Part shown: positions 1 to 64,000 of the stretch, piece by piece
Layout of the letters: every line of letters begins with the position of its first letter
How positions within the stretch are numbered: position 1 is the stretch's first letter
Assembly: GCA_027308685.1 (NCBI GenBank)
Contig: DAIDEE010000039.1
Location: 1 to 64,000 of the forward strand
Length of the DNA: 64,000 bases
Origin: Acidocella sp.
GTDB taxonomy: Bacteria; Pseudomonadota; Alphaproteobacteria; Acetobacterales; Acetobacteraceae
Direction of reading: 5' to 3'
The notes under the pieces: generated by a model
Seen by the model: the letters and a program-made list of their open reading frames with translations, nothing else
Database searches by the model: none
Told to the model about the DNA's origin: nothing
Program-made: the position numbers and the translations under genes

Positions 1-509
1 TGCGAGGAGGTCGCCGCTTTCGGAGCCTCCACGGGCGGTGCCTTCAGCGCCGGCTTGTGCGCCGCGCCCGGCCGGGCCGCGGGAGCTGGCGGCGGTGGCG
101 GAGCAACGGCGAACCGGCGGGAGAACACCGCCAGGCGACCGAGCACGTCCGCCCGCACTGCCGCCACCTTGTGCTCCACGGTGATCTGGTAGCGCGGCAC
201 ATTGCTGGCCAGCCCAGCGATCTGGGTGCCGATCAGCCCGGCCAGTGCCAGCACGAGGCCGAGCCCGATCAGCGCGGCGGCTATCGCCGACAGGGTCCGG
301 CCCAGCCGCAGCATCCGCATCAGGCGCACCAGTGGCGCCAGCAGGAAGCTGAGCAGCACCGCGAGGGTAAGCGGGATCAGCACCGCGCGCGCCAGATAGA
401 GGCAGGCGACCGCGAGCACCGCCACCATGACGCCGAGCAGATTGGCCACGCGCGACAGTTCCGCGGACGCGGGTGGCACGGGGGGGGTCTGAGCCGGGAA
501 ATCCGACAT
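1..509 (-). CDS. AI-2E family transporter (PerM-like permease), N-terminal part
   Basis: The complement of an ATG at 507-509 opens a frame without a stop to the window edge (about 169 residues), so the gene is partial and its C-terminus lies outside. The visible part has a short Pro-rich N-terminus, two closely spaced hydrophobic helices (residues ~18-60, including LARAVLIPLTLAVLLSFLLA), a third helix around 75-95, and then a soluble stretch rich in Ala and Pro. This matches the start of AI-2E/PerM permeases, inner-membrane exporters of mostly unknown substrate. Third codon positions are almost all G or C, clearly richer than genes after position 1000. The long plus-strand frame over the same bases is its shadow. 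Confidence 0.75.
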   Translation of the reverse strand, partial: MSDFPAQTPPVPPASAELSRVANLLGVMVAVLAVACLYLARAVLIPLTLAVLLSFLLAPLVRLMRMLRLGRTLSAIAAALIGLGLVLALAGLIGTQIAGLASNVPRYQITVEHKVAAVRADVLGRLAVFSRRFAVAPPPPPAPAARPGAAHKPALKAPPVEAPKAATSS

Positions 510-640
510 CGGGCATCCTTGGTGTGCGGCCATCCGGCAGGGCCGCTGGCATCATGCCACAAGCCAACGGCAAATGGGCTGTCGCGCGATCACGATCACG
601 GCTATATGTGCCCAGCCGCCGTGGCCAAGCGGTGTCATGC

Positions 641-968
641 GTCCGCGTAGCTCAGCAGGATAGAGCACAGGATTCCTTGTTGCAAAACTGGGCGTGGCGA
701 TCGGAAACGGCGCCACGGATCCGCTCAAAGTCGGGGAAAGCTGCGGCCGGCTTCGGCCCTGCCGATCCCGAGCCAAGCCCCGGCCCCCCGGCCGGGGAAG
801 GTGTAGAGACTGGACGGGCGGCACCTACCGGCTTCGGCCTTCGCGGCCGGGGCCCAGGGTGAAGGGACAGTCCAGACCACGAACGGTCCCGGCGTGCCGG
901 GGCCGGCGGCGAAAGCCGAAGTGGGATGAATCCTGGGGCCGTGGGTTCGAATCCCGCCGGGGACGCCA
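641..968 (+). tRNA. tRNA-Arg(CCU) interrupted by a group I intron
   Basis: The exons are 641-677 and 929-968. The acceptor strand GTCCGCG (641-647) pairs with CGGGGAC (958-964) with one mismatch. The D arm is GCTC/GAGC, the anticodon stem CAGGA (668-672) pairs with TCCTG (931-935), and the T arm is GTGGG-TTCGAAT-CCCGC (941-957). Discriminator G965 is followed by an encoded CCA at 966-968. The joined anticodon loop is TTCCTAA, giving anticodon CCU at 675-677. The break falls directly after the anticodon, the site known for the Agrobacterium tRNA-Arg(CCU) intron. Confidence 0.93.
678..928 (+). other. Group I self-splicing intron (IC3-like) in tRNA-Arg(CCU)
   Basis: This is a 251-nt insert. The 5' exon ends in U and the insert ends in G (928), as group I splicing requires. 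It holds recognisable core blocks: GAGCCAAGCC near 770 (P4 region), AAGGTGTAGAGACT and ACGGGCGGCACC at about 798-825 (P7/J8-7 region) and GAAGGGACAGTCC near 860. These closely follow the cores of the cyanobacterial tRNA-Leu and proteobacterial tRNA introns. There is no internal ORF, so no homing endonuclease. Confidence 0.9.
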
Positions 969-1070
969 ATGAAATCAATAAGTTATTTTTGTTTGTCTGC
1001 TCAAAAAAGAATTATCTTAATTATTCGGCTCAAATTTGTCCCAATGCTGGGCGAGATTTGAGGTCGGAAA

Positions 1071-1619
1071 CTGGGATCAATTCGCAATAGAGGAGACGGC
1101 CAGCTTCAGGCGAGGGTTAGAAAGCAGGGGTGGCCGGAGCAGGTTCGGACCTTTTGGACCAAAACAGAAGCCAAGGACTGGATTGCCAAGACCGAAGCGG
1201 AAATGAACGCTGGGCGGTTCGTCGACACCCGAGCGGCCGAGCGAATGACCCTCGGTGATGCGATCGATGCCTGGGCAAAAATTGCAAAGACAAAGCTGAA
1301 ACATTTTGACGTCGAAGAGGGGCGGATTCGAAAGCTTAAAAATTTAGATATATCTAAATATTCGGTTGTTCGGCTTACGACAACGCTCGTTGAAGAACTT
1401 GTCGAAGATATGGTCGAGGAAAACTACAGCCCGACGACCATCAGGTTATATTTAAGTATTATTTCGCGATCTTGGAGACGGGCGATGAAAAATACGCCTG
1501 CCAGATGCCCAACCGAAGATGTGGAAAACTTGCCGACCTCAGGCAAACGGAAGCGGCGTTTAGAGGATGGGGAAGAAGTGAAGGGTCGTGTCCCCGGTGG
1601 TGGTGTAGGTGGCTGGTAA
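1071..1619 (+). pseudogene. Truncated phage-type tyrosine integrase, N-terminal part only
   Basis: Reading begins at CTG 1071 (no ATG; the preceding in-frame stop is at 1059) or at ATG 1203. The protein starts GSIRNRGDGQ, then TFWTKTEAKDWIAKTEAEM, then a helical SAM-like core-binding domain up to RRLEDGEE. This is the usual N-terminal and core-binding half of genomic-island integrases. After about position 1580 the match ends in a Gly-rich tail and a stop. The catalytic domain with its R..HxxR..Y residues is absent. It lies 100 bp past the 3' end of a tRNA gene, the classic place for an island integrase. It is probably non-functional. Confidence 0.75.
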
Positions 1620-1852
1620 TCGGCCTGTCGTAGCGAACGCCATGAGTCTGGCGGATGGGCAACGCCGTGCCGAACCGCTCTGAGATAGCCCCGATCACCG
1701 GCGAGAAGCCCCAGCACAGGAGCACATTGGGTCGGCGAAATAGACTAGGTGAGGCTTGTGCATGTCAGGTCTACCATGGAGGTTATGGTTCGGTATTGAT
1801 TTATATTGATCGTTCTATTATTTTCGATGCAGATTTTAATCGAGCAAAGTCA

Positions 1853-2470
1853 ATGTCCCGAACACGTACGCTTTCTGACGATACTGTCCTCAACCGCGCC
1901 ATCAGCGTGTTTTGGCAGAACGGCTATGCAGGAACGTCTATGCGCGATCTCACGCGAGCGACGGAACTCAGCACGGCGGCTTTGTATCATCGCTTCACAG
2001 ACAAGGACGGAATGTTCGTCCAAGCGTTGCGCCGCTACGCGGATGACGGTCTAGTGGAGCGCCTTGCCCGCCTGTCCGCCTCAGCCGATCCACTCGGCGC
2101 GATCGGCGACTTTCTGAACGAGCTGGTCGCGATGTCGCTTGCCGATCCGCAGCATCGCGGTTGCCTGCTCGTTAACACCGCCCTCGATGGCGCCGCGATG
2201 TCAAATGCGGCGCGTGATCTTGTGCGTGCTCGGCTAGGCGAGGTCGAGGTTTTCTTCGCACAGCGGCTTGAATGCGCGCTCACAGCCGGCGCACTCGACC
2301 CGGCGACAGACATCGCCGCCAACGCCACGGCGTTGCTCGGCACGGTGTTCGCCATCCGCGTGATGGCGCGTCTCGACCCCAACCCTCAGCGGCTGCGCAT
2401 ATTGGCCGACCACGCCATTGCCAGCCTTCCCAAACCGCAGAAGCTCAAGAGCAAAGGACGCAGCCGATGA
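1853..2470 (+). CDS. TetR/AcrR family transcriptional regulator
   Basis: 205 residues from the ATG at 1853; a longer in-frame extension upstream looks non-coding. The N-terminal helix-turn-helix is clear (residues ~8-55: VLNRAISVFWQNGYAGTS, then STAALYHRFTDKDGMFVQAL), followed by a helical ligand-binding domain with the CLLVNTALDGA segment typical of the NemR/YcdC-like branch. Its stop overlaps the ATG of the downstream GST gene (ATGA at 2467-2470), so it probably represses its own operon in response to an electrophile or similar small molecule. The ligand cannot be told from sequence. Confidence 0.88.
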   Translation: MSRTRTLSDDTVLNRAISVFWQNGYAGTSMRDLTRATELSTAALYHRFTDKDGMFVQALRRYADDGLVERLARLSASADPLGAIGDFLNELVAMSLADPQHRGCLLVNTALDGAAMSNAARDLVRARLGEVEVFFAQRLECALTAGALDPATDIAANATALLGTVFAIRVMARLDPNPQRLRILADHAIASLPKPQKLKSKGRSR

Positions 2471-3195
2471 TTGACCTCCACTACTGGACGACACCTAACG
2501 GGCATAAAGTAACGATCTTTCTTGAGGAGGCGGGCCTGCCTTATCGGGTGATTCCTGTGAACATCAGCTCGGGCGAACAGTTCAAACCCGAATTCCTCGC
2601 CATCGCCCCGAACAACCGCATCCCGGCGCTCGTCGATACGGCGCCGGCTGATGGCGACGCGCCGGTCAGCATCTTCGAGTCCGGCGCCATCTTGCAATAT
2701 CTTGCGGAGAAGACCGGCAGGTTCCTGCCCACCGGCATTCGTGGCCGTACCGAGGTCATGCAATGGTTGTTCTGGCAGATGGGCGGCCTCGGCCCGATGG
2801 CTGGGCAGAACCATCACTTTGTTCAATACGCTCCGGAACAGTTGCCCTACGCGATCAACCGTTACGTCAATGAGACAAACCGCCTTTACGGTGTCCTCAA
2901 CAAACGGCTTGCCGATCGTGAGTTCGTCGCCGGGGATTATTCAATCGCGGATATGGCAAGCTATCCTTGGGTCGTTCTGTATAAGCGCCAGCAGCAGAAC
3001 CTCGATGACTTCCCGCATCTGAAGCGCTGGTTCGAGACGATCCGTACCCGTCCCGCGGTGGAGCGGGCATATGCGTTGGCCGAAAAGATCAACACGACAC
3101 CCGTCGTCAGCGAAGAGTCGCGCACATTGCTGTTCGGACAGACCGCATCGCTCACCGCAGGCGAGAACACGCAGATAGAGGAAAAGGTAAAATGA
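2467..3195 (+). CDS. Glutathione S-transferase family protein (YfcG/YghU-like)
   Basis: 242 residues from the ATG at 2467, translationally coupled to the TetR gene. The N-terminal thioredoxin-fold domain has the [16 protein letters not shown] start and the cis-proline and glutathione-binding segments NRIPALVD and [13 protein letters not shown]. The C-terminal helical domain carries the motif [17 protein letters not shown]. This pattern matches nu-class/YfcG-type enzymes that use glutathione in disulfide-bond reductase or peroxidase reactions. It is probably cytoplasmic. It shares an operon with a beta-carbonic anhydrase that starts on its stop codon. Confidence 0.88.
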
Positions 3196-3782
3196 GTTCC
3201 AAGGTCGTTGAAGACGTTTTGGCGGCGAATACCATATATGCGGCCGATTTCGGCGCAAAATCTGAGTTGGCGATGCCGCCCGCCCGCCAATTTGCAATTT
3301 TAACATGTATGGATGCACGGCTGGACCCGGCGAAATACGCTGGACTTGCCGAAGGGGACGCTCACGTTATCCGCAACGCAGGTGGGCGGGCAACAGACGA
3401 CGCGATCCGTTCGCTGGTGATTTCGCACAAGCTTCTGGGCACGTCTGAGTGGTTTGTTATTCATCACACCAATTGTGGGATGGAACTATTTTCCGATGAG
3501 GTGATGGTTACGCTGCTCGAGGACAACCTCGAGACCGCATCGCTGGATGTATCGACGATGACTTGGTCCAATTCGCGTCATGGTGGCGGCTGCTCGGCGG
3601 GGCACTTCATTAAATGGCATACAATCCGCAATCAGGAGGAGAGCGTTGCGCAGGATGTAGAGCGTATTCGGTCACATCCATTAGTGCCACGTAACATTAC
3701 GATCAACGGTTATATTTTCGACGTGAAAACAGGGCGTTTGAGCGAGGTTAGCCGGGCTAGTGAAATCGGCCGCCCTGGCTGA
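3192..3782 (+). CDS. Beta-carbonic anhydrase
   Basis: 196 residues. It interconverts CO2 and bicarbonate. The zinc-site signature is present: CMDAR near residue 38 and HHTNCG near 95, giving the Cys, Asp, His and Cys set of beta-class enzymes. [17 protein letters not shown] between them is also typical. The start ATG overlaps the GST stop (ATGA, 3192-3195), so TetR, GST and this gene form one coupled operon. A strong hairpin follows at 3853-3878. Its place in a stress-type operon rather than beside carboxylase genes suggests pH or CO2 balance; that is inference. Confidence 0.88.
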
Positions 3783-3852
3783 GACCTCACGGACGAGGGG
3801 GCCGCTTAAGTGGTCATGGAGCATCGGTTTATTTTGGACCTGGCAGGATCGG

Positions 3853-3878
3853 TAGCGAGCACCTGACGGTGCTCGCTA
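3853..3878 (+). terminator. Probable terminator after the carbonic anhydrase operon
   Basis: A perfect 11-bp stem, TAGCGAGCACC / GGTGCTCGCTA, closes on a TGAC loop and is followed by a T-rich run. It lies 71 bp after the carbonic anhydrase stop. Confidence 0.75.
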
Positions 3879-3981
3879 TATTCATTCATTTTCCGTTTCT
3901 CCTTGGAGAAACCAAGATTTGTGGGCCTCGCGTCGCACCCGCATACAGTATCACTGACGCATATTTAAGTGGAGTTTTGTT

Positions 3982-4557
3982 ATGACTGCAGAAGCTAAGA
4001 TCAGCCTACCCGCACAGACCTTGGAGAGCAGCGACTCGACGGTTCGCAAGGTACTTGAGAAGTCGAAGGCGCAGGTCGGGTTTATCCCGAACATGTACGC
4101 GAACATGGTCAATTCACCTGGTCTGCTGGACACCTATCTCGATGGTTATACGCACTTCCGCAGCGATTCAACCTTCACGCCGGTCGAGCAGGAAGTCGTG
4201 TTTCTGGTCATCAGCGCATCAAACGGTTGCGGTTATTGCACGGCCGCGCATAGCATGATCGCAGATAAAATGTCGAAGGTTCCCGCCGACGTGCTGGCAG
4301 CGCTGCGCGCACGCAAGCCGCCTGCGGATGCACGGCTCGCCGCCCTCGCGGCCTTCACTCAGACGATGTTCGACACGCGCGGCAAGCCTTCCCAGCTGGA
4401 TCTGAATAGCTTCCGCGCGGCGGGCTTCAGCGATCGGCAGGCTCTAGAAATCGTTCTCGCTTTGGCGGTTAAAACGCTCAGCAACTACGCCAATCACCTC
4501 TTCCACACCGAGGTCGATGATATGTTTGCCGGCTACAAGCTGGCACCTGCTGTCTGA
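3982..4557 (+). CDS. Peroxidase-related / AhpD-like carboxymuconolactone decarboxylase family protein
   Basis: 191 residues. The AhpD-like fold is recognised from VEQEVVFLVISASNGCGYCTAAH (residues ~70-92), which holds the CxxC pair and the His of the redox centre, and from the RQALEIVLALAVKTLSNYANHL helix near the C-terminus. Members of this family are alkylhydroperoxidases or reductases acting with peroxiredoxins. The gene directly downstream is a broken AhpC/TSA-type peroxiredoxin (4626-4989), so this may be the survivor of a two-gene peroxide module. The start ATG at 3982 has an upstream GGAG at 3971-3974. Confidence 0.85.
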   Translation: MTAEAKISLPAQTLESSDSTVRKVLEKSKAQVGFIPNMYANMVNSPGLLDTYLDGYTHFRSDSTFTPVEQEVVFLVISASNGCGYCTAAHSMIADKMSKVPADVLAALRARKPPADARLAALAAFTQTMFDTRGKPSQLDLNSFRAAGFSDRQALEIVLALAVKTLSNYANHLFHTEVDDMFAGYKLAPAV

Positions 4558-4625
4558 GCCTTAACAAACCGCGATAATGGGGCCGGATTACCGGCTCCAT
4601 TTCAACAGGAGACGTCCAAATAAAC

Positions 4626-4989
4626 ATGACAACCATACCTCACCCGGGCCAGCCTTTCGTCCCCATCACCTTCAAGCAACTCGATGGAGATGATATTACT
4701 TTCGGCACCCCCGGCGGATGGCAGGCACTGTTCGTTATTCGCGGCCAGCATTGCCCGATATGCAAGTCCTATCTTACCGAAATTGAACGCAGACGGTGAG
4801 GCTTTGGCAGCGATCGGCGTCTTGGTTGTCGCCGTCTCCACCGACAGTGAAGCTCAAACCCGCAGTACCGCTGAAGCGGCGAAGGTGATGTTTCCTTTGT
4901 TGTGCGGTATGGATGAAGCGATAATGAACCAACTCGGCTTTTATGTGTTCATGTCGGCGCTATTGCTCGTCGATCCACAAGGCATATAG
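4626..4989 (+). pseudogene. Frameshifted, truncated peroxiredoxin-like (AhpC/TSA) gene
   Basis: Frame one starts at ATG 4626 (MTTIPHPGQPFVPITFKQL) and reaches the redox motif HCPICKSYLTEIER, but stops at 4797-4799. The expected continuation, DGEALAAIGVLVVAVSTDSE and then CGMDEAIMNQLGFYV, appears in a different frame up to 4989. A net one-base shift near 4788 separates the two halves. The C-terminus is also short, ending at DPQGI without the usual final segment of the family. The broken half still contains the CPxC redox cysteines. A sequencing indel could explain the frameshift but not the missing end. Confidence 0.8.
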
Positions 4990-5226
4990 GCGACATACAA
5001 GAAACGTAAGATGGTGACTTGCTAACTGGATTTTTCACGAATCTTCATGCTCAGGAGCCGATAGCTCACAAAGTCGGAAAACATCACATTGAACCCATCA
5101 AGGTAAAGACACGGGATTTCCGGTAGCGGCTGCTCTATCCGCGCAAAAGCTAAACTGGATGATGTGTATCGATGCCGACCACTGCAGCTCCGCGCGTTGT
5201 GATACGGGTTTGGTGCCGCTATCGGC

Positions 5227-7710
5227 TCACCCCCTTGCCCCGGGAATTTTTATGGGGGGTTTTTCACACGCAAAAAGGTCAAGCAAAGCAGGTAATTTCA
5301 TAGGCCGCGCCAAAAAATAACCTTGTACATAATTGCAGCCAAGTTGGGCGACATAGTCAAGCTGCGTTGGGGTCTCGACACCCTCGGCAGTAACTAGGAT
5401 TTTGAGCGCGCGGGCTATCGCAACGATTGCCTCGAAGATTGGCTGGCTATCATCGGGGGTGCGAATATTGGCAAGAAATGATCCGTCGATTTTGATGAGG
5501 TCAAATTGGAAACTGTCCAGGTAGGAGAGCGAAGAGTAACCAGAACCAAAATCATCCAACACGATCGCTACGCCTTGCGCGCGCAAGGCATATAGTTTTT
5601 TGATGCTCGCCGAATTTTTTTGGATGAATATCGACTCGGTCACTTCGATCTTGAGACGTTGCGCGGCGAGGCCAGTGTCAGCCAATACGGTAGCAACCAG
5701 CGCTTCAACATCGTCGAGCTCAAACTGGCGAGGCGAGACGTTGACGTTGATTTTGACGTCTTGCGGAAAATTCATTGCAGCGAGGGCAGCCTCGCGCAGC
5801 ACCCAGGCGCCGATCGCGACGATCATGCCGGTTTCCTCAGCAAGCGGGATAAATTGCGATGGTGGGACATTGCCAAGTTCTGGGTGCAGCCAACGTAAAA
5901 GGGTTTCAACCCCGACGATTTTGTTGCTGCCACTTAAGAAAATAGGCTGAAATTCAAGGAAGAGCTGTCGGTTAGCTATGGCGGTTGAGAGATCAACGCG
6001 CAGGCGGCGATTGGCTTCGTGATCTCGCTGCATGTCTGCATGGAAAATTAAATAGCTGCCGCGTGCCTGCAGCTTGGCAGCGTATAGTGCCGTGTCCGCC
6101 TTACGGTAAAGCTCAGCAGGGTCAAGTTCGGTGGGGCCGGCAATGGCCGCGCCGATTGAGACCGAACCAGGTAGCGACAGGCCGCCAACATCAAACGGAG
6201 TCTGCATGGCGGCTGCGACGCGACCAGCGAAAGCGCTAACCTCGGCGGCTGTTCGCGCTTCGGTAAGCATTACCATGAATTCATCGCCGCCACTGCGGGC
6301 TAATCGGTCTCCTGGGCCGAGTAAAGACGAGATCCGGCAAGCCATGCGTTTGAGCAGTTCGTCGCCGACGGGATGACCATAGCTATCGTTAATATCTTTA
6401 AAATAGTCGAGATCGATGCAAAGCAGTGCGAGACGGGGCACGTTTGAGGGCTGTGCCAGTGAGGGGCCAAGCTCGGCGAACAAAGCGGCACGATTGAGCG
6501 TACCGGTGAGGAGATCGTGCTCGGCGGTGTAGCGAAGGCGCTCCTCGGCCGACCTTTTCTCGGTGACGTCTTCAAGAGTGCCGTACCAGCGGACCACCTC
6601 ACCTTTTGGACTAAGGCGTGGGGCGGCGCGCGCGCGAACCCAGAGGTAGCCTCCGGCAGTGCAGCGCACCCTATATTCGATATCCAGCCGATCAGCGCTT
6701 TGCAGGACCTGCTTCCAAGCCTGCTCGACCCATTCGCGATCATCGGCGTGCAGAGCGGTGATCCAGCCATAGGGCATGGAAGCTTCGGGTGTCATGCCGG
6801 TGATGGCATACCATTGGGGCCCAACCTCGAGTACGGCACCATCTGGCCCGGCGGTCCAAGGGATTTGTGGGTGCAATTCGACCATGTGACGATAATGGTC
6901 CTCGCTCTCGCGCAAGGCGGCCTCGATCTGGCGAAGGCTGGTAATGTTCTGGGTGGTGCCCCTGACGAACTGAGTGCGGCCATCAGGGCCGAGGACAGGT
7001 TCTGCATGGGTGAGCACATATATCTCTGCGCCATCGGGGTGGAGCAGGCGGTATTCCAGGGTTACAGACACCTGTTCAACAACGACCCGGCGGAAGACAG
7101 CCAAAGCCTTAGCGGCGTCTTGCGGGTGATACATCGCCTGCATTTGCTCGATATTGACTTTGGCGATATCCGGACGACCCAGCATTTCCGATGTCTCGTT
7201 TGAAAAATAGATACATCTGGCATCTACGTCCCAGCGCCACATGCCCAGTTTGGCAAGCCGCTGGGCGGCAGCGAGGGCTTCGGTCTGTTCCTGCAGCTTT
7301 AAGGAGAGATTTCGTGTTGCGGTGATGTCGACAGTCGTGCCGGCCATTCGCAGCGGCCTGCCATCGGGCGCGCGGGCGATGATCCGGCCGCGACTGAGCA
7401 CCCATTTGTAGCTCCCATCCTTGGTGCGCAGCCGGTGCTCGACCTCATAAACTGAAGTACGACCCGCAAAATGGTCTTCAAGCTGCTGGCGAACAAAGGC
7501 TAGGTCATCAGGATGGACACGGCTATAGCTCACGTCAATCTGATTAAAACAAGGGTGGTCATCATAACCCAAGATGCTAAACCAGCTAGCAGAGTAGCGG
7601 ATTTCGTCGGAGACCAGGTCGCGGTCCCAGATGCCAGTGCCGCTGCCCTCGATTGCGAGCGACCAGACATCAGAAAAATCCAGCAAACCTTTTTGCGCGT
7701 GCATACTCAT
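5227..7710 (-). CDS. PAS-PAS-PAS-GGDEF-EAL cyclic-di-GMP signalling protein
   Basis: 827 residues with no obvious membrane segment, so probably a cytoplasmic sensor. It has three PAS/PAC units (residues ~13-130, 140-260, 270-390), a GGDEF domain with an intact SGGDEF motif (~475), and an EAL domain. The EAL signature reads ETLLRW instead of EALLRW, but the E-x-L-x-R pattern, DDFGSGYSS, KIDGSF and TAEGVET are kept, so phosphodiesterase activity is plausible. The RxxD inhibitory site before GGDEF is missing (the segment reads GPGD). The protein could make or break c-di-GMP according to the PAS input, perhaps redox or light. It stands alone with no operon partners. Confidence 0.93.
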   Translation of the reverse strand: MSMHAQKGLLDFSDVWSLAIEGSGTGIWDRDLVSDEIRYSASWFSILGYDDHPCFNQIDVSYSRVHPDDLAFVRQQLEDHFAGRTSVYEVEHRLRTKDGSYKWVLSRGRIIARAPDGRPLRMAGTTVDITATRNLSLKLQEQTEALAAAQRLAKLGMWRWDVDARCIYFSNETSEMLGRPDIAKVNIEQMQAMYHPQDAAKALAVFRRVVVEQVSVTLEYRLLHPDGAEIYVLTHAEPVLGPDGRTQFVRGTTQNITSLRQIEAALRESEDHYRHMVELHPQIPWTAGPDGAVLEVGPQWYAITGMTPEASMPYGWITALHADDREWVEQAWKQVLQSADRLDIEYRVRCTAGGYLWVRARAAPRLSPKGEVVRWYGTLEDVTEKRSAEERLRYTAEHDLLTGTLNRAALFAELGPSLAQPSNVPRLALLCIDLDYFKDINDSYGHPVGDELLKRMACRISSLLGPGDRLARSGGDEFMVMLTEARTAAEVSAFAGRVAAAMQTPFDVGGLSLPGSVSIGAAIAGPTELDPAELYRKADTALYAAKLQARGSYLIFHADMQRDHEANRRLRVDLSTAIANRQLFLEFQPIFLSGSNKIVGVETLLRWLHPELGNVPPSQFIPLAEETGMIVAIGAWVLREAALAAMNFPQDVKINVNVSPRQFELDDVEALVATVLADTGLAAQRLKIEVTESIFIQKNSASIKKLYALRAQGVAIVLDDFGSGYSSLSYLDSFQFDLIKIDGSFLANIRTPDDSQPIFEAIVAIARALKILVTAEGVETPTQLDYVAQLGCNYVQGYFLARPMKLPALLDLFACEKPPIKIPGARG

Positions 7711-8272
7711 TGTTGAATCTCAGAGGTTATTGCAGTTGCATAAGCCATGGGCTGGTTAAGAGCCAATTTGCATCTAAACAATGAGCGTCAAGCAGGACGG
7801 ATTTGACCACCTCAAACCTATTACCAACGGTGGCTTTTGTCTCTTTAATTAAAATAGTAAAAATCCGGCCTACTGGTATGCGCGATCAGCACGTCAATAA
7901 CCCATGAAATAATCACTTCAACCGCTTGGGTGGCTTCAACGCCGCCGATGTCGGCAGGGTAATTCCGCTCAAAAATATGACTATTTTCCTATCTCCGGCA
8001 TTCTGGTGGTTTTATGAGCCAGCAATCTATCATAAAGCATTTGCGTCCCTTGAAATTATTCAACTCTGTGCCGGCGCCATCACAGTAAAAATGCGCCTCT
8101 TCTCCGTGGTTTCAGCGCAGGGGATGCCACACTGTAAGCGGCCATCATTCCCGGCTTGGAGCGAGCGCCGAATCACGTAGTTGGGATCGTCGCGTGGATT
8201 GCAAAACCCAGCCTTTCCAGACAGCTTACCGATCGGAGCATTTGTAACCATAAAATCAATAGGAGCAGGCCG
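7711..8272 (+). other. Intergenic region, no gene seen
   Basis: 562 bp between the divergent GGDEF-EAL gene and the hydrolase gene. Frames on both strands here (for example 7926-8180 plus and 8060-8377 minus) lack recognisable domains and ribosome-binding sites. It probably holds the promoters of both flanking genes. Confidence 0.5.
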
Positions 8273-8968
8273 TTGACCGACAGCAAAACACAGATCGTTT
8301 TCATCCCAGCTTTGTTGTGCGACGAAGCGCTCTACGCCCCCGTCATCGAACGTCTTGGCGATAAATTTCAAGCACACGTAATGATCTCGCCAAAGCCAAG
8401 CCTGGCAGAAAGTGTCACGGACATTCTGGCCAGAGCGCCGGACAAATTTGTGCTGGTTGGCACCAGCTATGCCGGCAATTTAGCGCTCGAAATCGCCATA
8501 GCGGCACCCAAGCGGGTGACAGCCTTGTGGCTGATGGGCTGCAATCCTGCCGCAGCCGAACCAGGTGGCCCAGATCTTGCAGGTGGTTTGACCGCGACAC
8601 CTGAGGCGGTGATCGACATGCTTGGCGGCATCATCGCACACCCGGACAACGCAGCGGCTGCCGCAACCTTTAAGAAGATGGCGCATCGCATCGGTGGTGC
8701 TGCCGGAGCACTGCAGGCAACCGCGCTCGGCTCACGGCCGGATGCCGTTTCCCGCTTCGGTGTGCTGACAATGCCGGCTTTGGTGCTGTGGGGCGCGGAC
8801 GATGCGTTGGTCCCGGTCGCTGTCGGCAAAGCCATGGCGGACGGCCTGCCCCACGCGCATTTTCATGTCCTGCCCACCTGCGGCCATTTGCCGACACTCG
8901 AAAAACCGGAAGCGTCGGCAGCGTTATTCACCGAATTTCTGAACGGCGAATTCCATCACGCTCATTAA
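8273..8968 (+). CDS. Alpha/beta hydrolase
   Basis: 231 residues when started at TTG 8273, which has AGGAG at 8261-8265 with 7-nt spacing. The longer frame from 8156 has no such site. The fold is recognised from FIPALLCDEALYAPVIERL, the nucleophile elbow VGTSYAGNLAL (GxSxG with Ser), the acid-containing strand LVLWGADDALVPV, and the His in PTCGHLPTLEKPEA. This places it among esterase/lipase-like small hydrolases related to PcaD/MhpC. The substrate is unknown. It stands alone. Confidence 0.82.
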   Translation: MTDSKTQIVFIPALLCDEALYAPVIERLGDKFQAHVMISPKPSLAESVTDILARAPDKFVLVGTSYAGNLALEIAIAAPKRVTALWLMGCNPAAAEPGGPDLAGGLTATPEAVIDMLGGIIAHPDNAAAAATFKKMAHRIGGAAGALQATALGSRPDAVSRFGVLTMPALVLWGADDALVPVAVGKAMADGLPHAHFHVLPTCGHLPTLEKPEASAALFTEFLNGEFHHAH

Positions 8969-9104
8969 CGGAGCCTGCGTGATATCCGGCACAACTCTCT
9001 GGAGCTCTGACTGTACTACCTGAGTCCAAACCGTTAAAATACGGCTGGGGAAAAGGCCGTCTCCGGTATCAAATAAGTCGTTTTCTAATGCATCTTATCG
9101 GCGG
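8969..9104 (+). other. Short intergenic stretch
   Basis: No gene or clear signal seen. It leads into the IS3 remnant. Confidence 0.4.
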
Positions 9105-9320
9105 CGGATCGTTTGCCACGTGGCGATGGCCAGCCTCGAGGAACTCCTTAGACCTGTTGTAATTCGGGCTCGCCGCGATGGCTTCGCGCCGGCGTTGCTA
9201 GGTAATACTCTGCTCGGACCGCGGTCCGTCCAGCATCATGCAGATTTTATCCGACGCCGAATAATGCTTCCGCATCGCCCGGCGGATGTTTTCCTCCAGC
9301 GTCTCCGAGGATGGTTATGA
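9105..9320 (-). mobile_element. Decayed IS3-family orfA (transposase N-terminal part)
   Basis: On the minus strand one frame reads RKHYSASDKICMMLDGPRSE, then an in-frame stop, then RREAIAASPNYNRSKEFLEA and GHRHVANDP. This lines up with IS3-group orfA proteins (pattern: RKYSAEDKIRIVLEGLRGE, then RREGIA..YYRWSKEFLEAGK). The helix-turn-helix is visible but broken by a stop, and no orfB or terminal repeats were found. It is a dead fragment. Confidence 0.65.
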
Positions 9321-9545
9321 TTAAACTGCCAGACCATCCTGAAAGACTGGCTTCGCGAGAGCGATACAACACCCTTTCTGCAACATTGAGAGGATCAGGC
9401 TGTTTTCAGATTTATTTATGAGCTAAACGAGCATCGCGATGGTCGAGGGGACTCCGTCTGGCATGAATGGGTCGTTGGGTGTGGTTGGAATATTTTTACG
9501 CCACTTGGGAAGAAAAGCGGGTTTTCGAGACTCGGAAGCATTCTG

Positions 9546-10106
9546 ATGGATGAAGCCACCGCGATTGCGCGAGCTGAATTGAGTGCCTGCCTTGCCCGCA
9601 TTGCCTCGGCTGACCATGCCGCGCTGGAATATCTGTATAAAAGAACCAGCGCGAAGCTTTTTGGCATTTGCAAACGTATCTTGTCTGATACGGCAGCCGC
9701 AGAGGATGTGCTGCAGGAGGTTTTTTTGATTGTCTGGAATAGAGCGGGACAGTTTGACCCGACGCGCGGCGTGAGTGCCATCACGTGGTTGGCAACCATC
9801 GCGCGCAACCGCGCCGTGGACCGGCTGCGCGCCGGCTCCCAGGGCATCGTCTCAATTGATGAGGCTGAACAGGTCGTTGATACAAGCCCACTCGCGGATC
9901 ATTATTTGGAAACCGCCGAGCGTGATGAGAGGTTAAACGCGTGCCTCTCCAAACTGGACGAGCGCACTGCAACTGCTATTAAACAGGCTTTTTTTGGTGG
10001 TCTGACTTATCAGAAGCTCGCAATACGCGCCAACATACCGCTTGCCACCATGAAAAGCCTCGTGCGCCGTGGCCTGCTGCAACTGAAAATTTGCTTGGAA
10101 TCATGA
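9546..10106 (+). CDS. ECF-type RNA polymerase sigma factor
   Basis: 186 residues. Region 2 is clear (residues ~25-90: ALEYLYKRTSAKLFGICKRI, then EDVLQEVFLIVWNRAGQFD and ITWLATIARNRAVDRLR). Region 4 is clear too (~125-180: LDERTATAIKQAFFGGLTYQ, IPLATMKSLVRRGLLQL). The stop overlaps the next ATG (ATGA at 10103-10106) of an anti-sigma factor with a cytoplasmic N-terminus, so this is a SigK/RskA-like pair. The fasciclin gene just after is a plausible target. Confidence 0.92.
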   Translation: MDEATAIARAELSACLARIASADHAALEYLYKRTSAKLFGICKRILSDTAAAEDVLQEVFLIVWNRAGQFDPTRGVSAITWLATIARNRAVDRLRAGSQGIVSIDEAEQVVDTSPLADHYLETAERDERLNACLSKLDERTATAIKQAFFGGLTYQKLAIRANIPLATMKSLVRRGLLQLKICLES

Positions 10107-10774
10107 CGGAGAGTGAACGCAACGTTTTGGCTGGTGAATATGTGTTGGGCCTTTTGGAAGGCGAGGCACTTAAGGCGGCCGAGGCTCAGATACGCACCGA
10201 TGCAAATTTTGCCGCCTTGGTTCAAAACTGGGAAAACCGGTTGATGCCTCTGGTCGAGATCGTCCCTGATCTCGTACCATCGTCGTTGGTTTGGAACCGT
10301 ATCGCGGTAGCGACGCGCCCGCCAGCGGTCAGAGCACCGGGATTAGTTCAGCGCTGGTTAGCCGGTTTCTCGAAGAGGTTCTATGCTGCTGTTGCGGCAC
10401 TCGGGGTAGCCTTTGCGCTCATGACGCTGTCATTTTTCATGCACACGCCTCCGGAGGCTGAGCGGCAGATTGCTGTGCTTAACAATCGTGACGGCGGGAC
10501 CTTTGTGGTGGCGGAGACAAAAACTACTTTGGTTATCACGCCACACAACGTTACTCTACCCGCGGGCCGCGTCGCCGAGCTGTGGCTTGTGGTTCCCAAC
10601 CATGCGCCGCAGGCTGTGGGCCTGTTCCAATCTGGCGGAAGCTTAAATATGGCGATTCCAAAAAGCTCTGTCTCGGGCCAGTCGCTCGCTGTCTCCCTAG
10701 AACCACCAGGCGGTGCACCTGGGTCGACGCCGAGCGGCCCAATCATTGCCGAGGGTGCGTTCACCATACTGTGA
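10103..10774 (+). CDS. Anti-sigma factor, RskA-like, single-pass membrane protein
   Basis: 223 residues from ATG 10103, which overlaps the sigma-factor stop. The cytoplasmic N-terminus (AGEYVLGLLEGEALKAAEAQ) is the anti-sigma domain of RskA-type proteins. One transmembrane segment follows at about residues 95-115 (FYAAVAALGVAFALMTLSFF), then a periplasmic domain with AGRVAELWLVVPNHAPQAVG, typical of the RskA C-terminal domain. It should hold the adjacent ECF factor at the membrane until a periplasmic signal leads to its release. Confidence 0.88.
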   Translation: MTESERNVLAGEYVLGLLEGEALKAAEAQIRTDANFAALVQNWENRLMPLVEIVPDLVPSSLVWNRIAVATRPPAVRAPGLVQRWLAGFSKRFYAAVAALGVAFALMTLSFFMHTPPEAERQIAVLNNRDGGTFVVAETKTTLVITPHNVTLPAGRVAELWLVVPNHAPQAVGLFQSGGSLNMAIPKSSVSGQSLAVSLEPPGGAPGSTPSGPIIAEGAFTIL

Positions 10775-10860
10775 TGCTACCGCCTGCATCCGTCGGACCA
10801 GCTGCTACGTACCTCCGGTAACCTGCGCATAGAGCGCTGGTCTAAATCGGAGCTGGTCAC

Positions 10861-11427
10861 ATGTCATATAAAAAACGCCTCGCCGTGGCGTCGCTGTTTG
10901 CCCTTCTACCGGTCACCGCGTTCGCGCAGTCCATGATGTCGCCCAGCGCTGACCCCATGGTTGGCGGTGCTGCGATGTATCCAACTAAGAACATCGTGCA
11001 AAATGCTGTGAACTCAAAAGATCATACCACGCTCGTCGCGGCGGTAAAAGCCGCTGGCCTGGTCTCGACCCTGGAGAGTAAAGGTCCGTTTACTGTGTTC
11101 GCGCCAACCAATGAGGCGTTCGCGAAATTGCCGCCTGGTACCGTGACGACATTGGTAAAGCCCGAGAACAAGGCTGAGCTAACCAAGATTCTCACATATC
11201 ACGTGGTCGCCGGTAATTATACCACCACCGATCTCTTAAACATGATCAGTGCTGGTGGCGGCAAGGCCACGCTAACCACCGTTGAGGGCGAACCGCTCAC
11301 CCTCACGATGTCGAGCGGCAAGATCATGATTACCGATACAAAAGGCGGCATGGCTAACGTCACCATTGGTGATGTGCGTCAGTCCAACGGCGAGATTTTC
11401 GTTATCGATGCCGTTTTGATGCCGTAA
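10861..11427 (+). CDS. Exported fasciclin (FAS1) domain protein
   Basis: 188 residues. It has a signal peptide (KKRLAVASLFALLPVTAFAQ, cut after AFAQ), then one FAS1 domain with the signature segments GPFTVFAPTNEAFAKLPPGT, ILTYHVVAGNYTT and NGEIFVIDAVLMP. FAS1 proteins are secreted or surface adhesion/matrix factors. It lies directly after an ECF sigma/anti-sigma pair, an arrangement also known for mycobacterial SigK and Mpt70/83. A CATCC-N16-CGTA pattern in its upstream gap could be an ECF promoter, but this is weak. Confidence 0.88.
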   Translation: MSYKKRLAVASLFALLPVTAFAQSMMSPSADPMVGGAAMYPTKNIVQNAVNSKDHTTLVAAVKAAGLVSTLESKGPFTVFAPTNEAFAKLPPGTVTTLVKPENKAELTKILTYHVVAGNYTTTDLLNMISAGGGKATLTTVEGEPLTLTMSSGKIMITDTKGGMANVTIGDVRQSNGEIFVIDAVLMP

Positions 11428-11577
11428 CCTGGAAAAATTCTGACGGCGGTGTGAACCTGTCCGCCGCCAGGGTTAGGTAATTCATCTGCGTGAGCAGGTG
11501 CGGCTGATGATCAGTGATCAACCAATGTATTTGCTTTTGCCCAGTAATTTTAAAAAATCCGTTAAACAGGAGGTTAT

Positions 11578-12663
11578 ATGAAAAAATCGATGATCTATTT
11601 AATGGCTTCGTACCATTTATTCCGGCCTCTGGCCGCCGTCTCGTTCATCGCAGCGGCGATCGTGACCATACCTTACGCTCGTGCACAGACAGTCGCACCA
11701 GAGCCAGCTCCAAACCTTGAGTCTCATATGTTTGATATGGGTGGGCTGATCACCACAGGTGCTGTCACCGCTGTAGGCGGTGCCGCCGGTGGTGGGATTG
11801 TTCCGTGGGCATTGATTGGGGGTTACACCACCAAGGATCAGGTCGGCGGCACAGCCTTCTACACCCACGTATTTCTGAGAAATTATCAATTGGCCACCTA
11901 TGGTGGGTTGTTTGCGCTGTCTAACCGCGTTGAGGTTTCATTCGCCCATCAGGATTTCGAACTCGGCGGCACTGGCGGGACACTCGATGGCAAAATCATC
12001 GGCGCGCTCGGGCTACCCTCGAGCACACCAGCCAGCGCCCTGCCACATGCCTTGCAACTGAACAACGCCAACCTCAACCAGGATATTATCGGAGTCAAAG
12101 TGCGGCTTTATGGCAATGCCGTGTATGATCAGGATACGTTGATCCCTGAAATCTCGGCTGGTTATGAGTATCATCATAATGAGAACACGAGCTTCGTGCG
12201 CGCAATCGGCACGCGCCCCAGTGGTAACGAATTTTATCTAGCCGCCACCAAGGTTTGGCTGCACGGGTTGTTCGGCCATTATACCATGGTAACTGGCACG
12301 CTTGATTTTACGAATGCCATACAAAATGGGCTTCTTGGCTTCGGTGGTGTCGGAACAAACGGACCCAAGACCGGTTATCATGTTGAGCCTGAATTTGCTG
12401 TTGGATATTGGATCAATAATAATCTGGTTATTGGTGGCGAATACCGCTTCATGCCTCATTACCAAGTTGTGGCACCGGGTAATGTTCCTGGCTTTGGACC
12501 GCTTGGAAACGCGCTTAGCAAGACCAGTGACTGGAAAGACCTATATGTCGCTTATTTTCCGGTTAAATATTTCTCGGTCACGTTGGCTTATGCGGATCTT
12601 GGTACGATCGCGAGCGAGAAGAATCAGAACGGTGTGTATCTCTCCGGTACCGCTAGCTTTTAA
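11578..12663 (+). CDS. DUF3034 family outer-membrane beta-barrel-like protein
   Basis: 361 residues. It has a signal peptide ending near ARAQ (residue ~37), then the family's marker segments: GLITTGAVTAVGGAAGGGIVP, WALIGGYTTKDQVGGTAFYT, NRVEVSFAHQDFELG, QDIIGVKVRLYGNAVYDQD and GLLGFGGVG. It ends in the aromatic-last-residue pattern (GTASF) common in outer-membrane proteins. The function is unknown. A gene for an exported truncated haemoglobin follows 29 bp later, a neighbour I have often seen with this family. A ribosome-binding site AGGAGG lies before the ATG. Confidence 0.82.
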   Translation: MKKSMIYLMASYHLFRPLAAVSFIAAAIVTIPYARAQTVAPEPAPNLESHMFDMGGLITTGAVTAVGGAAGGGIVPWALIGGYTTKDQVGGTAFYTHVFLRNYQLATYGGLFALSNRVEVSFAHQDFELGGTGGTLDGKIIGALGLPSSTPASALPHALQLNNANLNQDIIGVKVRLYGNAVYDQDTLIPEISAGYEYHHNENTSFVRAIGTRPSGNEFYLAATKVWLHGLFGHYTMVTGTLDFTNAIQNGLLGFGGVGTNGPKTGYHVEPEFAVGYWINNNLVIGGEYRFMPHYQVVAPGNVPGFGPLGNALSKTSDWKDLYVAYFPVKYFSVTLAYADLGTIASEKNQNGVYLSGTASF

Positions 12664-12692
12664 TCAATTTCAAAATTTCGGGAGCTACAAAA

Positions 12693-13139
12693 ATGCCTTT
12701 TTTTAAAATAAAGACCTTACAGAAAACCGTCATCGCTATGTTCACCCTGGGCGCAACATGTCTCGCTCCAACGTTAGCAAGCGCGGATGCCTCTTATTAT
12801 CATGAATTCGGTAACCGTGCTGGTATCCATGCGGTGATCACTGATTTCCTGGGCTACGTTCTCGCAGACAACCGTATCAAAGCCTATTTTACGAATGCAA
12901 ATATTCCTGTCCTCAACGCATCACTGACTAATCAGGTGTGCATGCTGGAAGGTGGACCTTGTAAGTTTGATGAGAACATGAAGGCGATTCACCAGAATCT
13001 CGGTGTGACTGAGGCTGCATTCAACGCGCTTGCCGAAGATCTCCAAAAATCCATGAACCAACACAACATCCCGCTCACGGCTCAGAACGATCTGTTGAGC
13101 AAACTCGCCCCCATGAAGCACGACATCGTCACGAAATAA
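12693..13139 (+). CDS. Exported group 1 truncated haemoglobin
   Basis: 148 residues. The N-terminus (LQKTVIAMFTLGATCLAPTLASA) is a signal peptide, unusual for a bacterial truncated globin. The globin part follows: SYYHEFGNRAGIHAVITDFL (B helix), DNRIKAYF, then MKAIHQNLGVT with the proximal His, and a C-terminal helix. Two cysteines at CMLEGGPC could form a periplasmic disulfide. It should bind haem and act on O2 or NO in the periplasm. It is co-directional with the DUF3034 gene and ends at a strong terminator. Confidence 0.85.
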   Translation: MPFFKIKTLQKTVIAMFTLGATCLAPTLASADASYYHEFGNRAGIHAVITDFLGYVLADNRIKAYFTNANIPVLNASLTNQVCMLEGGPCKFDENMKAIHQNLGVTEAAFNALAEDLQKSMNQHNIPLTAQNDLLSKLAPMKHDIVTK

Positions 13140-13149
13140 AATCGATTCA

Positions 13150-13179
13150 GACAACATCCTTCTAAAAAAGGATGTTGTC
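13150..13179 (+). terminator. Intrinsic terminator-like hairpin
   Basis: A perfect 12-bp stem (GACAACATCCTT / AAGGATGTTGTC) with a 6-nt A-rich loop begins 11 bp after the globin stop. The T tract after it is weak. Confidence 0.75.
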
Positions 13180-13182
13180 TCG

Positions 13183-13530
13183 TCCTTGCATCATTGCGAC
13201 GAAAACTCTACATGCGCGGCCAGACTTTGGTCAGAATGCGATCAACCGAGACATACTCGTCCGAAAGCAGCGCCCCAACCTGCGGCAGTTATAGCAATGC
13301 GGCCATAAATCCCGCCAGAGCCTCGCCCTTCACCTGCCGGATCACCCACAGCGGATAGTCCATCGGAAGCCGGCTCTCCGGCCGAACATAGCGGTAAAGC
13401 CCATCGCGACGCCGATCAACACCACGCGTCTTCCCGCCACACCAAATCACGCTACCTTCAAACTATGAATCCCATCAAAAGCCGCAGGGCAAGAGATTTT
13501 TCAGCCGCCTGCTAAATGACCATTGCGCCC
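13183..13530 (-). mobile_element. Decayed IS5-type (DDE) transposase remnant
   Basis: Minus-strand reading gives YRYVRPESRLPMDYPLWVIR, then GEALAGFMAALL, a stop, LPQVGALLSDEYVSVDRILT and a final KVWPRM with a stop. This follows the IS5-group transposase pattern (SYVSPESRVPKDHPLRAIR; LSDEHFSVDGTLIEAW) with frameshifts, stops and an internal deletion. The stretch TTTTTCAGCCGCCTGCTAAA near 13500 looks like the IS end region. Nothing here can encode an active transposase. Confidence 0.65.
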
Positions 13531-13667
13531 AGTATTGGATATTATGGCGATCCATTATTTGTCTTTTGACGCATTTATAACGTCTCGGTGTTTGCCAGGC
13601 TGACCGAACGGTGTTTAATATTTTGTTATCGTGCGCCGCGCGAACAAAAATGATGAGGGAACCTGGA

Positions 13668-14600
13668 ATGACTATTGCAAATAAGGTGATTATTAGCTGT
13701 GCTGTTACGGGGTCCATTCATACCCCGTCAATGTCGCCGCATTTGCCAGTTACCGCGGATGAAATTGCGCAATCTGCCCTGGGTGCTGCCGAAGCCGGCG
13801 CCGCGATCGTACATTTGCATGCACGTAACCCCCTCGATGGCCGACCTGACCAGACCCCAGAAGCATTTGAGCCATTTTTGCGGGTGATCAAGCAATCATC
13901 CAACGTGGTGGTTAACCTGACAACCGGCGGGTCGCCCTACATGTCGGTTGAAGAGCGCGTAAGGCCAGCTGCGGTGTGGAAGCCGGAGATTGCGAGCTTG
14001 AACATGGGCTCGATGAATTTTGGTCTGTTCCCGATGCTGAAGCGCTTTAAGGAATTCAAGCATGAGTGGGAACCGCAAATGCTTGAAAACTCCAAGGATT
14101 TAGTGTTTCGGAATAGTTTTAAGGATATTGCGTATGCGTTAAATACTTTAAACGATACCGGCGCACGCTATGAATTTGAATGTTACGATACCAGTCACTT
14201 ATATAATCTGCATTATTTTTGGACCGAAGGGTTGGTGAAAGCCCCTTTATTCATTCAAACCTGTTTTGGCTTGCTCGGCGGCATCGGGCCGCACCCGGAT
14301 GACGTGATGCATATGAAGCGTACCGCTGACCGGTTATTTGGCGACCAATATCGGTGGTCAGTTTTAGGGGCGGGCCGTAACCAGATGCCGACGGCAGCGT
14401 TGGCGGCGGCGATGGGCGGTAATGTGCGGGTCGGGCTGGAAGATTCGCTATGGTTAGGCAAAGGGAAACTAGCACCCACCAACGCATCGCAGGTTTTGCA
14501 GGTTCGAAAAATCATAGAAGGTCTGGGCTTGGATGTGGCGACGCCAGATGAGGCGCGCGAAATTTTGCAACTTAAAGGCGGAGATAAGGTTGGTTTTTAG
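13668..14600 (+). CDS. BKACE family (3-keto-5-aminohexanoate cleavage enzyme-like) protein
   Basis: 310 residues from ATG 13668, preceded by GAGGGAAC; a frame extension upstream is less likely. The BKACE fold shows in KVIISCAVTGSIHTPSMSPHLP, the metal-binding segment AAIVHLHARNP (two His), VVNLTTGG and FECYDTSHL. Near the C-terminus are WSVLGAGRNQMP and GLEDSLWLGKG. These are zinc enzymes that condense beta-keto acids with acetyl-CoA. The substrate varies widely across the family and cannot be assigned here. IS remnants flank it on both sides. A MocR-type regulator downstream may or may not control it. Confidence 0.88.
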   Translation: MTIANKVIISCAVTGSIHTPSMSPHLPVTADEIAQSALGAAEAGAAIVHLHARNPLDGRPDQTPEAFEPFLRVIKQSSNVVVNLTTGGSPYMSVEERVRPAAVWKPEIASLNMGSMNFGLFPMLKRFKEFKHEWEPQMLENSKDLVFRNSFKDIAYALNTLNDTGARYEFECYDTSHLYNLHYFWTEGLVKAPLFIQTCFGLLGGIGPHPDDVMHMKRTADRLFGDQYRWSVLGAGRNQMPTAALAAAMGGNVRVGLEDSLWLGKGKLAPTNASQVLQVRKIIEGLGLDVATPDEAREILQLKGGDKVGF

Positions 14601-14699
14601 CAAGCGACGTCTGACTACGCTGGTTACACCGGCATGGAATTCGATGTTGGTTTATTTGTGACGAGTCCATAATGTTTATTCAAATTCATGAATCGATGT

Positions 14700-14871
14700 A
14701 ACTTTACCTAGAGAGAGCATTGGCCCACAGATCAAGGTCACGGTTGCTGCGCTTAGGGCCCACACAAACTTTGATTGTCTCCAGTTCCTTCAGCTTTGCG
14801 TTTTCGCCTTCCAACTGCCTCAGCCGCCGCTTCTCAGGCGGCGTTAGGCTTTCATACTTTTGGTTGCTTAA
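14700..14871 (-). mobile_element. IS3-family remnant: orfA fused to orfB by deletion
   Basis: One open minus-strand frame reads NQKYESLTPPEKRRLRQLEG, ENAKLKEL and then IKVCVGPKRSNRDLDLWANA. The first part is the coiled region of IS3 orfA (pattern: KYGG...KRLKQLEDENAKLKKL). The second is the orfB catalytic-domain segment (pattern: KVDNGPEFISRDLDLWA). The roughly 0.8 kb that normally separates them is gone. The element is dead. Confidence 0.7.
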
Positions 14872-15057
14872 TTAGGCCAGCCCAGATGATCCTGGTCCGC
14901 CGGCAAATATCAGCCACCGGAATCCCCCTCTAAAGGCTGCTTCAAAATGAATGTCTTCTATGCGGGCGCGCGAATGTTGGTCCATCCGCTTTTGATTAGG
15001 ATGATTGTGAAAAACTGTTAGAATCGGCCCATTGTCGAAAGCAGGAACTGGGAACGG

Positions 15058-16455
15058 ATGGTTTTGCGTAACATCATTGCTGACTGGGTGGCCGATGTTC
15101 AGCTGGGCTCTGGGCCGCGCTATATGGCCATTGCCAATGCCATCGGGGCGGCGATGGATCGTGGTGCGCTGGCACCGGGGGACAGACTGCCGCCGCATCG
15201 GACCTTGGCGGCTGCTCTGGGCGTGGATTTAACCACCGTTACCCGCGCCTATGCCGAGGCAAGGCGGCGCGGTTTGCTGGATGCCGCCGTTGGCAGCGGT
15301 ACATATATCCGAAGGCAGCCGGGCGACGAAGCCCCGCAGGTCAGCGTTGATATGAGCATGAATATTCCGCCCGCTCCTGCAGATGTGTCGCTCCGCGACT
15401 TGCTGCGTGAAGGCGTCTCCAAGGTGCTGCGCGGTTCAGATGTGGCCACATTGATGGCGTATCGGGCCGGTGTCGGCACCAGGGAAGATCGTGCGGCGGG
15501 GGCTGCCTGGCTCGCACCTACCTGCGGCGTGCTGCCGGCCAGCAGGGTCTTGCTTGGTTCGGGCGCCCAGAGTTCGATGCTTGCCATATGCGGCACGCTG
15601 CTGAGGCGGGGTGACGTGGTGGCAACTGAGGCGATGACCTATCCGGGCTTCCGGGCGCTGGCATTTCATGCCGGCCTGAATATGGCGGCAGTGGAGTGCG
15701 ACGGAGAAGGCATGTTGCCAGACGCTCTTGACGAGGTTTGCAGACGAACGTCGCCGCGCGCCGTCTATTGCACGCCAACGATCCAAAATCCCACCACCGC
15801 CACCATGGGTCGTGCCCGTCGGCACGACATTATTGCCGTGGCACACCGCTACGGCCTGCCGATCATTGAAGATGCTGCTTATGATCTTTACCCGCGCGAA
15901 CCTTTGCCCGCGCTGGTGGCTTTGGCACCCGAGCGGGTTTATCATATTGCCACTATTGCCAAATCTATTAGTCCTGGCCTGCGGCTTGCCTACATTGTTG
16001 TGCCTGACGGGCAGCAGGCCTTAATTACGGCGGCCATCCGGGCAACTTCGATGATGGCCTCGCCATTGCTGGTAACTCTTCTTACGGGCTGGGTGCGGGA
16101 CGGTACCGCCAACGCCGTTCTAACGGGCATCCGGCTGGAAGCTGTGGCCCGCCAAGCGCTATGCAGCGGGATTTTGCCGCGCGAATTGGTGGCCGCCAAT
16201 CCTGAAGGGCTGCATGTGTGGCTCAGCCTGCCTTCGGTCTGGTCACGGCAGGATTTTGTAAGTTTTGTGCGTGCGCAAGGGTTGGCACTGGTACCGGCGG
16301 ACGCTTTTGTGGCAACCCAAGGCAACCTTGTTCCCAATGCCGTCCGGGTGGCGCTGGGGGTGGCGGTGGACCACGTACGTCTTGAGGGCGCGTTGCGGGC
16401 GCTGGCCAAGGCGCTCAAAACGTTACCTGGAAACGGATTTTCGGACATTATTTGA
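15058..16455 (+). CDS. MocR-type regulator (GntR wHTH fused to class I aminotransferase)
   Basis: 465 residues. The N-terminal winged helix (residues ~15-80: YMAIANAIGAAMDRGALAPG, LPPHRTLAAALGVD, TYAEARRRGLL-like segment, GSGTYI) is of the GntR type. The rest is a fold-type I PLP domain with VYCTPTIQNPTT, the Lys-bearing AKSISPGLRLAYIV and an Arg-containing C-terminus. MocR proteins sense PLP or amino-compound adducts. It is co-directional with, and 264 bp before, the Nit1C operon and 457 bp after the BKACE gene. Control of either is possible, but none is shown by the sequence. Confidence 0.9.
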   Translation: MVLRNIIADWVADVQLGSGPRYMAIANAIGAAMDRGALAPGDRLPPHRTLAAALGVDLTTVTRAYAEARRRGLLDAAVGSGTYIRRQPGDEAPQVSVDMSMNIPPAPADVSLRDLLREGVSKVLRGSDVATLMAYRAGVGTREDRAAGAAWLAPTCGVLPASRVLLGSGAQSSMLAICGTLLRRGDVVATEAMTYPGFRALAFHAGLNMAAVECDGEGMLPDALDEVCRRTSPRAVYCTPTIQNPTTATMGRARRHDIIAVAHRYGLPIIEDAAYDLYPREPLPALVALAPERVYHIATIAKSISPGLRLAYIVVPDGQQALITAAIRATSMMASPLLVTLLTGWVRDGTANAVLTGIRLEAVARQALCSGILPRELVAANPEGLHVWLSLPSVWSRQDFVSFVRAQGLALVPADAFVATQGNLVPNAVRVALGVAVDHVRLEGALRALAKALKTLPGNGFSDII

Positions 16456-16576
16456 TCACAAATAAGTCATTAAGCCGAATCAATTCGACAATTTTGAGTC
16501 AAAAGCGTAGAAATTAGGCGATATGATTGATTTATTGGCGACTAATTTTCTGTTCATGCACAAAAAAGAACCGCAA

Positions 16577-16592
16577 ATTGACTGAAGTCAAT
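16577..16592 (+). promoter_or_regulatory. Inverted repeat ATTGACTGAAGTCAAT upstream of the Nit1C operon
   Basis: A perfect 6-bp palindrome with a 4-bp centre. It resembles CRP/FNR-superfamily half sites (TTGAC-N4-GTCAA). It is centred about 108 bp before the start predicted from the sigma-54 promoter, a distance normal for an activator site. Confidence 0.45.
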
Positions 16593-16618
16593 AAAATGTA
16601 TTTATAAACAAATAAGTT

Positions 16619-16638
16619 TTGTATGCATTGAAATACAA
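16619..16638 (+). promoter_or_regulatory. Inverted repeat TTGTAT-N8-ATACAA
   Basis: A perfect 6-bp inverted repeat between the upstream palindrome and the sigma-54 promoter. It is a candidate operator or activator site; the protein is unknown. Confidence 0.4.
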
Positions 16639-16665
16639 TAATACCGATATTTGTCTCCAAAAGCG

Positions 16666-16682
16666 TTGGCATAAATCTTGCC
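16666..16682 (+). promoter_or_regulatory. Sigma-54 (RpoN) promoter of the Nit1C operon
   Basis: TTGGCATAAATCTTGCC has the invariant GG (16668-16669) and GC (16680-16681) exactly 10 bp apart, and matches the TGGCA-N7-TGC consensus. It ends 38 bp before the first gene's ATG, which has GAGGAGA upstream. This implies nitrogen-type control by an enhancer-binding protein such as NtrC. Confidence 0.82.
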
Positions 16683-16719
16683 AAATAGATTTTGTCCACC
16701 CGCTTTGAGGAGATAAATT

Positions 16720-17202
16720 ATGCCGAAAGTAGAAAGAGCCCCCAATGCCACCGGTGATTATCTGGTGGATTATGAAGAGAAGGTATTTGAGGACGTTAAA
16801 GCAGCACCAGGTGAGAAAGCGCTGATCACGTTCCATACCGTGGCGTTTGAAGGGTCGATTGGGTTGGTTAACCTTCTGCAGGCCACCCGGATTCAGCGTA
16901 AAGGCTTCAAGACATCCATACTGCTTTATGGGCCCGGCGTGACGTTGGGCGTGCAGCGCGGCTTCCCGCGTCTGGGCGATGAGGCGTTTCCGGGACACCA
17001 GAATTTCAACAAACAGATCACGAAATTCATGGACGAAGGCGGCAGCGTGTATGCGTGCCGGTTTGCCTTGCAGGCTCTGTATGGACATGGCGAGCCCTCA
17101 TTGATCCCGGGCATCACGCCGATCAGCCCGCTCGATGTGTTGGATCTCATCCTGCTGCATCGCCGGGATAATGCGTTTATCCTGGATACGTGGACGCTGT
17201 GA
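16720..17202 (+). CDS. Nit1C protein, MSMEG_0572/Sll0783 family
   Basis: 160 residues and first gene of the cluster, with a strong ribosome-binding site. The family is annotated as nitrogen-starvation response and has a DsrE-like core: [56 protein letters not shown]. In Synechocystis the sll0783 gene responds strongly to nitrogen loss, and the Nit1C set has been tied to cyanide use as a nitrogen source in Pseudomonas. The biochemical role is unknown. The stop overlaps the next start (GTGA at 17199-17202). Confidence 0.85.
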
Positions 17203-18248
17203 CCTTGAGCATCGGACGCATTGTAAAAGCCGCTGCTGTCCAACGCGCGCCGGTGCTCGATGATGCCTGGGGCACGGTTGAGATTGTGCTCGATTCAATT
17301 AAGACCGCGGCATCGCAAGGTGCCCGGTTGGTTGTGTTTCCTGAAACCTTTGCGCCTTATTATCCATATTTTTCATTTGTGCAGCCGCCGGTGGCCATCG
17401 GCGCGCGGCATATGAAACTTTATGATCATGCGGTAACAGTGCCGGGGCCAGTGACTGAAGCGGTCGCGCAAGCGGCTAAATCAGCCGGCGCGTTTGTGTT
17501 GCTGGGTGTGACGGAGCGAGACCATGGCTCGCTCTATAACACGCAGTTACTATTCGGCGACGATGGTGTGTTGTTGCTCAAGCGCCGCAAAATAACCCCA
17601 AGTTTCCATGAGCGCATGGTATGGGGCTGCGGTGATGCAAGTGGCTTAACGGTCGCCGACACCTCGATCGGCCGGATTAGTGCGCTGGCCTGCTGGGAAC
17701 ATTTCAACCCGTTGGCGCGCTATGCGTTGATGGCGCAATTTGAGGAAATCCATTGCAGCCATTTTCCGGGCTCGATGGTGGGGGCGGTATTTGCCGACCA
17801 GATCGAAGCCGCGATGCGCCACCATGCGGCGGAATCAGGCTGCTTTGTGGTGAATGCCACCGGCTGGCTGACCGCAGAACAGATAAAAGCCATTACGTCT
17901 GATCCTGTAATGCAAAAAGCCATTTCAGGCGGCTGCCATAGCTGCATCATCTCACCGGAGGGCCTCAACCTGGTACAGCCGCTGCGTGAAGGTGAAGGCA
18001 TTTTGCTGGCTGACCTCGATATGTCTCTGATCGTGAAGCGCAAACGCATGATGGATAGTGTCGGCCATTATGCCAGGCCGGAATTACTTTCACTCGCGAT
18101 AAATTCTCATGCGTCAACGCCGATGCATGTTGCCAATTTTGGCTTCAAGGAAGGATCGAATGATGGATCATCTCTCGCCGCACAGCCTGCTGACCGCACC
18201 GAGTCATCTTATTCTGGAACTGCAATCGCTCGGTCTGCGGCTGAGTGA
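17199..18248 (+). CDS. Nit1C nitrilase (Sll0784 family)
   Basis: 349 residues with GTG 17199 as the preferred start because it overlaps the previous stop; GTG 17190 is an alternative. The Glu-Lys-Cys triad of carbon-nitrogen hydrolases is present: [15 protein letters not shown] (Glu), [20 protein letters not shown] (Lys), and [16 protein letters not shown] (Cys). It should hydrolyse a nitrile; the cluster's link to cyanide assimilation suggests a small nitrile formed from cyanide. The C-terminal 30 residues overlap the next gene by 89 bp, a rather long overlap. Confidence 0.92.
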
Positions 18249-19281
18249 CGCAACAGCCGGGTTAAGCGCCCGCAAGGGTGGTGCTGGGCCAACAGACCAT
18301 AAGGCGATCACCATAGGTGAGCGCACAGTAATGGTCCCCGTTTATACGGGCACGGCAAAATATTCACCGTTTGAAGCGACCGGGCCAGCCCTGGATGGTT
18401 CAGCAATTTTGCTGCGTGATGGCGCACCGATTGCCAAAATCAAATATCCGCGGCAGGCGCGCTTTTATGCGATGCAAACCTTGGAAGGAATTCCTTATTG
18501 GAAAATAGCACAGCTGCACAGTCATGACGTGCTGGCGACGACGGTGCTGCAGACCTGCATTCGCTACACGGACCGTGCAACATCGTGCCAGTTCTGCGCG
18601 ATTGGACAATCATTGGCGGAGAACCGTACCATTGCGCATAAAACGCCGGAGCAGCTTGGTGAAGTGGCTCGCATGGCGGTACTGCTCGATGGTGTGAAGC
18701 ACGTGGTGCTCACCACCGGCACGCCAAATGTTATTGATCGCGGTGCCGCGATACTGTGTGATTCAGCTCGTGGTATCAAAGCCCAGGTTGATATTCCCAT
18801 CCAGGCGCAATGCGAACCACCACGCGACCACGGCTGGTTCCAGAAAATGCGCGACTCCGGAATTGATACGCTGGGCATGCATCTGGAAGCCGTAACGCCA
18901 GACATACGGGCACAAATTATGCCCGGTAAGGCGACCGTCTCAATGCCGCGCTATTTCGATGCGTTCAGCTCTGCCGTTGCTGTTTTTGGCCGCGGTCAGG
19001 TCAGTACCTATATTTTGGCAGGGTTGGGCGATACCGCCAACGCCATTCTGGAAACCTGCGAGAGCTTGGTGGCGATGGGCGTGTATCCGTTCGTGGTGCC
19101 GTTCGTGCCGGTTTCGGGCACGCCGTTGGAAAATGCCGCGGCGCCGACGCCGGAATTCATGCGCAGCATTCTGCCTGCACTGGGGCGAATGATCACGGTA
19201 GGAGGTTTGCGTTCGGCGGATATCAAAGCCGGGTGCGGTAAATGCGGCGCTTGTTCAGCGCTTGCCAGCTACGAGGGCTAA
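18160..19281 (+). CDS. Nit1C radical SAM protein, MSMEG_0568/Sll0785 family
   Basis: 373 residues from ATG 18160, which has AAGGAAGG just upstream. The cluster-binding cysteines have the unusual spacing C-x7-C-x2-C (within TCIRYTDRATSCQFCAIG) rather than CxxxCxxC, which I take to be normal for this family. A C-terminal GCGKCGACS may hold further Fe-S ligands. Segments VVLTTGTPN and PIQAQCEPP fit the radical SAM barrel. It probably makes or modifies the nitrilase substrate; the reaction is unknown. The next gene starts 3 bp after its stop. Confidence 0.87.
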   Translation: MMDHLSPHSLLTAPSHLILELQSLGLRLSDATAGLSARKGGAGPTDHKAITIGERTVMVPVYTGTAKYSPFEATGPALDGSAILLRDGAPIAKIKYPRQARFYAMQTLEGIPYWKIAQLHSHDVLATTVLQTCIRYTDRATSCQFCAIGQSLAENRTIAHKTPEQLGEVARMAVLLDGVKHVVLTTGTPNVIDRGAAILCDSARGIKAQVDIPIQAQCEPPRDHGWFQKMRDSGIDTLGMHLEAVTPDIRAQIMPGKATVSMPRYFDAFSSAVAVFGRGQVSTYILAGLGDTANAILETCESLVAMGVYPFVVPFVPVSGTPLENAAAPTPEFMRSILPALGRMITVGGLRSADIKAGCGKCGACSALASYEG

Positions 19282-19284
19282 CCC

Positions 19285-19836
19285 ATGCCACTTCTCAACA
19301 CCGCCGAAAGCCCGTTACCACTATTTTTTGTACCAGGAGAATATAGTGTGGAGCCGGCTTGTTTAGCGTGGCAGCAAGAAAGCTGTTTTGCCCTGCGGCG
19401 GCAGGTATTTTGCACAGAACAAAAAATCTTCGTGCAAGATGACCGCGATGAGATTGATAAATCGAGCATAATGCTAGGCGCATGGTCATGCCTATTTGGC
19501 CACCGCGACGAAGTGGTCGGCACCGTGCGCCTACATCAGCCTGAGACGGGGTTATGGTGGGGCTCCCGCCTTGCTGTGGCTAAGCCTTACCGTCGTATTG
19601 GCGGGCTGGGTGTAGCATTGATAAAATTGGCGGTGGGCACTGCGAAAGCACACGGCGCCACCAGCTTTCTTGCCCATGTGCAGGCCCAGAACCGCGCTTT
19701 GTTTGAATCACTCGACTGGTTAGCACTGGATGAAAAAACCCTTCATGGTCGCGCGCATTATTTGATGCAGGCCAACATCGAAGCCTATGAGCCGATGGCC
19801 ACCGGCTTGAGCGTGTTGCCGCGTGTGGTGATTTAG
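19285..19836 (+). CDS. Nit1C GNAT-type acetyltransferase (MSMEG_0567 N-terminal/Sll0786-like)
   Basis: 183 residues. GNAT features are an N-terminal ALRRQVFCTEQKIFVQDDRD segment and the acetyl-CoA-binding region around GSRLAVAKPYRRIGGLGVAL (Arg/Gly loop). The segment VFCTEQKIF is typical of the acyl-homoserine-lactone-synthase-like GNAT branch. In mycobacteria this domain is fused to the AIR-synthase-like domain; here the two are separate genes 2 bp apart. The acceptor is unknown. Confidence 0.83.
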   Translation: MPLLNTAESPLPLFFVPGEYSVEPACLAWQQESCFALRRQVFCTEQKIFVQDDRDEIDKSSIMLGAWSCLFGHRDEVVGTVRLHQPETGLWWGSRLAVAKPYRRIGGLGVALIKLAVGTAKAHGATSFLAHVQAQNRALFESLDWLALDEKTLHGRAHYLMQANIEAYEPMATGLSVLPRVVI

Positions 19837-19838
19837 CG

Positions 19839-20807
19839 GTGTGTCTGGCTGATATTACCGCCATGCTGCGCCAGGCGCAGGGCGTTGCGCATAAGCAGGA
19901 TATCGCACCGGTTTTGGCGAGGCTGAATCTTGACGCCATGAGTCACATCGCCGTGGGTGATGATTGCGCGGCGATCCCTGATGGCGATGGATTTTTATTA
20001 TTGGCCATCGAGGGCTTTATGCCAGGCTTTATCGCCGCCGACCCGTATTTTGCCGGCTATTGTGGTGTGATGGTGAATTTATCTGACATCGCCGCCATGG
20101 GTGGCCGGGCTCTGGCGGTGGTGGATGCAATTTGGACACAGGACGCTGCTTCAGCCAACCCCATCCTGGAAGGTCTCGCCACAGCCTCAAAGCGCTATAA
20201 CGTGCCGGTGGTGGGTGGCCATACCAACACGCGGACGCCGACTAATCTTTTCTCAGTCGCTATTCTTGGTCGTGCTAATAATTTACTGACAAGTTTCGAT
20301 GCTGAACCTGGCCACGACCTGATCGCCGCCTTTGATCTGCGCGGCGAGATGCGTGTTACCGGCCCTTATTGGGACGCATCCAGCCATGCCGGTGCGCGAC
20401 GATTACGCGGAGATCTCGAACTGCTTCCCGCCATTGCCGAAGCCGGACTATGCGCCGCTGCCAAGGATATTTCTATGGCTGGCGTGATCGGTACCGCCAT
20501 GATGCTGCTGGAAGCCTCCCAATGCGGCGCGATGATCGATCTTGCCGCAATCCCGAAGCCGCTGCAGGTGCCGCTACCAGACTGGCTGATGACGTTTCCA
20601 AGTTTTGGGTTTTTACTCAGCGTGCCGCCGGCACATACAAGTCACATCATCGGAATGTTTGCCAGCCGCGATATTGCCGCGTCTGTCATCGGTCAGGTTA
20701 ACTCCTCATCGCAAGTGTGCATTGGTCTTGATGGCGAAACAAGCACCGTATGGGATTTCTCTGAGCAGGAATTCATGGGTTGTGTTCGGGGTCCGCAACA
20801 TGCCTGA
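19839..20807 (+). CDS. Nit1C AIR synthase-like (PurM-fold) protein, Sll0787 family
   Basis: 322 residues from GTG 19839, 2 bp after the GNAT stop. It is related to PurM/SelD/HypE ATP-binding enzymes. The N-terminal AVGDDCAAIPDGDGFLLLAI and the MVNLSDIAAMGGRALAVVDA segment form the ATP and metal site, and PVVGGHTNTRTP and CAAAKDISMAGVIG follow. It may activate an amide or carboxyl group with ATP. Its stop overlaps the next gene by 8 bp. Confidence 0.85.
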   Translation: MCLADITAMLRQAQGVAHKQDIAPVLARLNLDAMSHIAVGDDCAAIPDGDGFLLLAIEGFMPGFIAADPYFAGYCGVMVNLSDIAAMGGRALAVVDAIWTQDAASANPILEGLATASKRYNVPVVGGHTNTRTPTNLFSVAILGRANNLLTSFDAEPGHDLIAAFDLRGEMRVTGPYWDASSHAGARRLRGDLELLPAIAEAGLCAAAKDISMAGVIGTAMMLLEASQCGAMIDLAAIPKPLQVPLPDWLMTFPSFGFLLSVPPAHTSHIIGMFASRDIAASVIGQVNSSSQVCIGLDGETSTVWDFSEQEFMGCVRGPQHA

Positions 20808-21084
20808 GATAGTCTTTTTGGTTCGATGGCCTGACGCTTCAGTGACACAGAATTATTCGCCCTCATCTGTCGTGAGTGATTTTTTTGCTGCCGGTGAAAC
20901 TTATCAGCTGGCAAATTTTCTCGCGCGCGCCCGCATGGCGCTGCAAAAAGCGTCCGACCGGGTGCAGGAAAAATATGGCTTCCGCTGTTCGCGCGCCAGC
21001 GCCACCTTAGCTGCAATTGAACGTAAAGCGGAGGACTTCGTGAAACAACCAAGCGCTGAAGTGACAATACTGGAGTTAGGCTAA
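20800..21084 (+). CDS. Nit1C small protein, MSMEG_0570 family
   Basis: 94 residues from ATG 20800; the longer frame upstream is out of register with the gene before it. It starts MPEIVFLVRWPDAS, followed by a helical segment (TYQLANFLARARMALQKASD) and RKAEDFVKQPSAE. Members are annotated as nitrogen-starvation response proteins and occur only with this cluster. The role is unknown; it may be an accessory subunit of a cluster enzyme. It overlaps its neighbours on both sides (ATGCCTGA upstream, TAATG downstream). Confidence 0.8.
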   Translation: MPEIVFLVRWPDASVTQNYSPSSVVSDFFAAGETYQLANFLARARMALQKASDRVQEKYGFRCSRASATLAAIERKAEDFVKQPSAEVTILELG

Positions 21085-22361
21085 TGGACACACTGCATAA
21101 TCCCCAACCGGCTCATTATGATGTTATTATTATCGGCGGCGGGCAGGCTGGATTGTCGCTTTCATACCATTTGGTTCAAGCAGGTATTCACCATGTCGTA
21201 CTTGAGCGCGATGAGATTTTCCATGCCTGGAAAAAAGAGCGCTGGGATAGTTTTTGCCTTGTCACACCCAACTGGCAATGCAAGCTACCTGGCTATGAAT
21301 ATGCCGGCGTCGATCCGCATGGTTTCATGGTAAAATCTGAGATCATCAAGTTTGTTGAAGGTTTCGCAGAGACCTTTAACCCGCCAGTGCGTGCAGGTGT
21401 TGCGGTAACATCTCTCATGCAGGGCAGCGGTGGTTTTCTCCTTCACACTTCACAAGGTGACCTGACCGCCGCCCAAGTTTGCATCGCGACCGGCGGCTAT
21501 CATAAGCCCATCACCCCGCGCATGGCCGAACGCCTGCCGTCGCGCTTAGTGCAACTGCATGCCAACCAGTATCGTAACCCGGCCCAGTTGCCCGAAGGTG
21601 CTGTGCTGGTGGTAGGCACGGGTCAGTCGGGCTGCCAGATTGCTGAGGATCTTCACCTTGCAGGCCGCAAGGTACATCTAGCTGTTGGTAGTGCGCCGCG
21701 GGTGTCGCGCTTTTATCGCGGACGGGATATTGTGGATTGGTTGCAGGATATGGGCCATTATGATCTGGCCATTACCGACCACCCGATGCAGGAAAGCGTG
21801 CGCGGCAAATCCAATCATTATGTCACGGGCCGCGATGGTGGGCGGGATATTGATTTACGTAAGTTTGCCAACGAGGGGATGAGCCTGCACGGTCATCTGA
21901 CCACAGTGGCCGGTGAGCGCGTTGAGTTTGCGGCAGACCTAGCCGTTAACCTCGATCATGCCGACAAGGTTAACGACCGCATCAAGGATAGTATTGACGC
22001 TTATATCGCCGCGCAAAATATAAATGCGCCTTTGGAATCGCGCTACATGCCGGTATGGCAACCCGCAGCCGCTAACCCACCCTTGGACCTTGCGGCGGCG
22101 GGCATCAGTTCGATAGTCTGGTGTGTCGGCTACCAGCCAGACTACGCTTGGGTACATGTGCCGGTGTTCACCGGCCGTGGCACAGCCAGCCATTTGCGTG
22201 GTGTAACAGCGGTGCCAGGACTTTATTTTTTAGGGCTACCATGGCTGCATACGTGGGGCTCAGGCAGGTTTGCGGCTATCGCACGAGATGCCGCGCATCT
22301 GGCTGATTATATGATTAACGCTGTGCAACGAGTCGAACAGCGGCAGAGGGCGGCAGTTTAA
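21084..22361 (+). CDS. Nit1C flavin-dependent monooxygenase-like oxidoreductase, MSMEG_0569 family
   Basis: 425 residues, started by the ATG of TAATG (21084). It has an FAD dinucleotide fold at the N-terminus (DVIIIGGGQAGLSLSYHL), the flavoprotein monooxygenase motif region HAWKKERWDSFCLVTPNW, a second NADPH-binding fold (VLVVGTGQSGCQIAEDL) and a C-terminal LGLPWLHTWGSGRFAAIA. Members resemble flavin-containing monooxygenases/CzcO. It is the last gene of the operon and probably oxidises an organic intermediate. No SufE- or glycosyltransferase-type extra Nit1C gene follows. Confidence 0.87.
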   Translation: MDTLHNPQPAHYDVIIIGGGQAGLSLSYHLVQAGIHHVVLERDEIFHAWKKERWDSFCLVTPNWQCKLPGYEYAGVDPHGFMVKSEIIKFVEGFAETFNPPVRAGVAVTSLMQGSGGFLLHTSQGDLTAAQVCIATGGYHKPITPRMAERLPSRLVQLHANQYRNPAQLPEGAVLVVGTGQSGCQIAEDLHLAGRKVHLAVGSAPRVSRFYRGRDIVDWLQDMGHYDLAITDHPMQESVRGKSNHYVTGRDGGRDIDLRKFANEGMSLHGHLTTVAGERVEFAADLAVNLDHADKVNDRIKDSIDAYIAAQNINAPLESRYMPVWQPAAANPPLDLAAAGISSIVWCVGYQPDYAWVHVPVFTGRGTASHLRGVTAVPGLYFLGLPWLHTWGSGRFAAIARDAAHLADYMINAVQRVEQRQRAAV

Positions 22362-22559
22362 CCCTGAGGTTTCACAGTATGTGAATAAGATGTTGCGTGC
22401 TGCTGAGAATTGCGCTGTTTTTTCAGCAACTCGTCAGTTTCTTGGTTAATCAATCAATTTTTGTAGGGTCAGGATAGTTGAAGTACGGCGCCATCGCGCC
22501 TGAACGTAAGTATTTGAAGATGGTGTTCGGGGCCAACGCTGTTTGTCGCTTCAGTGCAA

Positions 22560-23753
22560 TTAACAGGCTAGTCTAATGCCAGAAAATTGCCACCTCGCAC
22601 TCGCGGGGAAAAAATTCCGATAGGTGAGGCGTGAATGGTTGGCCGGCGTGGCGAAAGAGGAGCCGCGTAGCACATACTGGTTGACCATGAACTTACCATT
22701 ATACTCGCCGACCGCTCCCGGCGCCGCAACGAAGCCAGGGTATGGCGCGTATGAGGAACTGGTCCATTGCCATGCCGCGCCAAACATCTGGTCTAATGCC
22801 GCGGTTGCGGCTGCATGTTCCCACTCGGCTTCGGTGGGCAGGCGGGCATCGCTGAACTGGGCAAAGGCGGATGCCTCAAAATATGAAACATTCATTAATG
22901 GCCCTTGCATATTCATCGGGCGCAAGCCAGCTAACGAGAATTCCTGCCAACCAGATTGGCCGCGGTGCCAGTAAAGCGGTTGGTGAATACCGTGAGCCTG
23001 AATCCAGGCCCAACCCTCAGAAAGCCAATAGGCTGGGTTTTGGTAACCGCCGGCATCAATGAAGGCAGCGTACTCGGCGTTGGTAACCAAAGTTGAGCTA
23101 AGATTAAAGGCCCCAAGGAACTGGCGGTGGCGGGGTGTTTCATTATCAAAACAAAAATCTGTGCCCGTATGGCCGATTTCAACAACACCAGGATCGAAAG
23201 CTCGCCACTCACGACAAGGGATGTCAGTTTGCAATGCAAAAGATTCATTATAAGCAGGGAAAAGTGGATTGCGGCTGAGTAAATGCAGAACATCTGTCAG
23301 CATGAGTTCCTGGTGCTGCTGTTCATGCTGGATACCGAGTTCGATGAGCGTCAAAAGGTCGTTTGTGCTGTTTTGCATAAGTAGATCATCGATCCGGCGA
23401 TCAACGTCGCAGCGATAAGCGAGCACGTCGCCCAATGAGGGGCGGGTTAATAAGCCTCGCTCCGACCTGGGGTGTTTTTCACCAATAGCGTTATAGTAGG
23501 AGTTAAACATCACTCGAAACGCATGATGAAAGGGTTTGAAATCTGCTTCAAATCGCTCGAGGATAAAGGTTTCAAAAAACCATGTTGTATGCGCCAAGTG
23601 CCACTTGACCGGGCTTGCATCGGACATCGATTGGGCAGCACAGTCTTCCGCCGACAAGGGCGATGCGATGGCAGCCGAATGAGCCCGGGTGACAGAAAAA
23701 TTTTGTGCGGCGGCACGGCGATTGGTGTCGCGCAGATCAGACGGCTCGCGCAT
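22560..23753 (-). CDS. egtB: Ergothioneine biosynthesis protein EgtB (sulfoxide synthase)
   Basis: 397 residues from ATG 23753; a longer frame exists, but it reads into egtD. The DinB-like N-terminal domain has the iron ligands in KWHLAHTTWFFE and in HEQQHQELMLTD (the HxxxHxE set). The C-terminal FGE-sulfatase domain shows TNAEYAAFIDAGGYQNP, RLPTEAEWEHAA, WQWTSSSYAPYPG and NHSRLTYRNFFPASARWQFS. It joins trimethylhistidine and a thiol compound with O2 through a non-haem iron. The start overlaps the end of egtD by 17 bp, so the two form one operon. No egtA, egtC or egtE lies nearby. Confidence 0.92.
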   Translation of the reverse strand: MREPSDLRDTNRRAAAQNFSVTRAHSAAIASPLSAEDCAAQSMSDASPVKWHLAHTTWFFETFILERFEADFKPFHHAFRVMFNSYYNAIGEKHPRSERGLLTRPSLGDVLAYRCDVDRRIDDLLMQNSTNDLLTLIELGIQHEQQHQELMLTDVLHLLSRNPLFPAYNESFALQTDIPCREWRAFDPGVVEIGHTGTDFCFDNETPRHRQFLGAFNLSSTLVTNAEYAAFIDAGGYQNPAYWLSEGWAWIQAHGIHQPLYWHRGQSGWQEFSLAGLRPMNMQGPLMNVSYFEASAFAQFSDARLPTEAEWEHAAATAALDQMFGAAWQWTSSSYAPYPGFVAAPGAVGEYNGKFMVNQYVLRGSSFATPANHSRLTYRNFFPASARWQFSGIRLAC

Positions 23754-24717
23754 AACATACCAAAAATTGTTGCGCCTCGTCGGTCCAGCATGCAATACCA
23801 CCGAACCCGCAGGATTCAAGCAACTCAACAAAACCACGCTGGGTGTATTTGTAGCTGTTTTCGGTATGGATACGCTCGCCTTGGGTAAATTTCCGCTCAC
23901 CACCCGGCCACTGAACTAAAACTGGTCGGCGCGCTTGCAGGTGCATTTCTATGCACGCTTGTTCAACATTGAAGAACGCCACATGTGACCAGTCAGAGAT
24001 GACAAAGTCACTATCAAGTAGCGCGTTTGTATGGGCCAGCACGTTCAGATTGAACGCAGCGGTGATGCCAAGCGCATCATTGTAGGCGGCTTCGAGAATC
24101 TGTGTGTCTTTAATCAGATCAACACCGATGAGAAGGGCGCCGTCGGCGCCGCATTCACGGTGTACGCCCGATAGAAACTTTGCGGCCTGTAAGGGTGTAA
24201 AATTACCGATCGAGGACCCAGGATAGAATAACAAGCGATGCCGCATGTTAACGTGCGCCGGTACATTCAAACCTTCAGTAAAATCCAGACCAACCGGCAG
24301 CATTGAAATTGCGGGATAGGCGGCCTGCAATCTTTCCACGGTATTGCGCAAAAACGCTGCGGAAATATCGATCGGCACATATTGCTTGGGCTGCAATGCG
24401 GCAAAAAGCAATTCAGCTTTGGCGCAATTACCCGCCCCAATGTCGATGAGCACTCTGCCAGGCCCCGCCGCGCCGGCGATTGCCGCCGCGTGGGTCACAT
24501 AGAGGCTTTGTTCGACCCGTGTCGGATAATATTCATCGAGCAGACAGATGGCTTCAAAAAGTTTAGAACCTAAAGAGTCATAAAAATATTTGGGTGAAAT
24601 TCGGGCTGGCTTTTGCAGCAATCCAGACGCCAATTCACGTTGGGCCCGCTCGGACGCGGTGCCAAATTTATCAACCGCCAAGGTCTGCGGTTTTGAAAGA
24701 AATTGCGTCCTTGCCAT
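23737..24717 (-). CDS. egtD: L-histidine N(alpha)-methyltransferase EgtD
   Basis: 326 residues from ATG 24717 (MARTQFLS); 39 extra residues are possible upstream but look non-coding. It has the EgtD start SPKYFYDSLGSKLFEAICLLDEYYPTR in pieces, the SAM-binding loop LIDIGAGNCAKAELL, YVPIDISAAFL, and FYPGSSIGNFTPLQAAKFL. It trimethylates histidine to hercynine with three SAM, the first step of ergothioneine synthesis. It is followed by an overlapping egtB. Ergothioneine would protect against oxidants, plausible in a pigmented aerobe. Confidence 0.93.
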   Translation of the reverse strand: MARTQFLSKPQTLAVDKFGTASERAQRELASGLLQKPARISPKYFYDSLGSKLFEAICLLDEYYPTRVEQSLYVTHAAAIAGAAGPGRVLIDIGAGNCAKAELLFAALQPKQYVPIDISAAFLRNTVERLQAAYPAISMLPVGLDFTEGLNVPAHVNMRHRLLFYPGSSIGNFTPLQAAKFLSGVHRECGADGALLIGVDLIKDTQILEAAYNDALGITAAFNLNVLAHTNALLDSDFVISDWSHVAFFNVEQACIEMHLQARRPVLVQWPGGERKFTQGERIHTENSYKYTQRGFVELLESCGFGGIACWTDEAQQFLVCYARAV

Positions 24718-24942
24718 ACTGACTCCACTTAACCCATGAAACGCGGCTTGCAAGACCCATTTGTAAATGATTAGCCAAGATACCGACAGCTGCAAAAGCC
24801 TGTGACGGACGCCCCAGACGGGCATGAAATTCATGCCACAACGGCATTATACGCCACTCCTCGTAACTGAAAATATGCGGTGGCTTGATCGAGGTTTTTC
24901 GCTTGGTCGAGGTTTGGTGAAACCGTCAATGAGGAACATACC

Positions 24943-25725
24943 ATGCTCAAGGATAAAGTGGCGCTAGTGACCGGCTCGACCAGCGGGATCGGCCTTGGAA
25001 TTGCGCAGGAACTGGCCAAGGCGGGTGCCCATATCGTACTTAATGGTCTGGGCGACGCTGGCGAAATCGAGCGGGTTCGCGCCGAGATGGCGGCTATTCA
25101 GCAGGTTCAGGTTATTTATGTACCCGCGGATCTCTCACAACCCGATCAGGCCGCCGAGATGGTGCATGCCGCCGGACGCGCACTTGGGCGGGTGGATATA
25201 TTGGTCAATAACGCTGGTATTCAGTTTGTCGCGCCCGTCGAAGAATTTCCCGCTGCCAAATGGCACCAGATTTTGGCGATTAACCTTAGCTCCAATTTTT
25301 TCGCCATGCAGGCGGCCATTCCGGGGATGAAGAGCCGCGGTTGGGGCCGTATTATTAATATCGCCTCGGCGCACGGGCTGGTGGGCTCGCCCTTCAAAAG
25401 CGCCTATGTCGCCGCCAAGCATGGCGTTCTCGGGCTAACCAAGGTCGCTGCCCTTGAACTGGCGCAAACCGGCATTACCGTCAACGCGGTTTGCCCTGGC
25501 TATGTACGCACCCCATTGGTCGAGGGGCAGATTACCGACCAGATGAAGGTGCATGGCTTGAGCCGCGAGGCGGTGATTCGTGATGTGATTTTGGGGTCGC
25601 AGCCCAATAAGCGCTTTGTCGAGGTGGCATAACTGGGTGCGCTGGCGGTGTTTCTGAGCAGCGACGGCGCGCAGTCGATCACCGGCACCGCCCTGCCGGT
25701 TGATGGCGCATGGACAGCGCACTGA
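24943..25725 (+). pseudogene. bdhA: 3-hydroxybutyrate dehydrogenase with a premature stop
   Basis: A short-chain dehydrogenase frame from ATG 24943 carries the Rossmann motif TGSTSGIGLGIA, NNAG, and the catalytic Ser, Tyr and Lys (IASAHGLVGS, AYVAAKHG). The segment NKRFVEV is typical of BdhA. TAA at 25630-25632 stops it at 229 residues. Reading through that one codon in the same frame restores LGALAVFLSSDGAQSITGTA and ends at 25725 in VDGAWTAH, exactly the family's normal C-terminus. A CAA-to-TAA change would explain it. The last 30 residues complete the Rossmann sheet and the tetramer surface, so the short form is probably inactive. Confidence 0.85.
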
Positions 25726-26009
25726 TGAACACCCGGGTTATAGCCGGCAACGATGGAAAACCACTGCCGGGTATTGCGCCAGTGGTCGATTTGGGACGGG
25801 TTCGCCTCGCCGGGTTTTTGGACTGGTTGCTGTGTTGCGTTGCGCATGTGTGTTTTCTAACCGGCTTTCGTAACCGTTTATCGGTCGCGCTCAGTTGGGG
25901 CTGGGCCTACACCATATTCCAACGCGGGGCGCGTCTGATCACCGGCGTGGATATGGAAATCATTAGCTTTAACCTAAGGAATTTCGATTATGGTAAATCA
26001 CGGACATGA
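25725..26009 (+). pseudogene. Remnant of type II NADH dehydrogenase (NDH-2), C-terminal membrane part
   Basis: A 94-residue frame starts on the stop of the bdhA remnant (TGATG). Its sequence joins two separate NDH-2 segments: GNDGKPLPGIAPV from the middle of the enzyme and DLGRVRLAGFLDWLLCCVAH, then GFRNRLSVALSWGWAYTIFQ and RGARLITG from its C-terminal membrane-anchor region. The FAD and NADH folds and the stretch between the two segments are missing. The frame overlaps the start of the patatin gene at 25990. It could be translated as a small membrane protein, but I treat it as a deletion product. Confidence 0.7.
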
Positions 26010-27093
26010 AAAATATGGTCAAACTGTTCTGGTACTGCAAGGCGGTGGTGCCCTGGGTGCCTATCAAGCCGGCGTTTATCAGGCGTTGCACGAGGCCAAG
26101 ATTGAGCCGGACTGGGTGATCGGCACCTCGATCGGTGCGATCAATGCCGCTTTGATTGCAGGCAACGCACCAGCCGATCGGCTCGCGAAATTGCAGGAGT
26201 TCTGGCGTCGGGTTGAATATGCTCTGCCTGCCAACACGTTAGCGATGCTTCCTGGGGGCACGCAGGCATCGCGGATCATGACAATGCTGGGAGGATTGCC
26301 AGCGTTCTTTAAGCCTAACCCGCTGGCATTGATGGGCGGTGGGTGGCCGCTGGGGGCTGAACATGCCGGGCATTATTCCACCGCGCCGTTGCGCCAGACC
26401 TTGACTGAGCTGGTCGATTTTGACCGCATCAACCGGCGTACAACCCGCATCGCGGTGGGGGCTGCCAATGTCTGTACCAGCCAGATGCATTATTTTGATA
26501 GCCGCGACCAGGAATTTCGTGCGGAACATGTTATGGCCTCGGGTGCGTTGCCGCCGGCTTTCCCGGCGGTGCGCGTGGATGGCGAGCTGTATTGGGATGG
26601 CGGTATCCTCTCCAACACCCCGCTGGAAGCGATCTTCGATGATAATCCAAGGCGCAATTCGCTGGTATTCTCCGTGCATGTCTGGAACCCTGATGGCTCG
26701 GAGCCGGTGACGCTCAATCAGGTGCTCAACCGTCAGAAGGACGTGCAGTTCGCCTCTCGCTCACGCAGTCAGGTCGCGCGGCAGCAGCAGATGCATAAGC
26801 TACGCCACATTATCGCCAATCTGGCCCAGCGTCTGCCAGACTCTGAACGCGCCAGCAATGAGATTGCTGAATTGGCCAGCTACGGCTGCCTGACCCAGAT
26901 GCATGTGATGGCGCTGGTGGCGCCAGCTTTGCCCAACGAGGACCACACCAAGGACATTGATTTTAGTGGTGGCGGCATCCGCGCCCGCTGGGAAGCTGGC
27001 TATACCCAGACCAAAGCCGCGATTGAGCAAGCACCTTGGACCGCACCGACCGATCCGCTTGAGGGTGTGATTTTGCACCGTATCAAACCATAA
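25990..27093 (+). CDS. Patatin-like phospholipase (DUF3734 family)
   Basis: 367 residues. The patatin domain has the oxyanion loop QGGGALGAYQAGVYQAL, the nucleophile motif GTSIGAINAAL (GxSxG) and the catalytic Asp in YWDGGILSNTPL. A C-terminal DUF3734 region follows (residues ~230-360, with KLRHIIANL and the Cys-Leu-Thr-Gln segment). It is the acyl-hydrolase family often found beside bdhA and acetoacetate decarboxylase in alphaproteobacteria, possibly linked to polyhydroxybutyrate or lipid turnover. The start has AAGGA upstream. The adc gene follows 26 bp after the stop. Confidence 0.9.
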   Translation: MVNHGHEKYGQTVLVLQGGGALGAYQAGVYQALHEAKIEPDWVIGTSIGAINAALIAGNAPADRLAKLQEFWRRVEYALPANTLAMLPGGTQASRIMTMLGGLPAFFKPNPLALMGGGWPLGAEHAGHYSTAPLRQTLTELVDFDRINRRTTRIAVGAANVCTSQMHYFDSRDQEFRAEHVMASGALPPAFPAVRVDGELYWDGGILSNTPLEAIFDDNPRRNSLVFSVHVWNPDGSEPVTLNQVLNRQKDVQFASRSRSQVARQQQMHKLRHIIANLAQRLPDSERASNEIAELASYGCLTQMHVMALVAPALPNEDHTKDIDFSGGGIRARWEAGYTQTKAAIEQAPWTAPTDPLEGVILHRIKP

Positions 27094-27119
27094 ATCTCTA
27101 ACTGAAAAGGAAGCTGCAA

Positions 27120-27902
27120 ATGAAGCGCGCAGATGTTTTGAACGTACCTTCAATGCCGATCGCCTCGCCATCATACCCGCGTGGGCCATATCGTTTCATT
27201 GACCGCCAATACATGATTTTAACATATCTCTCTGACCCTGACGCGATCCGTGAGGCGCTGCCAGAGCCTTTGGAACCAGACGGTAGTAACACAGTGTTGT
27301 TTGAAGTGATCAGGATGCCGGATTCAGCCGGATTTGGGGATTATACTGAATCAGGCATTGTGATCCCCGCTTTGCTGAATGGCGAGCATGTCAACTTCAC
27401 CGCCCAGATGTATCTTGATGATGAACCGCCGATCGCAGGCGGGCGGGAGATTTGGGGTTTTCCAAAAAAGCAGGCCGCACCCGTGCTTGCCGTGATCCAT
27501 GATACGCTGACCGGCAGATTATCCTATGCCGATACTTTGGTGGCGGTGGCCACGATGGGCTATAAGCACCAGAATTTGCTGTATGATGTCGATGGGATGA
27601 AGCAATGTAGCAGCGCCTCGATTATTAAAAAAATGAGCAAAACGCAGATCAATTTCAAAATTATTCCCAATGTTGATGGCACCCAGGCGATCAGCCAGTT
27701 GGTGGGTTATAACCTCACCGACATCCAGGTGAAGGGCGGCTGGTCAGGGCCGGCGCGGTTGCAATTACATGCCCATGTTAATGCGCCGCTCGCCGATTTA
27801 CCGGTGCGTAAGGTGCTGGGCGGCTTACATTTCATTGCGGATCTGACACTGCCCTATGGACGGGTTCTGCATGATTATTTAGCCAAGACCAACGACGGAT
27901 AA
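27120..27902 (+). CDS. adc: Acetoacetate decarboxylase
   Basis: 260 residues. It decarboxylates acetoacetate to acetone and CO2 through a Schiff base. The active-site pair Lys116-Lys117 lies in GREIWGFPKKQAAP, matching Lys115/116 of the clostridial enzyme. Glu-containing segments (FTAQMYLDDEPPIAGGRE) are also kept. It closes the gene set bdhA-ndh remnant-patatin-adc. With bdhA broken, acetoacetate would have to come from another source such as PHB or leucine breakdown. Confidence 0.93.
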   Translation: MKRADVLNVPSMPIASPSYPRGPYRFIDRQYMILTYLSDPDAIREALPEPLEPDGSNTVLFEVIRMPDSAGFGDYTESGIVIPALLNGEHVNFTAQMYLDDEPPIAGGREIWGFPKKQAAPVLAVIHDTLTGRLSYADTLVAVATMGYKHQNLLYDVDGMKQCSSASIIKKMSKTQINFKIIPNVDGTQAISQLVGYNLTDIQVKGGWSGPARLQLHAHVNAPLADLPVRKVLGGLHFIADLTLPYGRVLHDYLAKTNDG

Positions 27903-27921
27903 AAAATTGCGGAAACGCTTG

Positions 27922-28659
27922 TTAGCGGATTGCGTGGCGCGACCATGCAACCCTTAAAAAGGTTGTAAGGATTCGCCATGAGGCGCGCAATGTGCCGCTT
28001 AGGCTGCCCGCCACTTTGGAAGTACCGCCTGCGCGGCAACGGTACGGCAGCGGAATTTCCTGAATGCGTAAACCGGCCTGCGCGGCTTTGATTTGCATTT
28101 CAATGTTCCAGCCATAGGTCATCTCGCGCATATCCAACGCGTCCAGTGCGCTGCGACGAATGGCGCGATAGGCGCACATATCGTGATAGCGTGTGCCCGT
28201 GAGCAAGCCGATGCCAAGGCCGAGCAGCCAGCCGGCGAATACCTGATGCATGTTCATTGAACCAGGTTCACGCAGCTCCCGCGTGCGGACAGCGATGACG
28301 AAGTCTGCCAGATCATATTCGATGGGGGAAACGAGTTGCTCCAGTAAATCGCCCCGGTCGGCACCGTCGCCATCCATGAAAACGATGATGTCGCAATCAT
28401 GCATCGCGGCGGCGGCCCCGGCGGCGCAGGCTTTGCCGTAACCGCGCACGCCAAGCTCCAGCACACGAGCGCCGGCGGCGCGCGCCACAGTTTGAGTACC
28501 ATCAGTGCTGCCGCTATCGGCGATGATGATGTCAGCGGCGATATTGCGCGGTAATTCGGCGACAACGGCGCTAATCGCTGCGGCCTCGTTGAGGGTAGGG
28601 ATCACCACCGCCGCACGTGGTATATTCAGAGGCTCCAACGCAGCCCACAGCTTTGGCAT
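27922..28659 (-). CDS. Family 2 glycosyltransferase
   Basis: 245 residues. The GT-A nucleotide-sugar site is clear: AAVVIPTLNEAAAISAVVAE, ADSGSTDGTQTVARAAGARV, and the metal-binding FMDGDGADR. It has no C-terminal membrane helices, so it is cytoplasmic or peripheral, related to dolichyl-phosphate/undecaprenyl-phosphate sugar transferases. It is the last gene of a five-gene minus-strand operon and overlaps the radical SAM gene by 34 bp. The acceptor is unknown. Confidence 0.88.
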   Translation of the reverse strand: MPKLWAALEPLNIPRAAVVIPTLNEAAAISAVVAELPRNIAADIIIADSGSTDGTQTVARAAGARVLELGVRGYGKACAAGAAAAMHDCDIIVFMDGDGADRGDLLEQLVSPIEYDLADFVIAVRTRELREPGSMNMHQVFAGWLLGLGIGLLTGTRYHDMCAYRAIRRSALDALDMREMTYGWNIEMQIKAAQAGLRIQEIPLPYRCRAGGTSKVAGSLSGTLRASWRILTTFLRVAWSRHAIR

Positions 28660-29672
28660 GGCCTTGGTGGCGCATCGCCCACTAATGCGGTGCGGAAATC
28701 CTTATAAGCCGGACTGTTCCAAATGTCGCGCAAGCTCTGCTGTGTGGCATCGCCGAGCGTATAATTTTCATAGCCCCGCGCTGAAAAGGGCGCGATACAG
28801 CATGGTAAAGCCCGGCCATGGGCCGTGAAATACATCAAGGACCACGGGCGGCGGCAGGTGGCCCAGGGGCGTTCATCGGCACCGGCTTTCAGACTCAAAC
28901 CCGGCTCGGTGGCGCCTGAGGCATTTAGGCGGATACCGAGCGTGGCGGCGAGTTCCTGTGCTTGGTTTACCGCCGCTTCTTCCTCGGCCTGCGTATGTTC
29001 AAATAACGCTGACTCAGCGCGCGCCAAACCATAACCGGCATCATCAAACACCAGCCTCTGCAAATGCACTTCGCGCACGCCGATGGTTTCCGCCAGACGG
29101 ACAAAATCCGGCAGCTGGCCGATGGTTTCTTTCAAGCCTGTCAACCACATTGAGACCAGTGGTTTTTCGGCGCCGAGGGATTTTTGTAGTTTGGTAAAAC
29201 TACTGATGTTTTTGACGATGCGATCAAAAAAATCCTTACCGCGCACCGCGAGAAAGGTTTTGGCATCGGCAGCATCGAGTGAGATGCGTAATTCATCCAG
29301 ACCGGTTTCGATCAGTTCACGTTGGCGGCGCGGGGTGAGCAGCGTGCCGTTGGTGTTGAACAATGTATAAATATTACGGACTTTGAGGTAGCGTATCATG
29401 TCGGGCAGGTTTTTTACCAGCATCGGCTCGCCAACGCCATGCATCACCACGCGGGCGATATCAGGCACCTGGTCGATGATTTTGGTGAATAAGTCCCAAC
29501 TCATATCGGCGGGAGCTTCCAGCGCCTCGAAGGTGCGGGGGCAGGTTTCGCACAGCAAATTGCAGCGATTGGTGACCTCGAGATACAAACATACCGGCGG
29601 GGCGGCATCAGCGACCTTCGAGGTATCAACAGCCTCAAAATAGCGGCGCGGGTCTCTAAGAATTGTAGTCAT
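28626..29672 (-). CDS. Radical SAM protein with SPASM-like C-terminal cysteines
   Basis: 348 residues from ATG 29672, overlapping the previous stop. It has the radical SAM site CNLLCETCPRTFEA (CxxxCxxC) near residue 35, HGVGEPMLV, FNTNGTLL and DELRISLDAADAKTF. The C-terminal region has CCIAPFSARGYENYTLGD and CQSCGLRW, matching the cysteine pattern of SPASM or twitch domains that hold auxiliary Fe-S clusters. The substrate is unknown. Its neighbours are glycosyltransferases and a nucleoside phosphorylase, so a sugar- or lipid-linked substrate is as likely as a peptide; no short precursor-peptide gene was found nearby. Confidence 0.88.
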   Translation of the reverse strand: MTTILRDPRRYFEAVDTSKVADAAPPVCLYLEVTNRCNLLCETCPRTFEALEAPADMSWDLFTKIIDQVPDIARVVMHGVGEPMLVKNLPDMIRYLKVRNIYTLFNTNGTLLTPRRQRELIETGLDELRISLDAADAKTFLAVRGKDFFDRIVKNISSFTKLQKSLGAEKPLVSMWLTGLKETIGQLPDFVRLAETIGVREVHLQRLVFDDAGYGLARAESALFEHTQAEEEAAVNQAQELAATLGIRLNASGATEPGLSLKAGADERPWATCRRPWSLMYFTAHGRALPCCIAPFSARGYENYTLGDATQQSLRDIWNSPAYKDFRTALVGDAPPRPCQSCGLRWSL

Positions 29673-31117
29673 GATGAGGCTCCTGCGCGCGCCGGCGAGA
29701 GCGCCGGACGCACCAAAAAATATTGCCCGAGAGCGAGCAAAGCGGTGGGAATAAAAATAACAGCGGGCCACAGCGGGTCGGTATGGCCGGGGTTGAGGTA
29801 GAGCAGCGTGCTGGCAGTGACGAGATAAAGCGCTGCCGGTGCGGGCACCACGCAAGCGGGCAGCAACAGGAACGGATAGTACCATGGATAATGCGGACCC
29901 AGACCCACCATCAGCAGGCAACCCAGTAGCAAGGCGGCCGCGGCAATCTGGTGGGTGAGCGCTGGGCCGGGTGGCAACCGGCGCTGCCGCCAGACGATCA
30001 TTAGGCCGGTGCCGGCCAGCAGCAGGGCGAGTGCTGCAAGATACAGCTTGGCGGCGATCGGCGAGACCGGTGTGATGAGTGCGATGAGGTCAAGTACATA
30101 CACGCCATGGCCGCTATCAATGCCCTCCTGCGCGGTGTAGCCACCGAGGAACCCAAATACTGACCAGCCGACGCTGAGATAGGGCAGGTACAAAATGACC
30201 ATACAGGCCACCAGCGCGGCGGGGAATTTCCAATCCCAGCGCCGCCACAATGCCGGGGCCAGGATGAGAGGCAGGAATTTGGTCAGCACGGCCAGGCCGA
30301 GCAGCGCACCGGCCACGCCATGCCGTAGTCGGCAAGCGGCCAGCAGCGTGAACGCAATAGCGCAGATGGTGATGGCATCGACATGGCCGCTGCCAGCAAA
30401 CTCCCACACCGTCATCGGGTTCCAGGCATAAATAAGGATGCGGCTGCGCGGCAGCCCGGCGGAATCCAGCACCAGCAGCATCGCCCCCACGGCAGCAGCC
30501 TCGAAACCGACAATGGCGAGTTTCATGCCGAGGACCGGCGGCAGATGCAACAGGTTCACCAGAGTGTCTGATACAAAAAAACAAATCTGCGCTGCTGGTG
30601 GATAAATGGTGGGGGCATAGTTGGCGCGGTTGATATGCGGAAACACCGCTGCATCACGCAAAAACGCCAGATGCGGGTCATCGGGAATAAATTGGTAAGG
30701 GTTGATGCCAGCGGCTTGAACCCAGCCATCCCAGATATAGCGATAAATATCGGTGGAAAGAAATGGCTGTGTCCCCACAACCATCAGTCGCAGGACAATG
30801 GCTGTTCCCAGGATAAAAGCCAGTGACGAGGACGTGCGGCGCCACATCAGAAGGCCGACAGCGGCGACATAGACCAAACCTTGAACGCAGGTGACGATGA
30901 CAAATTGCGTCAATGCGTCACCATAACCAATGCCAGTGCGCCCCGTTACCGGACGGGCGATGTAAAGCCCAAGGGCCGTGAGCAACAGCAGCACGATAGC
31001 GCAAATTAATAGTGCACGGCGCGCGGATGTATCCGAAATGTGGCGGCGCAAAATCCAGTCCATCAGGCGCATTTGCGGTGCGGTGATGTCGTCAAAAGCC
31101 CCGCCGCTTCCAGCCAT
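29669..31117 (-). CDS. GT-C type integral membrane glycosyltransferase (polyprenyl-phosphate mannosyltransferase-like)
   Basis: Up to 482 residues; ATG 31072 (MRLMDW) is an alternative start, and neither has a clear ribosome-binding site. About 11-12 hydrophobic helices. The first large loop carries STDIYRYIWDGWVQAAGINP, the acidic motif of GT-C enzymes acting on lipid-linked sugars, and YAPTIYPPAAQ follows. The active site would face the periplasm and use a polyprenyl-phosphate sugar, perhaps supplied by the GT2 of this operon. It overlaps the DUF2064 gene at its start and the radical SAM gene at its end (TCATGA). Confidence 0.85.
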   Translation of the reverse strand: MAGSGGAFDDITAPQMRLMDWILRRHISDTSARRALLICAIVLLLLTALGLYIARPVTGRTGIGYGDALTQFVIVTCVQGLVYVAAVGLLMWRRTSSSLAFILGTAIVLRLMVVGTQPFLSTDIYRYIWDGWVQAAGINPYQFIPDDPHLAFLRDAAVFPHINRANYAPTIYPPAAQICFFVSDTLVNLLHLPPVLGMKLAIVGFEAAAVGAMLLVLDSAGLPRSRILIYAWNPMTVWEFAGSGHVDAITICAIAFTLLAACRLRHGVAGALLGLAVLTKFLPLILAPALWRRWDWKFPAALVACMVILYLPYLSVGWSVFGFLGGYTAQEGIDSGHGVYVLDLIALITPVSPIAAKLYLAALALLLAGTGLMIVWRQRRLPPGPALTHQIAAAALLLGCLLMVGLGPHYPWYYPFLLLPACVVPAPAALYLVTASTLLYLNPGHTDPLWPAVIFIPTALLALGQYFLVRPALSPARAGASS

Positions 31118-31809
31118 CGGGTGGTGGCGGGAGCGGTCGAGCGATTTTCATCAGCGCTCAATTCTTCGATCAACCGGTCCAACGCAGCAGCGTCATCAAC
31201 ATCGTACCAGGTCGGCAACGCCACCAGCTCGAGACCTAATTCGGCGGCGCGGTCAGAGGTCTGGGCGGCGACATTTTCGCTGCTCCAGGTGATATCAGCA
31301 AACATATGCGCGTGGGATTGTTTAAGGCCCAGCAAATAATAGCCGCCATCGTCAGCGGGACCAAGAACGGCGCGATCGCCTGGGGCCGCCAAAAGGGCAG
31401 CAGTGCGCGTTAAATATTCAGTCGGCAACGTAGGACTGTCTGAATTCAGCACAACGGCAGAACTATAACCTTCGCCCAGCAAACTATCGATCGCGTGTAA
31501 CAGGCAGCGGCCAAAGTCGGTAACATCTGCCGGCATCGGGGGCGTACCATCAGCCAAAATTAACCCGGTACCAAGTGCCAGGTGACCATCGAACAAGGCT
31601 TCAGAACCCGCCGGTGCGTAGGCGATGAAGCTATCAATCGGCTGGGTGCGGGCCGCCGCCGCGATATTTTCGGTAATATCGCGCAGGAAAGCCGCACTTA
31701 ATTCAGCCGCCTGGTCCGGCGAGAGGCGTGGCATTAACCGGGTTTTGGAGCGGCCCGGTTGCGGCGCTTTTGCCATCACGGCAATCGCACAGAGCGTCAA
31801 CGGGGTCAT
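31063..31809 (-). CDS. TIGR04282/DUF2064 family glycosyltransferase-like protein
   Basis: 248 residues. It has a GT-A/nucleotidyltransferase-like fold with VMAKAPQPGRSKTRLMPRLS at the N-terminus and LGPADDGGYYLLGLKQS in the middle. Databases often name this family an arsenosugar biosynthesis glycosyltransferase, but most members stand in loci without arsenic genes, and no arsM or arsS is seen here. It starts on the stop of the phosphorylase gene (ATGA, 31806-31809). Confidence 0.85.
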   Translation of the reverse strand: MTPLTLCAIAVMAKAPQPGRSKTRLMPRLSPDQAAELSAAFLRDITENIAAAARTQPIDSFIAYAPAGSEALFDGHLALGTGLILADGTPPMPADVTDFGRCLLHAIDSLLGEGYSSAVVLNSDSPTLPTEYLTRTAALLAAPGDRAVLGPADDGGYYLLGLKQSHAHMFADITWSSENVAAQTSDRAAELGLELVALPTWYDVDDAAALDRLIEELSADENRSTAPATTRWLEAAGLLTTSPHRKCA

Positions 31810-32606
31810 GAAACTACGCTCCCGGCTACCAGGTGCAGCAGGCTAAGCGCATCGAGCGCGCCATTTTCAGCACCTTTTTCAAAATCACCATCCACCTGAC
31901 CCATCTGGTTGGTGATCTGGGCAAGGCAAACCACCCGTTTGGCCCGGGCAGCGGCAAACGCATAAAGGGCTGCGGCTTCCATTTCCACCGCCAGGATCCC
32001 CTCGGCACGCGCCGCATCGATGGCAGTGGCAGTCTCGCGAAACGGTGCATCGGTGGTCCAACTGGCGCCAACATGCAGTCTCATTCCCGCATGTTGTGCC
32101 GCCTTCGTGATTTTCGCAATCAATACAGGCGAAGCCTCGGCGTAACGTGATGGCGGCAGGTAATGATAGCTGGTACCCTCATCGCGCAGTGCCCGTTCGA
32201 TCAGTAAAAAATATGGGCTGTCGGCGACCGGCGTGATCTGGCCGGCGGAGGTCAGGCTGATAACCAATTCACAACCGGATGCAAAAGCCTGTTCGGCCAG
32301 CAGCACAGCAAAGGCCGCACCGACCGCATTGCCAATGATACCAAACCTCAGCCCACCATATGTGAGCAAATACATTTGTGTATGATAACATGCCCAACCC
32401 GTACAAAGAGACGCGCCATGCGATTGGGCGTAGCGCAGCAAATCGCCATCCGGGTCCAGCACGCAAATTTCCGGAATGGCGGTTTCTGAGATATTTTTCT
32501 GGCGGCGGGCTTCGCGGATCATGTTTTCGGCGGTGAACACCGAAGCCTCAGAATAGCGTTTGGCTTCCAGCAGTGGCATGAAGGGCGCGGCAGAGTCGAG
32601 AGCCAT
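31806..32606 (-). CDS. Purine/uridine phosphorylase family protein
   Basis: 266 residues. The phosphorylase fold appears in YLLTYGGLRFGIIGNAVGAA, ELVISLTSAGQITP and the active-site ILAVEMEAAALYAFAAARAK (the MEAA motif). These enzymes split nucleosides or related N-glycosides with phosphate. It is the first gene of an operon with DUF2064, GT-C, radical SAM and GT2 genes. A pathway in which radical SAM chemistry makes a nucleoside-derived intermediate that is then phosphorolysed is known for arsenosugars and is one model here. Confidence 0.87.
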   Translation of the reverse strand: MALDSAAPFMPLLEAKRYSEASVFTAENMIREARRQKNISETAIPEICVLDPDGDLLRYAQSHGASLCTGWACYHTQMYLLTYGGLRFGIIGNAVGAAFAVLLAEQAFASGCELVISLTSAGQITPVADSPYFLLIERALRDEGTSYHYLPPSRYAEASPVLIAKITKAAQHAGMRLHVGASWTTDAPFRETATAIDAARAEGILAVEMEAAALYAFAAARAKRVVCLAQITNQMGQVDGDFEKGAENGALDALSLLHLVAGSVVS

Positions 32607-32612
32607 GGCGTT

Positions 32613-33347
32613 TTAAATCCCACTAAACCAGTTATAACCACGATCAACCCAGAATCCGCCCGGATTACGGTTGGTGACGTAGAGTGCGGTGACGAATTTT
32701 GGATTCTTGAATCCTAATTTGGTTGGAATCCGAATTTTGAAAGGGAAGCCGTATTTTGCAGGTAGAATCTGGTCCGAAAGTTGGTAGGCCATTATCGTCT
32801 GCGGGTGCAGAGCAGTGGCCATGTCAATGCTTTCATAATAGCCATCAGCACAAACAAATCCGACATATTTTGCGGTAGTGTCCGCGCCGACTCGCTTGAG
32901 AAGCTCTGAAAGCGGCGTGCCGGTCCATTTACCGATCATGCTCCAGCCCTCGACGCAGACATGGCGCGTGATTTGAGATTTTTGCGGTAGTGCGTAAAGA
33001 TCACTCACACTCCAGGGCTTTTTAGTATCGATCAATCCGGAGAGTTCGAGTTTGTAGTCGGCTGCGTTGAGCAGCGGGGCTTGGTCGGCATGGTACCAGG
33101 CATTATAGCGAAAATCCTTCACCGCCATGCTTTCCGGATATTCGGGTGCGAGGCGCGCGGCACCAAATAACTCGCTCTGCACAAAATTATTCCACTGCGA
33201 AACGACAGCAAACATCGATTGCACGGTATCATTGTCGCTGATATCGCAGCCGGTAAGGAAAGTGAGCGCACCCAGACTAAGGCCAGAGCGGAGTAGCTTA
33301 CGGCGGTCAATATCAAATTTCGGCTTCGGTGGTTCATTCACCTGCAT
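32613..33347 (-). CDS. Molybdopterin-dependent oxidoreductase (sulfite oxidase/YedY-like), Tat-exported lipoprotein-like
   Basis: 244 residues from ATG 33347. The N-terminus has a twin-arginine signal (DRRKLLRSGLSLGAL) ending in FLTGC, which fits a lipoprotein cysteine. The molybdopterin domain shows ARLAPEYPES, the Mo-ligand cysteine in TRHVCVEGWSMIGKW, and FPFKIRIPTKLGFKNPK. There is no second (dimerisation) domain, so it is closer to MsrP/YedY than to SoxC. It overlaps the cytochrome b gene by 14 bp, so the two probably form a membrane-bound redox pair. Confidence 0.9.
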   Translation of the reverse strand: MQVNEPPKPKFDIDRRKLLRSGLSLGALTFLTGCDISDNDTVQSMFAVVSQWNNFVQSELFGAARLAPEYPESMAVKDFRYNAWYHADQAPLLNAADYKLELSGLIDTKKPWSVSDLYALPQKSQITRHVCVEGWSMIGKWTGTPLSELLKRVGADTTAKYVGFVCADGYYESIDMATALHPQTIMAYQLSDQILPAKYGFPFKIRIPTKLGFKNPKFVTALYVTNRNPGGFWVDRGYNWFSGI

Positions 33348-34032
33348 GTTGGGTCTCCGTCGTATGGATTGGATCGGCGGCACGGCCTAGGACCATGGCA
33401 ACCAGCGTTTTCGGCACCAGGGCTACAAGGGTGACGTGTACGATGATGAACAGGCAGATGGCTGACATAAAAATGAAATGCACGACGCGGGCTGTTGGAT
33501 AGCCGCCGAACAGCCAGGTCAACCAGCTTAATTGCACCGGCTTCCAGATTGCCAGACCACTCGCAAACATCATCAACACGGCAAACAATACACCCCAATA
33601 GGCGGCACGCTGCACATGGTTATATTCACCTAACCGATGGCTGAGCCTGAAGGTGAGAGCATCAATGAAGTCGCGGATTAACCCGCGCGGGTGCAAAGGC
33701 AGCAAATCGCGCCGGAAATGCCCTGAGATAAGGCCATGCGCCATAAACAGCAAATAGCTCGCCAACAGCAACCACATACCGCTGAAATGCCAGTTCAGCG
33801 CATTGGCGACACCAGGGTCCATGTGGGCAATTTTTGAGATCGGCGGATCGCCTCCTAAAGTCGCCCATTGCGGAAAGCGGAAATTATCGATGATGGGAAC
33901 GGAATTATAAATCCGCCACCCACTGCCAACCATGATGATGATGGCCAGCGCCTGGCTCCAATGGGCGATGCGCACCAGTAACGGATGTTCCTGAATATCG
34001 TGCGTGGCGGCAGAAATTTTTGCGGATTTCAT
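33334..34032 (-). CDS. Cytochrome b561/thiosulfate-reductase-type membrane cytochrome b
   Basis: 232 residues with four strong helices. Haem-ligand His lie in HPLLVRIAHWSQALAIIIMV, in HFSGMWLLLASYLLFMAHGL and in VVHFIFMSAICLFIIVHVTL. It is the cytochrome b type that shuttles electrons between quinone and a periplasmic molybdenum enzyme, and it overlaps the gene for such an enzyme. Its own start overlaps the end of the ModA-like gene (ATGA at 34029-34032). Electron direction (oxidase or reductase) is not shown by sequence. Confidence 0.88.
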   Translation of the reverse strand: MKSAKISAATHDIQEHPLLVRIAHWSQALAIIIMVGSGWRIYNSVPIIDNFRFPQWATLGGDPPISKIAHMDPGVANALNWHFSGMWLLLASYLLFMAHGLISGHFRRDLLPLHPRGLIRDFIDALTFRLSHRLGEYNHVQRAAYWGVLFAVLMMFASGLAIWKPVQLSWLTWLFGGYPTARVVHFIFMSAICLFIIVHVTLVALVPKTLVAMVLGRAADPIHTTETQHAGE

Positions 34033-34700
34033 GAGCTTACCTCTAGCCCGGCGGACCGTAGCCGGGCGATGCCGTTGGGGCTGTGCATGAGATTAACCAG
34101 TGCCTGCGCGTTTGGGCTGAATGCGTTGGCGTTCACCGCTGCGGCATAGCTTGTGAGTGCAGGAGGCGAGGTGAGGGTGGCAACCGCCGTCAGCCGTGGG
34201 TCAGCTTGCACGTCGGTCAGGTACATCAACCCGAGATGAACTTTGGCCGCGGTGACCAGATCGGCAACATCGCCGGTGTTGGCCGCCCCTTGAACATGCG
34301 GGGCGCTGAGGTTGTTGGCGGCCAGAATGGCGTAGCCATCAAGATTGGAAGCAGCTGTATTGTCGGTGACTGCAACACGGGCTTTGAGCAGCAGGGCTTG
34401 CAAAGCTGGCTGCCCCAAAGGCGTTGCAAAGCTGCGCTGTAACCCCGCCAGAACCAAAGTGTTGGCGAAACCGGCGGCTCGGCTGGCGGGCACTACCAGC
34501 TGTGCCGCCATGGCATCTTTCATCACGGTACTTAACGTAAACAGCACATCATTGCGGGTGTGCCGGATGATTTGCGCGACCATCAGAGGTCCTGGTGCGC
34601 AAAGTGGGTAAACACCGAACCCGCCCAGCCCGCTTAATGCCAACATGGCGGGTTTTAACGTGGGGTCGCAAAAAACCGTAACATCACCTGTAGTCGCCAT
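34029..34700 (-). CDS. ModA-like substrate-binding protein without a signal peptide
   Basis: 223 residues. It begins almost directly with the first strand of a periplasmic binding protein (VTVFCDPTLKPAMLAL) and has no export signal. LQALLLKARVAVTDNTAASN, DVADLVTAAKVHLGLMYLTD and FSPNAQALVNLMHSPNGIARL fit the molybdate/tungstate-type ModA fold. No ABC permease or ATPase lies nearby. It sits in the operon of a molybdenum enzyme, so a cytoplasmic role in metal or cofactor handling, or export with a partner, is possible. That is inference. Confidence 0.7.
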   Translation of the reverse strand: MATTGDVTVFCDPTLKPAMLALSGLGGFGVYPLCAPGPLMVAQIIRHTRNDVLFTLSTVMKDAMAAQLVVPASRAAGFANTLVLAGLQRSFATPLGQPALQALLLKARVAVTDNTAASNLDGYAILAANNLSAPHVQGAANTGDVADLVTAAKVHLGLMYLTDVQADPRLTAVATLTSPPALTSYAAAVNANAFSPNAQALVNLMHSPNGIARLRSAGLEVSS

Positions 34701-34705
34701 GGCGG

Positions 34706-35353
34706 TTACGATGCCAGGGCGTGCAGTTGCGCCAGCCGTGAGCCGGCAGGCAGAATCGGTTTCAGCCGCAGCAGACGGTCCAGCCCCAGGCTTTGTCCGG
34801 CACTATCGACAGCGAACATGCCGTGGGCACAGGCGATGCCGACATAGGTCCAAACCCATTCGGTCGGGTCGTTATAAAGCCCAAACAGCAGGTTGATTAT
34901 GAATAATGCCGCCACCACGCCGGTGAAACGCACCGCGAAGCCGCAGGCCAGCGAGAAGGCAAAAAATACTTCGAGCAAATAGATCAACGGTTGCACGAAC
35001 GCGATGTTGGTGAGGAAAAAATGCATAAAATCCGCATGCCATTGAAATGAGCTGTAGGTCACGCAGTTGGTCAGCCAGTCCTTGAACCCATGAGCAACCG
35101 GCCAGGGTAATTTCCATAACGTGCCAAGATACCACATGCCCGCCGAGATGAATCGCATGGCGAACACGCTGATGTGTTTGACCGTGCGCTGGCTGGGGTC
35201 AATGGCCAGAACATAGGCGGCGATGGCGATGCCACCCCAGAACAGCGCCCAGGCTAAAACGACAGTCATCCAACCGTAGGCGCCCAGCGCCAGCTGGTCG
35301 TGAATCTGACCGGTCATGACCTGATATAAGGAATGAAAAGGGTTATCACGCAT
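34706..35353 (-). CDS. DoxX/DoxD-like membrane protein
   Basis: 215 residues, four to five helices. Segments MRFISAGMWYLGTLWKLPWP and FVQPLIYLLEVFFAFSLACG, and the charged pairs between helices, match the DoxD/TQO small-subunit branch of the DoxX superfamily, which in archaea takes part in thiosulfate:quinone oxidoreduction. It is the first gene of the operon with the ModA-like, cytochrome b and molybdenum genes, suggesting a membrane sulfur-redox system. The family is broad, so the function is not certain. Confidence 0.8.
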   Translation of the reverse strand: MRDNPFHSLYQVMTGQIHDQLALGAYGWMTVVLAWALFWGGIAIAAYVLAIDPSQRTVKHISVFAMRFISAGMWYLGTLWKLPWPVAHGFKDWLTNCVTYSSFQWHADFMHFFLTNIAFVQPLIYLLEVFFAFSLACGFAVRFTGVVAALFIINLLFGLYNDPTEWVWTYVGIACAHGMFAVDSAGQSLGLDRLLRLKPILPAGSRLAQLHALAS

Positions 35354-35976
35354 AGGAATGTTTCGCTTTCAAGGGACGGTAGCTGGCTTGTTTGCCGGAT
35401 TACGAAGCCAGGATGCGGTTTAACAGGGCGATATGTCCAGGCATTAAGTTCATGCCTTTGAGGCATTTCGCGTATGCGGCCATTTCAAATTGCAGTTTGA
35501 CTCACGTACCCGGCTGGCCAGGACGCCCAGAAGGCGCAATCAGCTTTTTACCTGATTGATTTCAGCGCGCCTGGGACATTCAGCTGGAAATGGCATTCAG
35601 CCCCCTTTGCCAAGATAACTTCAGAGTAGCCAACGATCAGTGGTCGGGAGCCTTATCATCAGCTTACTCGTTCCTGCCCCATAAAATTTTTTAATAATTC
35701 AATGTGTAGCGGTTATTTGGTTCATTGCACACCTTGCGCCAGCACTGTTAATGGCGTGGCCTTTGTATCGAGGGTTGTCTCTAATTTGTACCAGCCGGTT
35801 GCTGTGTTTGTGTCAGGCTGAACATTGCGATAACTAAACGGTTTCAGTTGCAAGCAGCAGATAAGTTCACGCTTGTACTCAATCCATATAACGTCCTTGA
35901 AAAAGGCTCATCGACGGGACGTGCATCGTGAATATCGACCTGCCTCCGGCGAACCGCCAGCACCAGTTCTGAAGAC
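35354..35976 (+). other. Intergenic region between divergent operons; nested hairpin, no gene seen
   Basis: 623 bp with no supported ORF. A nested inverted repeat occurs at 35526-35575: outer arms CCCAG/CTGGG and GCGC/GCGC, inner arms CAATCAG/CTGATTG. It could be a structured leader of the DoxD-like operon, a terminator, or a small mobile-repeat end. Confidence 0.4.
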
Positions 35977-36585
35977 ATGATCTTCACGGCTCCATTGGTG
36001 TTGCTGGGTGCTGGGCTTTTGCCGGTGCTGCACTTGCTGTTTCGCCTTACCCCGCCCGCGGTCCTGATAACCTTGTTCCTGACGTTTCTGCCGATCTCAC
36101 TGATTTCGATCGGCAGCGGTTATGCCATTATCGCAGAGGTTCAGCGGCAGGTTGTTGGGGTTCATCACTGGGTTACATCAACTGAGTTCACTAACGTGTT
36201 CGCCCTTTCCAGGTTGGCGCCTGGCCCGGGGTCGTTATTTGTCACTTTAATCGGGTGGAAGGTGGCGGGGGTCTGTGGGGCTGTGGCAACGTCGCTGGGT
36301 ATTTTTGGGCCGACCACGATTTTAACCTATTCGATTGCGCGCATATGGAAACGTTATACCGGCGCCCGCTGGTTGCAGATTATTCAGCAGGGCTTAAGCC
36401 CCGTGACAACCGGCATGATCCTCGCCTCGAGTTACGTGTTGCTGGCGACTCTCTCGGGAGGCTGGCCAGCCCGAATGATCGCTTTTATTGCCACAATATG
36501 CATTATGTATACCCGGATCAGCCCTTTATTGCTGCTGCCGGCAGGCGCCTGCGTGTTCGCCGCAGAACAGTATCTGTTCAATTAA
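35977..36585 (+). CDS. Chromate transporter, single CHR domain
   Basis: 202 residues, about six helices. The CHR domain is recognised from LFLTFLPISLISIGSGYAII, EFTNVFALSRLAPGPGSLFV and GWKVAGVCGAVATSLGIFGP. Family members normally occur as a two-domain protein or as a pair of half-size proteins. Here only one CHR domain is present, with about 35 extra hydrophobic residues at the N-terminus that could be the end of a lost first domain. No partner half is in the window. It is co-directional with cydDC, 72 bp before cydD. Confidence 0.8.
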   Translation: MIFTAPLVLLGAGLLPVLHLLFRLTPPAVLITLFLTFLPISLISIGSGYAIIAEVQRQVVGVHHWVTSTEFTNVFALSRLAPGPGSLFVTLIGWKVAGVCGAVATSLGIFGPTTILTYSIARIWKRYTGARWLQIIQQGLSPVTTGMILASSYVLLATLSGGWPARMIAFIATICIMYTRISPLLLLPAGACVFAAEQYLFN

Positions 36586-36657
36586 ATTGACCCGTGAGCG
36601 GCTGCCTTTGACATAGCGCAAAGCCATCGTCAGTGTTTTCTGACCTGTCACGTCGCC

Positions 36658-38433
36658 ATGAGGACTAAAGTGAGCCAACGAATTGACCCGAGATTGATGG
36701 CCGAGGGGCGGCGGACCCGTGGGGCGCTGTATTTTGGCATTGGGCTAGGGGTAAGCGCAGCGCTGCTGGTGATTTTGCAGGCGGTACTACTAGCGCATGT
36801 GGTGCGCGACGTGGCGTTTGGGCATCAGGGCCTGGCTGCGGTGGCGCCTTTACTTTGGGCGCTGGCCGGGCTTTTCGGGCTTAGGGCGGCGCTTAGCTAC
36901 GCATCCGAGATTGTGGCGTTCAAGGCAAGCGGAAAAATTAAGACCTATCTGCGCCAGACTCTGCTGAGCCATATTCTCAAGCTCGGGCCAGTCGCGGCGG
37001 CGGATGAGCAGAGCGCTGACCTGGCGGGCACCATGATCGAGGGCATCGAGGCACTGGAGCCATATTTTTCGCGCTACGTGCCGCAAATGGCGCTGGTTGT
37101 GGCGGTGCCGCTGGCAATTTTGGCGCTGGTGTTTCCTGTTGATTGGATCAGCGGGCTGATTTTGCTAAGCGCCGGGCCGCTAATTCCTTTGTTCATGGTG
37201 TTTGTGGGGTATCGCGCTGAGGCGATCAACCAGAAGCAATGGCAAAAATTATTACTGATGAGCGCACATTTTCTCGACGTGTTGCAAGGCTTGACCACAC
37301 TGAAATTATTTGGCCGTGCCCGCGATGAAATTGGCATCGTGGCCCGGATTTCCGATGATTACCGAAAAACCACCATGGCCGGATTGCGGGTGGCGTTTTT
37401 ACCCTCGGCGGTGCTGGAGTTTTTTGCCTCCCTGGCGATTGCGCTGGTGGCAGTGGTTTTCGGGTCGCGCTTGTTGCATGGAAATATCGATTTTTATCCG
37501 GCATTTTTGGTGTTGCTGCTGGCCCCGGAATATTTTGTGCCGTTGCGGGGGCTCTCTACACATTATCATGCCCGTATGAGCGCGATTGCGGCGGCGCGGC
37601 GGATGTTTGATGTGCTGGATATGCCGCTTGCGAACACTGGTACGGCGGTACTCCCGGAATTGAGCGCGGTCGATATTGTTTGCGAGGATTTGCATTTTGC
37701 CTACGGGGCCGGTGCGCCGGTGCTGGCAGGTTTAAGTTGCCGGTTTCCCGCCGGAAAAATCACTGCCATTGTGGGCGCCAGCGGCGTAGGTAAAACCAGT
37801 TTAGCAAGACTGCTGCTCGGCTTTGCCCAACCGGCGCAGGGGCGGATTATGGTCAATGAAACGTATGAATTAGCGACCGTCGCGCCGGATTCATGGTGGC
37901 AGAGCCTGGCATGGGTGCCACAAAACCCGCGGCTGTTTCATGGGAGTATCGCCGCCAATCTCCGGCTCGGCAACCCGCAGGCCGACGAGGCGGCGGTGCG
38001 TCATGCTGCTGTCCAGGCGCGGGCCTTAGCTTTTATTGAGGCACAACCAGAGGGGTTTGAAACTATCATCGGCGACCTCGGGCAGGGTCTCTCTGGTGGG
38101 CAAATTCAGCGGATTGCGTTGGCGCGGGCCTTTTTAAAGAACCCAAAATTGCTGATACTTGATGAAGCCACCGCGAACCTCGATCTGGAGAGTGAAGCCC
38201 TGGTGCTAGAAGCCATTGCCGAATTGGCAGTGGGGCGCACCGTGATCGTGATCGCGCACCGGATGGCGATGGCTGAGCGGGCAGATAACGTGCTGGTGCT
38301 GGAGGCAGGGCGGGTGGCGGCGTTCGGGCCGCCAGCGCAATTACGGGGCGCTGACGGCGCCTACACCCGGTTGTTGCAGGCTTATGAAGGCGGGATTGAC
38401 CCCAGCAATCCAGAGGCTGTGTTATGCGTATAA
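36658..38433 (+). CDS. cydD: ABC transporter CydD (thiol exporter for cytochrome bd assembly)
   Basis: 591 residues: an N-terminal six-helix membrane domain (~1-310) and a C-terminal ATPase. Walker A is VGASGVGKTSLARLLLG, the signature is GLSGGQIQRIALARAF, Walker B is KLLILDEATANLD and the switch His is in VIVIAHRMAMAERAD. With CydC it exports cysteine and glutathione to the periplasm, which is needed for cytochrome bd. It overlaps cydC by 10 bp. The neighbouring cydAB confirms the role. Confidence 0.92.
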   Translation: MRTKVSQRIDPRLMAEGRRTRGALYFGIGLGVSAALLVILQAVLLAHVVRDVAFGHQGLAAVAPLLWALAGLFGLRAALSYASEIVAFKASGKIKTYLRQTLLSHILKLGPVAAADEQSADLAGTMIEGIEALEPYFSRYVPQMALVVAVPLAILALVFPVDWISGLILLSAGPLIPLFMVFVGYRAEAINQKQWQKLLLMSAHFLDVLQGLTTLKLFGRARDEIGIVARISDDYRKTTMAGLRVAFLPSAVLEFFASLAIALVAVVFGSRLLHGNIDFYPAFLVLLLAPEYFVPLRGLSTHYHARMSAIAAARRMFDVLDMPLANTGTAVLPELSAVDIVCEDLHFAYGAGAPVLAGLSCRFPAGKITAIVGASGVGKTSLARLLLGFAQPAQGRIMVNETYELATVAPDSWWQSLAWVPQNPRLFHGSIAANLRLGNPQADEAAVRHAAVQARALAFIEAQPEGFETIIGDLGQGLSGGQIQRIALARAFLKNPKLLILDEATANLDLESEALVLEAIAELAVGRTVIVIAHRMAMAERADNVLVLEAGRVAAFGPPAQLRGADGAYTRLLQAYEGGIDPSNPEAVLCV

Positions 38434-40109
38434 TGATGCGCTTATTGGCTCTTTTCGGGCGCGACTCGGGCTGGATGACGGCTGGCATTTTGCTCGCGTG
38501 CCTGACTATTTTGGTAAATTTTGGCCTGATGACACTCTCTGGCTGGTTTTTGGCCAGTGCCGCGATGGCTGGGCTGGCCGGGTTTGCCGCCCAGAATGCT
38601 TTTAACTTTTTTAGTCCTGCGGCTGGGGTGCGGTTTTTTGCAACCATCCGGGTATTGTCGCGTTATACTGAGCGTTTGGTCACGCATGAAGCGACATTCC
38701 GTTTGCTGGCTACGTTGCGGGTGTGGTTTTACACCAAGCTGGAGCCGCTGGCCCCGGCGGCGTTGCAAAGCTATCGGGCGGGCGACCTATTGTCTCGGAT
38801 TGTCGCAGATATCGACACGCTGAACCTTTTTTATCTGCGGGTTTATGTGCCGTTTATCGCGGCGGCCGTGGCGGCGTTGGCGATGGTTGGGTTTTTCGGT
38901 ATTTTTTCCGGGCCGGCTGCGGCGGCGTTAGCGGTGGGGTTGAGTGTTACAGGTTTGGCGGTGCCGTTGTTCACGCAGCGGCGCGGCAGCGCGGCTGGGG
39001 CTGAAATTAACGCCCTGAACGCGCAGATGCGCATGGAAATGGTCGATGCCATTCAGGGCATGAGCGAACTTCTGACGTACAACGCCGCTCCTGCGTTGCA
39101 GGCCCGGGTTGCCGGTTTGAATGGGCGGTTGATTGCACGACAGGCCGAGATGAGCGCCATTACGGGCGCTGGTTTGGCGGCCTCAGGATTGTTAGGGAAC
39201 CTGACGATGCTGGCAGTTGCGATTGCCGCAACCGCTAAGATAACGGCCGGAACCTTGGGGGCGGCGGATTTGCCGATGCTGGCGTTGGGCAGCATGGCGG
39301 CGTTTGAGGCGGTGGCGCCGTTGCCGTCGGCGTTACAATACTACGGTCAAATCCGGGCCGCAGCGGCGCGGATTTTTGAGCTGGCAGATCAGCAGCCCGC
39401 CATAATACCGCCGCCTGGCACCGCACCAAAGCTGGTAAATTTCGATCTCGATTTGCGTGGGATCATGTTGCGTTATGCCGAGAATGCCGCCTTCGCGCTC
39501 AATGGTTTGGATTTATATATACCCCAAGGCAGCCATATTGGTCTGCAAGGCAGCACTGGCGCTGGAAAATCCACCCTGATCAATCTGCTATTGCGGTTTT
39601 ATGAGTATCAGGACGGCACGGCGAGCTTCGGCGGGGTGGACCTGCGGATGTTCAGCAGTGAGGCGATTGCAACCTATATCTCGGTGATCTCGCAGCGCAG
39701 TTACCTGTTTCACACCACGATTCGGGATAATCTGCTGCTGGCGAAGGGCGATGCCAGCGCCGCGGATTTATGGCACGCACTGGACGTGGCGCAATTGGCT
39801 GAATTTGTCCGTGCTCAGCCGTTGGGGTTGGATACCATTGTGGGCGAAGCCGGGGTCCGGCTTTCCGGTGGGCAGGCAAGGCGTGTGGCAATTGCCCGCG
39901 CCGTGCTGAAAGATACCCCTTGGCTGATCCTCGATGAGCCGACCGAAGGGTTGGACCCAATCACCGAACGGGCGTTTCTGCATGATTTACAGCCCGTCAT
40001 GGCAGGCAAGACCGTCCTTTACATCACCCACAGGGCCGCAGGACTGGCGTTGATGGACCATACTTACATACTGAGCGCCGGAAAATTGCAGCCAAAGAGA
40101 CATAGTTAG
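38424..40109 (+). CDS. cydC: ABC transporter CydC
   Basis: 561 residues, same layout as CydD. The membrane domain contains NFGLMTLSGWFLASAAMAGL and the PAAGVRFFATIRVLSRYTER segment typical of CydC. The ATPase has Walker A GSTGAGKSTLINLLLRF, signature RLSGGQARRVAIARAVL, Walker B WLILDEPTEGLD and switch His in VLYITHRAAG. It forms a heterodimer with CydD. Confidence 0.93.
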   Translation: MRIMMRLLALFGRDSGWMTAGILLACLTILVNFGLMTLSGWFLASAAMAGLAGFAAQNAFNFFSPAAGVRFFATIRVLSRYTERLVTHEATFRLLATLRVWFYTKLEPLAPAALQSYRAGDLLSRIVADIDTLNLFYLRVYVPFIAAAVAALAMVGFFGIFSGPAAAALAVGLSVTGLAVPLFTQRRGSAAGAEINALNAQMRMEMVDAIQGMSELLTYNAAPALQARVAGLNGRLIARQAEMSAITGAGLAASGLLGNLTMLAVAIAATAKITAGTLGAADLPMLALGSMAAFEAVAPLPSALQYYGQIRAAAARIFELADQQPAIIPPPGTAPKLVNFDLDLRGIMLRYAENAAFALNGLDLYIPQGSHIGLQGSTGAGKSTLINLLLRFYEYQDGTASFGGVDLRMFSSEAIATYISVISQRSYLFHTTIRDNLLLAKGDASAADLWHALDVAQLAEFVRAQPLGLDTIVGEAGVRLSGGQARRVAIARAVLKDTPWLILDEPTEGLDPITERAFLHDLQPVMAGKTVLYITHRAAGLALMDHTYILSAGKLQPKRHS

Positions 40110-40166
40110 TAAAATCATATAATTGTTTGAATCATAGTTAGATATTTATGTAAATATCGTGCTAAC

Positions 40167-40180
40167 TTGATCGAAATCAA
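40167..40180 (+). promoter_or_regulatory. FNR/FixK-type box upstream of cydA
   Basis: TTGATCGAAATCAA is a perfect TTGAT-N4-ATCAA site. It is centred about 78 bp before the cydA start, after the cydC stop, so cydAB probably has its own promoter controlled by an FNR-family regulator sensing low oxygen. Confidence 0.78.
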
Positions 40181-40251
40181 ACGCGGATGGGCGCACGTAC
40201 CCTATAGGCTGTTTGACGTAAGTGATTTTTGACCTCCTTGGAGCACTCTCG

Positions 40252-41883
40252 ATGCCGCTCATTGACCCTAATGTCGTAGATCTGTCGCGCCTGCAGTTTG
40301 CGCTGACAGCGTTATACCACTTCCTGTTTGTGCCGCTGACGCTCGGCCTCACCATCATGCTTGCTGCCATGGAGACAGTTTATGTCATCACCGGCAAGCA
40401 GGTTTATAAGGACATGACCCATTTCTGGGGCAAATTGTTCGGTATCAATTTCGCCATCGGTGTTGCTACGGGCCTGACGATGGAATTTGAATTTGGCACC
40501 AATTGGTCGATGTATTCGCACTTCGTGGGTGACGTGTTCGGCACCCCACTGGCGATTGAGGGTCTGATGGCCTTCTTTATGGAATCGACCTTCGTGGGTC
40601 TGATGTTCTTCGGTTGGGACCGTTTGAGCAAACCAGCGCATCTGGCCGTGACCTATCTGGTGGCGCTTGGCTCCAACCTTTCGGCTTTGTGGATTTTGGT
40701 GGCCAATGGCTTTATGCAGAACCCGCAAGGTGCCAGTTTCGACCCTGACACTATGCGGATGCAGTTCAACGACTTCACCGCTCTGGTATTCAGCCCCGAC
40801 GCGCAAGCCAAGTTCGTGCATACCTCCATCGCTGGTTTTGTAGCCGGAGCGATGTTTGTGATGGGCATCAGCGCTTATTATATGTTGAGAGGCCGGCATC
40901 GTGAATTTGCTGCCCGTTCGTTCCGCATGGCGGCCTTGTTCGGCCTGGTTTCCACGCTCGCTGTGGTGACGTTAGGCGATGCGCTGGGCCGGTTGGATTA
41001 TCTGGTGCAGCCGACCAAAATTGCGGCCATGGAAGGCCTCTGGCATACCAGCACCCCGCCTTCGGCACCATGGTTGATTGCAGCGCTGCCGAATGATGCG
41101 ACCCAGAGCAACAGCATGGAAATTGGCGTACCTTATGTGCTGACACCGCTGGTGGCGCATTCGCTCAATACGCCCATTCCGGGTCTGATCGACCTGGAGC
41201 AAGCCAATGTGCCGCGTGTTGACAATGGCATCAAAGCCATCGCCGCCTTGCAGCAATACGGCGAAACTCATAGCGCCACCTCGCTGGCTACTTTCAAGCA
41301 ATATGAAAACGATATGGGCTACGGGTTCCTGGCGCAGCGCTATGCGCCGAACCAGGATGTGAACCTGATCACGCCAGCCTTGTTACCTTCCGTGGAACAA
41401 CAGGCGGTGAAAGATTCCATTCCCAACGTGTTCGTCACCTTCTGGTCGTTCCGGATCATGATGGTGCTGGGCTTCTATTTTGTCGCAATCTTTGCCTTTG
41501 CGGCATACTACAGCCTGAAGAACCAGCTTGAGAAACACCCGATGCTGCTGAAACTGTGCATGTGGTCGATCCCGGCGCCGATATTGGCAACCGAGTTCGG
41601 GTGGGTGACGGCTGAAGCTGGGCGTCAGCCATGGACCGTGTACGGGTGGTTGCCGACATTCCAGTCAGCTTCCAGCCATGATGTTGGCTACATGATCTTC
41701 TCGCTGGCCGGCTTTGCCCTGCTTTACAGCGCATTCATCGCCGCTGAGCTTTACTTGATGTTCAAGTTTGCACGCCTCGGGCCAGACGAACATGGCGTTG
41801 CCGCGCATCATTCCCCGGTGGATGCATCCATTGCCGCGCCGATTTTTGCAAAGCCTGGTTTTGCCAACAAATCCTGGGAATAA
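40252..41883 (+). CDS. cydA: Cytochrome bd ubiquinol oxidase subunit I (CydA)
   Basis: 543 residues from ATG 40252; GTG 40222 is an alternative start. Haem ligands are in LSRLQFALTALYHFLFVPLT (His), in the GLMAFFMESTFVGLMFFGWD helix and in the conserved Met region. PILATEFGWVTAEAGRQPWT is the oxidase signature. The Q-loop is of the long type (the stretch HSLNTPIPGLIDLEQANVP up to ~ residue 385), so it is a CydA and not a short-loop CioA. It oxidises quinol and reduces O2 with high affinity. Long-loop enzymes usually need CydX, which is present downstream. Confidence 0.95.
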   Translation: MPLIDPNVVDLSRLQFALTALYHFLFVPLTLGLTIMLAAMETVYVITGKQVYKDMTHFWGKLFGINFAIGVATGLTMEFEFGTNWSMYSHFVGDVFGTPLAIEGLMAFFMESTFVGLMFFGWDRLSKPAHLAVTYLVALGSNLSALWILVANGFMQNPQGASFDPDTMRMQFNDFTALVFSPDAQAKFVHTSIAGFVAGAMFVMGISAYYMLRGRHREFAARSFRMAALFGLVSTLAVVTLGDALGRLDYLVQPTKIAAMEGLWHTSTPPSAPWLIAALPNDATQSNSMEIGVPYVLTPLVAHSLNTPIPGLIDLEQANVPRVDNGIKAIAALQQYGETHSATSLATFKQYENDMGYGFLAQRYAPNQDVNLITPALLPSVEQQAVKDSIPNVFVTFWSFRIMMVLGFYFVAIFAFAAYYSLKNQLEKHPMLLKLCMWSIPAPILATEFGWVTAEAGRQPWTVYGWLPTFQSASSHDVGYMIFSLAGFALLYSAFIAAELYLMFKFARLGPDEHGVAAHHSPVDASIAAPIFAKPGFANKSWE

Positions 41884-41907
41884 GCCGCTTTTACGTGGAG
41901 TTTTGAG

Positions 41908-43047
41908 ATGGAAATTTACATCGCCCTTAAGGTTCTATGGGCAGTACTGCTGGGTATTCTGCTAACCGGCCTGGCCGTGATGGTGGGTATGGATATGGGG
42001 GTGGGCGTGCTGCTCCGCCTGGTGGGGAAAACCGATGGCGAGCGTCGCACGATGCTCAACATCATTGGCCCGCACTGGGATGGAAATCAGGTGTGGTTTA
42101 TCCTCGGCGGCGGCGCAATCTTCGCCGCTTTCCCGACCCTCTACGCGACCTCGTTCTCGGTATTTTATGTAGTGATGATCCTGCTACTGTTCAGCATGAT
42201 CATGCGTCCGGTCGCGTTTGAATATCGCTCAAAGGTGGATGCGACAAAATGGCGCGATACCTGGGACTGGGCTTTCCTGATCTCTGGCGCGCTGCCGATG
42301 ATTGTTTACGGTGCGGCATTTGGGAATGTGCTGGAAGGCGTTGGCTATCATTATAGCTGGACCGGCCAATATTTTCAGGATGAGTCATTTCTTGGTTACT
42401 TGCTGAACCCGTTTGCCGTGATGTGCGGTGTGATGTCGCTGTCGCTGGCGGTGTATCAGGGCGGTACGATGCTCATGCTGCGCGGCGAAGAGCCGATCTA
42501 CAGCCGGGCACGAACCTATGCCACGCTGGGCGCTGTTGTTGCGGCGGTTATCTTTGCGGTCGGCGGCGTCTGGATCTCCCACATGAACGGCTACGTGTTC
42601 ACCGGAACGGTGGACCCTGGCATGGCGGCAACCCCGCTCGGTGGCCCGGCCGTGGCGGCAAAGGCTGGCGCCTGGTTGAATAACTTCCATGCCTACCCGA
42701 TTTTGTGGCTGGCACCTGCCATCGGGTTCCTGGGAATGATTGTTGGTGCCGTGGCACTGCAACTGCACATGAAAATTGTCGGTTGGTGGCTTGGGGTCTT
42801 GTCCTGGGTCGGGACCATCAGCACGGTGGGCGTTGCGATGTTCCCCTTCCTGATGCCATCTTCCACTGCCCCGGCGGAGAGCCTCACAGTTTGGAATGCA
42901 ACTGGCAGCGCTTACAATCTTGGTTGGATGACTTTCTTTGCGGCGATCTTTGTTCCGGCGATCCTGTCATATACATCATGGTGCTATTACGTGATGCGCG
43001 GCAAGGTAAAGGTTGAAACCGTCGTTAACGACCCGCATAGCTACTAG
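41908..43047 (+). CDS. cydB: Cytochrome bd ubiquinol oxidase subunit II (CydB)
   Basis: 379 residues, eight to nine helices. Segments VLWAVLLGILLTGLAVMVGM, the DMGVGVLLRLVGKTDGERRT loop, NIIGPHWDGNQVWFILGGGA and FPFLMPSSTAPAESLTVWNA are diagnostic. It has its own ribosome-binding site 24 bp after cydA and is followed 9 bp later by cydX. Confidence 0.95.
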   Translation: MEIYIALKVLWAVLLGILLTGLAVMVGMDMGVGVLLRLVGKTDGERRTMLNIIGPHWDGNQVWFILGGGAIFAAFPTLYATSFSVFYVVMILLLFSMIMRPVAFEYRSKVDATKWRDTWDWAFLISGALPMIVYGAAFGNVLEGVGYHYSWTGQYFQDESFLGYLLNPFAVMCGVMSLSLAVYQGGTMLMLRGEEPIYSRARTYATLGAVVAAVIFAVGGVWISHMNGYVFTGTVDPGMAATPLGGPAVAAKAGAWLNNFHAYPILWLAPAIGFLGMIVGAVALQLHMKIVGWWLGVLSWVGTISTVGVAMFPFLMPSSTAPAESLTVWNATGSAYNLGWMTFFAAIFVPAILSYTSWCYYVMRGKVKVETVVNDPHSY

Positions 43048-43056
43048 GAGTTTATA

Positions 43057-43251
43057 ATGGGAACTATTGTAAAATTTGGAGCCTTGGCGGCGGTTATCGT
43101 ATTCGCTTTGTTCCTTGCTGTTGTCGCCGGGGATTATGGCCCCTGGTATTTCGCCTGGCTGGTGGGCACCACTATGATCATTCTGATCTCTGTGGCGGGC
43201 GCTGTGATGTTTGAAACTCAGCTTACCATTAATGAAGACCGGAGGCTGTAA
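43057..43251 (+). CDS. cydX: Extended CydX-like small subunit of cytochrome bd
   Basis: 64 residues with TAGGAG upstream. The CydX core motif WYFAWLVGT lies at residues 30-38, followed by a hydrophobic helix and a charged tail (NEDRRL). Enterobacterial CydX (37 residues) begins directly at this motif (MWYFAW). Here about 29 extra residues precede it, forming an additional hydrophobic helix (residues ~6-24). The protein would thus have two membrane segments. Its stop overlaps the start of the next tiny ORF (TAATG). Confidence 0.85.
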   Translation: MGTIVKFGALAAVIVFALFLAVVAGDYGPWYFAWLVGTTMIILISVAGAVMFETQLTINEDRRL

Positions 43252-43349
43252 TGCTTGGTGATCTCGAAGGACTGATTATATTTATTCCGTTCCTGTACTT
43301 GGGGCTTTATTATGTGGCGTATCGTTATACGCGCAAAAAATTCCCTTGA
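43251..43349 (+). CDS. 32-residue single-helix membrane protein coupled to cydX
   Basis: The frame begins on the cydX stop (TAATG, 43249-43253) with a good ribosome-binding site, GGAGG at 43241-43245, 5 nt before the ATG. The product starts MLGDLEGLIIFIPFLYLGLY and ends in RYTRKKFP: one helix (residues ~7-26) with a basic C-terminal end. I do not recognise the family. Size and place resemble extra small subunits known in other bd oxidases (CydS, CydH/CydY), without clear sequence likeness. It ends just before a terminator-like hairpin. Confidence 0.72.
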   Translation: MLGDLEGLIIFIPFLYLGLYYVAYRYTRKKFP

Positions 43350-43378
43350 TCTGACCGTTGCGCAAAAATATATGAAAA

Positions 43379-43420
43379 GCCCCTTATGCTGCTGCAAAGG
43401 CACACGGCATAGGGGGTTGC
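43379..43420 (+). terminator. Terminator-like hairpin after the cyd operon
   Basis: CCCCTTATGC (43380-43389) pairs with GCATAGGGG (43407-43415) with one bulged T and a 17-nt loop. It is followed by TTGCTTTGTT. It could be a terminator or an attenuator before the ArsR-type gene. Confidence 0.5.
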
Positions 43421-43481
43421 TTTGTTGCCCAAGCCTTCAAGGCCACTTGCTTTTATCCAAATACGGGAGTGCCTGACTTCG

Positions 43482-43793
43482 ATGGAAACATTAGTGCAGC
43501 CAACTATACCGCTTTGGGAAGCTGCAGAAGCAACCAGTATAAAATTACGGGCTTATGCGCAGCGGCAGCGTTTGATGATCTTAATCAACTTATTACATGG
43601 TGAAATGAGTGTTCATCAGCTTGATGATGCCACCCATATCGGCCAGCCGGCGTTGAGCCAGCAACTAGCCATGTTGCGTACCGCACAATTGGTGGATTCA
43701 AGGCGCGAAGCCAAGCGCGTAATATATTCCCTCGCCAATGAAGAGGTGAAGAATTGCGTGAAGCAAATTGAGACGATGTTTTTTGCGGCCTGA
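43482..43793 (+). CDS. ArsR-type winged-helix regulator
   Basis: 103 residues from ATG 43482; a longer frame from 43422 lacks a ribosome-binding site. The wHTH is clear: ILINLLHGEMSVHQLDDATH, IGQPALSQQLAMLRTAQLVD, SRREAKRVIYSLANEEV. It has the layout of BigR/YgaV-like sulfur-sensing repressors, but only one Cys (in KNCVKQI) is present, so the two-Cys sulfide sensor of BigR is missing. It lies 70 bp after the cyd terminator and may act on the cyd operon or elsewhere. Confidence 0.83.
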   Translation: METLVQPTIPLWEAAEATSIKLRAYAQRQRLMILINLLHGEMSVHQLDDATHIGQPALSQQLAMLRTAQLVDSRREAKRVIYSLANEEVKNCVKQIETMFFAA

Positions 43794-44117
43794 GTTGCGC
43801 GGGTGCCTACTGATCCAGGCTTGCTATTTTTAGTCGTTGACAGGCCAGAATTGAAAACCACTAGGGGCGGTTTGTGTGATCGCGGCATTGTTTATGAATC
43901 AAAACCGGTAATGGTGCGACAGGTAAAGTAAAAAACTTATAAAGCACGAGACCGCCAAAAAATTACAAGCGGTGGCTGGCATCCTATAGCAAATTTTGCA
44001 TATCAATCACAGCCAAGCCCTCTGATAACCTAACGATATCGTGGGGCCATATTGATGGCCATGGCAATAACTGGCGTAACCTGATATCTGAAATCTTGAC
44101 ATTGGAGGGTTGGCCGA
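43794..44117 (+). other. Intergenic region, no gene seen
   Basis: 324 bp between the ArsR-type regulator and the SDR gene. It is AT-richer than its surroundings and presumably holds the SDR promoter. I found no hairpin, repeat or supported ORF. Confidence 0.4.
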
Positions 44118-44957
44118 ATGAATTTCGACCTGCGAAATGCTGTGGTGGCTCTGACCGGTGCTGCCAGTGGTATTGGTGCCGAACTGGCCGTGCAACTTGG
44201 CCATGCCGGAGCGCATCTGGCATTGATCGACCGGGACGCCGAGGGACTTGCGGCGACGCGTATGCGCATTAACGCAGATGTTCGCGTTTCATGTCACCTC
44301 ACTGACCTGAGCGATAAGCAGGCGATTGCCGCTTTACCCGAAGCTGTGGCGGCCGTGCATGGAGGTGTAAACATGCTCATCAGCAACGCCGGCGTGGCGC
44401 TGGTGGGGTCGTTTTATGATTATGGTGAGACCGATTTTGAATGGCTGATGAACATCAATTTCTGGGCTGGTGTTCACCTCAGCCGTGCCTTTTTGCCGAG
44501 GCTTTCGCAAGCGCCGACCGCGCAGATTGTTTATGTATCCTCGGTCTATGGGATCATTGGGGTGCCGGGCAACGTGGCTTATTGCGCCTCGAAATTTGCC
44601 ATCCGGGGGTTTGCCGAGGCGCTGCGTCAGGAGATTAAACATACCGGCATCGGTGTAACCATCGTGCATCCTGGTGGCGTGAATACGAACATCGCCCGTA
44701 CGGCGAGAATTGCCGCTGAGACCGACCCGGCTATCGCCCGTGAGGGAATTGCGCAGTTTCAAAAATTATTGCGTACCACCCCCACATCTGCAGCCGCAAC
44801 GATTATTAAAGGCATCCAACGGCGGCACCAGCGCGTTCTGATTGGCGCGGATGCCTATGTTATTGATGGTTTTAAACGCCTGATGCCTTTGCAGTCAGAG
44901 AATTTGATGGCAAAATTGGCCGGCGGGATAACGCGCTCACTTACGCAGTCCGGGTAG
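44118..44957 (+). CDS. Short-chain dehydrogenase/reductase
   Basis: 279 residues, classical SDR: cofactor motif TGAASGIGAELA near residue 13, NAG in LISNAGVALVG, catalytic Ser (VYVSSVYGIIG) and YxxxK (AYCASKF), then HPGGVNTNIART. The C-terminal 60 residues are longer and basic, as in membrane-associated lipid or steroid SDRs. GGAGGG precedes the start. It converges on bchH, with only 5 bp between their stops. A role in photosynthesis is not shown. Confidence 0.88.
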   Translation: MNFDLRNAVVALTGAASGIGAELAVQLGHAGAHLALIDRDAEGLAATRMRINADVRVSCHLTDLSDKQAIAALPEAVAAVHGGVNMLISNAGVALVGSFYDYGETDFEWLMNINFWAGVHLSRAFLPRLSQAPTAQIVYVSSVYGIIGVPGNVAYCASKFAIRGFAEALRQEIKHTGIGVTIVHPGGVNTNIARTARIAAETDPAIAREGIAQFQKLLRTTPTSAAATIIKGIQRRHQRVLIGADAYVIDGFKRLMPLQSENLMAKLAGGITRSLTQSG

Positions 44958-44962
44958 TTTTA

Positions 44963-47900
44963 TCAGGCAGCGTGGTCAAGACCCTCGAGACGGTCTTCGA
45001 GCTCCTCACCGGCACCACGTAAGGCTGCCAGCGTCTCCGCATCGGGTGTCCAGTAGCTGCGCTCATGCGCTTCGATCAGCCGGTTGGTGAGGCGGGCCGA
45101 GGCGGTGGGGTTGAGTTGTGCGATGCGCTCACGCATCTCTTTGTCGAGCACAAAGGTTTCGGTAATTTTTCTATAAACCCACGGCTCAACCGACCCCGTT
45201 GTCGCCGACCAGCCGAGAGTGTTGGACACTTGCGATTCAATTTGGCGGACCCCTTCATGGCCGTGTGCTAGCAGGTCTTCGATATATTTGGGGTTCAAGG
45301 TGCGGGTGCGGATCTCGAGCGCGACCTGCTCGTTCAAGGTGCGCACCTTGCCTTCGCCGCGGGTTTGATCTCCGATATATAAGGCCAGTTTTTTGTCGCC
45401 GCCCTTAATGGCGCTGATGGCGCGGGTGAGGCCGCCGAGACCATCAAAATAATGGTCAACACTGGTCACGCCAAGCTCAAGTGATTCGAGATTTTGATAG
45501 GCGGCTTCCACTGTACCGAGAACCTGCGCCAATACGGCGTCGCTACGGGCTGGTCTGCCGTCAATACCATAAGCGAAGCCTTTCCGACTCATATAGGCGC
45601 GGCCAAGCTCGTCCTCATTGTCCCAAGCGCCTGATTCGATAAGGTTGTTGACGTTGGCGCCGTAACTGCCTTCCTGATTACTGAAAACGCGTAAGGCGGC
45701 GTCTTCCATGGTGCCGCCATTGGTAGCCATAAATTCCAGCACATGCTTACGGACAAAATTCTGTCCTACCGGCTCGTCGGCACGGGCGGCCAGCAGTGCG
45801 GCTTCTGCAAGCAGTTTGGTTTGAATGGGTAGCAAATCGCGAAAGATGCCGGACAGAGTAACAATCACATCGACACGCGGACGGCCAAGTGTCTCCAGTG
45901 GCACCAGTTCAGCGCCGCACAGCCGGCCATAGCCATCGCGCCGGGGGGCGGCTCCCATTAACCACAGTGCCTGCGCCAATGGGCCACCTTCGGATTTCAA
46001 ATTGTCGCTGCCCCATAGCAGTAGGGCGACTGTTTCGGGTAGGCCGTTGCCTTCGGCGGCGTGCCGTGTGAGCAGTAATTCAGCTTGCCGCGCACCGTCC
46101 TGAACGGCGAAAGCAGTGGGCATGCGAAACGGGTCGAACCCGTACAGATTACGGCCGGTTGGTAAAATGGCAGGTGTACGAAGCAAGTCTCCGCCAGGTG
46201 CGGGGCGAATGTAGCGACCGTCGAGAGCGGTGATAATGCCGGGCAGCTCGGTGTCGGCTGCCATCAGGGCGTCGATGCGGGCGCGTTCCTCAGCGTCGGT
46301 AATTCCTGCGGCATCCATCACGCGGGCCCGCGCGGCCTCGCCCGGCGGTGCTCCAACCACATGCAGCCCTTCGGGGATCAATGTGTATTCAAGCTCCAGT
46401 AATGTGTTGGCCAGCTTGTTCATGGTGGCGCTGGCATCGTTCCCCCAGGCGGGGGTGGCCGCGCATAAATCAAGCGCACTGGCTTGCGCTTGCACCAGTT
46501 CGATCAAAGCGGTGGCTTCATTGTCTGGCGTGTCCGGCCCAATGGCGCGGGCACGCTCTAAACTGGCCTTTAATTCGATCAGGCCTTTGTACAGCCCGGC
46601 AGAACCAACGGGTGGCGTTAAATGGCTGATGAGTGTGGCAAGACCACGACGCTTCGCCAGCATCCCTTCGGAGGGATTATTAGCAGCATAGAGATAGAAG
46701 TTTGGTAAATGACCGATTAAACGGTCGGGCCAGCATTTGGCCGAAAGCCCGGCTTGCTTGCCGGGCATAAATTCTAACGCGCCGTGAGTACCGAAATGCA
46801 GCACCGCATCAACATCGAAATCATCGGCGAGAAACCGATAGAAAGCGCTGAAGGCGTGGGTTGGCGCAAAGCCGCCTTCAAACAGCAGGCGCATCGGGTC
46901 GCCCTCATAGCCAAAGGCCGGTTGAACGCCGACAAATACATTGCCCAGCTGCACCCCCATCACGAAGATCGAGGCGCCATCGGAAAGTTGTCGCCCAGGT
47001 GCTGGTCCCCAGACTTTCTCGATCTCAGCCAGGTGTGGTTCGCGGCGGATATGCAAATCGCGCGGAATTTTGACACCAACATTGGCCGGTGTTCCGTATT
47101 GTGCGCTGTTGCCGAGCAGGATCATGGCGCGCAGTGCCTCGACATCCTCCGGTACCTCTACCGTATACCCCGCAGCCTGCATGGCTTTGAGCGTATTGTG
47201 CAATGATGCAAATACTGAGAGATAGGCGGCGGTGCCGGTGGCGCCGGCGTTGGGTGGGAAGTTAAATAGAATAATGCCGATTTTACGCTCTGCCCGCTTG
47301 CGTTTACGTAACCGGACCAGTCGCGCCACACGGGCGGCAAGCTTGGCGGCGCGTTCGGGGTGAACGCACATGCTGCGTTGTTCAAGCGGTGTGCCAACCC
47401 GGCGCCGGCCACCGAAAATCATTGGCATGGTTGCGCCATCGAGTTCAGGCAGGGCGATCATCAAGGTTGCTTCAACCGGCGTTAAACCGCGAGCGTCAGC
47501 CTCCCAATCCTCCAGTGTTTGAAATTCCAGGGGTGCAGCGCCGATGTACGGCACATCAAGTGCTGCCAATGTCACCTCAGCGGCAGCCGAGTCGTTATAG
47601 GCGGGGCCGCCTACAAGTGAGAAGCCCGTGAGTGAAACCACTGCATCCACAATGGGTGTGCCGTTTTGGATGAAATATGTCTCAATCACGGCGCGCTGGT
47701 CGAGGCCAGTTGCAAAAATGGGAATGGTGTTAAAACCGGCCACTTCGAGAGCGCTGATAACGCCATCATAATGAGCGCAATCCTCGGCGAGCAGGTAGGA
47801 GCGTAGCAGCAAAATACCAACCGTGCCTTTGGCATGTCTGCAGCATGGAATTTCAGAAATTTTGGTGACAATACGGCCCGTGGCGCGGGGATGGTAGAGG

Positions 47901-48571
47901 CCCGTGTCGGGGTATTCAACAGGCTCGGCTACTGGTTTAGTAATTTGAAAATTTTTACGCGGGCCGGTAGCGTATTTCCCGACCATCATGCGCACCATGC
48001 TCTCGATATTCACAGCCGAGCCGGCCAGCCAATACTGCATGCCGAGGAAATAAATTCGCAAATCCTGCGCGGCACCGGGGATGAAGCGCAATATTTTGGG
48101 TAGATTGCGCAGTAGTTTCATCTGGCTTTCACCGGCTGAAATTTTTGCTGAACCGGCTTTTTTGCCGCGCAGCTTTTTCAGCATCGCCAAGGCGCCGCCG
48201 GGTTCATTTGTCATATCAAGTTTGCCGAACCGGGTTTGGCGAACAATGTCGCCGGCTGAAAGCGCGCAGAATACAGCATCGCACTGGCCACGCCGCGCTG
48301 CCAATTGTGGCGCCACCAAGCGCACATGCTCATCAAGAAACAGCATGGTGCAGATGATGATATCGGCTTTGGCGATGGCCTCGTGGCATGCTGCCAGGGC
48401 AGTTTTATCGCTGCCAAACTGGTCAGCGGAATGAAGTTCAATGTGCAAGCCCGGCCATTGGGTTTTGAGTTTTGCTTCAGCTACCGCCAACGCGCCCGCC
48501 AGATGGCTATCCATGGTGATGATGGCGAGGTTAAGCCCGCTATTCCAGGCTTTGGGCGTATCAAGAGGCAT
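44963..48571 (-). CDS. bchH: Magnesium chelatase subunit H (BchH)
   Basis: 1202 residues, a normal length. BchH binds protoporphyrin IX and, with BchI and BchD (not in the window), inserts Mg2+. Recognised segments include AAPLEFQTLEDWEADARGLTP-type text around 350, LHFGTHGALEFMPGKQAGLS (residues ~630, conserved His and Glu of the catalytic site), YLYAANNPSEGMLAKRR, and near the end NPKYIEDLLAHGHEGVRQIE and SNTLGWSATTGSVEPWVYRK. It diverges from bchP across two PpsR-like boxes. In many proteobacteria it sits between bchB and bchL; here it does not. Confidence 0.96.
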   Translation of the reverse strand: MPLDTPKAWNSGLNLAIITMDSHLAGALAVAEAKLKTQWPGLHIELHSADQFGSDKTALAACHEAIAKADIIICTMLFLDEHVRLVAPQLAARRGQCDAVFCALSAGDIVRQTRFGKLDMTNEPGGALAMLKKLRGKKAGSAKISAGESQMKLLRNLPKILRFIPGAAQDLRIYFLGMQYWLAGSAVNIESMVRMMVGKYATGPRKNFQITKPVAEPVEYPDTGLYHPRATGRIVTKISEIPCCRHAKGTVGILLLRSYLLAEDCAHYDGVISALEVAGFNTIPIFATGLDQRAVIETYFIQNGTPIVDAVVSLTGFSLVGGPAYNDSAAAEVTLAALDVPYIGAAPLEFQTLEDWEADARGLTPVEATLMIALPELDGATMPMIFGGRRRVGTPLEQRSMCVHPERAAKLAARVARLVRLRKRKRAERKIGIILFNFPPNAGATGTAAYLSVFASLHNTLKAMQAAGYTVEVPEDVEALRAMILLGNSAQYGTPANVGVKIPRDLHIRREPHLAEIEKVWGPAPGRQLSDGASIFVMGVQLGNVFVGVQPAFGYEGDPMRLLFEGGFAPTHAFSAFYRFLADDFDVDAVLHFGTHGALEFMPGKQAGLSAKCWPDRLIGHLPNFYLYAANNPSEGMLAKRRGLATLISHLTPPVGSAGLYKGLIELKASLERARAIGPDTPDNEATALIELVQAQASALDLCAATPAWGNDASATMNKLANTLLELEYTLIPEGLHVVGAPPGEAARARVMDAAGITDAEERARIDALMAADTELPGIITALDGRYIRPAPGGDLLRTPAILPTGRNLYGFDPFRMPTAFAVQDGARQAELLLTRHAAEGNGLPETVALLLWGSDNLKSEGGPLAQALWLMGAAPRRDGYGRLCGAELVPLETLGRPRVDVIVTLSGIFRDLLPIQTKLLAEAALLAARADEPVGQNFVRKHVLEFMATNGGTMEDAALRVFSNQEGSYGANVNNLIESGAWDNEDELGRAYMSRKGFAYGIDGRPARSDAVLAQVLGTVEAAYQNLESLELGVTSVDHYFDGLGGLTRAISAIKGGDKKLALYIGDQTRGEGKVRTLNEQVALEIRTRTLNPKYIEDLLAHGHEGVRQIESQVSNTLGWSATTGSVEPWVYRKITETFVLDKEMRERIAQLNPTASARLTNRLIEAHERSYWTPDAETLAALRGAGEELEDRLEGLDHAA

Positions 48572-48626
48572 GGTCTGCTCCTCCGCTCATGCGGCTGAAG
48601 CGAGGCTAGCGCCGCCCCTCAACTTC

Positions 48627-48660
48627 TGTCAATAATAACTTACGTCAATTTTGATTGACA
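48627..48660 (+). promoter_or_regulatory. Two overlapping PpsR/CrtJ-like boxes between bchH and bchP
   Basis: Box 1 (48627-48644) reads TGT-N12-ACG and box 2 (48643-48660) reads CGT-N12-ACA. Each differs from the consensus TGT-N12-ACA by one base, and they share 2 bp. Box 2 contains the perfect palindrome GTCAATTTTGATTGAC. Tandem boxes of this kind let PpsR/CrtJ repress both directions under oxygen or light. Confidence 0.65.
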
Positions 48661-48706
48661 CATATTGCCGGTCTGGGCGATGCTGAGATCAGGCAGGAGG
48701 AACCTG

Positions 48707-49900
48707 ATGACCGACCAGATTTTTGATGTGGTGGTGGTTGGCGGCGGCCCGGCGGGCGCCATTGCAGCCGAGACCCTGGCCAAGGCCGGGCGGCGGGTGG
48801 TGCTGCTGGATAAAGCCGGGCGAATTAAGCCTTGCGGTGGTGCGGTACCGCCGCGATTGATCCGGGATTTCAAAATACCTGAGCATTTGATCGTCGCCCA
48901 CGCCACGGGGGCAAAAATATTCGCACCCTCGGGGCGGGCGGAAATGATGCCGATTGATGGTGGTGGTTATGTCGGCATGGTAGACCGTGACGTATTCGAT
49001 GAGTATTTGCGCAACCGGGCGGCGGTGGCGGGCGCGGTGCGCAAGACGGGATGTTTTGTGAAAATATCGCGTGAAACCCTTGGTATTGCCAGCGTGCATT
49101 ATCGGCCGGGTAGGGACGATATGAGCACCGCGGTGCTGCACACGCGCTTGGTCATCGGTGCCGACGGCGCGGTTTCCGCAGTGGCGCGCCAGGAAGTAAA
49201 AGACGGCACCAAGACCAGACATGTGTTTGCGTATCACGAAATTATTCGCACGCCGGCGGCACCGGAAGGTGATTGGGATGCGAAGCGCTGTGATATTTAT
49301 TATCAGGGCGCTGTCTCGCCGGATTTTTACGGATGGGTGTTTCCGCATGGTGACACCGCCAGCATCGGCACCGGCAGTGCCCGCAAGGGATTTGCGCTGC
49401 GCGAAGCGGTGGGCGCGTTACGCCTGGCGGCGGGGCTGAGTGGCGCTGAAACATTGCGCCGCGAAGGAGCACCGCTACCGATTCGTCCTCTCAGATACTG
49501 GGATAATGGCCGCGATGTGATTTTGGCCGGTGATGCCGCCGGGGTGGTTGCACCGGCCTCGGGTGAGGGGATTTATTACGCCATGCTGGGTGGCGAGATG
49601 GCCGCGCAGGCCGCCGATGAATGCCTTGCCACTGGCGATGTAAAGGTGCTGGCACAGGCACGGAAGCGATTTATGCGGGCGCATGGCCAGGTCTTCTGGG
49701 TGCTCGGCTTCATGCAGAATTTCTGGTACGCCAATGACAAACGCCGTGAGCGGTTTGTACGGATTTGTGGCGATAAGGATGTGCAGTCTCTTACGTGGCA
49801 GGCTTACATGAACAAGGCGCTGGTTTACGCCAAGCCCACTGCGCATTTGAAAATTTTCCTGAAAAACATGGCGCATCTTACCGGGCTGGCGCGCGCTTAA
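48707..49900 (+). CDS. bchP: Geranylgeranyl diphosphate/bacteriochlorophyllide reductase BchP
   Basis: 397 residues from ATG 48707, with AGGAGGAA upstream. The FAD fold is at the N-terminus (DVVVVGGGPAGAIAAETLAK), followed by RIKPCGGAVPPRLIRDF, typical of BchP/ChlP. GWVFPHGDTASIGTG and VILAGDAAGVVAPASGEGIY complete the family pattern. It reduces the geranylgeranyl tail of bacteriochlorophyll to phytyl. It diverges from bchH and converges with the hydrolase gene, overlapping it by 4 bp. Confidence 0.94.
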   Translation: MTDQIFDVVVVGGGPAGAIAAETLAKAGRRVVLLDKAGRIKPCGGAVPPRLIRDFKIPEHLIVAHATGAKIFAPSGRAEMMPIDGGGYVGMVDRDVFDEYLRNRAAVAGAVRKTGCFVKISRETLGIASVHYRPGRDDMSTAVLHTRLVIGADGAVSAVARQEVKDGTKTRHVFAYHEIIRTPAAPEGDWDAKRCDIYYQGAVSPDFYGWVFPHGDTASIGTGSARKGFALREAVGALRLAAGLSGAETLRREGAPLPIRPLRYWDNGRDVILAGDAAGVVAPASGEGIYYAMLGGEMAAQAADECLATGDVKVLAQARKRFMRAHGQVFWVLGFMQNFWYANDKRRERFVRICGDKDVQSLTWQAYMNKALVYAKPTAHLKIFLKNMAHLTGLARA

Positions 49901-50793
49901 TCGTGCAGCAGTGCCATTAGTGCGGCCACCGTGGCCTCCGGTGCCTCCTGAGGGATGTTGTGCCCGACGCCTTGCAGCAACCGTTGTTCATAGAGGCCGG
50001 AGAATTGGCCACGATCGCGGGCTGCGGGTGGGCCAGGGTGCAGCGTATCGTCGGCACCCCACAATGAGATTGTGGGGACGCTGATAACGGGTTGCGAGGT
50101 CAGGGCGTGTTCAATATCCGCAAGGTCCGCATCTCCTGGCGCATACCCGAATCGATGCTGGTAGGAATGGACAACCACGCCGACAAAATCAGGATTGTCG
50201 AAGGCTTCCGCTGTTTGTGCATAGGCCGAAGCTTCAAACGTCCAGCCTGGGGACCATTGCTGCCACAGATATTGCCCAATGGCGGCCCGGTTAGCGGTAA
50301 GCCCCGCGTGGCCACGTGGGCTGTGAAAATAATATTGATACCACAAACGCTGCTCAGCTTCGGGGCTAAGCGGTGTTACCGCTGCTGGAATATCCTGGAT
50401 CGCGTATCCGAGCGCTGTAACCAGGCAACGCACGCGTTCCGGCCACAATGCCGCCACCACACAGGCCCCCCGTCCGCCCCAGTCAAAACCCATCAAAGCG
50501 GCGGACCTGATTGCTAGCGCATCCATCAGGCCTAGGAGGTCATTGCCGATGGCGGCCTGTTGGCCTGAGCGCATGGTGGCAGATGATAAAAACCGTGTGG
50601 CGCCATAGCCGCGCAAGTAAGGTACAATCACCCGGTACCCAGCCTGCGCCAGCGGCGGTGTTACGGCATCAAACACCCGTGGGCTGTAGGGGAACCCATG
50701 CAGCAATATGATTGCCTGGCCATGCGGGTCCCCGGACTCTTCATAGGCGATGTCCAGCACGCTGGTGCTGACGTGCCGGACGGTGGTGTTCAA
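49897..50793 (-). CDS. Alpha/beta hydrolase of the epoxide hydrolase/dehalogenase type
   Basis: 298 residues. It has the oxyanion segment ILLHGFPYSPRVFDAV, the nucleophile elbow MGFDWGGRGACVVA with Asp in place of Ser, and a C-terminal VGHNIPQEAPEA with the His. Asp nucleophiles mark epoxide hydrolases and haloalkane dehalogenases; BchO-type hydrolases have Ser, so it is not BchO. It is the last gene of the minus-strand photosynthesis series, 9 bp after the HiPIP gene. The substrate is unknown. Confidence 0.85.
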   Translation of the reverse strand: MNTTVRHVSTSVLDIAYEESGDPHGQAIILLHGFPYSPRVFDAVTPPLAQAGYRVIVPYLRGYGATRFLSSATMRSGQQAAIGNDLLGLMDALAIRSAALMGFDWGGRGACVVAALWPERVRCLVTALGYAIQDIPAAVTPLSPEAEQRLWYQYYFHSPRGHAGLTANRAAIGQYLWQQWSPGWTFEASAYAQTAEAFDNPDFVGVVVHSYQHRFGYAPGDADLADIEHALTSQPVISVPTISLWGADDTLHPGPPAARDRGQFSGLYEQRLLQGVGHNIPQEAPEATVAALMALLHD

Positions 50794-50802
50794 AGCGCGC
50801 GA

Positions 50803-51072
50803 TCAGGATTTAGGTGAATACAATTCGCACCAGCCGTCGGCGGCAATAACCCCTGAGACAATTTTACACGCATTGGGCGGCACGAACTGCACGCAGCCAC
50901 TGCATTGAGCCCCGCCGTTGGGCTTGGTCTGATAGCCCACGGACGCAGGAGCGGCCTGCGCGCTTTGAGCATTGGCGCGGGGAGCAAGGGCGGCAACACT
51001 GGTACCGGCGATGACTGCAATACCGGCTTTCAAGGCGGCGCGGCGTGATGTGGATTTAGACTCTGAATTCAT
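50803..51072 (-). CDS. High-potential iron-sulfur protein (HiPIP), Tat-exported
   Basis: 89 residues. The twin-arginine signal is TSRRAALKAGIAVIAGTS, cut after ANAQ (about residue 36). The mature part has the four cluster cysteines C57, C60, C69 and C82 in the HiPIP order (CxxC-x8-C-x12-C), with aromatic residues around them. HiPIPs carry one electron at high potential in the periplasm, and in several purple bacteria they re-reduce the reaction centre. Its place after hemC in the photosynthesis series fits that role. Confidence 0.9.
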   Translation of the reverse strand: MNSESKSTSRRAALKAGIAVIAGTSVAALAPRANAQSAQAAPASVGYQTKPNGGAQCSGCVQFVPPNACKIVSGVIAADGWCELYSPKS

Positions 51073-51146
51073 TGTTGTCCTCCAGGGTTATGGGGGCCAT
51101 TGCAGCCCTGCACTACTAATGTGGTCACGTGCAGAGAATTTGCAAT

Positions 51147-52169
51147 TCATCTGAATACGGCTGGGGGCGAGTCTTTTTTCAGCTCGGTGCCCAACATTCG
51201 GCCAATAGCGGCGGCATCGGTGCGGGCACCATGCAGGCGGCGTTGCAGCAGGAATGTGCCGTCAACGCTGGCGACCAGACCGGTGAGGTGCAGGTCGCCG
51301 TCGGGCGTGGTGCGGGCGTAGGCACCAATAGGGGTGTTGCATGAGCCATCCAGTACCGCCAGCATCGAGCGCTCGGCCGTGGCCACGGCGCGGGCATCGC
51401 GGTCCTCAATGGCGTACAGCAGTTCGCGCATTTGGACGTCGGACTCGCGGACAGTGATGCCCACGATGCCTTGCCCGGCGGCCGGCACCATGATCTCGGG
51501 GTGGATCACCAGCGACGCCTGTTCCGCAAGCCCCAGGCGGCGTAGGCCGGCGTAGGCCAGCAAGGTGGCGCTGGTGGTACCCTGTGCCACCTTATCCAGC
51601 CTGGTTTGCACATTACCGCGGATGATCTCGCAGTTTAGGTCAGGCCGCGCATGCAGTAATTGCGCCTGGCGGCGTACCGAAGCTGTACCGACATGGGCAT
51701 GTATTGGCAGGCAGTCCCAAGGATGCCAGGGGTCGGGCTTGCTGCAATCCGGGCCCAGAATCAGTACGTCGCGGGCATCCTCACGGGCCAGCACGCAGCC
51801 AATGACAATGCCGGGGCGCAGTTCTGTTTCCAAATCCTTCAAGCTGTGCACCGCCACATCGATGCGTCCGGCCAGCATCGCCTCGTCTATCTCCTTTGAG
51901 AATAATCCCTTGCCGCCAATATCCGCGAGCCGACAACCAGAAGCCTGAGTCGCATCGCCGGTGGTGCGGATGATAAGTTCTTCAGTGTTTGGGCCATTCA
52001 GCGCCGGACATATTTTTTGCAGCTTGGCGATGAAGTTGCGAGTCTGGGTAATTGCCAGCGGCGAGCCGCGGGTGCCGACTTTAAGCGGCAGCGGGCGCTC
52101 GTGGGAGGGCACTTGCACGAGTGGTGAATAGCCGGTGCGGAACGCAACCGGAAAACGTGAGAGATCCAT
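51147..52169 (-). CDS. hemC: Hydroxymethylbilane synthase (porphobilinogen deaminase) HemC
   Basis: 340 residues; the ATG lies one base after the hemA stop (TAACATG). It has about 29 residues before the usual start (KVGTRGSPLAITQTRNFIAK). DVAVHSLKDLETEL, ASVRRQAQLLHARPDL and the dipyrromethane-binding cysteine in LDGSCNTPIGAYA are all present. It joins four porphobilinogen units. Coupling to hemA puts two early tetrapyrrole steps under photosynthetic control. Confidence 0.94.
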   Translation of the reverse strand: MDLSRFPVAFRTGYSPLVQVPSHERPLPLKVGTRGSPLAITQTRNFIAKLQKICPALNGPNTEELIIRTTGDATQASGCRLADIGGKGLFSKEIDEAMLAGRIDVAVHSLKDLETELRPGIVIGCVLAREDARDVLILGPDCSKPDPWHPWDCLPIHAHVGTASVRRQAQLLHARPDLNCEIIRGNVQTRLDKVAQGTTSATLLAYAGLRRLGLAEQASLVIHPEIMVPAAGQGIVGITVRESDVQMRELLYAIEDRDARAVATAERSMLAVLDGSCNTPIGAYARTTPDGDLHLTGLVASVDGTFLLQRRLHGARTDAAAIGRMLGTELKKDSPPAVFR

Positions 52170-52170
52170 G

Positions 52171-53382
52171 TTATGCGGCCCTGCGGATGCTTAACTCGTT
52201 CCAAATGGTTGCAAGGGCTGCTACCAGATGCGCGATATCGGCATCGGTATGCAGCGGCGAAGGCGTGATGCGCAGCCGTTCGGTACCGCGTGGCACGGTG
52301 GGATAATTGATCGGCTGGACATAAATACCAAACCTGTCGAGCAACTGATCCGAGATGCTCTTGCACTGCACCGGGTCGCCCACGATGACGGGCACGATAT
52401 GGCTGGGGTTGGGCAGATGCGGCACGCCCACGTCGTCAAGCGCGGCGCGCAGCACCGCCACCCGGTTGTGCATTCGGTCACGCTCGGCGCTGCTGGCTTT
52501 CAGATGCCGGATTGAAGCCAGTGCCCCTGCGGCCACCATCGGCGGCAGGGCGGTGGTGAAGATGAACCCTGATGCGTAGCTGCGGATAAAATCGCACAAC
52601 CCATGGGAGCCGGTAATGTACCCTCCGATGACACCAAAGCCTTTCGCCAAGGTGCCTTCAATGACGGTTATCCGGTGGCTGAGGTGATCACGGTCTGATA
52701 ATCCGCCCCCGCGCGGACCATACAGCCCTACGGCATGCACTTCATCCAAATAAGTCATGGCACCAAATTCATCGGCCAGGTCACATATGCCTTCAATGGG
52801 TGCGACATCGCCATCCATTGAATAGACTGATTCGAAGGCGATCAGCTTTGGCCGACCAGGCTCAATGGCGGCAAGCTTGGCGCGCAGGTCATCAAGATTG
52901 TTATGCTCCCAAACCTGGCACTCGGCGCGGCTATGACGGATGCCCTCGATCATTGAGGCGTGGTTGCCGGAATCCGAGAGTACCACACAGCCTTTCATGC
53001 GCGCCGCGAGCGTGCAGAGGGTCGCCCAGTTCGACATATAGCCGGAGTTAAACAGCAGTGCGGAGTCCTTATGGTGTAAATCGGCCAGTTCGCGCTCCAG
53101 CAACAAATGAAAATGATTAGTGCCGGCAATATTGCGGGTGCCACCAGCTCCAGCGCCGCATTTATCGAGCGCCTCATGCATGGCTTTCAGGACCGCCGGA
53201 TGCTGGCCCATGCCGAGATAATCGTTCGAGCACCACACGGTGACATCACGCTTACCGCGGGCGGCGTGTTGGGTGGCAACGGGGAATGACCCCGCCACCC
53301 GTTCGAGGTCGGCGAACACGCGGTAATTGCCTTCGCGGTGCAATGTATCCAGTTGGCTACGAAAAAATTCTTCGTAATGCAT
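52171..53382 (-). CDS. hemA: 5-aminolevulinate synthase HemA
   Basis: 403 residues. It condenses glycine and succinyl-CoA with PLP. Markers are [57 protein letters not shown] and the PLP lysine in [15 protein letters not shown]. It is the Shemin-pathway enzyme of alphaproteobacteria, often found at the end of the puhE/acsF series as here. It is 42 bp after the puhE-cobW gene. Confidence 0.95.
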
Positions 53383-53424
53383 GGTGTCCTCTTGGTGGTT
53401 TACGGTTGATCCCTAAGGTTTTAT

Positions 53425-55209
53425 TCAAGCGGCAAGTTTCACGTCACAGGCTAGAAACGCGGCAGCAAGTTCGGCTTCGTGGATAGTCTTACCGATGGCA
53501 ACAACGCGCGCTCGCTCATCGCTGCTGGCGGCAAACGCGGTCATGCTGGCGCGGCCGCCGGCCACATCGAAATGTAGCCAGCCGTTGCCGGATTTTGCTA
53601 AGCCTTTAACGCGGGCGATGGCACCAAATTTACCGCCAACAATTCCATCGAGCACGGCTTGCAGAGCTTCCGCACTGCAGTGGGCCTGAAGTTCGGTGTT
53701 CCAGGATGTGAAGCCCAGTTCAGATGCTGCGTGGTTATGGTGATGCTCGTGGTGTTCATGTGTATGGTGATTGCGGTGCGCATCATCATGGCTGCAATGT
53801 TCATCGCACTCATGGTCTGCGTAATCATGTGCTGCGTTGTCACGGACCAGTGCCATGCGGGGCTGCGGTAATGGTTCAGGGTCAATGTGGCCGTAGCGTG
53901 CGGTAACAATGGTGACTGCCGGGTTCAAGCGTCGCAACGTTTCAGCCACGGCCAACCGCTCAGCGGTTGAGACAACATCGGCCTTATTGATGACCAGCGT
54001 TGAAGCCAGCTTGGCTTGCGCCGCGAAATGCGCCGGTAGTTTGGCATAGTCAGCCAGGAATGCCCCAGCATCGATGATGGTAATGATTTTTAATTTACGT
54101 ACAAAAGGCAGCAAGGCGGGGCGTTGCATCACGCCGATCAGCGAGGCGATATCGGCCACACCGGAAGGTTCGATGAGCACGCGATCTGGAGCAAAGCGGG
54201 TAACGGTATCTTCCAACTGACGGGATAGATCATCGCGCAGCGAGCAGCATATGCAGCCATTAGGCAATTCCACTACACTGGCACCTTGGTTGTTCAGCAG
54301 CGAGCCATCGACACCGACCGTAGCGAAGTCATTGACAAGAACGACGGTTTTGCCAGGTAGAGTGCCTAGAGCGTCGAGCCGCCGTGTCATGAAGGTGGTT
54401 TTACCAGCGCCTAGAAAACCCGCGACAATTTCAACATCAAATGCTTTCGAGGGTTTACGTGACGCCAGGCCCCATTTCCAAAGTTTTCCCGCAGGTAGGG
54501 GTATCACCAGAAACCAGTGTTCCAGAATCGCTAGTGCCATCATGGTGCCAAGGAACGTATCACCTGAGCGTGCGAACGCACTGGTGGCGCCGGCGGCGCG
54601 TTCAAACAGCATGGTCGCAATTACCATCGAGACCGTGATCGAGACGGGGAAAAACAAATTCATCGGTTTGGATTTGAGGAAGCTCTTCAGGAAGGTAAGA
54701 TGTTCCGGCAGAAATTCCTCATTGAGGTTGCGCACGCCAAAAAACACATTAAGCTTGGCGCTCTGATGCATCCACCAAAGTACCATGAAGGTCCACATGC
54801 CGATTTGGTTCGGCTCATGGCGGGTAAGGATAAAAATAGCACAGGCTGAGATGATGATAGCAAATTCATGATACAGGCTGGTTTCAATGGCATGGCCAAA
54901 ATGTTTCCAACCGCTGCAGCCTTCCGGGCAAGGTTCATTACGTGTGCCCGTTACATAGCCCATGTAGAAGCTGATCTCCTGCCAGCCCCAGGCGAAAAGG
55001 CCGAAAAAGAATGCTGCATAGGCGCTTAGCAGGCTGGTCTGGGTGGCAGTGACTTTCAAGCCATATAGGCATGACAAGGAAACGACGGTGGCGCCGATCA
55101 TGCTGTATTTGAAAGTTTTACGTGGTAGATTATCGAGGAATATAATGGCGCCGGTGCTGAACCACCACACAAACAAGGCGAATATGGCAGGGTAAACATA
55201 GGCTTGCAT
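53425..55209 (-). CDS. puhE: PuhE fused to a COG0523/CobW-type metal-chaperone GTPase
   Basis: 594 residues in one frame. Residues ~1-245 are PuhE (photosynthetic complex assembly protein, DUF3623): about six helices with FAWGWQEISFYMGYVTGTRN, CPEGCSGWKHFGHAIETSLY and WWMHQSAKLNVFFGVRNLNE. Residues ~258-594 are a G3E GTPase: Walker A GFLGAGKTT (264-272), the metal site C319-I-C321-C322, IEPSGVADI, NKAD (408-411), a His/Asp/Glu-rich loop (461-493) and a CobW C-terminal domain from ~498. PuhE is normally about 250-280 residues and alone. The two parts meet over a short linker (GLASRKPSKAF). The gene lies between acsF (13 bp) and hemA. COG0523 proteins load Zn or Co into targets; a role in zinc supply to pigment assembly is inference. 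Confidence 0.92.
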   Translation of the reverse strand: MQAYVYPAIFALFVWWFSTGAIIFLDNLPRKTFKYSMIGATVVSLSCLYGLKVTATQTSLLSAYAAFFFGLFAWGWQEISFYMGYVTGTRNEPCPEGCSGWKHFGHAIETSLYHEFAIIISACAIFILTRHEPNQIGMWTFMVLWWMHQSAKLNVFFGVRNLNEEFLPEHLTFLKSFLKSKPMNLFFPVSITVSMVIATMLFERAAGATSAFARSGDTFLGTMMALAILEHWFLVIPLPAGKLWKWGLASRKPSKAFDVEIVAGFLGAGKTTFMTRRLDALGTLPGKTVVLVNDFATVGVDGSLLNNQGASVVELPNGCICCSLRDDLSRQLEDTVTRFAPDRVLIEPSGVADIASLIGVMQRPALLPFVRKLKIITIIDAGAFLADYAKLPAHFAAQAKLASTLVINKADVVSTAERLAVAETLRRLNPAVTIVTARYGHIDPEPLPQPRMALVRDNAAHDYADHECDEHCSHDDAHRNHHTHEHHEHHHNHAASELGFTSWNTELQAHCSAEALQAVLDGIVGGKFGAIARVKGLAKSGNGWLHFDVAGGRASMTAFAASSDERARVVAIGKTIHEAELAAAFLACDVKLAA

Positions 55210-55222
55210 GGTGTTGCTATCC

Positions 55223-56278
55223 TTACCAGCTTGGGGCTAAGCGCACGTCTTGCGGTAGCGCATGACGCTTGGGTGCCAGTAGGTATAACCGGATAAAGGC
55301 AGTAGCCGCTTTGGCTTGTCGGCCCAGCTTGACCAGTTTTGCCGCCATGCCGGTTTTATCCTTATCAGCCGCCATCTTCACACTAATTTCCCGCAACGTT
55401 TCCAGCCCTGCATGGAAGGCGGGGTTATCGAGATCAAGGCTGACTGGGAAGGTTTGTTTGGCGATTTCGGAGGTGATGCGGAACACCTGGAAATCATACT
55501 CGGTAGGGTCTAGTCCGAGAGCCGCGTGGAACACGGGCCGTGCGTGATCGCGCACATACATGGTGGCAAAAACTGCCAGCAGGAAAAACCGGATCCACAG
55601 CTTGTTAACGCCGGTCAACATCCACGGATTAGCCCGCATCAATAAGGCAAACGCTTCACCGTGGCGAAACTCATCGTTGCACCATTCGCGGAACCATTTG
55701 AAGATGGGGTGAATGCGCAGTTCCGGGTGGCGCTCCAACTGGCGGTAGATGCTGATGTAACGCGCATAGCCAATTTTTTCTGAGAGATAAGTTGCATAGA
55801 AAATAAACTTCGGTTGGAAATACTGGTATTTTTTTGCCTTGGTCAAAAATCCAAGGTCAACCTTCATATTAAAATCTTTAAGGGTATCATTGATGAAACC
55901 GGCATGGCGGGCTTCATCGCGACTCATATATGCGAATAGAGCCTTCAGGTCGGGGTTTTTTACCCGCTTACGAATTTCAGCGTATAGCACACAACCTGAA
56001 AACTCAGCGGTGACGGAACTGACCAGAAAATCTAATAATTCCGCGCGCAAATCAGGCGGCAGTAAGGTGAGGTCCACATCGAATTCTTCATTACGGATAA
56101 AATGGCCCTTGTTTGGGTCGGCCTTAAATTCCGCTAACAGGGCGTCCCACTTTTCACGCACTGAGGAAACATCGATTGCCTCGAGCGCTTCAAAGTTGGT
56201 CGTGTAAAAGCGGGGGCTTAGTACCGTACTGGTTTGGGCGAGCTTGGTTTGTTCATTCGGGGCGACAATCTCATTCAT
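55223..56278 (-). CDS. acsF: Mg-protoporphyrin IX monomethyl ester oxidative cyclase AcsF
   Basis: 351 residues. The di-iron carboxylates are in [17 protein letters not shown], the [13 protein letters not shown] motif and the [14 protein letters not shown] motif. It makes the fifth ring of bacteriochlorophyll with O2. Its presence means pigment can be made aerobically; the anaerobic enzyme BchE is not seen here. It starts 4 bp after orf104. Confidence 0.95.
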
Positions 56279-56282
56279 GGCT

Positions 56283-56597
56283 TCAGACTTTCAAGCTTGA
56301 GAAACATGCGGCCTCGGCAACCGGGTTGAAGCCAACCTCGTAAAGTTCGCCGATATCAAAAATCGAGGTGAATTCAGTCCATAACCGTTGCAGGGCGCTG
56401 GCACGGTAAAGGGTGGCACGGCGCTCGCCAGTATAGCATTCACCGAAGCCGATATTGGTGGGCGCATCATGCACGATGATGGTGTCGCCGGGTCCGATTT
56501 CGATATTCTCAGGGATCGCGTGGGCGTGCAGGCTATAGGGTGTTTGTTCAATATCGATCGAACACAACACGTCAATGATCTGATATTGGTTGCTCAT
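56283..56597 (-). CDS. Conserved photosynthesis-cluster protein of unknown function (orf104)
   Basis: 104 residues, no signal peptide or membrane helix. Segments [34 protein letters not shown] and [14 protein letters not shown] are seen. Small proteins of this type stand between puhC and acsF in many proteobacterial clusters, so I think it belongs to that set, but no function is known to me. The start overlaps the puhC stop (ATGA, 56594-56597). Confidence 0.75.
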
Positions 56598-57049
56598 TTT
56601 AGGGCCTCGCTGGCGAAAAATATATTAGCAAACTCGGCTTCGTTGGTGGGGCCGAACGCAACAAGGTCGAGGGTTTGGCCGGTGGCCAGATCGGTGAGCT
56701 CGAAAGTGCCGTTATGCAGCTGGGTTAACCGAAATGGTTGGGTCTGGCCGAAGCCTTCGCGCGACCGTTCAGTGGCGAGCACGCGCATGGTCGAGCGAAT
56801 GAATCCGCCGGCGCGGGCTGGCACTGTTGCAACAGTGATACCTGACGCCGCATTTCGAATTGCAACGCTACCGTCGGGCATATCGCTGAAGGTAACATCC
56901 GTTGTAGCGATGATCAACGAGGGGGTGACATTCGAAGTTGCAAAGCCCGTGAAGCGTGCAGCAGCGGATGCGACCAACACCAATAATAGCACCGTTGCGA
57001 CGGCTGCTAGTTGCAGGCGTGGAAACGGAGATATTGTTGTAGCGCTCAT
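56594..57049 (-). CDS. puhC: Photosynthetic complex assembly protein PuhC
   Basis: 151 residues with one N-terminal helix (LQLAAVATVLLLVLVASAAA, residues ~10-30) and a periplasmic domain with DVTFSDMPDGSVAIRNAASG, RSTMRVLATERSREG and FELTDLATGQTLDLVAFGPT. PuhC helps reaction-centre and light-harvesting 1 assembly. Its start overlaps the puhB stop (ATGA, 57046-57049). Confidence 0.9.
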   Translation of the reverse strand: MSATTISPFPRLQLAAVATVLLLVLVASAAARFTGFATSNVTPSLIIATTDVTFSDMPDGSVAIRNAASGITVATVPARAGGFIRSTMRVLATERSREGFGQTQPFRLTQLHNGTFELTDLATGQTLDLVAFGPTNEAEFANIFFASEALK

Positions 57050-57699
57050 GCGACTTGGGCTCGCATACCGGTGAGGTCAACGGCCGTTGGCTGCGCAATG
57101 ATGGTTGCGCGTTCAATGCTGGCAACGCTATTGCCCAAGCCATTGACCAGAATTTCAGCCGCCTGGGTTGGTTGATCAACGCAGCGCAATACCGGCTCAA
57201 CTTTACCACCGGCCCCTGCGTGGACATGCGGCCAAAGCAGTAAGTATGAGAGCCGGGTTGCGGGTGGCAGTTTCAGCGCGATGTCACCGGTACCTTCCGT
57301 ATGGGCACGTAAATCGGCAGCATCGATGCGCGAGAACGGCAAATTAACAGATTTAGGAAGCGCAATTCCGTAGGTAATAACAACCCGCTGGTTTGTGATG
57401 GTATAAGTGGTGGAGCGTGCCATCAACCAGGAGAGCATACAAAAAATCCCGATCACAATGGCACCCAAGGCGATGCTCGATAGCCCCGAGGCCAGAGCAT
57501 AGCCGAGTGTGTGGCCTGCCATCAATGAACCACCAACCCGCCAAATGATCAGCACCGCGAAATAGATGCCGATGACGTTGGTGCGAAATGCGCGGCGTGC
57601 CAGGGAACGCCAATCAGGTGCCCCCTGCCAAAGGATGCTTTCGCCTTCTGGTAATTTTTCAGGCAATCCGCTATTCAGTTTCCGTTTGAAGCGGCTCAT
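57046..57699 (-). CDS. puhB: Photosynthetic complex assembly protein PuhB (PH-domain membrane protein)
   Basis: 217 residues. It starts with LPEGESILWQGAPDWRSLAR, a mark of bPH2-domain proteins, has two membrane segments (~45-65 and ~80-105), and then TTYTITNQRVVITYGIALPK and LPFSRIDAADLRAHTEGTGD. PuhB assists assembly of the RC-LH1 core. It overlaps puhA and puhC by ATGA at each end. Confidence 0.92.
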   Translation of the reverse strand: MSRFKRKLNSGLPEKLPEGESILWQGAPDWRSLARRAFRTNVIGIYFAVLIIWRVGGSLMAGHTLGYALASGLSSIALGAIVIGIFCMLSWLMARSTTYTITNQRVVITYGIALPKSVNLPFSRIDAADLRAHTEGTGDIALKLPPATRLSYLLLWPHVHAGAGGKVEPVLRCVDQPTQAAEILVNGLGNSVASIERATIIAQPTAVDLTGMRAQVA

Positions 57700-58472
57700 A
57701 ACAGCGGCTCCATCCGGCTTGGCATGGCGTACAAATGACCGCTGGCGAAATATGCGGAGATACGATCTTCCTCGCGGGCGGTGATGCTCCCGGGGCTGGC
57801 GGGTACCGGCGCTGTGGTAAATTGGGCGGCAGTGATGCTCGCTACTTTAACAATGCCGCCACGTGCGCCGGCACAAACCCGGGCCAGTTCCATCGGCACC
57901 AGCACGTGGCTGGCGGTCTCCTCGGGTAATACGACTTCAAGCCAGCGGGCTTGGCAGCAGGCACGGTCCACCCAGATATCATTGACAACACCAGCAACTT
58001 TGCCGTCGGCGGCAATTACGTTGAAGCCACGTGGGTCCGGGTCTTCGCTGGCGACCGAATAACCTTCGGCCAGGCGCATGGGCACGGTGCGCAGATGGCC
58101 CTCAAAGGTGAGTTCCGGAACATCGGCCCGTTGGGTGTAACTGGCGGGTCCAACGGCATCGAGCATCGGGTTACCCAAAGGTTCCCAGGTTGCGCCTTCA
58201 TAGTTCGAGGTTTGACGCATATTCACCACTTCCAGCGGCTCCGCCCATGGAAACGACCTTGTGGTGCCATCGTGCAGAATGAAGGTCTTTGGTTTTGGTA
58301 ACGGCAAAATTCCGTCTGAGCGTTCACCTGGCTTGCTGGTGATCAGCGGGAAGCCTTCGCGTTTGCTCTCCAGGGTTAGGTACAGCACCAACCCTGCAAA
58401 GAAAATCCAGAAGGCATATAGGGCAAGTTGTGAAACATCGATGTAAGGCGTGATAGCATTTGCGGTATGCAT
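57696..58472 (-). CDS. puhA: Photosynthetic reaction centre H subunit PuhA
   Basis: 258 residues. It has a single N-terminal helix (LALYAFWIFFAGLVLYLTLE, residues ~16-36) and a cytoplasmic PRC-barrel domain, with FPLITSKPGERSDGILPLPK, GFNVIAADGKVAGVVNDIWV and DRACCQARWLEVVL. The H subunit supports the L/M pair and proton delivery to QB. The pufLM genes are outside the window. Confidence 0.96.
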   Translation of the reverse strand: MHTANAITPYIDVSQLALYAFWIFFAGLVLYLTLESKREGFPLITSKPGERSDGILPLPKPKTFILHDGTTRSFPWAEPLEVVNMRQTSNYEGATWEPLGNPMLDAVGPASYTQRADVPELTFEGHLRTVPMRLAEGYSVASEDPDPRGFNVIAADGKVAGVVNDIWVDRACCQARWLEVVLPEETASHVLVPMELARVCAGARGGIVKVASITAAQFTTAPVPASPGSITAREEDRISAYFASGHLYAMPSRMEPLL

Positions 58473-58485
58473 GACGGTCCTCGTT

Positions 58486-59889
58486 TCATATTTTCAAAGC
58501 TGAGTTCAAATGATTAATTGTTGCGTGGGTCCGGCGCCGAACCAATGGCCCAAGGGCAATGAGAGTAACAAACAGTAAGCCAATCTCCAGCAGATACACA
58601 GCGTCGTATCCGGATGCTGAATTACCGCCGACCAGGTCGCGCAAAAATCCACCTAGTGCAATCGCCAACCCTGCGGCCACAGCCTGTACGGAACCCCAGG
58701 TGCCAAGGGCTAGGCCACTCATGCCATCAACGGCCCTGCCCATCGCATCCGACAAAGTGCCGACCAGGAATAAGCCGCCGGCGGTTCCGATGGCATACAC
58801 ACCGATGGCGAATAATGCAGGGGCCGCCATGGGTGCTGAAAATAATACGGCCGCGAATGCCCCAAGACCTACCAGCAGGCCAAGGGCGGCGATACGATAA
58901 GGGTCAGCGCCAGCGCTAAGGCGATATTTGGCGAACGCCAAACCAGAGAGGCCACCACCGGCCAGTGCCGCTGTGAGTGACGTGGTCTGGCCAACCGTTA
59001 GGTGCAAAATTTGCCCTCCATACGGCTCAAGCAAAATATCCTGCATCGAAAGTCCCATAGTACCAAGGCCAATGGTCACCAAACGCCGGAATGATTTTGG
59101 TTGCGCCAAAAATATTTTGAGAGCCTGACGTAACTCAGGCTGCGGGGCTTGCGGGGCCAAGGTGGAAGCCCGGCGCGGTTCTTGTTTCCATAGCGCAAAG
59201 CCATTCAGCAGCATGGTCAGCACGGCGGAGCCTTGCACCACCTGGATCAAACGTAATTCGCTGAAATGATGCAATAACGCCCCGTAGCCCAGGGCACCAG
59301 CCATAATGCCAGCCAGCAGCATCACGCACAGCATCCCCACTACCCGCGGGCGGGCGGCCTCAGGTGCCATGTCAGTGGCTAGCGCCAGACCGGCCGTCTG
59401 GGTGGTGTGCATACCCGCTCCCACCAATAAAAATGCCAACGCTGCTGCCATTGGGCCAACGAAATGTGGTGCATGGCTATCTCCTGAGAGCACGATGAGC
59501 GCAAATGGCATGATCGCGAGTCCGCCAAACTGCATCATGGTGCCAAACCATATATATGGCAGGCGCTTCCAGCCAAATGAAGATTGATGTTGGTCGGACT
59601 TATAACCGATGAAAGCCCGTGCGGGCGCTAGCACCAGCGGCAATGAGATCATTAAGGAGACCAGCCAGGCTGCCAGGTGAAGTTCCACAATCATCACGCG
59701 GTTAAGCGTGCCAATAATGAGTGCGGCCGATAGTCCGACAGTAAGTTGAAAAAGTGCTAGCCGCAACAGCCGCGATAATGGCAGTTCAGGTGTGGCTACA
59801 TCGGCAAACGGTAGCATACCGCTGTTCAGTTTACGCCAAAATTTATTAACGCGCCCTGCCGGACTAAGAATTTTTTTAGGTGTCAGCAT
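58486..59889 (-). CDS. lhaA: LhaA/PucC family light-harvesting 1 assembly transporter
   Basis: 467 residues, about 12 helices of the major facilitator type. BCD/PucC markers include LPLSRLLRLALFQLTVGLSA, LNRVMIVELHLAAWLVSLMI, ARAFIGYKSDQHQSSFGWKR, LPYIWFGTM and LATDMAPEAARPRVVGMLCV. In Rhodobacter LhaA is needed for LH1 and may carry bacteriochlorophyll. It sits directly between bchM (7-bp overlap) and puhA, as in most purple bacteria. Confidence 0.94.
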   Translation of the reverse strand: MLTPKKILSPAGRVNKFWRKLNSGMLPFADVATPELPLSRLLRLALFQLTVGLSAALIIGTLNRVMIVELHLAAWLVSLMISLPLVLAPARAFIGYKSDQHQSSFGWKRLPYIWFGTMMQFGGLAIMPFALIVLSGDSHAPHFVGPMAAALAFLLVGAGMHTTQTAGLALATDMAPEAARPRVVGMLCVMLLAGIMAGALGYGALLHHFSELRLIQVVQGSAVLTMLLNGFALWKQEPRRASTLAPQAPQPELRQALKIFLAQPKSFRRLVTIGLGTMGLSMQDILLEPYGGQILHLTVGQTTSLTAALAGGGLSGLAFAKYRLSAGADPYRIAALGLLVGLGAFAAVLFSAPMAAPALFAIGVYAIGTAGGLFLVGTLSDAMGRAVDGMSGLALGTWGSVQAVAAGLAIALGGFLRDLVGGNSASGYDAVYLLEIGLLFVTLIALGPLVRRRTHATINHLNSALKI

Positions 59890-60583
59890 GAGGTGACCTC
59901 CATCGCCTGGCTGACATAGAAGCCGGATGTGATGCGCGTTGTCCGGCCAATATTGAAACGGGCAAATGCCGGACGCAATGCAATCTCGCGCCGCAATCTG
60001 GCTTCACTTTGCGGAATAATCGCCGGCGAGCGGTCGCCACGCGGCATGATTTTACCAACGCTCAACATCGTACCTAGCAACGCGGTGCGGGGTGCGAAGG
60101 TAAACAACATAGCGCTGCCTACCCGAGGCGCAAGCTGGCCTATGGCGTTAATGGCATCGTCCTCGTTGTAATGGATGATCGAATCCATCATTATCGCGTA
60201 GTCGAAGTGGCCAAAGGATTTATCCAGCATATCGCCAGCGTGAAATGTTATTTTGGTGGCGTGGGATGAGGCTGTAGCCCTCTGGACCGCGATGCTGATG
60301 AGCTGCGGCGAGAGGTCGATCGCCACGACATCGGCACCCCTTGCCGCCGCCTGCAATGCCAGCGCACCAGTGCCGCATCCGGCATCGAGCAACCGCAAGC
60401 CCGACATATCAGCGGGCAACCACGATAGCAGCGTGTTGCGCATATTCTCGCGTCCGGCCCGTACAGTAGCACGAATTTTCCCAACCGGGGCAGTGGAGGT
60501 GAGGGTGGCCCAGGCTGCCATGGCGGTGCGGTCGAAATAGGTTTCGATCTCATCCCTGCGCTGCTGGTAGCTGGTACTGCTCA

Positions 60584-60584
<1 letters not shown>
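59883..60584 (-). CDS. bchM: Mg-protoporphyrin IX O-methyltransferase BchM
   Basis: 233 residues. The SAM-binding motif is LRLLDAGCGTGALALQAAAR. YFDRTAMAAWATLTSTAPVG at the N-terminus and YAIMMDSIIHYNEDD are family marks. It methylates Mg-protoporphyrin before the AcsF step. Its start codon overlaps the bchL stop by one base. Confidence 0.94.
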
Positions 60585-63066
<2,482 letters not shown>

Positions 63067-63070
63067 CGCA

Positions 63071-64000
63071 TTACACCTTCAAAATAGCGCGGCGGCGCAA
63101 CGGGCGGGCAAAAAGTTCAGCCAGATCAGCGGCCTGTTCAAAACCTTGCACCGGGGTGAATACCAGTTCGATCGACCATTTCGTGGTATAGCCCTCGGCT
63201 TCCAATGGGTTAGCCAGCCCCATACCGCACACCACAATATCGGGGGCGCTATCGCGGCAGCGATCCAGTTGACGTTCTACATCCTGACCTTCAGAGAGAA
63301 ACGTACCGGCTGGCAGCATATCAAGCTCCTCGGCCATCAGTTCGCGGTGCAGAAACGGCGTGCCCACCTCGCCTAACCACATGCCCAGTTCGCGTGAGAG
63401 AAACCGTGCAATGGGAATTTCTAGCTGGCTATCAGGAAAAAAGAGAATCTTGCGGCCGGCGAGCGTGACCCGATGCCGGGCCAGTGAGTCGCGAGCGCGC
63501 GCAGCGGGTGCTTCCAGAATGTTGGCGCAATGCTGGGGGTTCACACCAAATTCGCGGGCGGCGGCGGTGAACCAGGCGGTGGTTCCCTCCACGCCCAGCG
63601 GAAACGGCGCAGGGATTCGCGAGGCACCGCGGCGTTCTAAGGCCGTGGCGGTTTCGGCGAGAAACGGCTGGGCCAGCAGAAATTTAGTGTTAGGGCCAAC
63701 AGGTGGCATCTCAGCAGCGCGGCGCGGCGGTAAAAAACCGACTTTGTCGATTCCAAGCGCGGCGAACAGGCGCCGGAACTGGTCTTCGACAATTTCCGCC
63801 ACAGTGCCAACCACCATCAGGTTGGGGGAGGTCGAGGGTAGGGCTGGCAGAGTCGGCACCAAAGAGGCGAGGCAGGCGTCCTCGCCCTCGGTGAAGGTGG
63901 TTTCAATGCCGCTGCCAGAATACGACAGCACGCGCAGATCATGGCGGTTTTCAGCGGCAAAACGTTGGTTGAGGCGCAAAGCGGCGCGCGACAGATCGAG
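63071..64000 (-). CDS. bchN: Dark-operative protochlorophyllide reductase subunit BchN (partial)
   Basis: The frame is open to the window edge, so the gene is cut. About 310 of a usual ~425 residues are visible; the N-terminus with the first cluster cysteines lies outside. Visible segments are [60 protein letters not shown] and [20 protein letters not shown]. It forms the catalytic heterotetramer with BchB and is the first visible gene of the long minus-strand series. Confidence 0.95.

Follow-up and report, generated by a model that had tools for sequence, protein, structure and literature searches.

A PuhE–COG0523 GTPase fusion beside acsF in Acidocella and other bacteria: a candidate membrane-tethered metallochaperone

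Why should PuhE, a membrane protein of the photosynthesis gene cluster, carry a COG0523 GTPase at its C-terminus? The question is raised by a locus in the window, i.e. the whole stretch of 64,000 nucleotides of Acidocella sp. that was analysed, in which one uninterrupted frame of 594 residues runs on the minus strand across 53425-55209, from an ATG at 55209 to a stop finishing at 53425; the plus-strand reading of the same interval is broken by many stops. The gene belongs to the puh/acsF/hemA cluster: along the minus strand, acsF is preceded by puhA, puhB and a 151-aa frame where puhC would stand, and followed by the fusion, hemA and hemC. The features discussed below are as follows.

53425..55209, minus strand: puhE-COG0523 fusion gene, 594 aa (frame, Pfam and NCBIfam)
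54451..55209, minus strand: PuhE (DUF3623) domain, residues 1-253, membrane protein (Pfam, NCBIfam, hydropathy)
54892..54930, minus strand: C-x3-C-x4-H-x2-H (C94, C98, H103, H106), putative metal-binding residues shared by 59/59 fused sequences
54766..54768, minus strand: H148, the single position that best sets fused PuhE apart in an unbiased scan (mostly Arg in others)
53905..54435, minus strand: G3E GTPase domain (PF02492), residues 259-435 (Pfam)
54397..54420, minus strand: Walker A GFLGAGKT (264-271), present in 56/56 complete fused proteins
54244..54255, minus strand: CxCC metal motif (319-322), kept in 51/56 complete fused proteins
53731..53829, minus strand: His-rich loop (461-493), with fewer than four His in 8/56 complete fused proteins
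53446..53712, minus strand: CobW_C domain (500-588) (Pfam)
55223..56278, minus strand: acsF, oxygen-dependent cyclase, immediately upstream, adjoining the fusion in 48/59 fused sequences
52171..53382, minus strand: hemA, 5-aminolevulinate synthase, immediately downstream (profile match)

Pfam assigned residues 1-253 to PuhE (PF12291, E 4.4e-105), 259-435 to the cobW GTPase (PF02492, E 1.4e-40) and 500-588 to CobW_C (PF07683, E 5.4e-8), and the NCBIfam model TIGR03055 matched PuhE over its full length, scoring 309.7 bits (cut-off 164). In the fused family, some five residues separate PuhE from a GTPase that has its nucleotide motifs intact, CxCC and usually a His-rich loop, with CobW_C behind it; in the window's protein, Walker A, CxCC, ExxG, NKAD and the His-rich loop were all found. 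This bears out the original prediction of a PuhE-COG0523 fusion in one frame, with Walker A, CxCC at 319-322, NKAD and a His-rich loop at 461-493, lying between acsF and hemA; the one correction concerns the strand, which is minus for the fusion as for both neighbours. Walker A, ExxG, NKxD, CxCC and CobW_C together place the GTPase in COG0523, and phmmer matched it to YjiA (1nij/4ixm) across residues 259-445 (E 2.5e-16), whereas the scores for the CobW equivalog TIGR02475 (96.7 versus a cut-off of 332.1 bits) and for ZigA NF038288 (88.5 versus 600 bits) fell short. Of the matches listed, the closest named ones are Acidocella genomes from metagenomes, 88-89% identical across the fusion. A search of the open-licence PubMed Central literature found no paper on a PuhE-COG0523 fusion, in agreement with the original prediction, which knew of no description of such a protein, and neither 'photosyn' nor 'fus' occurs in the main text of Haas 2009 (PMC2770081); within that literature, the domain architecture is apparently undescribed. 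For COG0523 proteins in general, passages of one article describe a chaperone role for Zn, Co and Fe (PMC9164220), and in a section of Young 2021 (PMC7895991), CobW takes Co while YeiR and YjiA favour Zn.

The fusion is real, conserved and under purifying selection. An assembly error was ruled out because the 59 distinct fused PuhE sequences come from many assemblies, some of them on multi-Mb contigs (G079, G373, G430). When the window gene was compared with three relatives, dN/dS was 0.017-0.034 for PuhE, 0.053-0.083 for the GTPase and 0.078-0.102 for CobW_C. The 59 sequences include two cut by a contig end (L055, L060) and one that ends early (L061), and were placed in a PuhE tree together with 94 unfused PuhE and 23 PuhE-CobW_C sequences. 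In L061, from the complete genome of Jiella pelagia, the fused frame stops within the GTPase, possibly owing to a pseudogene or a sequence error. Several fused records are possibly mis-binned, namely L047, whose bin carries a second, different PuhE (L297), L034 and L060 (Kouleothrix), L059 and L069 (Thiodictyon), L020, L037, L039 and L071. Two different PuhE (L287, L297), one fused and one unfused, stand in one Gemmatimonadaceae bin (G1166), where a mis-binned contig is likely. Nowhere in the plasmid collection is at least 80% of the fusion covered.

PuhE is present in 8/61 near relatives, in 101/395 genomes of the window's order, in 29/385 of its class (27 above cut-off), in 31/398 of its phylum and in 25/297 genomes of Roseospira's order. 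Among 92 of the 101 loci in the window's order, we found 22 full fusions (one cut by a contig end) and 23 PuhE-CobW_C proteins; frames at the other nine measure at most 356 aa, too short for a full fusion. PuhE was fused in 3/27 cases in the class sample and in 3/30 examined in the phylum sample. Fused genera include Acidocella, Acidiphilium, Lichenicoccus, Rhodovibrio, Roseospira, Fulvimarina, Aurantimonas and Jiella, and the named fused genomes among the matches listed are Acidiphilium rubrum, Lichenicoccus roseus, Rhodovibrio sodomensis, Fulvimarina pelagi, Aurantimonas, Jiella, Lichenibacterium minor, Pararhizobium mangrovi, three Roseospira and Caenispirillum salinarum.

The PuhE-CobW_C proteins (341-358 aa; L169, L170, L172, L174, L176-L179, L187-L196, L198-L201 and L203) carry a CobW_C-like domain directly after PuhE, the GTPase being absent. 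Against a profile of the fused CobW_C, their tails scored E 1e-14 to 1e-29 and outdid the standalone COG0523 proteins of proteobacteria that were examined, of which the best reached 31.5 bits; the general Pfam CobW_C model was above cut-off in one of four tails tested. In three Rhodospirillales proteins (L340:1453-2961, L341:823-2280 and L356:841-2280), PuhE is instead joined to BchJ (TIGR02019, E 1e-52 to 1e-61); since bchJ directly follows puhE in several related genomes, this architecture probably arose by joining of neighbouring genes. Besides, in Pelagibius MAGs (L064:10001-11128 and L066) PuhE bears a His-rich tail but no GTPase and may be a fusion remnant. A split version, with a closely related GTPase orthologue encoded away from puhE, was looked for in 14 non-fused genomes (seven with unfused PuhE, seven with PuhE-CobW_C) and rejected, the best match in each genome reaching only 31-39% identity. 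The full-fusion trait requires two changes on a quick PuhE tree and five on a careful one with the trait columns masked, where the starred branches force only one; the backbone around the fused sequences is unresolved in the careful tree, which does not settle polarity. PuhE-CobW_C may have arisen by GTPase loss, the reading that we prefer, or may be nearer the ancestor.

The original prediction went further and held that the fusion provides zinc for zinc bacteriochlorophyll. PufL residue L168, read as the residue preceding YNPxH, was readable in 24 of 27 genomes, and Glu at this position, which we take to be a mark of Zn pigment, is found in A. rubrum and its relatives. Among the 18 readable fused genomes, seven have Glu (the window's genome, G006, L017, L019, A. 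rubrum, Acidiphilium sp. PA and L027) and eleven have His; the readable non-fused genomes comprise four with His, one with Met (the Pelagibius MAG L257) and one with Glu. In G004, a MAG of the window's genus that is 83% complete, Glu at L168 accompanies an intact unfused puhE between acsF and hemA, and no fused PuhE copy was found elsewhere in its genome. The eleven His genomes thus argue that the fusion is not sufficient for a Zn-type reaction centre, and the single genome G004 suggests that it is not necessary either. Mapping of the fusion against the L168 residue hence gave the outcome that the original prediction had named as speaking against it, the fusion being common in His-L168 genomes. 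The fusion does occur in Acidiphilium rubrum, for which zinc bacteriochlorophyll is the only bacteriochlorophyll made according to parts of PMC7242693, while a review (PMC12654162, in the section concerned) notes zinc bacteriochlorophyll in acidophiles only. Supply of zinc for this pigment is not supported and appears highly improbable. What has failed is the zinc-pigment link alone; a metal-handling module held where pigment is assembled in the membrane is still a plausible reading.

Another mark of the fused protein lies within PuhE itself. E78, E115, E230 and H231 are common to all PuhE, and H114 nearly so, whereas the full set C94/C98/H103/H106/H148 is found in 59/59 fused, 0/23 PuhE-CobW_C and 8/94 unfused sequences, as well as in two more fused proteins (L342, L344). 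All 23 PuhE-CobW_C sequences have Arg at 103 and 148 and lack C98 and H106; in the 94 unfused sequences, C98 occurs 22 times, H103 17, H106 18 and H148 11 times. The top positions of the unbiased scan were H148, W146, Y82, H103, F173, H106 and C98, and Cys/His make up 4/10 group-specific versus 8/71 invariant positions (P 0.011, kinship ignored). The set can outlive or precede the GTPase, as it occurs whole without one in the unfused L012, L064, L114, L182, L214, L215, L218 and L225, which mostly group with or near fused sequences in the PuhE tree, and in the Rhodospirillales L334, L343, L346, L347, L348 and L350. By a crude hydropathy method, the family mean shows six well-defined cores plus a faint seventh, and the alternation of K/R-rich segments (22-40, 79-113, 151-190, 236-256) with poor ones suggests an N-out, C-in topology that puts the C-terminus, the C94-H106 segment and the E164-H170 segment on the same side. 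The PuhE profile gave no match to solved structures at E up to 1, and none of the distant Pfam matches was convincing.

CxCC was then compared with acsF. Walker A, ExxG and NKxD are intact in all 56 complete fused proteins; those without CxCC are three Roseospira proteins and L051/L052, and CxCC is also missing in L342 and L344 of the Rhodospirillales. Where acsF adjoins the fusion, CxCC is kept in 45 sequences, lost in two and unreadable in one. In the Rhodospirillales sample, CxCC is retained in the lone fused protein with adjacent acsF (Caenispirillum) and lost from all five that have no acsF beside them (three Roseospira, L342, L344), although for L342 and L344 acsF was looked for across about 19.5 kb only. 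Whole-genome searches of nine fused genomes found acsF in six and not in the three Roseospira genomes, where BchE is above cut-off. L051 and L052 have lost CxCC with acsF still adjacent, and the L051 genome has both AcsF and BchE. The 11 fused sequences without adjacent acsF comprise L026, L038 and L040, with acsF elsewhere in the genome, the three Roseospira, L039 (cut), and L032, L034, L047 and L060, for which acsF was scored at the locus only; all except Roseospira retain CxCC. At equal PuhE identity (0.6-0.7), GTPase identity is 0.46 for CxCC-less versus 0.59 for CxCC-bearing proteins, and CobW_C identity hardly differs (0.42 versus 0.45). AcsF is not generally dependent on the GTPase, as it stands beside PuhE without a GTPase in all 23 PuhE-CobW_C and most unfused sequences. 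The pattern favours a metal role tied to AcsF or to an aerobic lifestyle, but one event may lie behind it: the five Rhodospirillales proteins could owe their lack of CxCC to one loss.

A quick tree of 84 GTPase domains, 34 of them fused, recovered the fused GTPases as one group (SH-aLRT 94). In a pattern-limited search and among the matches listed, the nearest standalone GTPases are six Firmicutes COG0523 proteins in mtaB-mtaC-cobW-ramA operons, and several of the next-nearest adjoin MtgC-like corrinoid proteins. A COG0523 gene lies regularly between mtaC and ramA in these Firmicutes methanol:corrinoid operons (L072-L076, L078).

Taken together, the gene may encode a membrane-tethered COG0523 (G3E) GTPase that passes metal to a partner, with AcsF as the leading candidate; we hold this sequence-based reading tentatively, as the best of several. 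The protein is likely to handle metal at the membrane, while it is doubtful that the partner is AcsF itself. Delivery in cis, by which the GTPase would give its metal to PuhE, onto C94, C98, H103, H106 and H148, seems fairly unlikely: the confinement of the full set almost to fused sequences, the Cys/His enrichment with H148 on top, and the predicted position of these sites on the GTPase side all agree with it, as does the loss of part of the set in two of three Pelagibius-type sequences without GTPase (L065, L066), but the set persists in the unfused and Rhodospirillales sequences named above, stays intact where CxCC is lost, and may be associated with the GTPase by inheritance, since the fused sequences are close kin. 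The persistence of nucleotide motifs where CxCC is lost suggests a GTPase role beyond metal, as would be expected if the domain sensed metal or GTP and tuned the effect of PuhE on bacteriochlorophyll output with no handover to a client; retention of CxCC and the His-rich loop in most fused proteins makes this quite unlikely.

MtaB is a zinc enzyme, so the mtaB neighbourhood of the nearest standalone relatives fits zinc supply as well as descent from a corrinoid-serving COG0523 branch. The latter would allow the GTPase to help load or pass a chlorin intermediate rather than bare metal, for which the corrinoid neighbours and the existence of PuhE-BchJ speak, parts of PMC7242693 and PMC4432870 discussing BchJ as a chaperone or carrier in the pigment pathway; as the relatives are nearest only among the matches listed of a pattern-limited search, we regard this explanation as distinctly improbable.

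The PuhE C-terminus is probably cytoplasmic, which would hold the GTPase at the cytoplasmic membrane face, where bacteriochlorophyll is made and inserted. If the gene does encode a metal-passing GTPase, the His-rich loop would collect a transition metal, more likely Fe or Zn than Mg, CxCC would bind it in the GTP state, and hydrolysis would pass it to the partner, for which the di-iron cyclase AcsF, encoded next door, is the leading candidate. CobW_C is probably a docking piece, since some relatives retain it without the GTPase. In a wider and unlikely version, there would be a family of membrane-anchored metallochaperones for bacteriochlorophyll synthesis, charging AcsF and perhaps a PuhE metal site and losing CxCC once acsF is gone. 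Should an AcsF-charging metallochaperone be confirmed, it would be a metal-insertion factor undescribed for the bacteriochlorophyll pathway in the open-licence PubMed Central literature, and PuhE would be a platform that bears CobW_C alone or BchJ in other lineages. The fusion touches two open questions, metal delivery to enzymes of bacteriochlorophyll synthesis and the Mg-for-Zn exchange in Acidiphilium, whose mechanism is called unknown in a passage of PMC7242693. By linking a metal-handling GTPase to the poorly understood PuhE, it offers one knockout target for both, named residues (CxCC, C98/H103/H106/H148) and natural variants without single modules.

With the COG0523/G3E GTPases YjiA, CobW, ZigA and Nha3, the protein shares Walker A, CxCC, ExxG, NKxD, CobW_C and the His-rich loop, but here the GTPase is joined behind a membrane protein and lies far under the CobW and ZigA cut-offs. 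Its PuhE part resembles other purple-bacterial PuhE in its full-length domain, in scoring above the TIGR03055 cut-off and in gene order, which is that of unfused relatives, and differs in bearing the GTPase together with the additional Cys/His residues. The Firmicutes methanol:corrinoid COG0523 proteins, closest in the quick tree among the matches listed, stand alone beside mtaB, mtaC and ramA, unlike the fusion. IcmF, the MeaB-mutase fusion, is a soluble corrinoid enzyme, whereas the partner here is a membrane protein with no known enzyme activity. Both nevertheless unite a G3E GTPase and its partner in one chain; a passage of PMC9164220 names IcmF.
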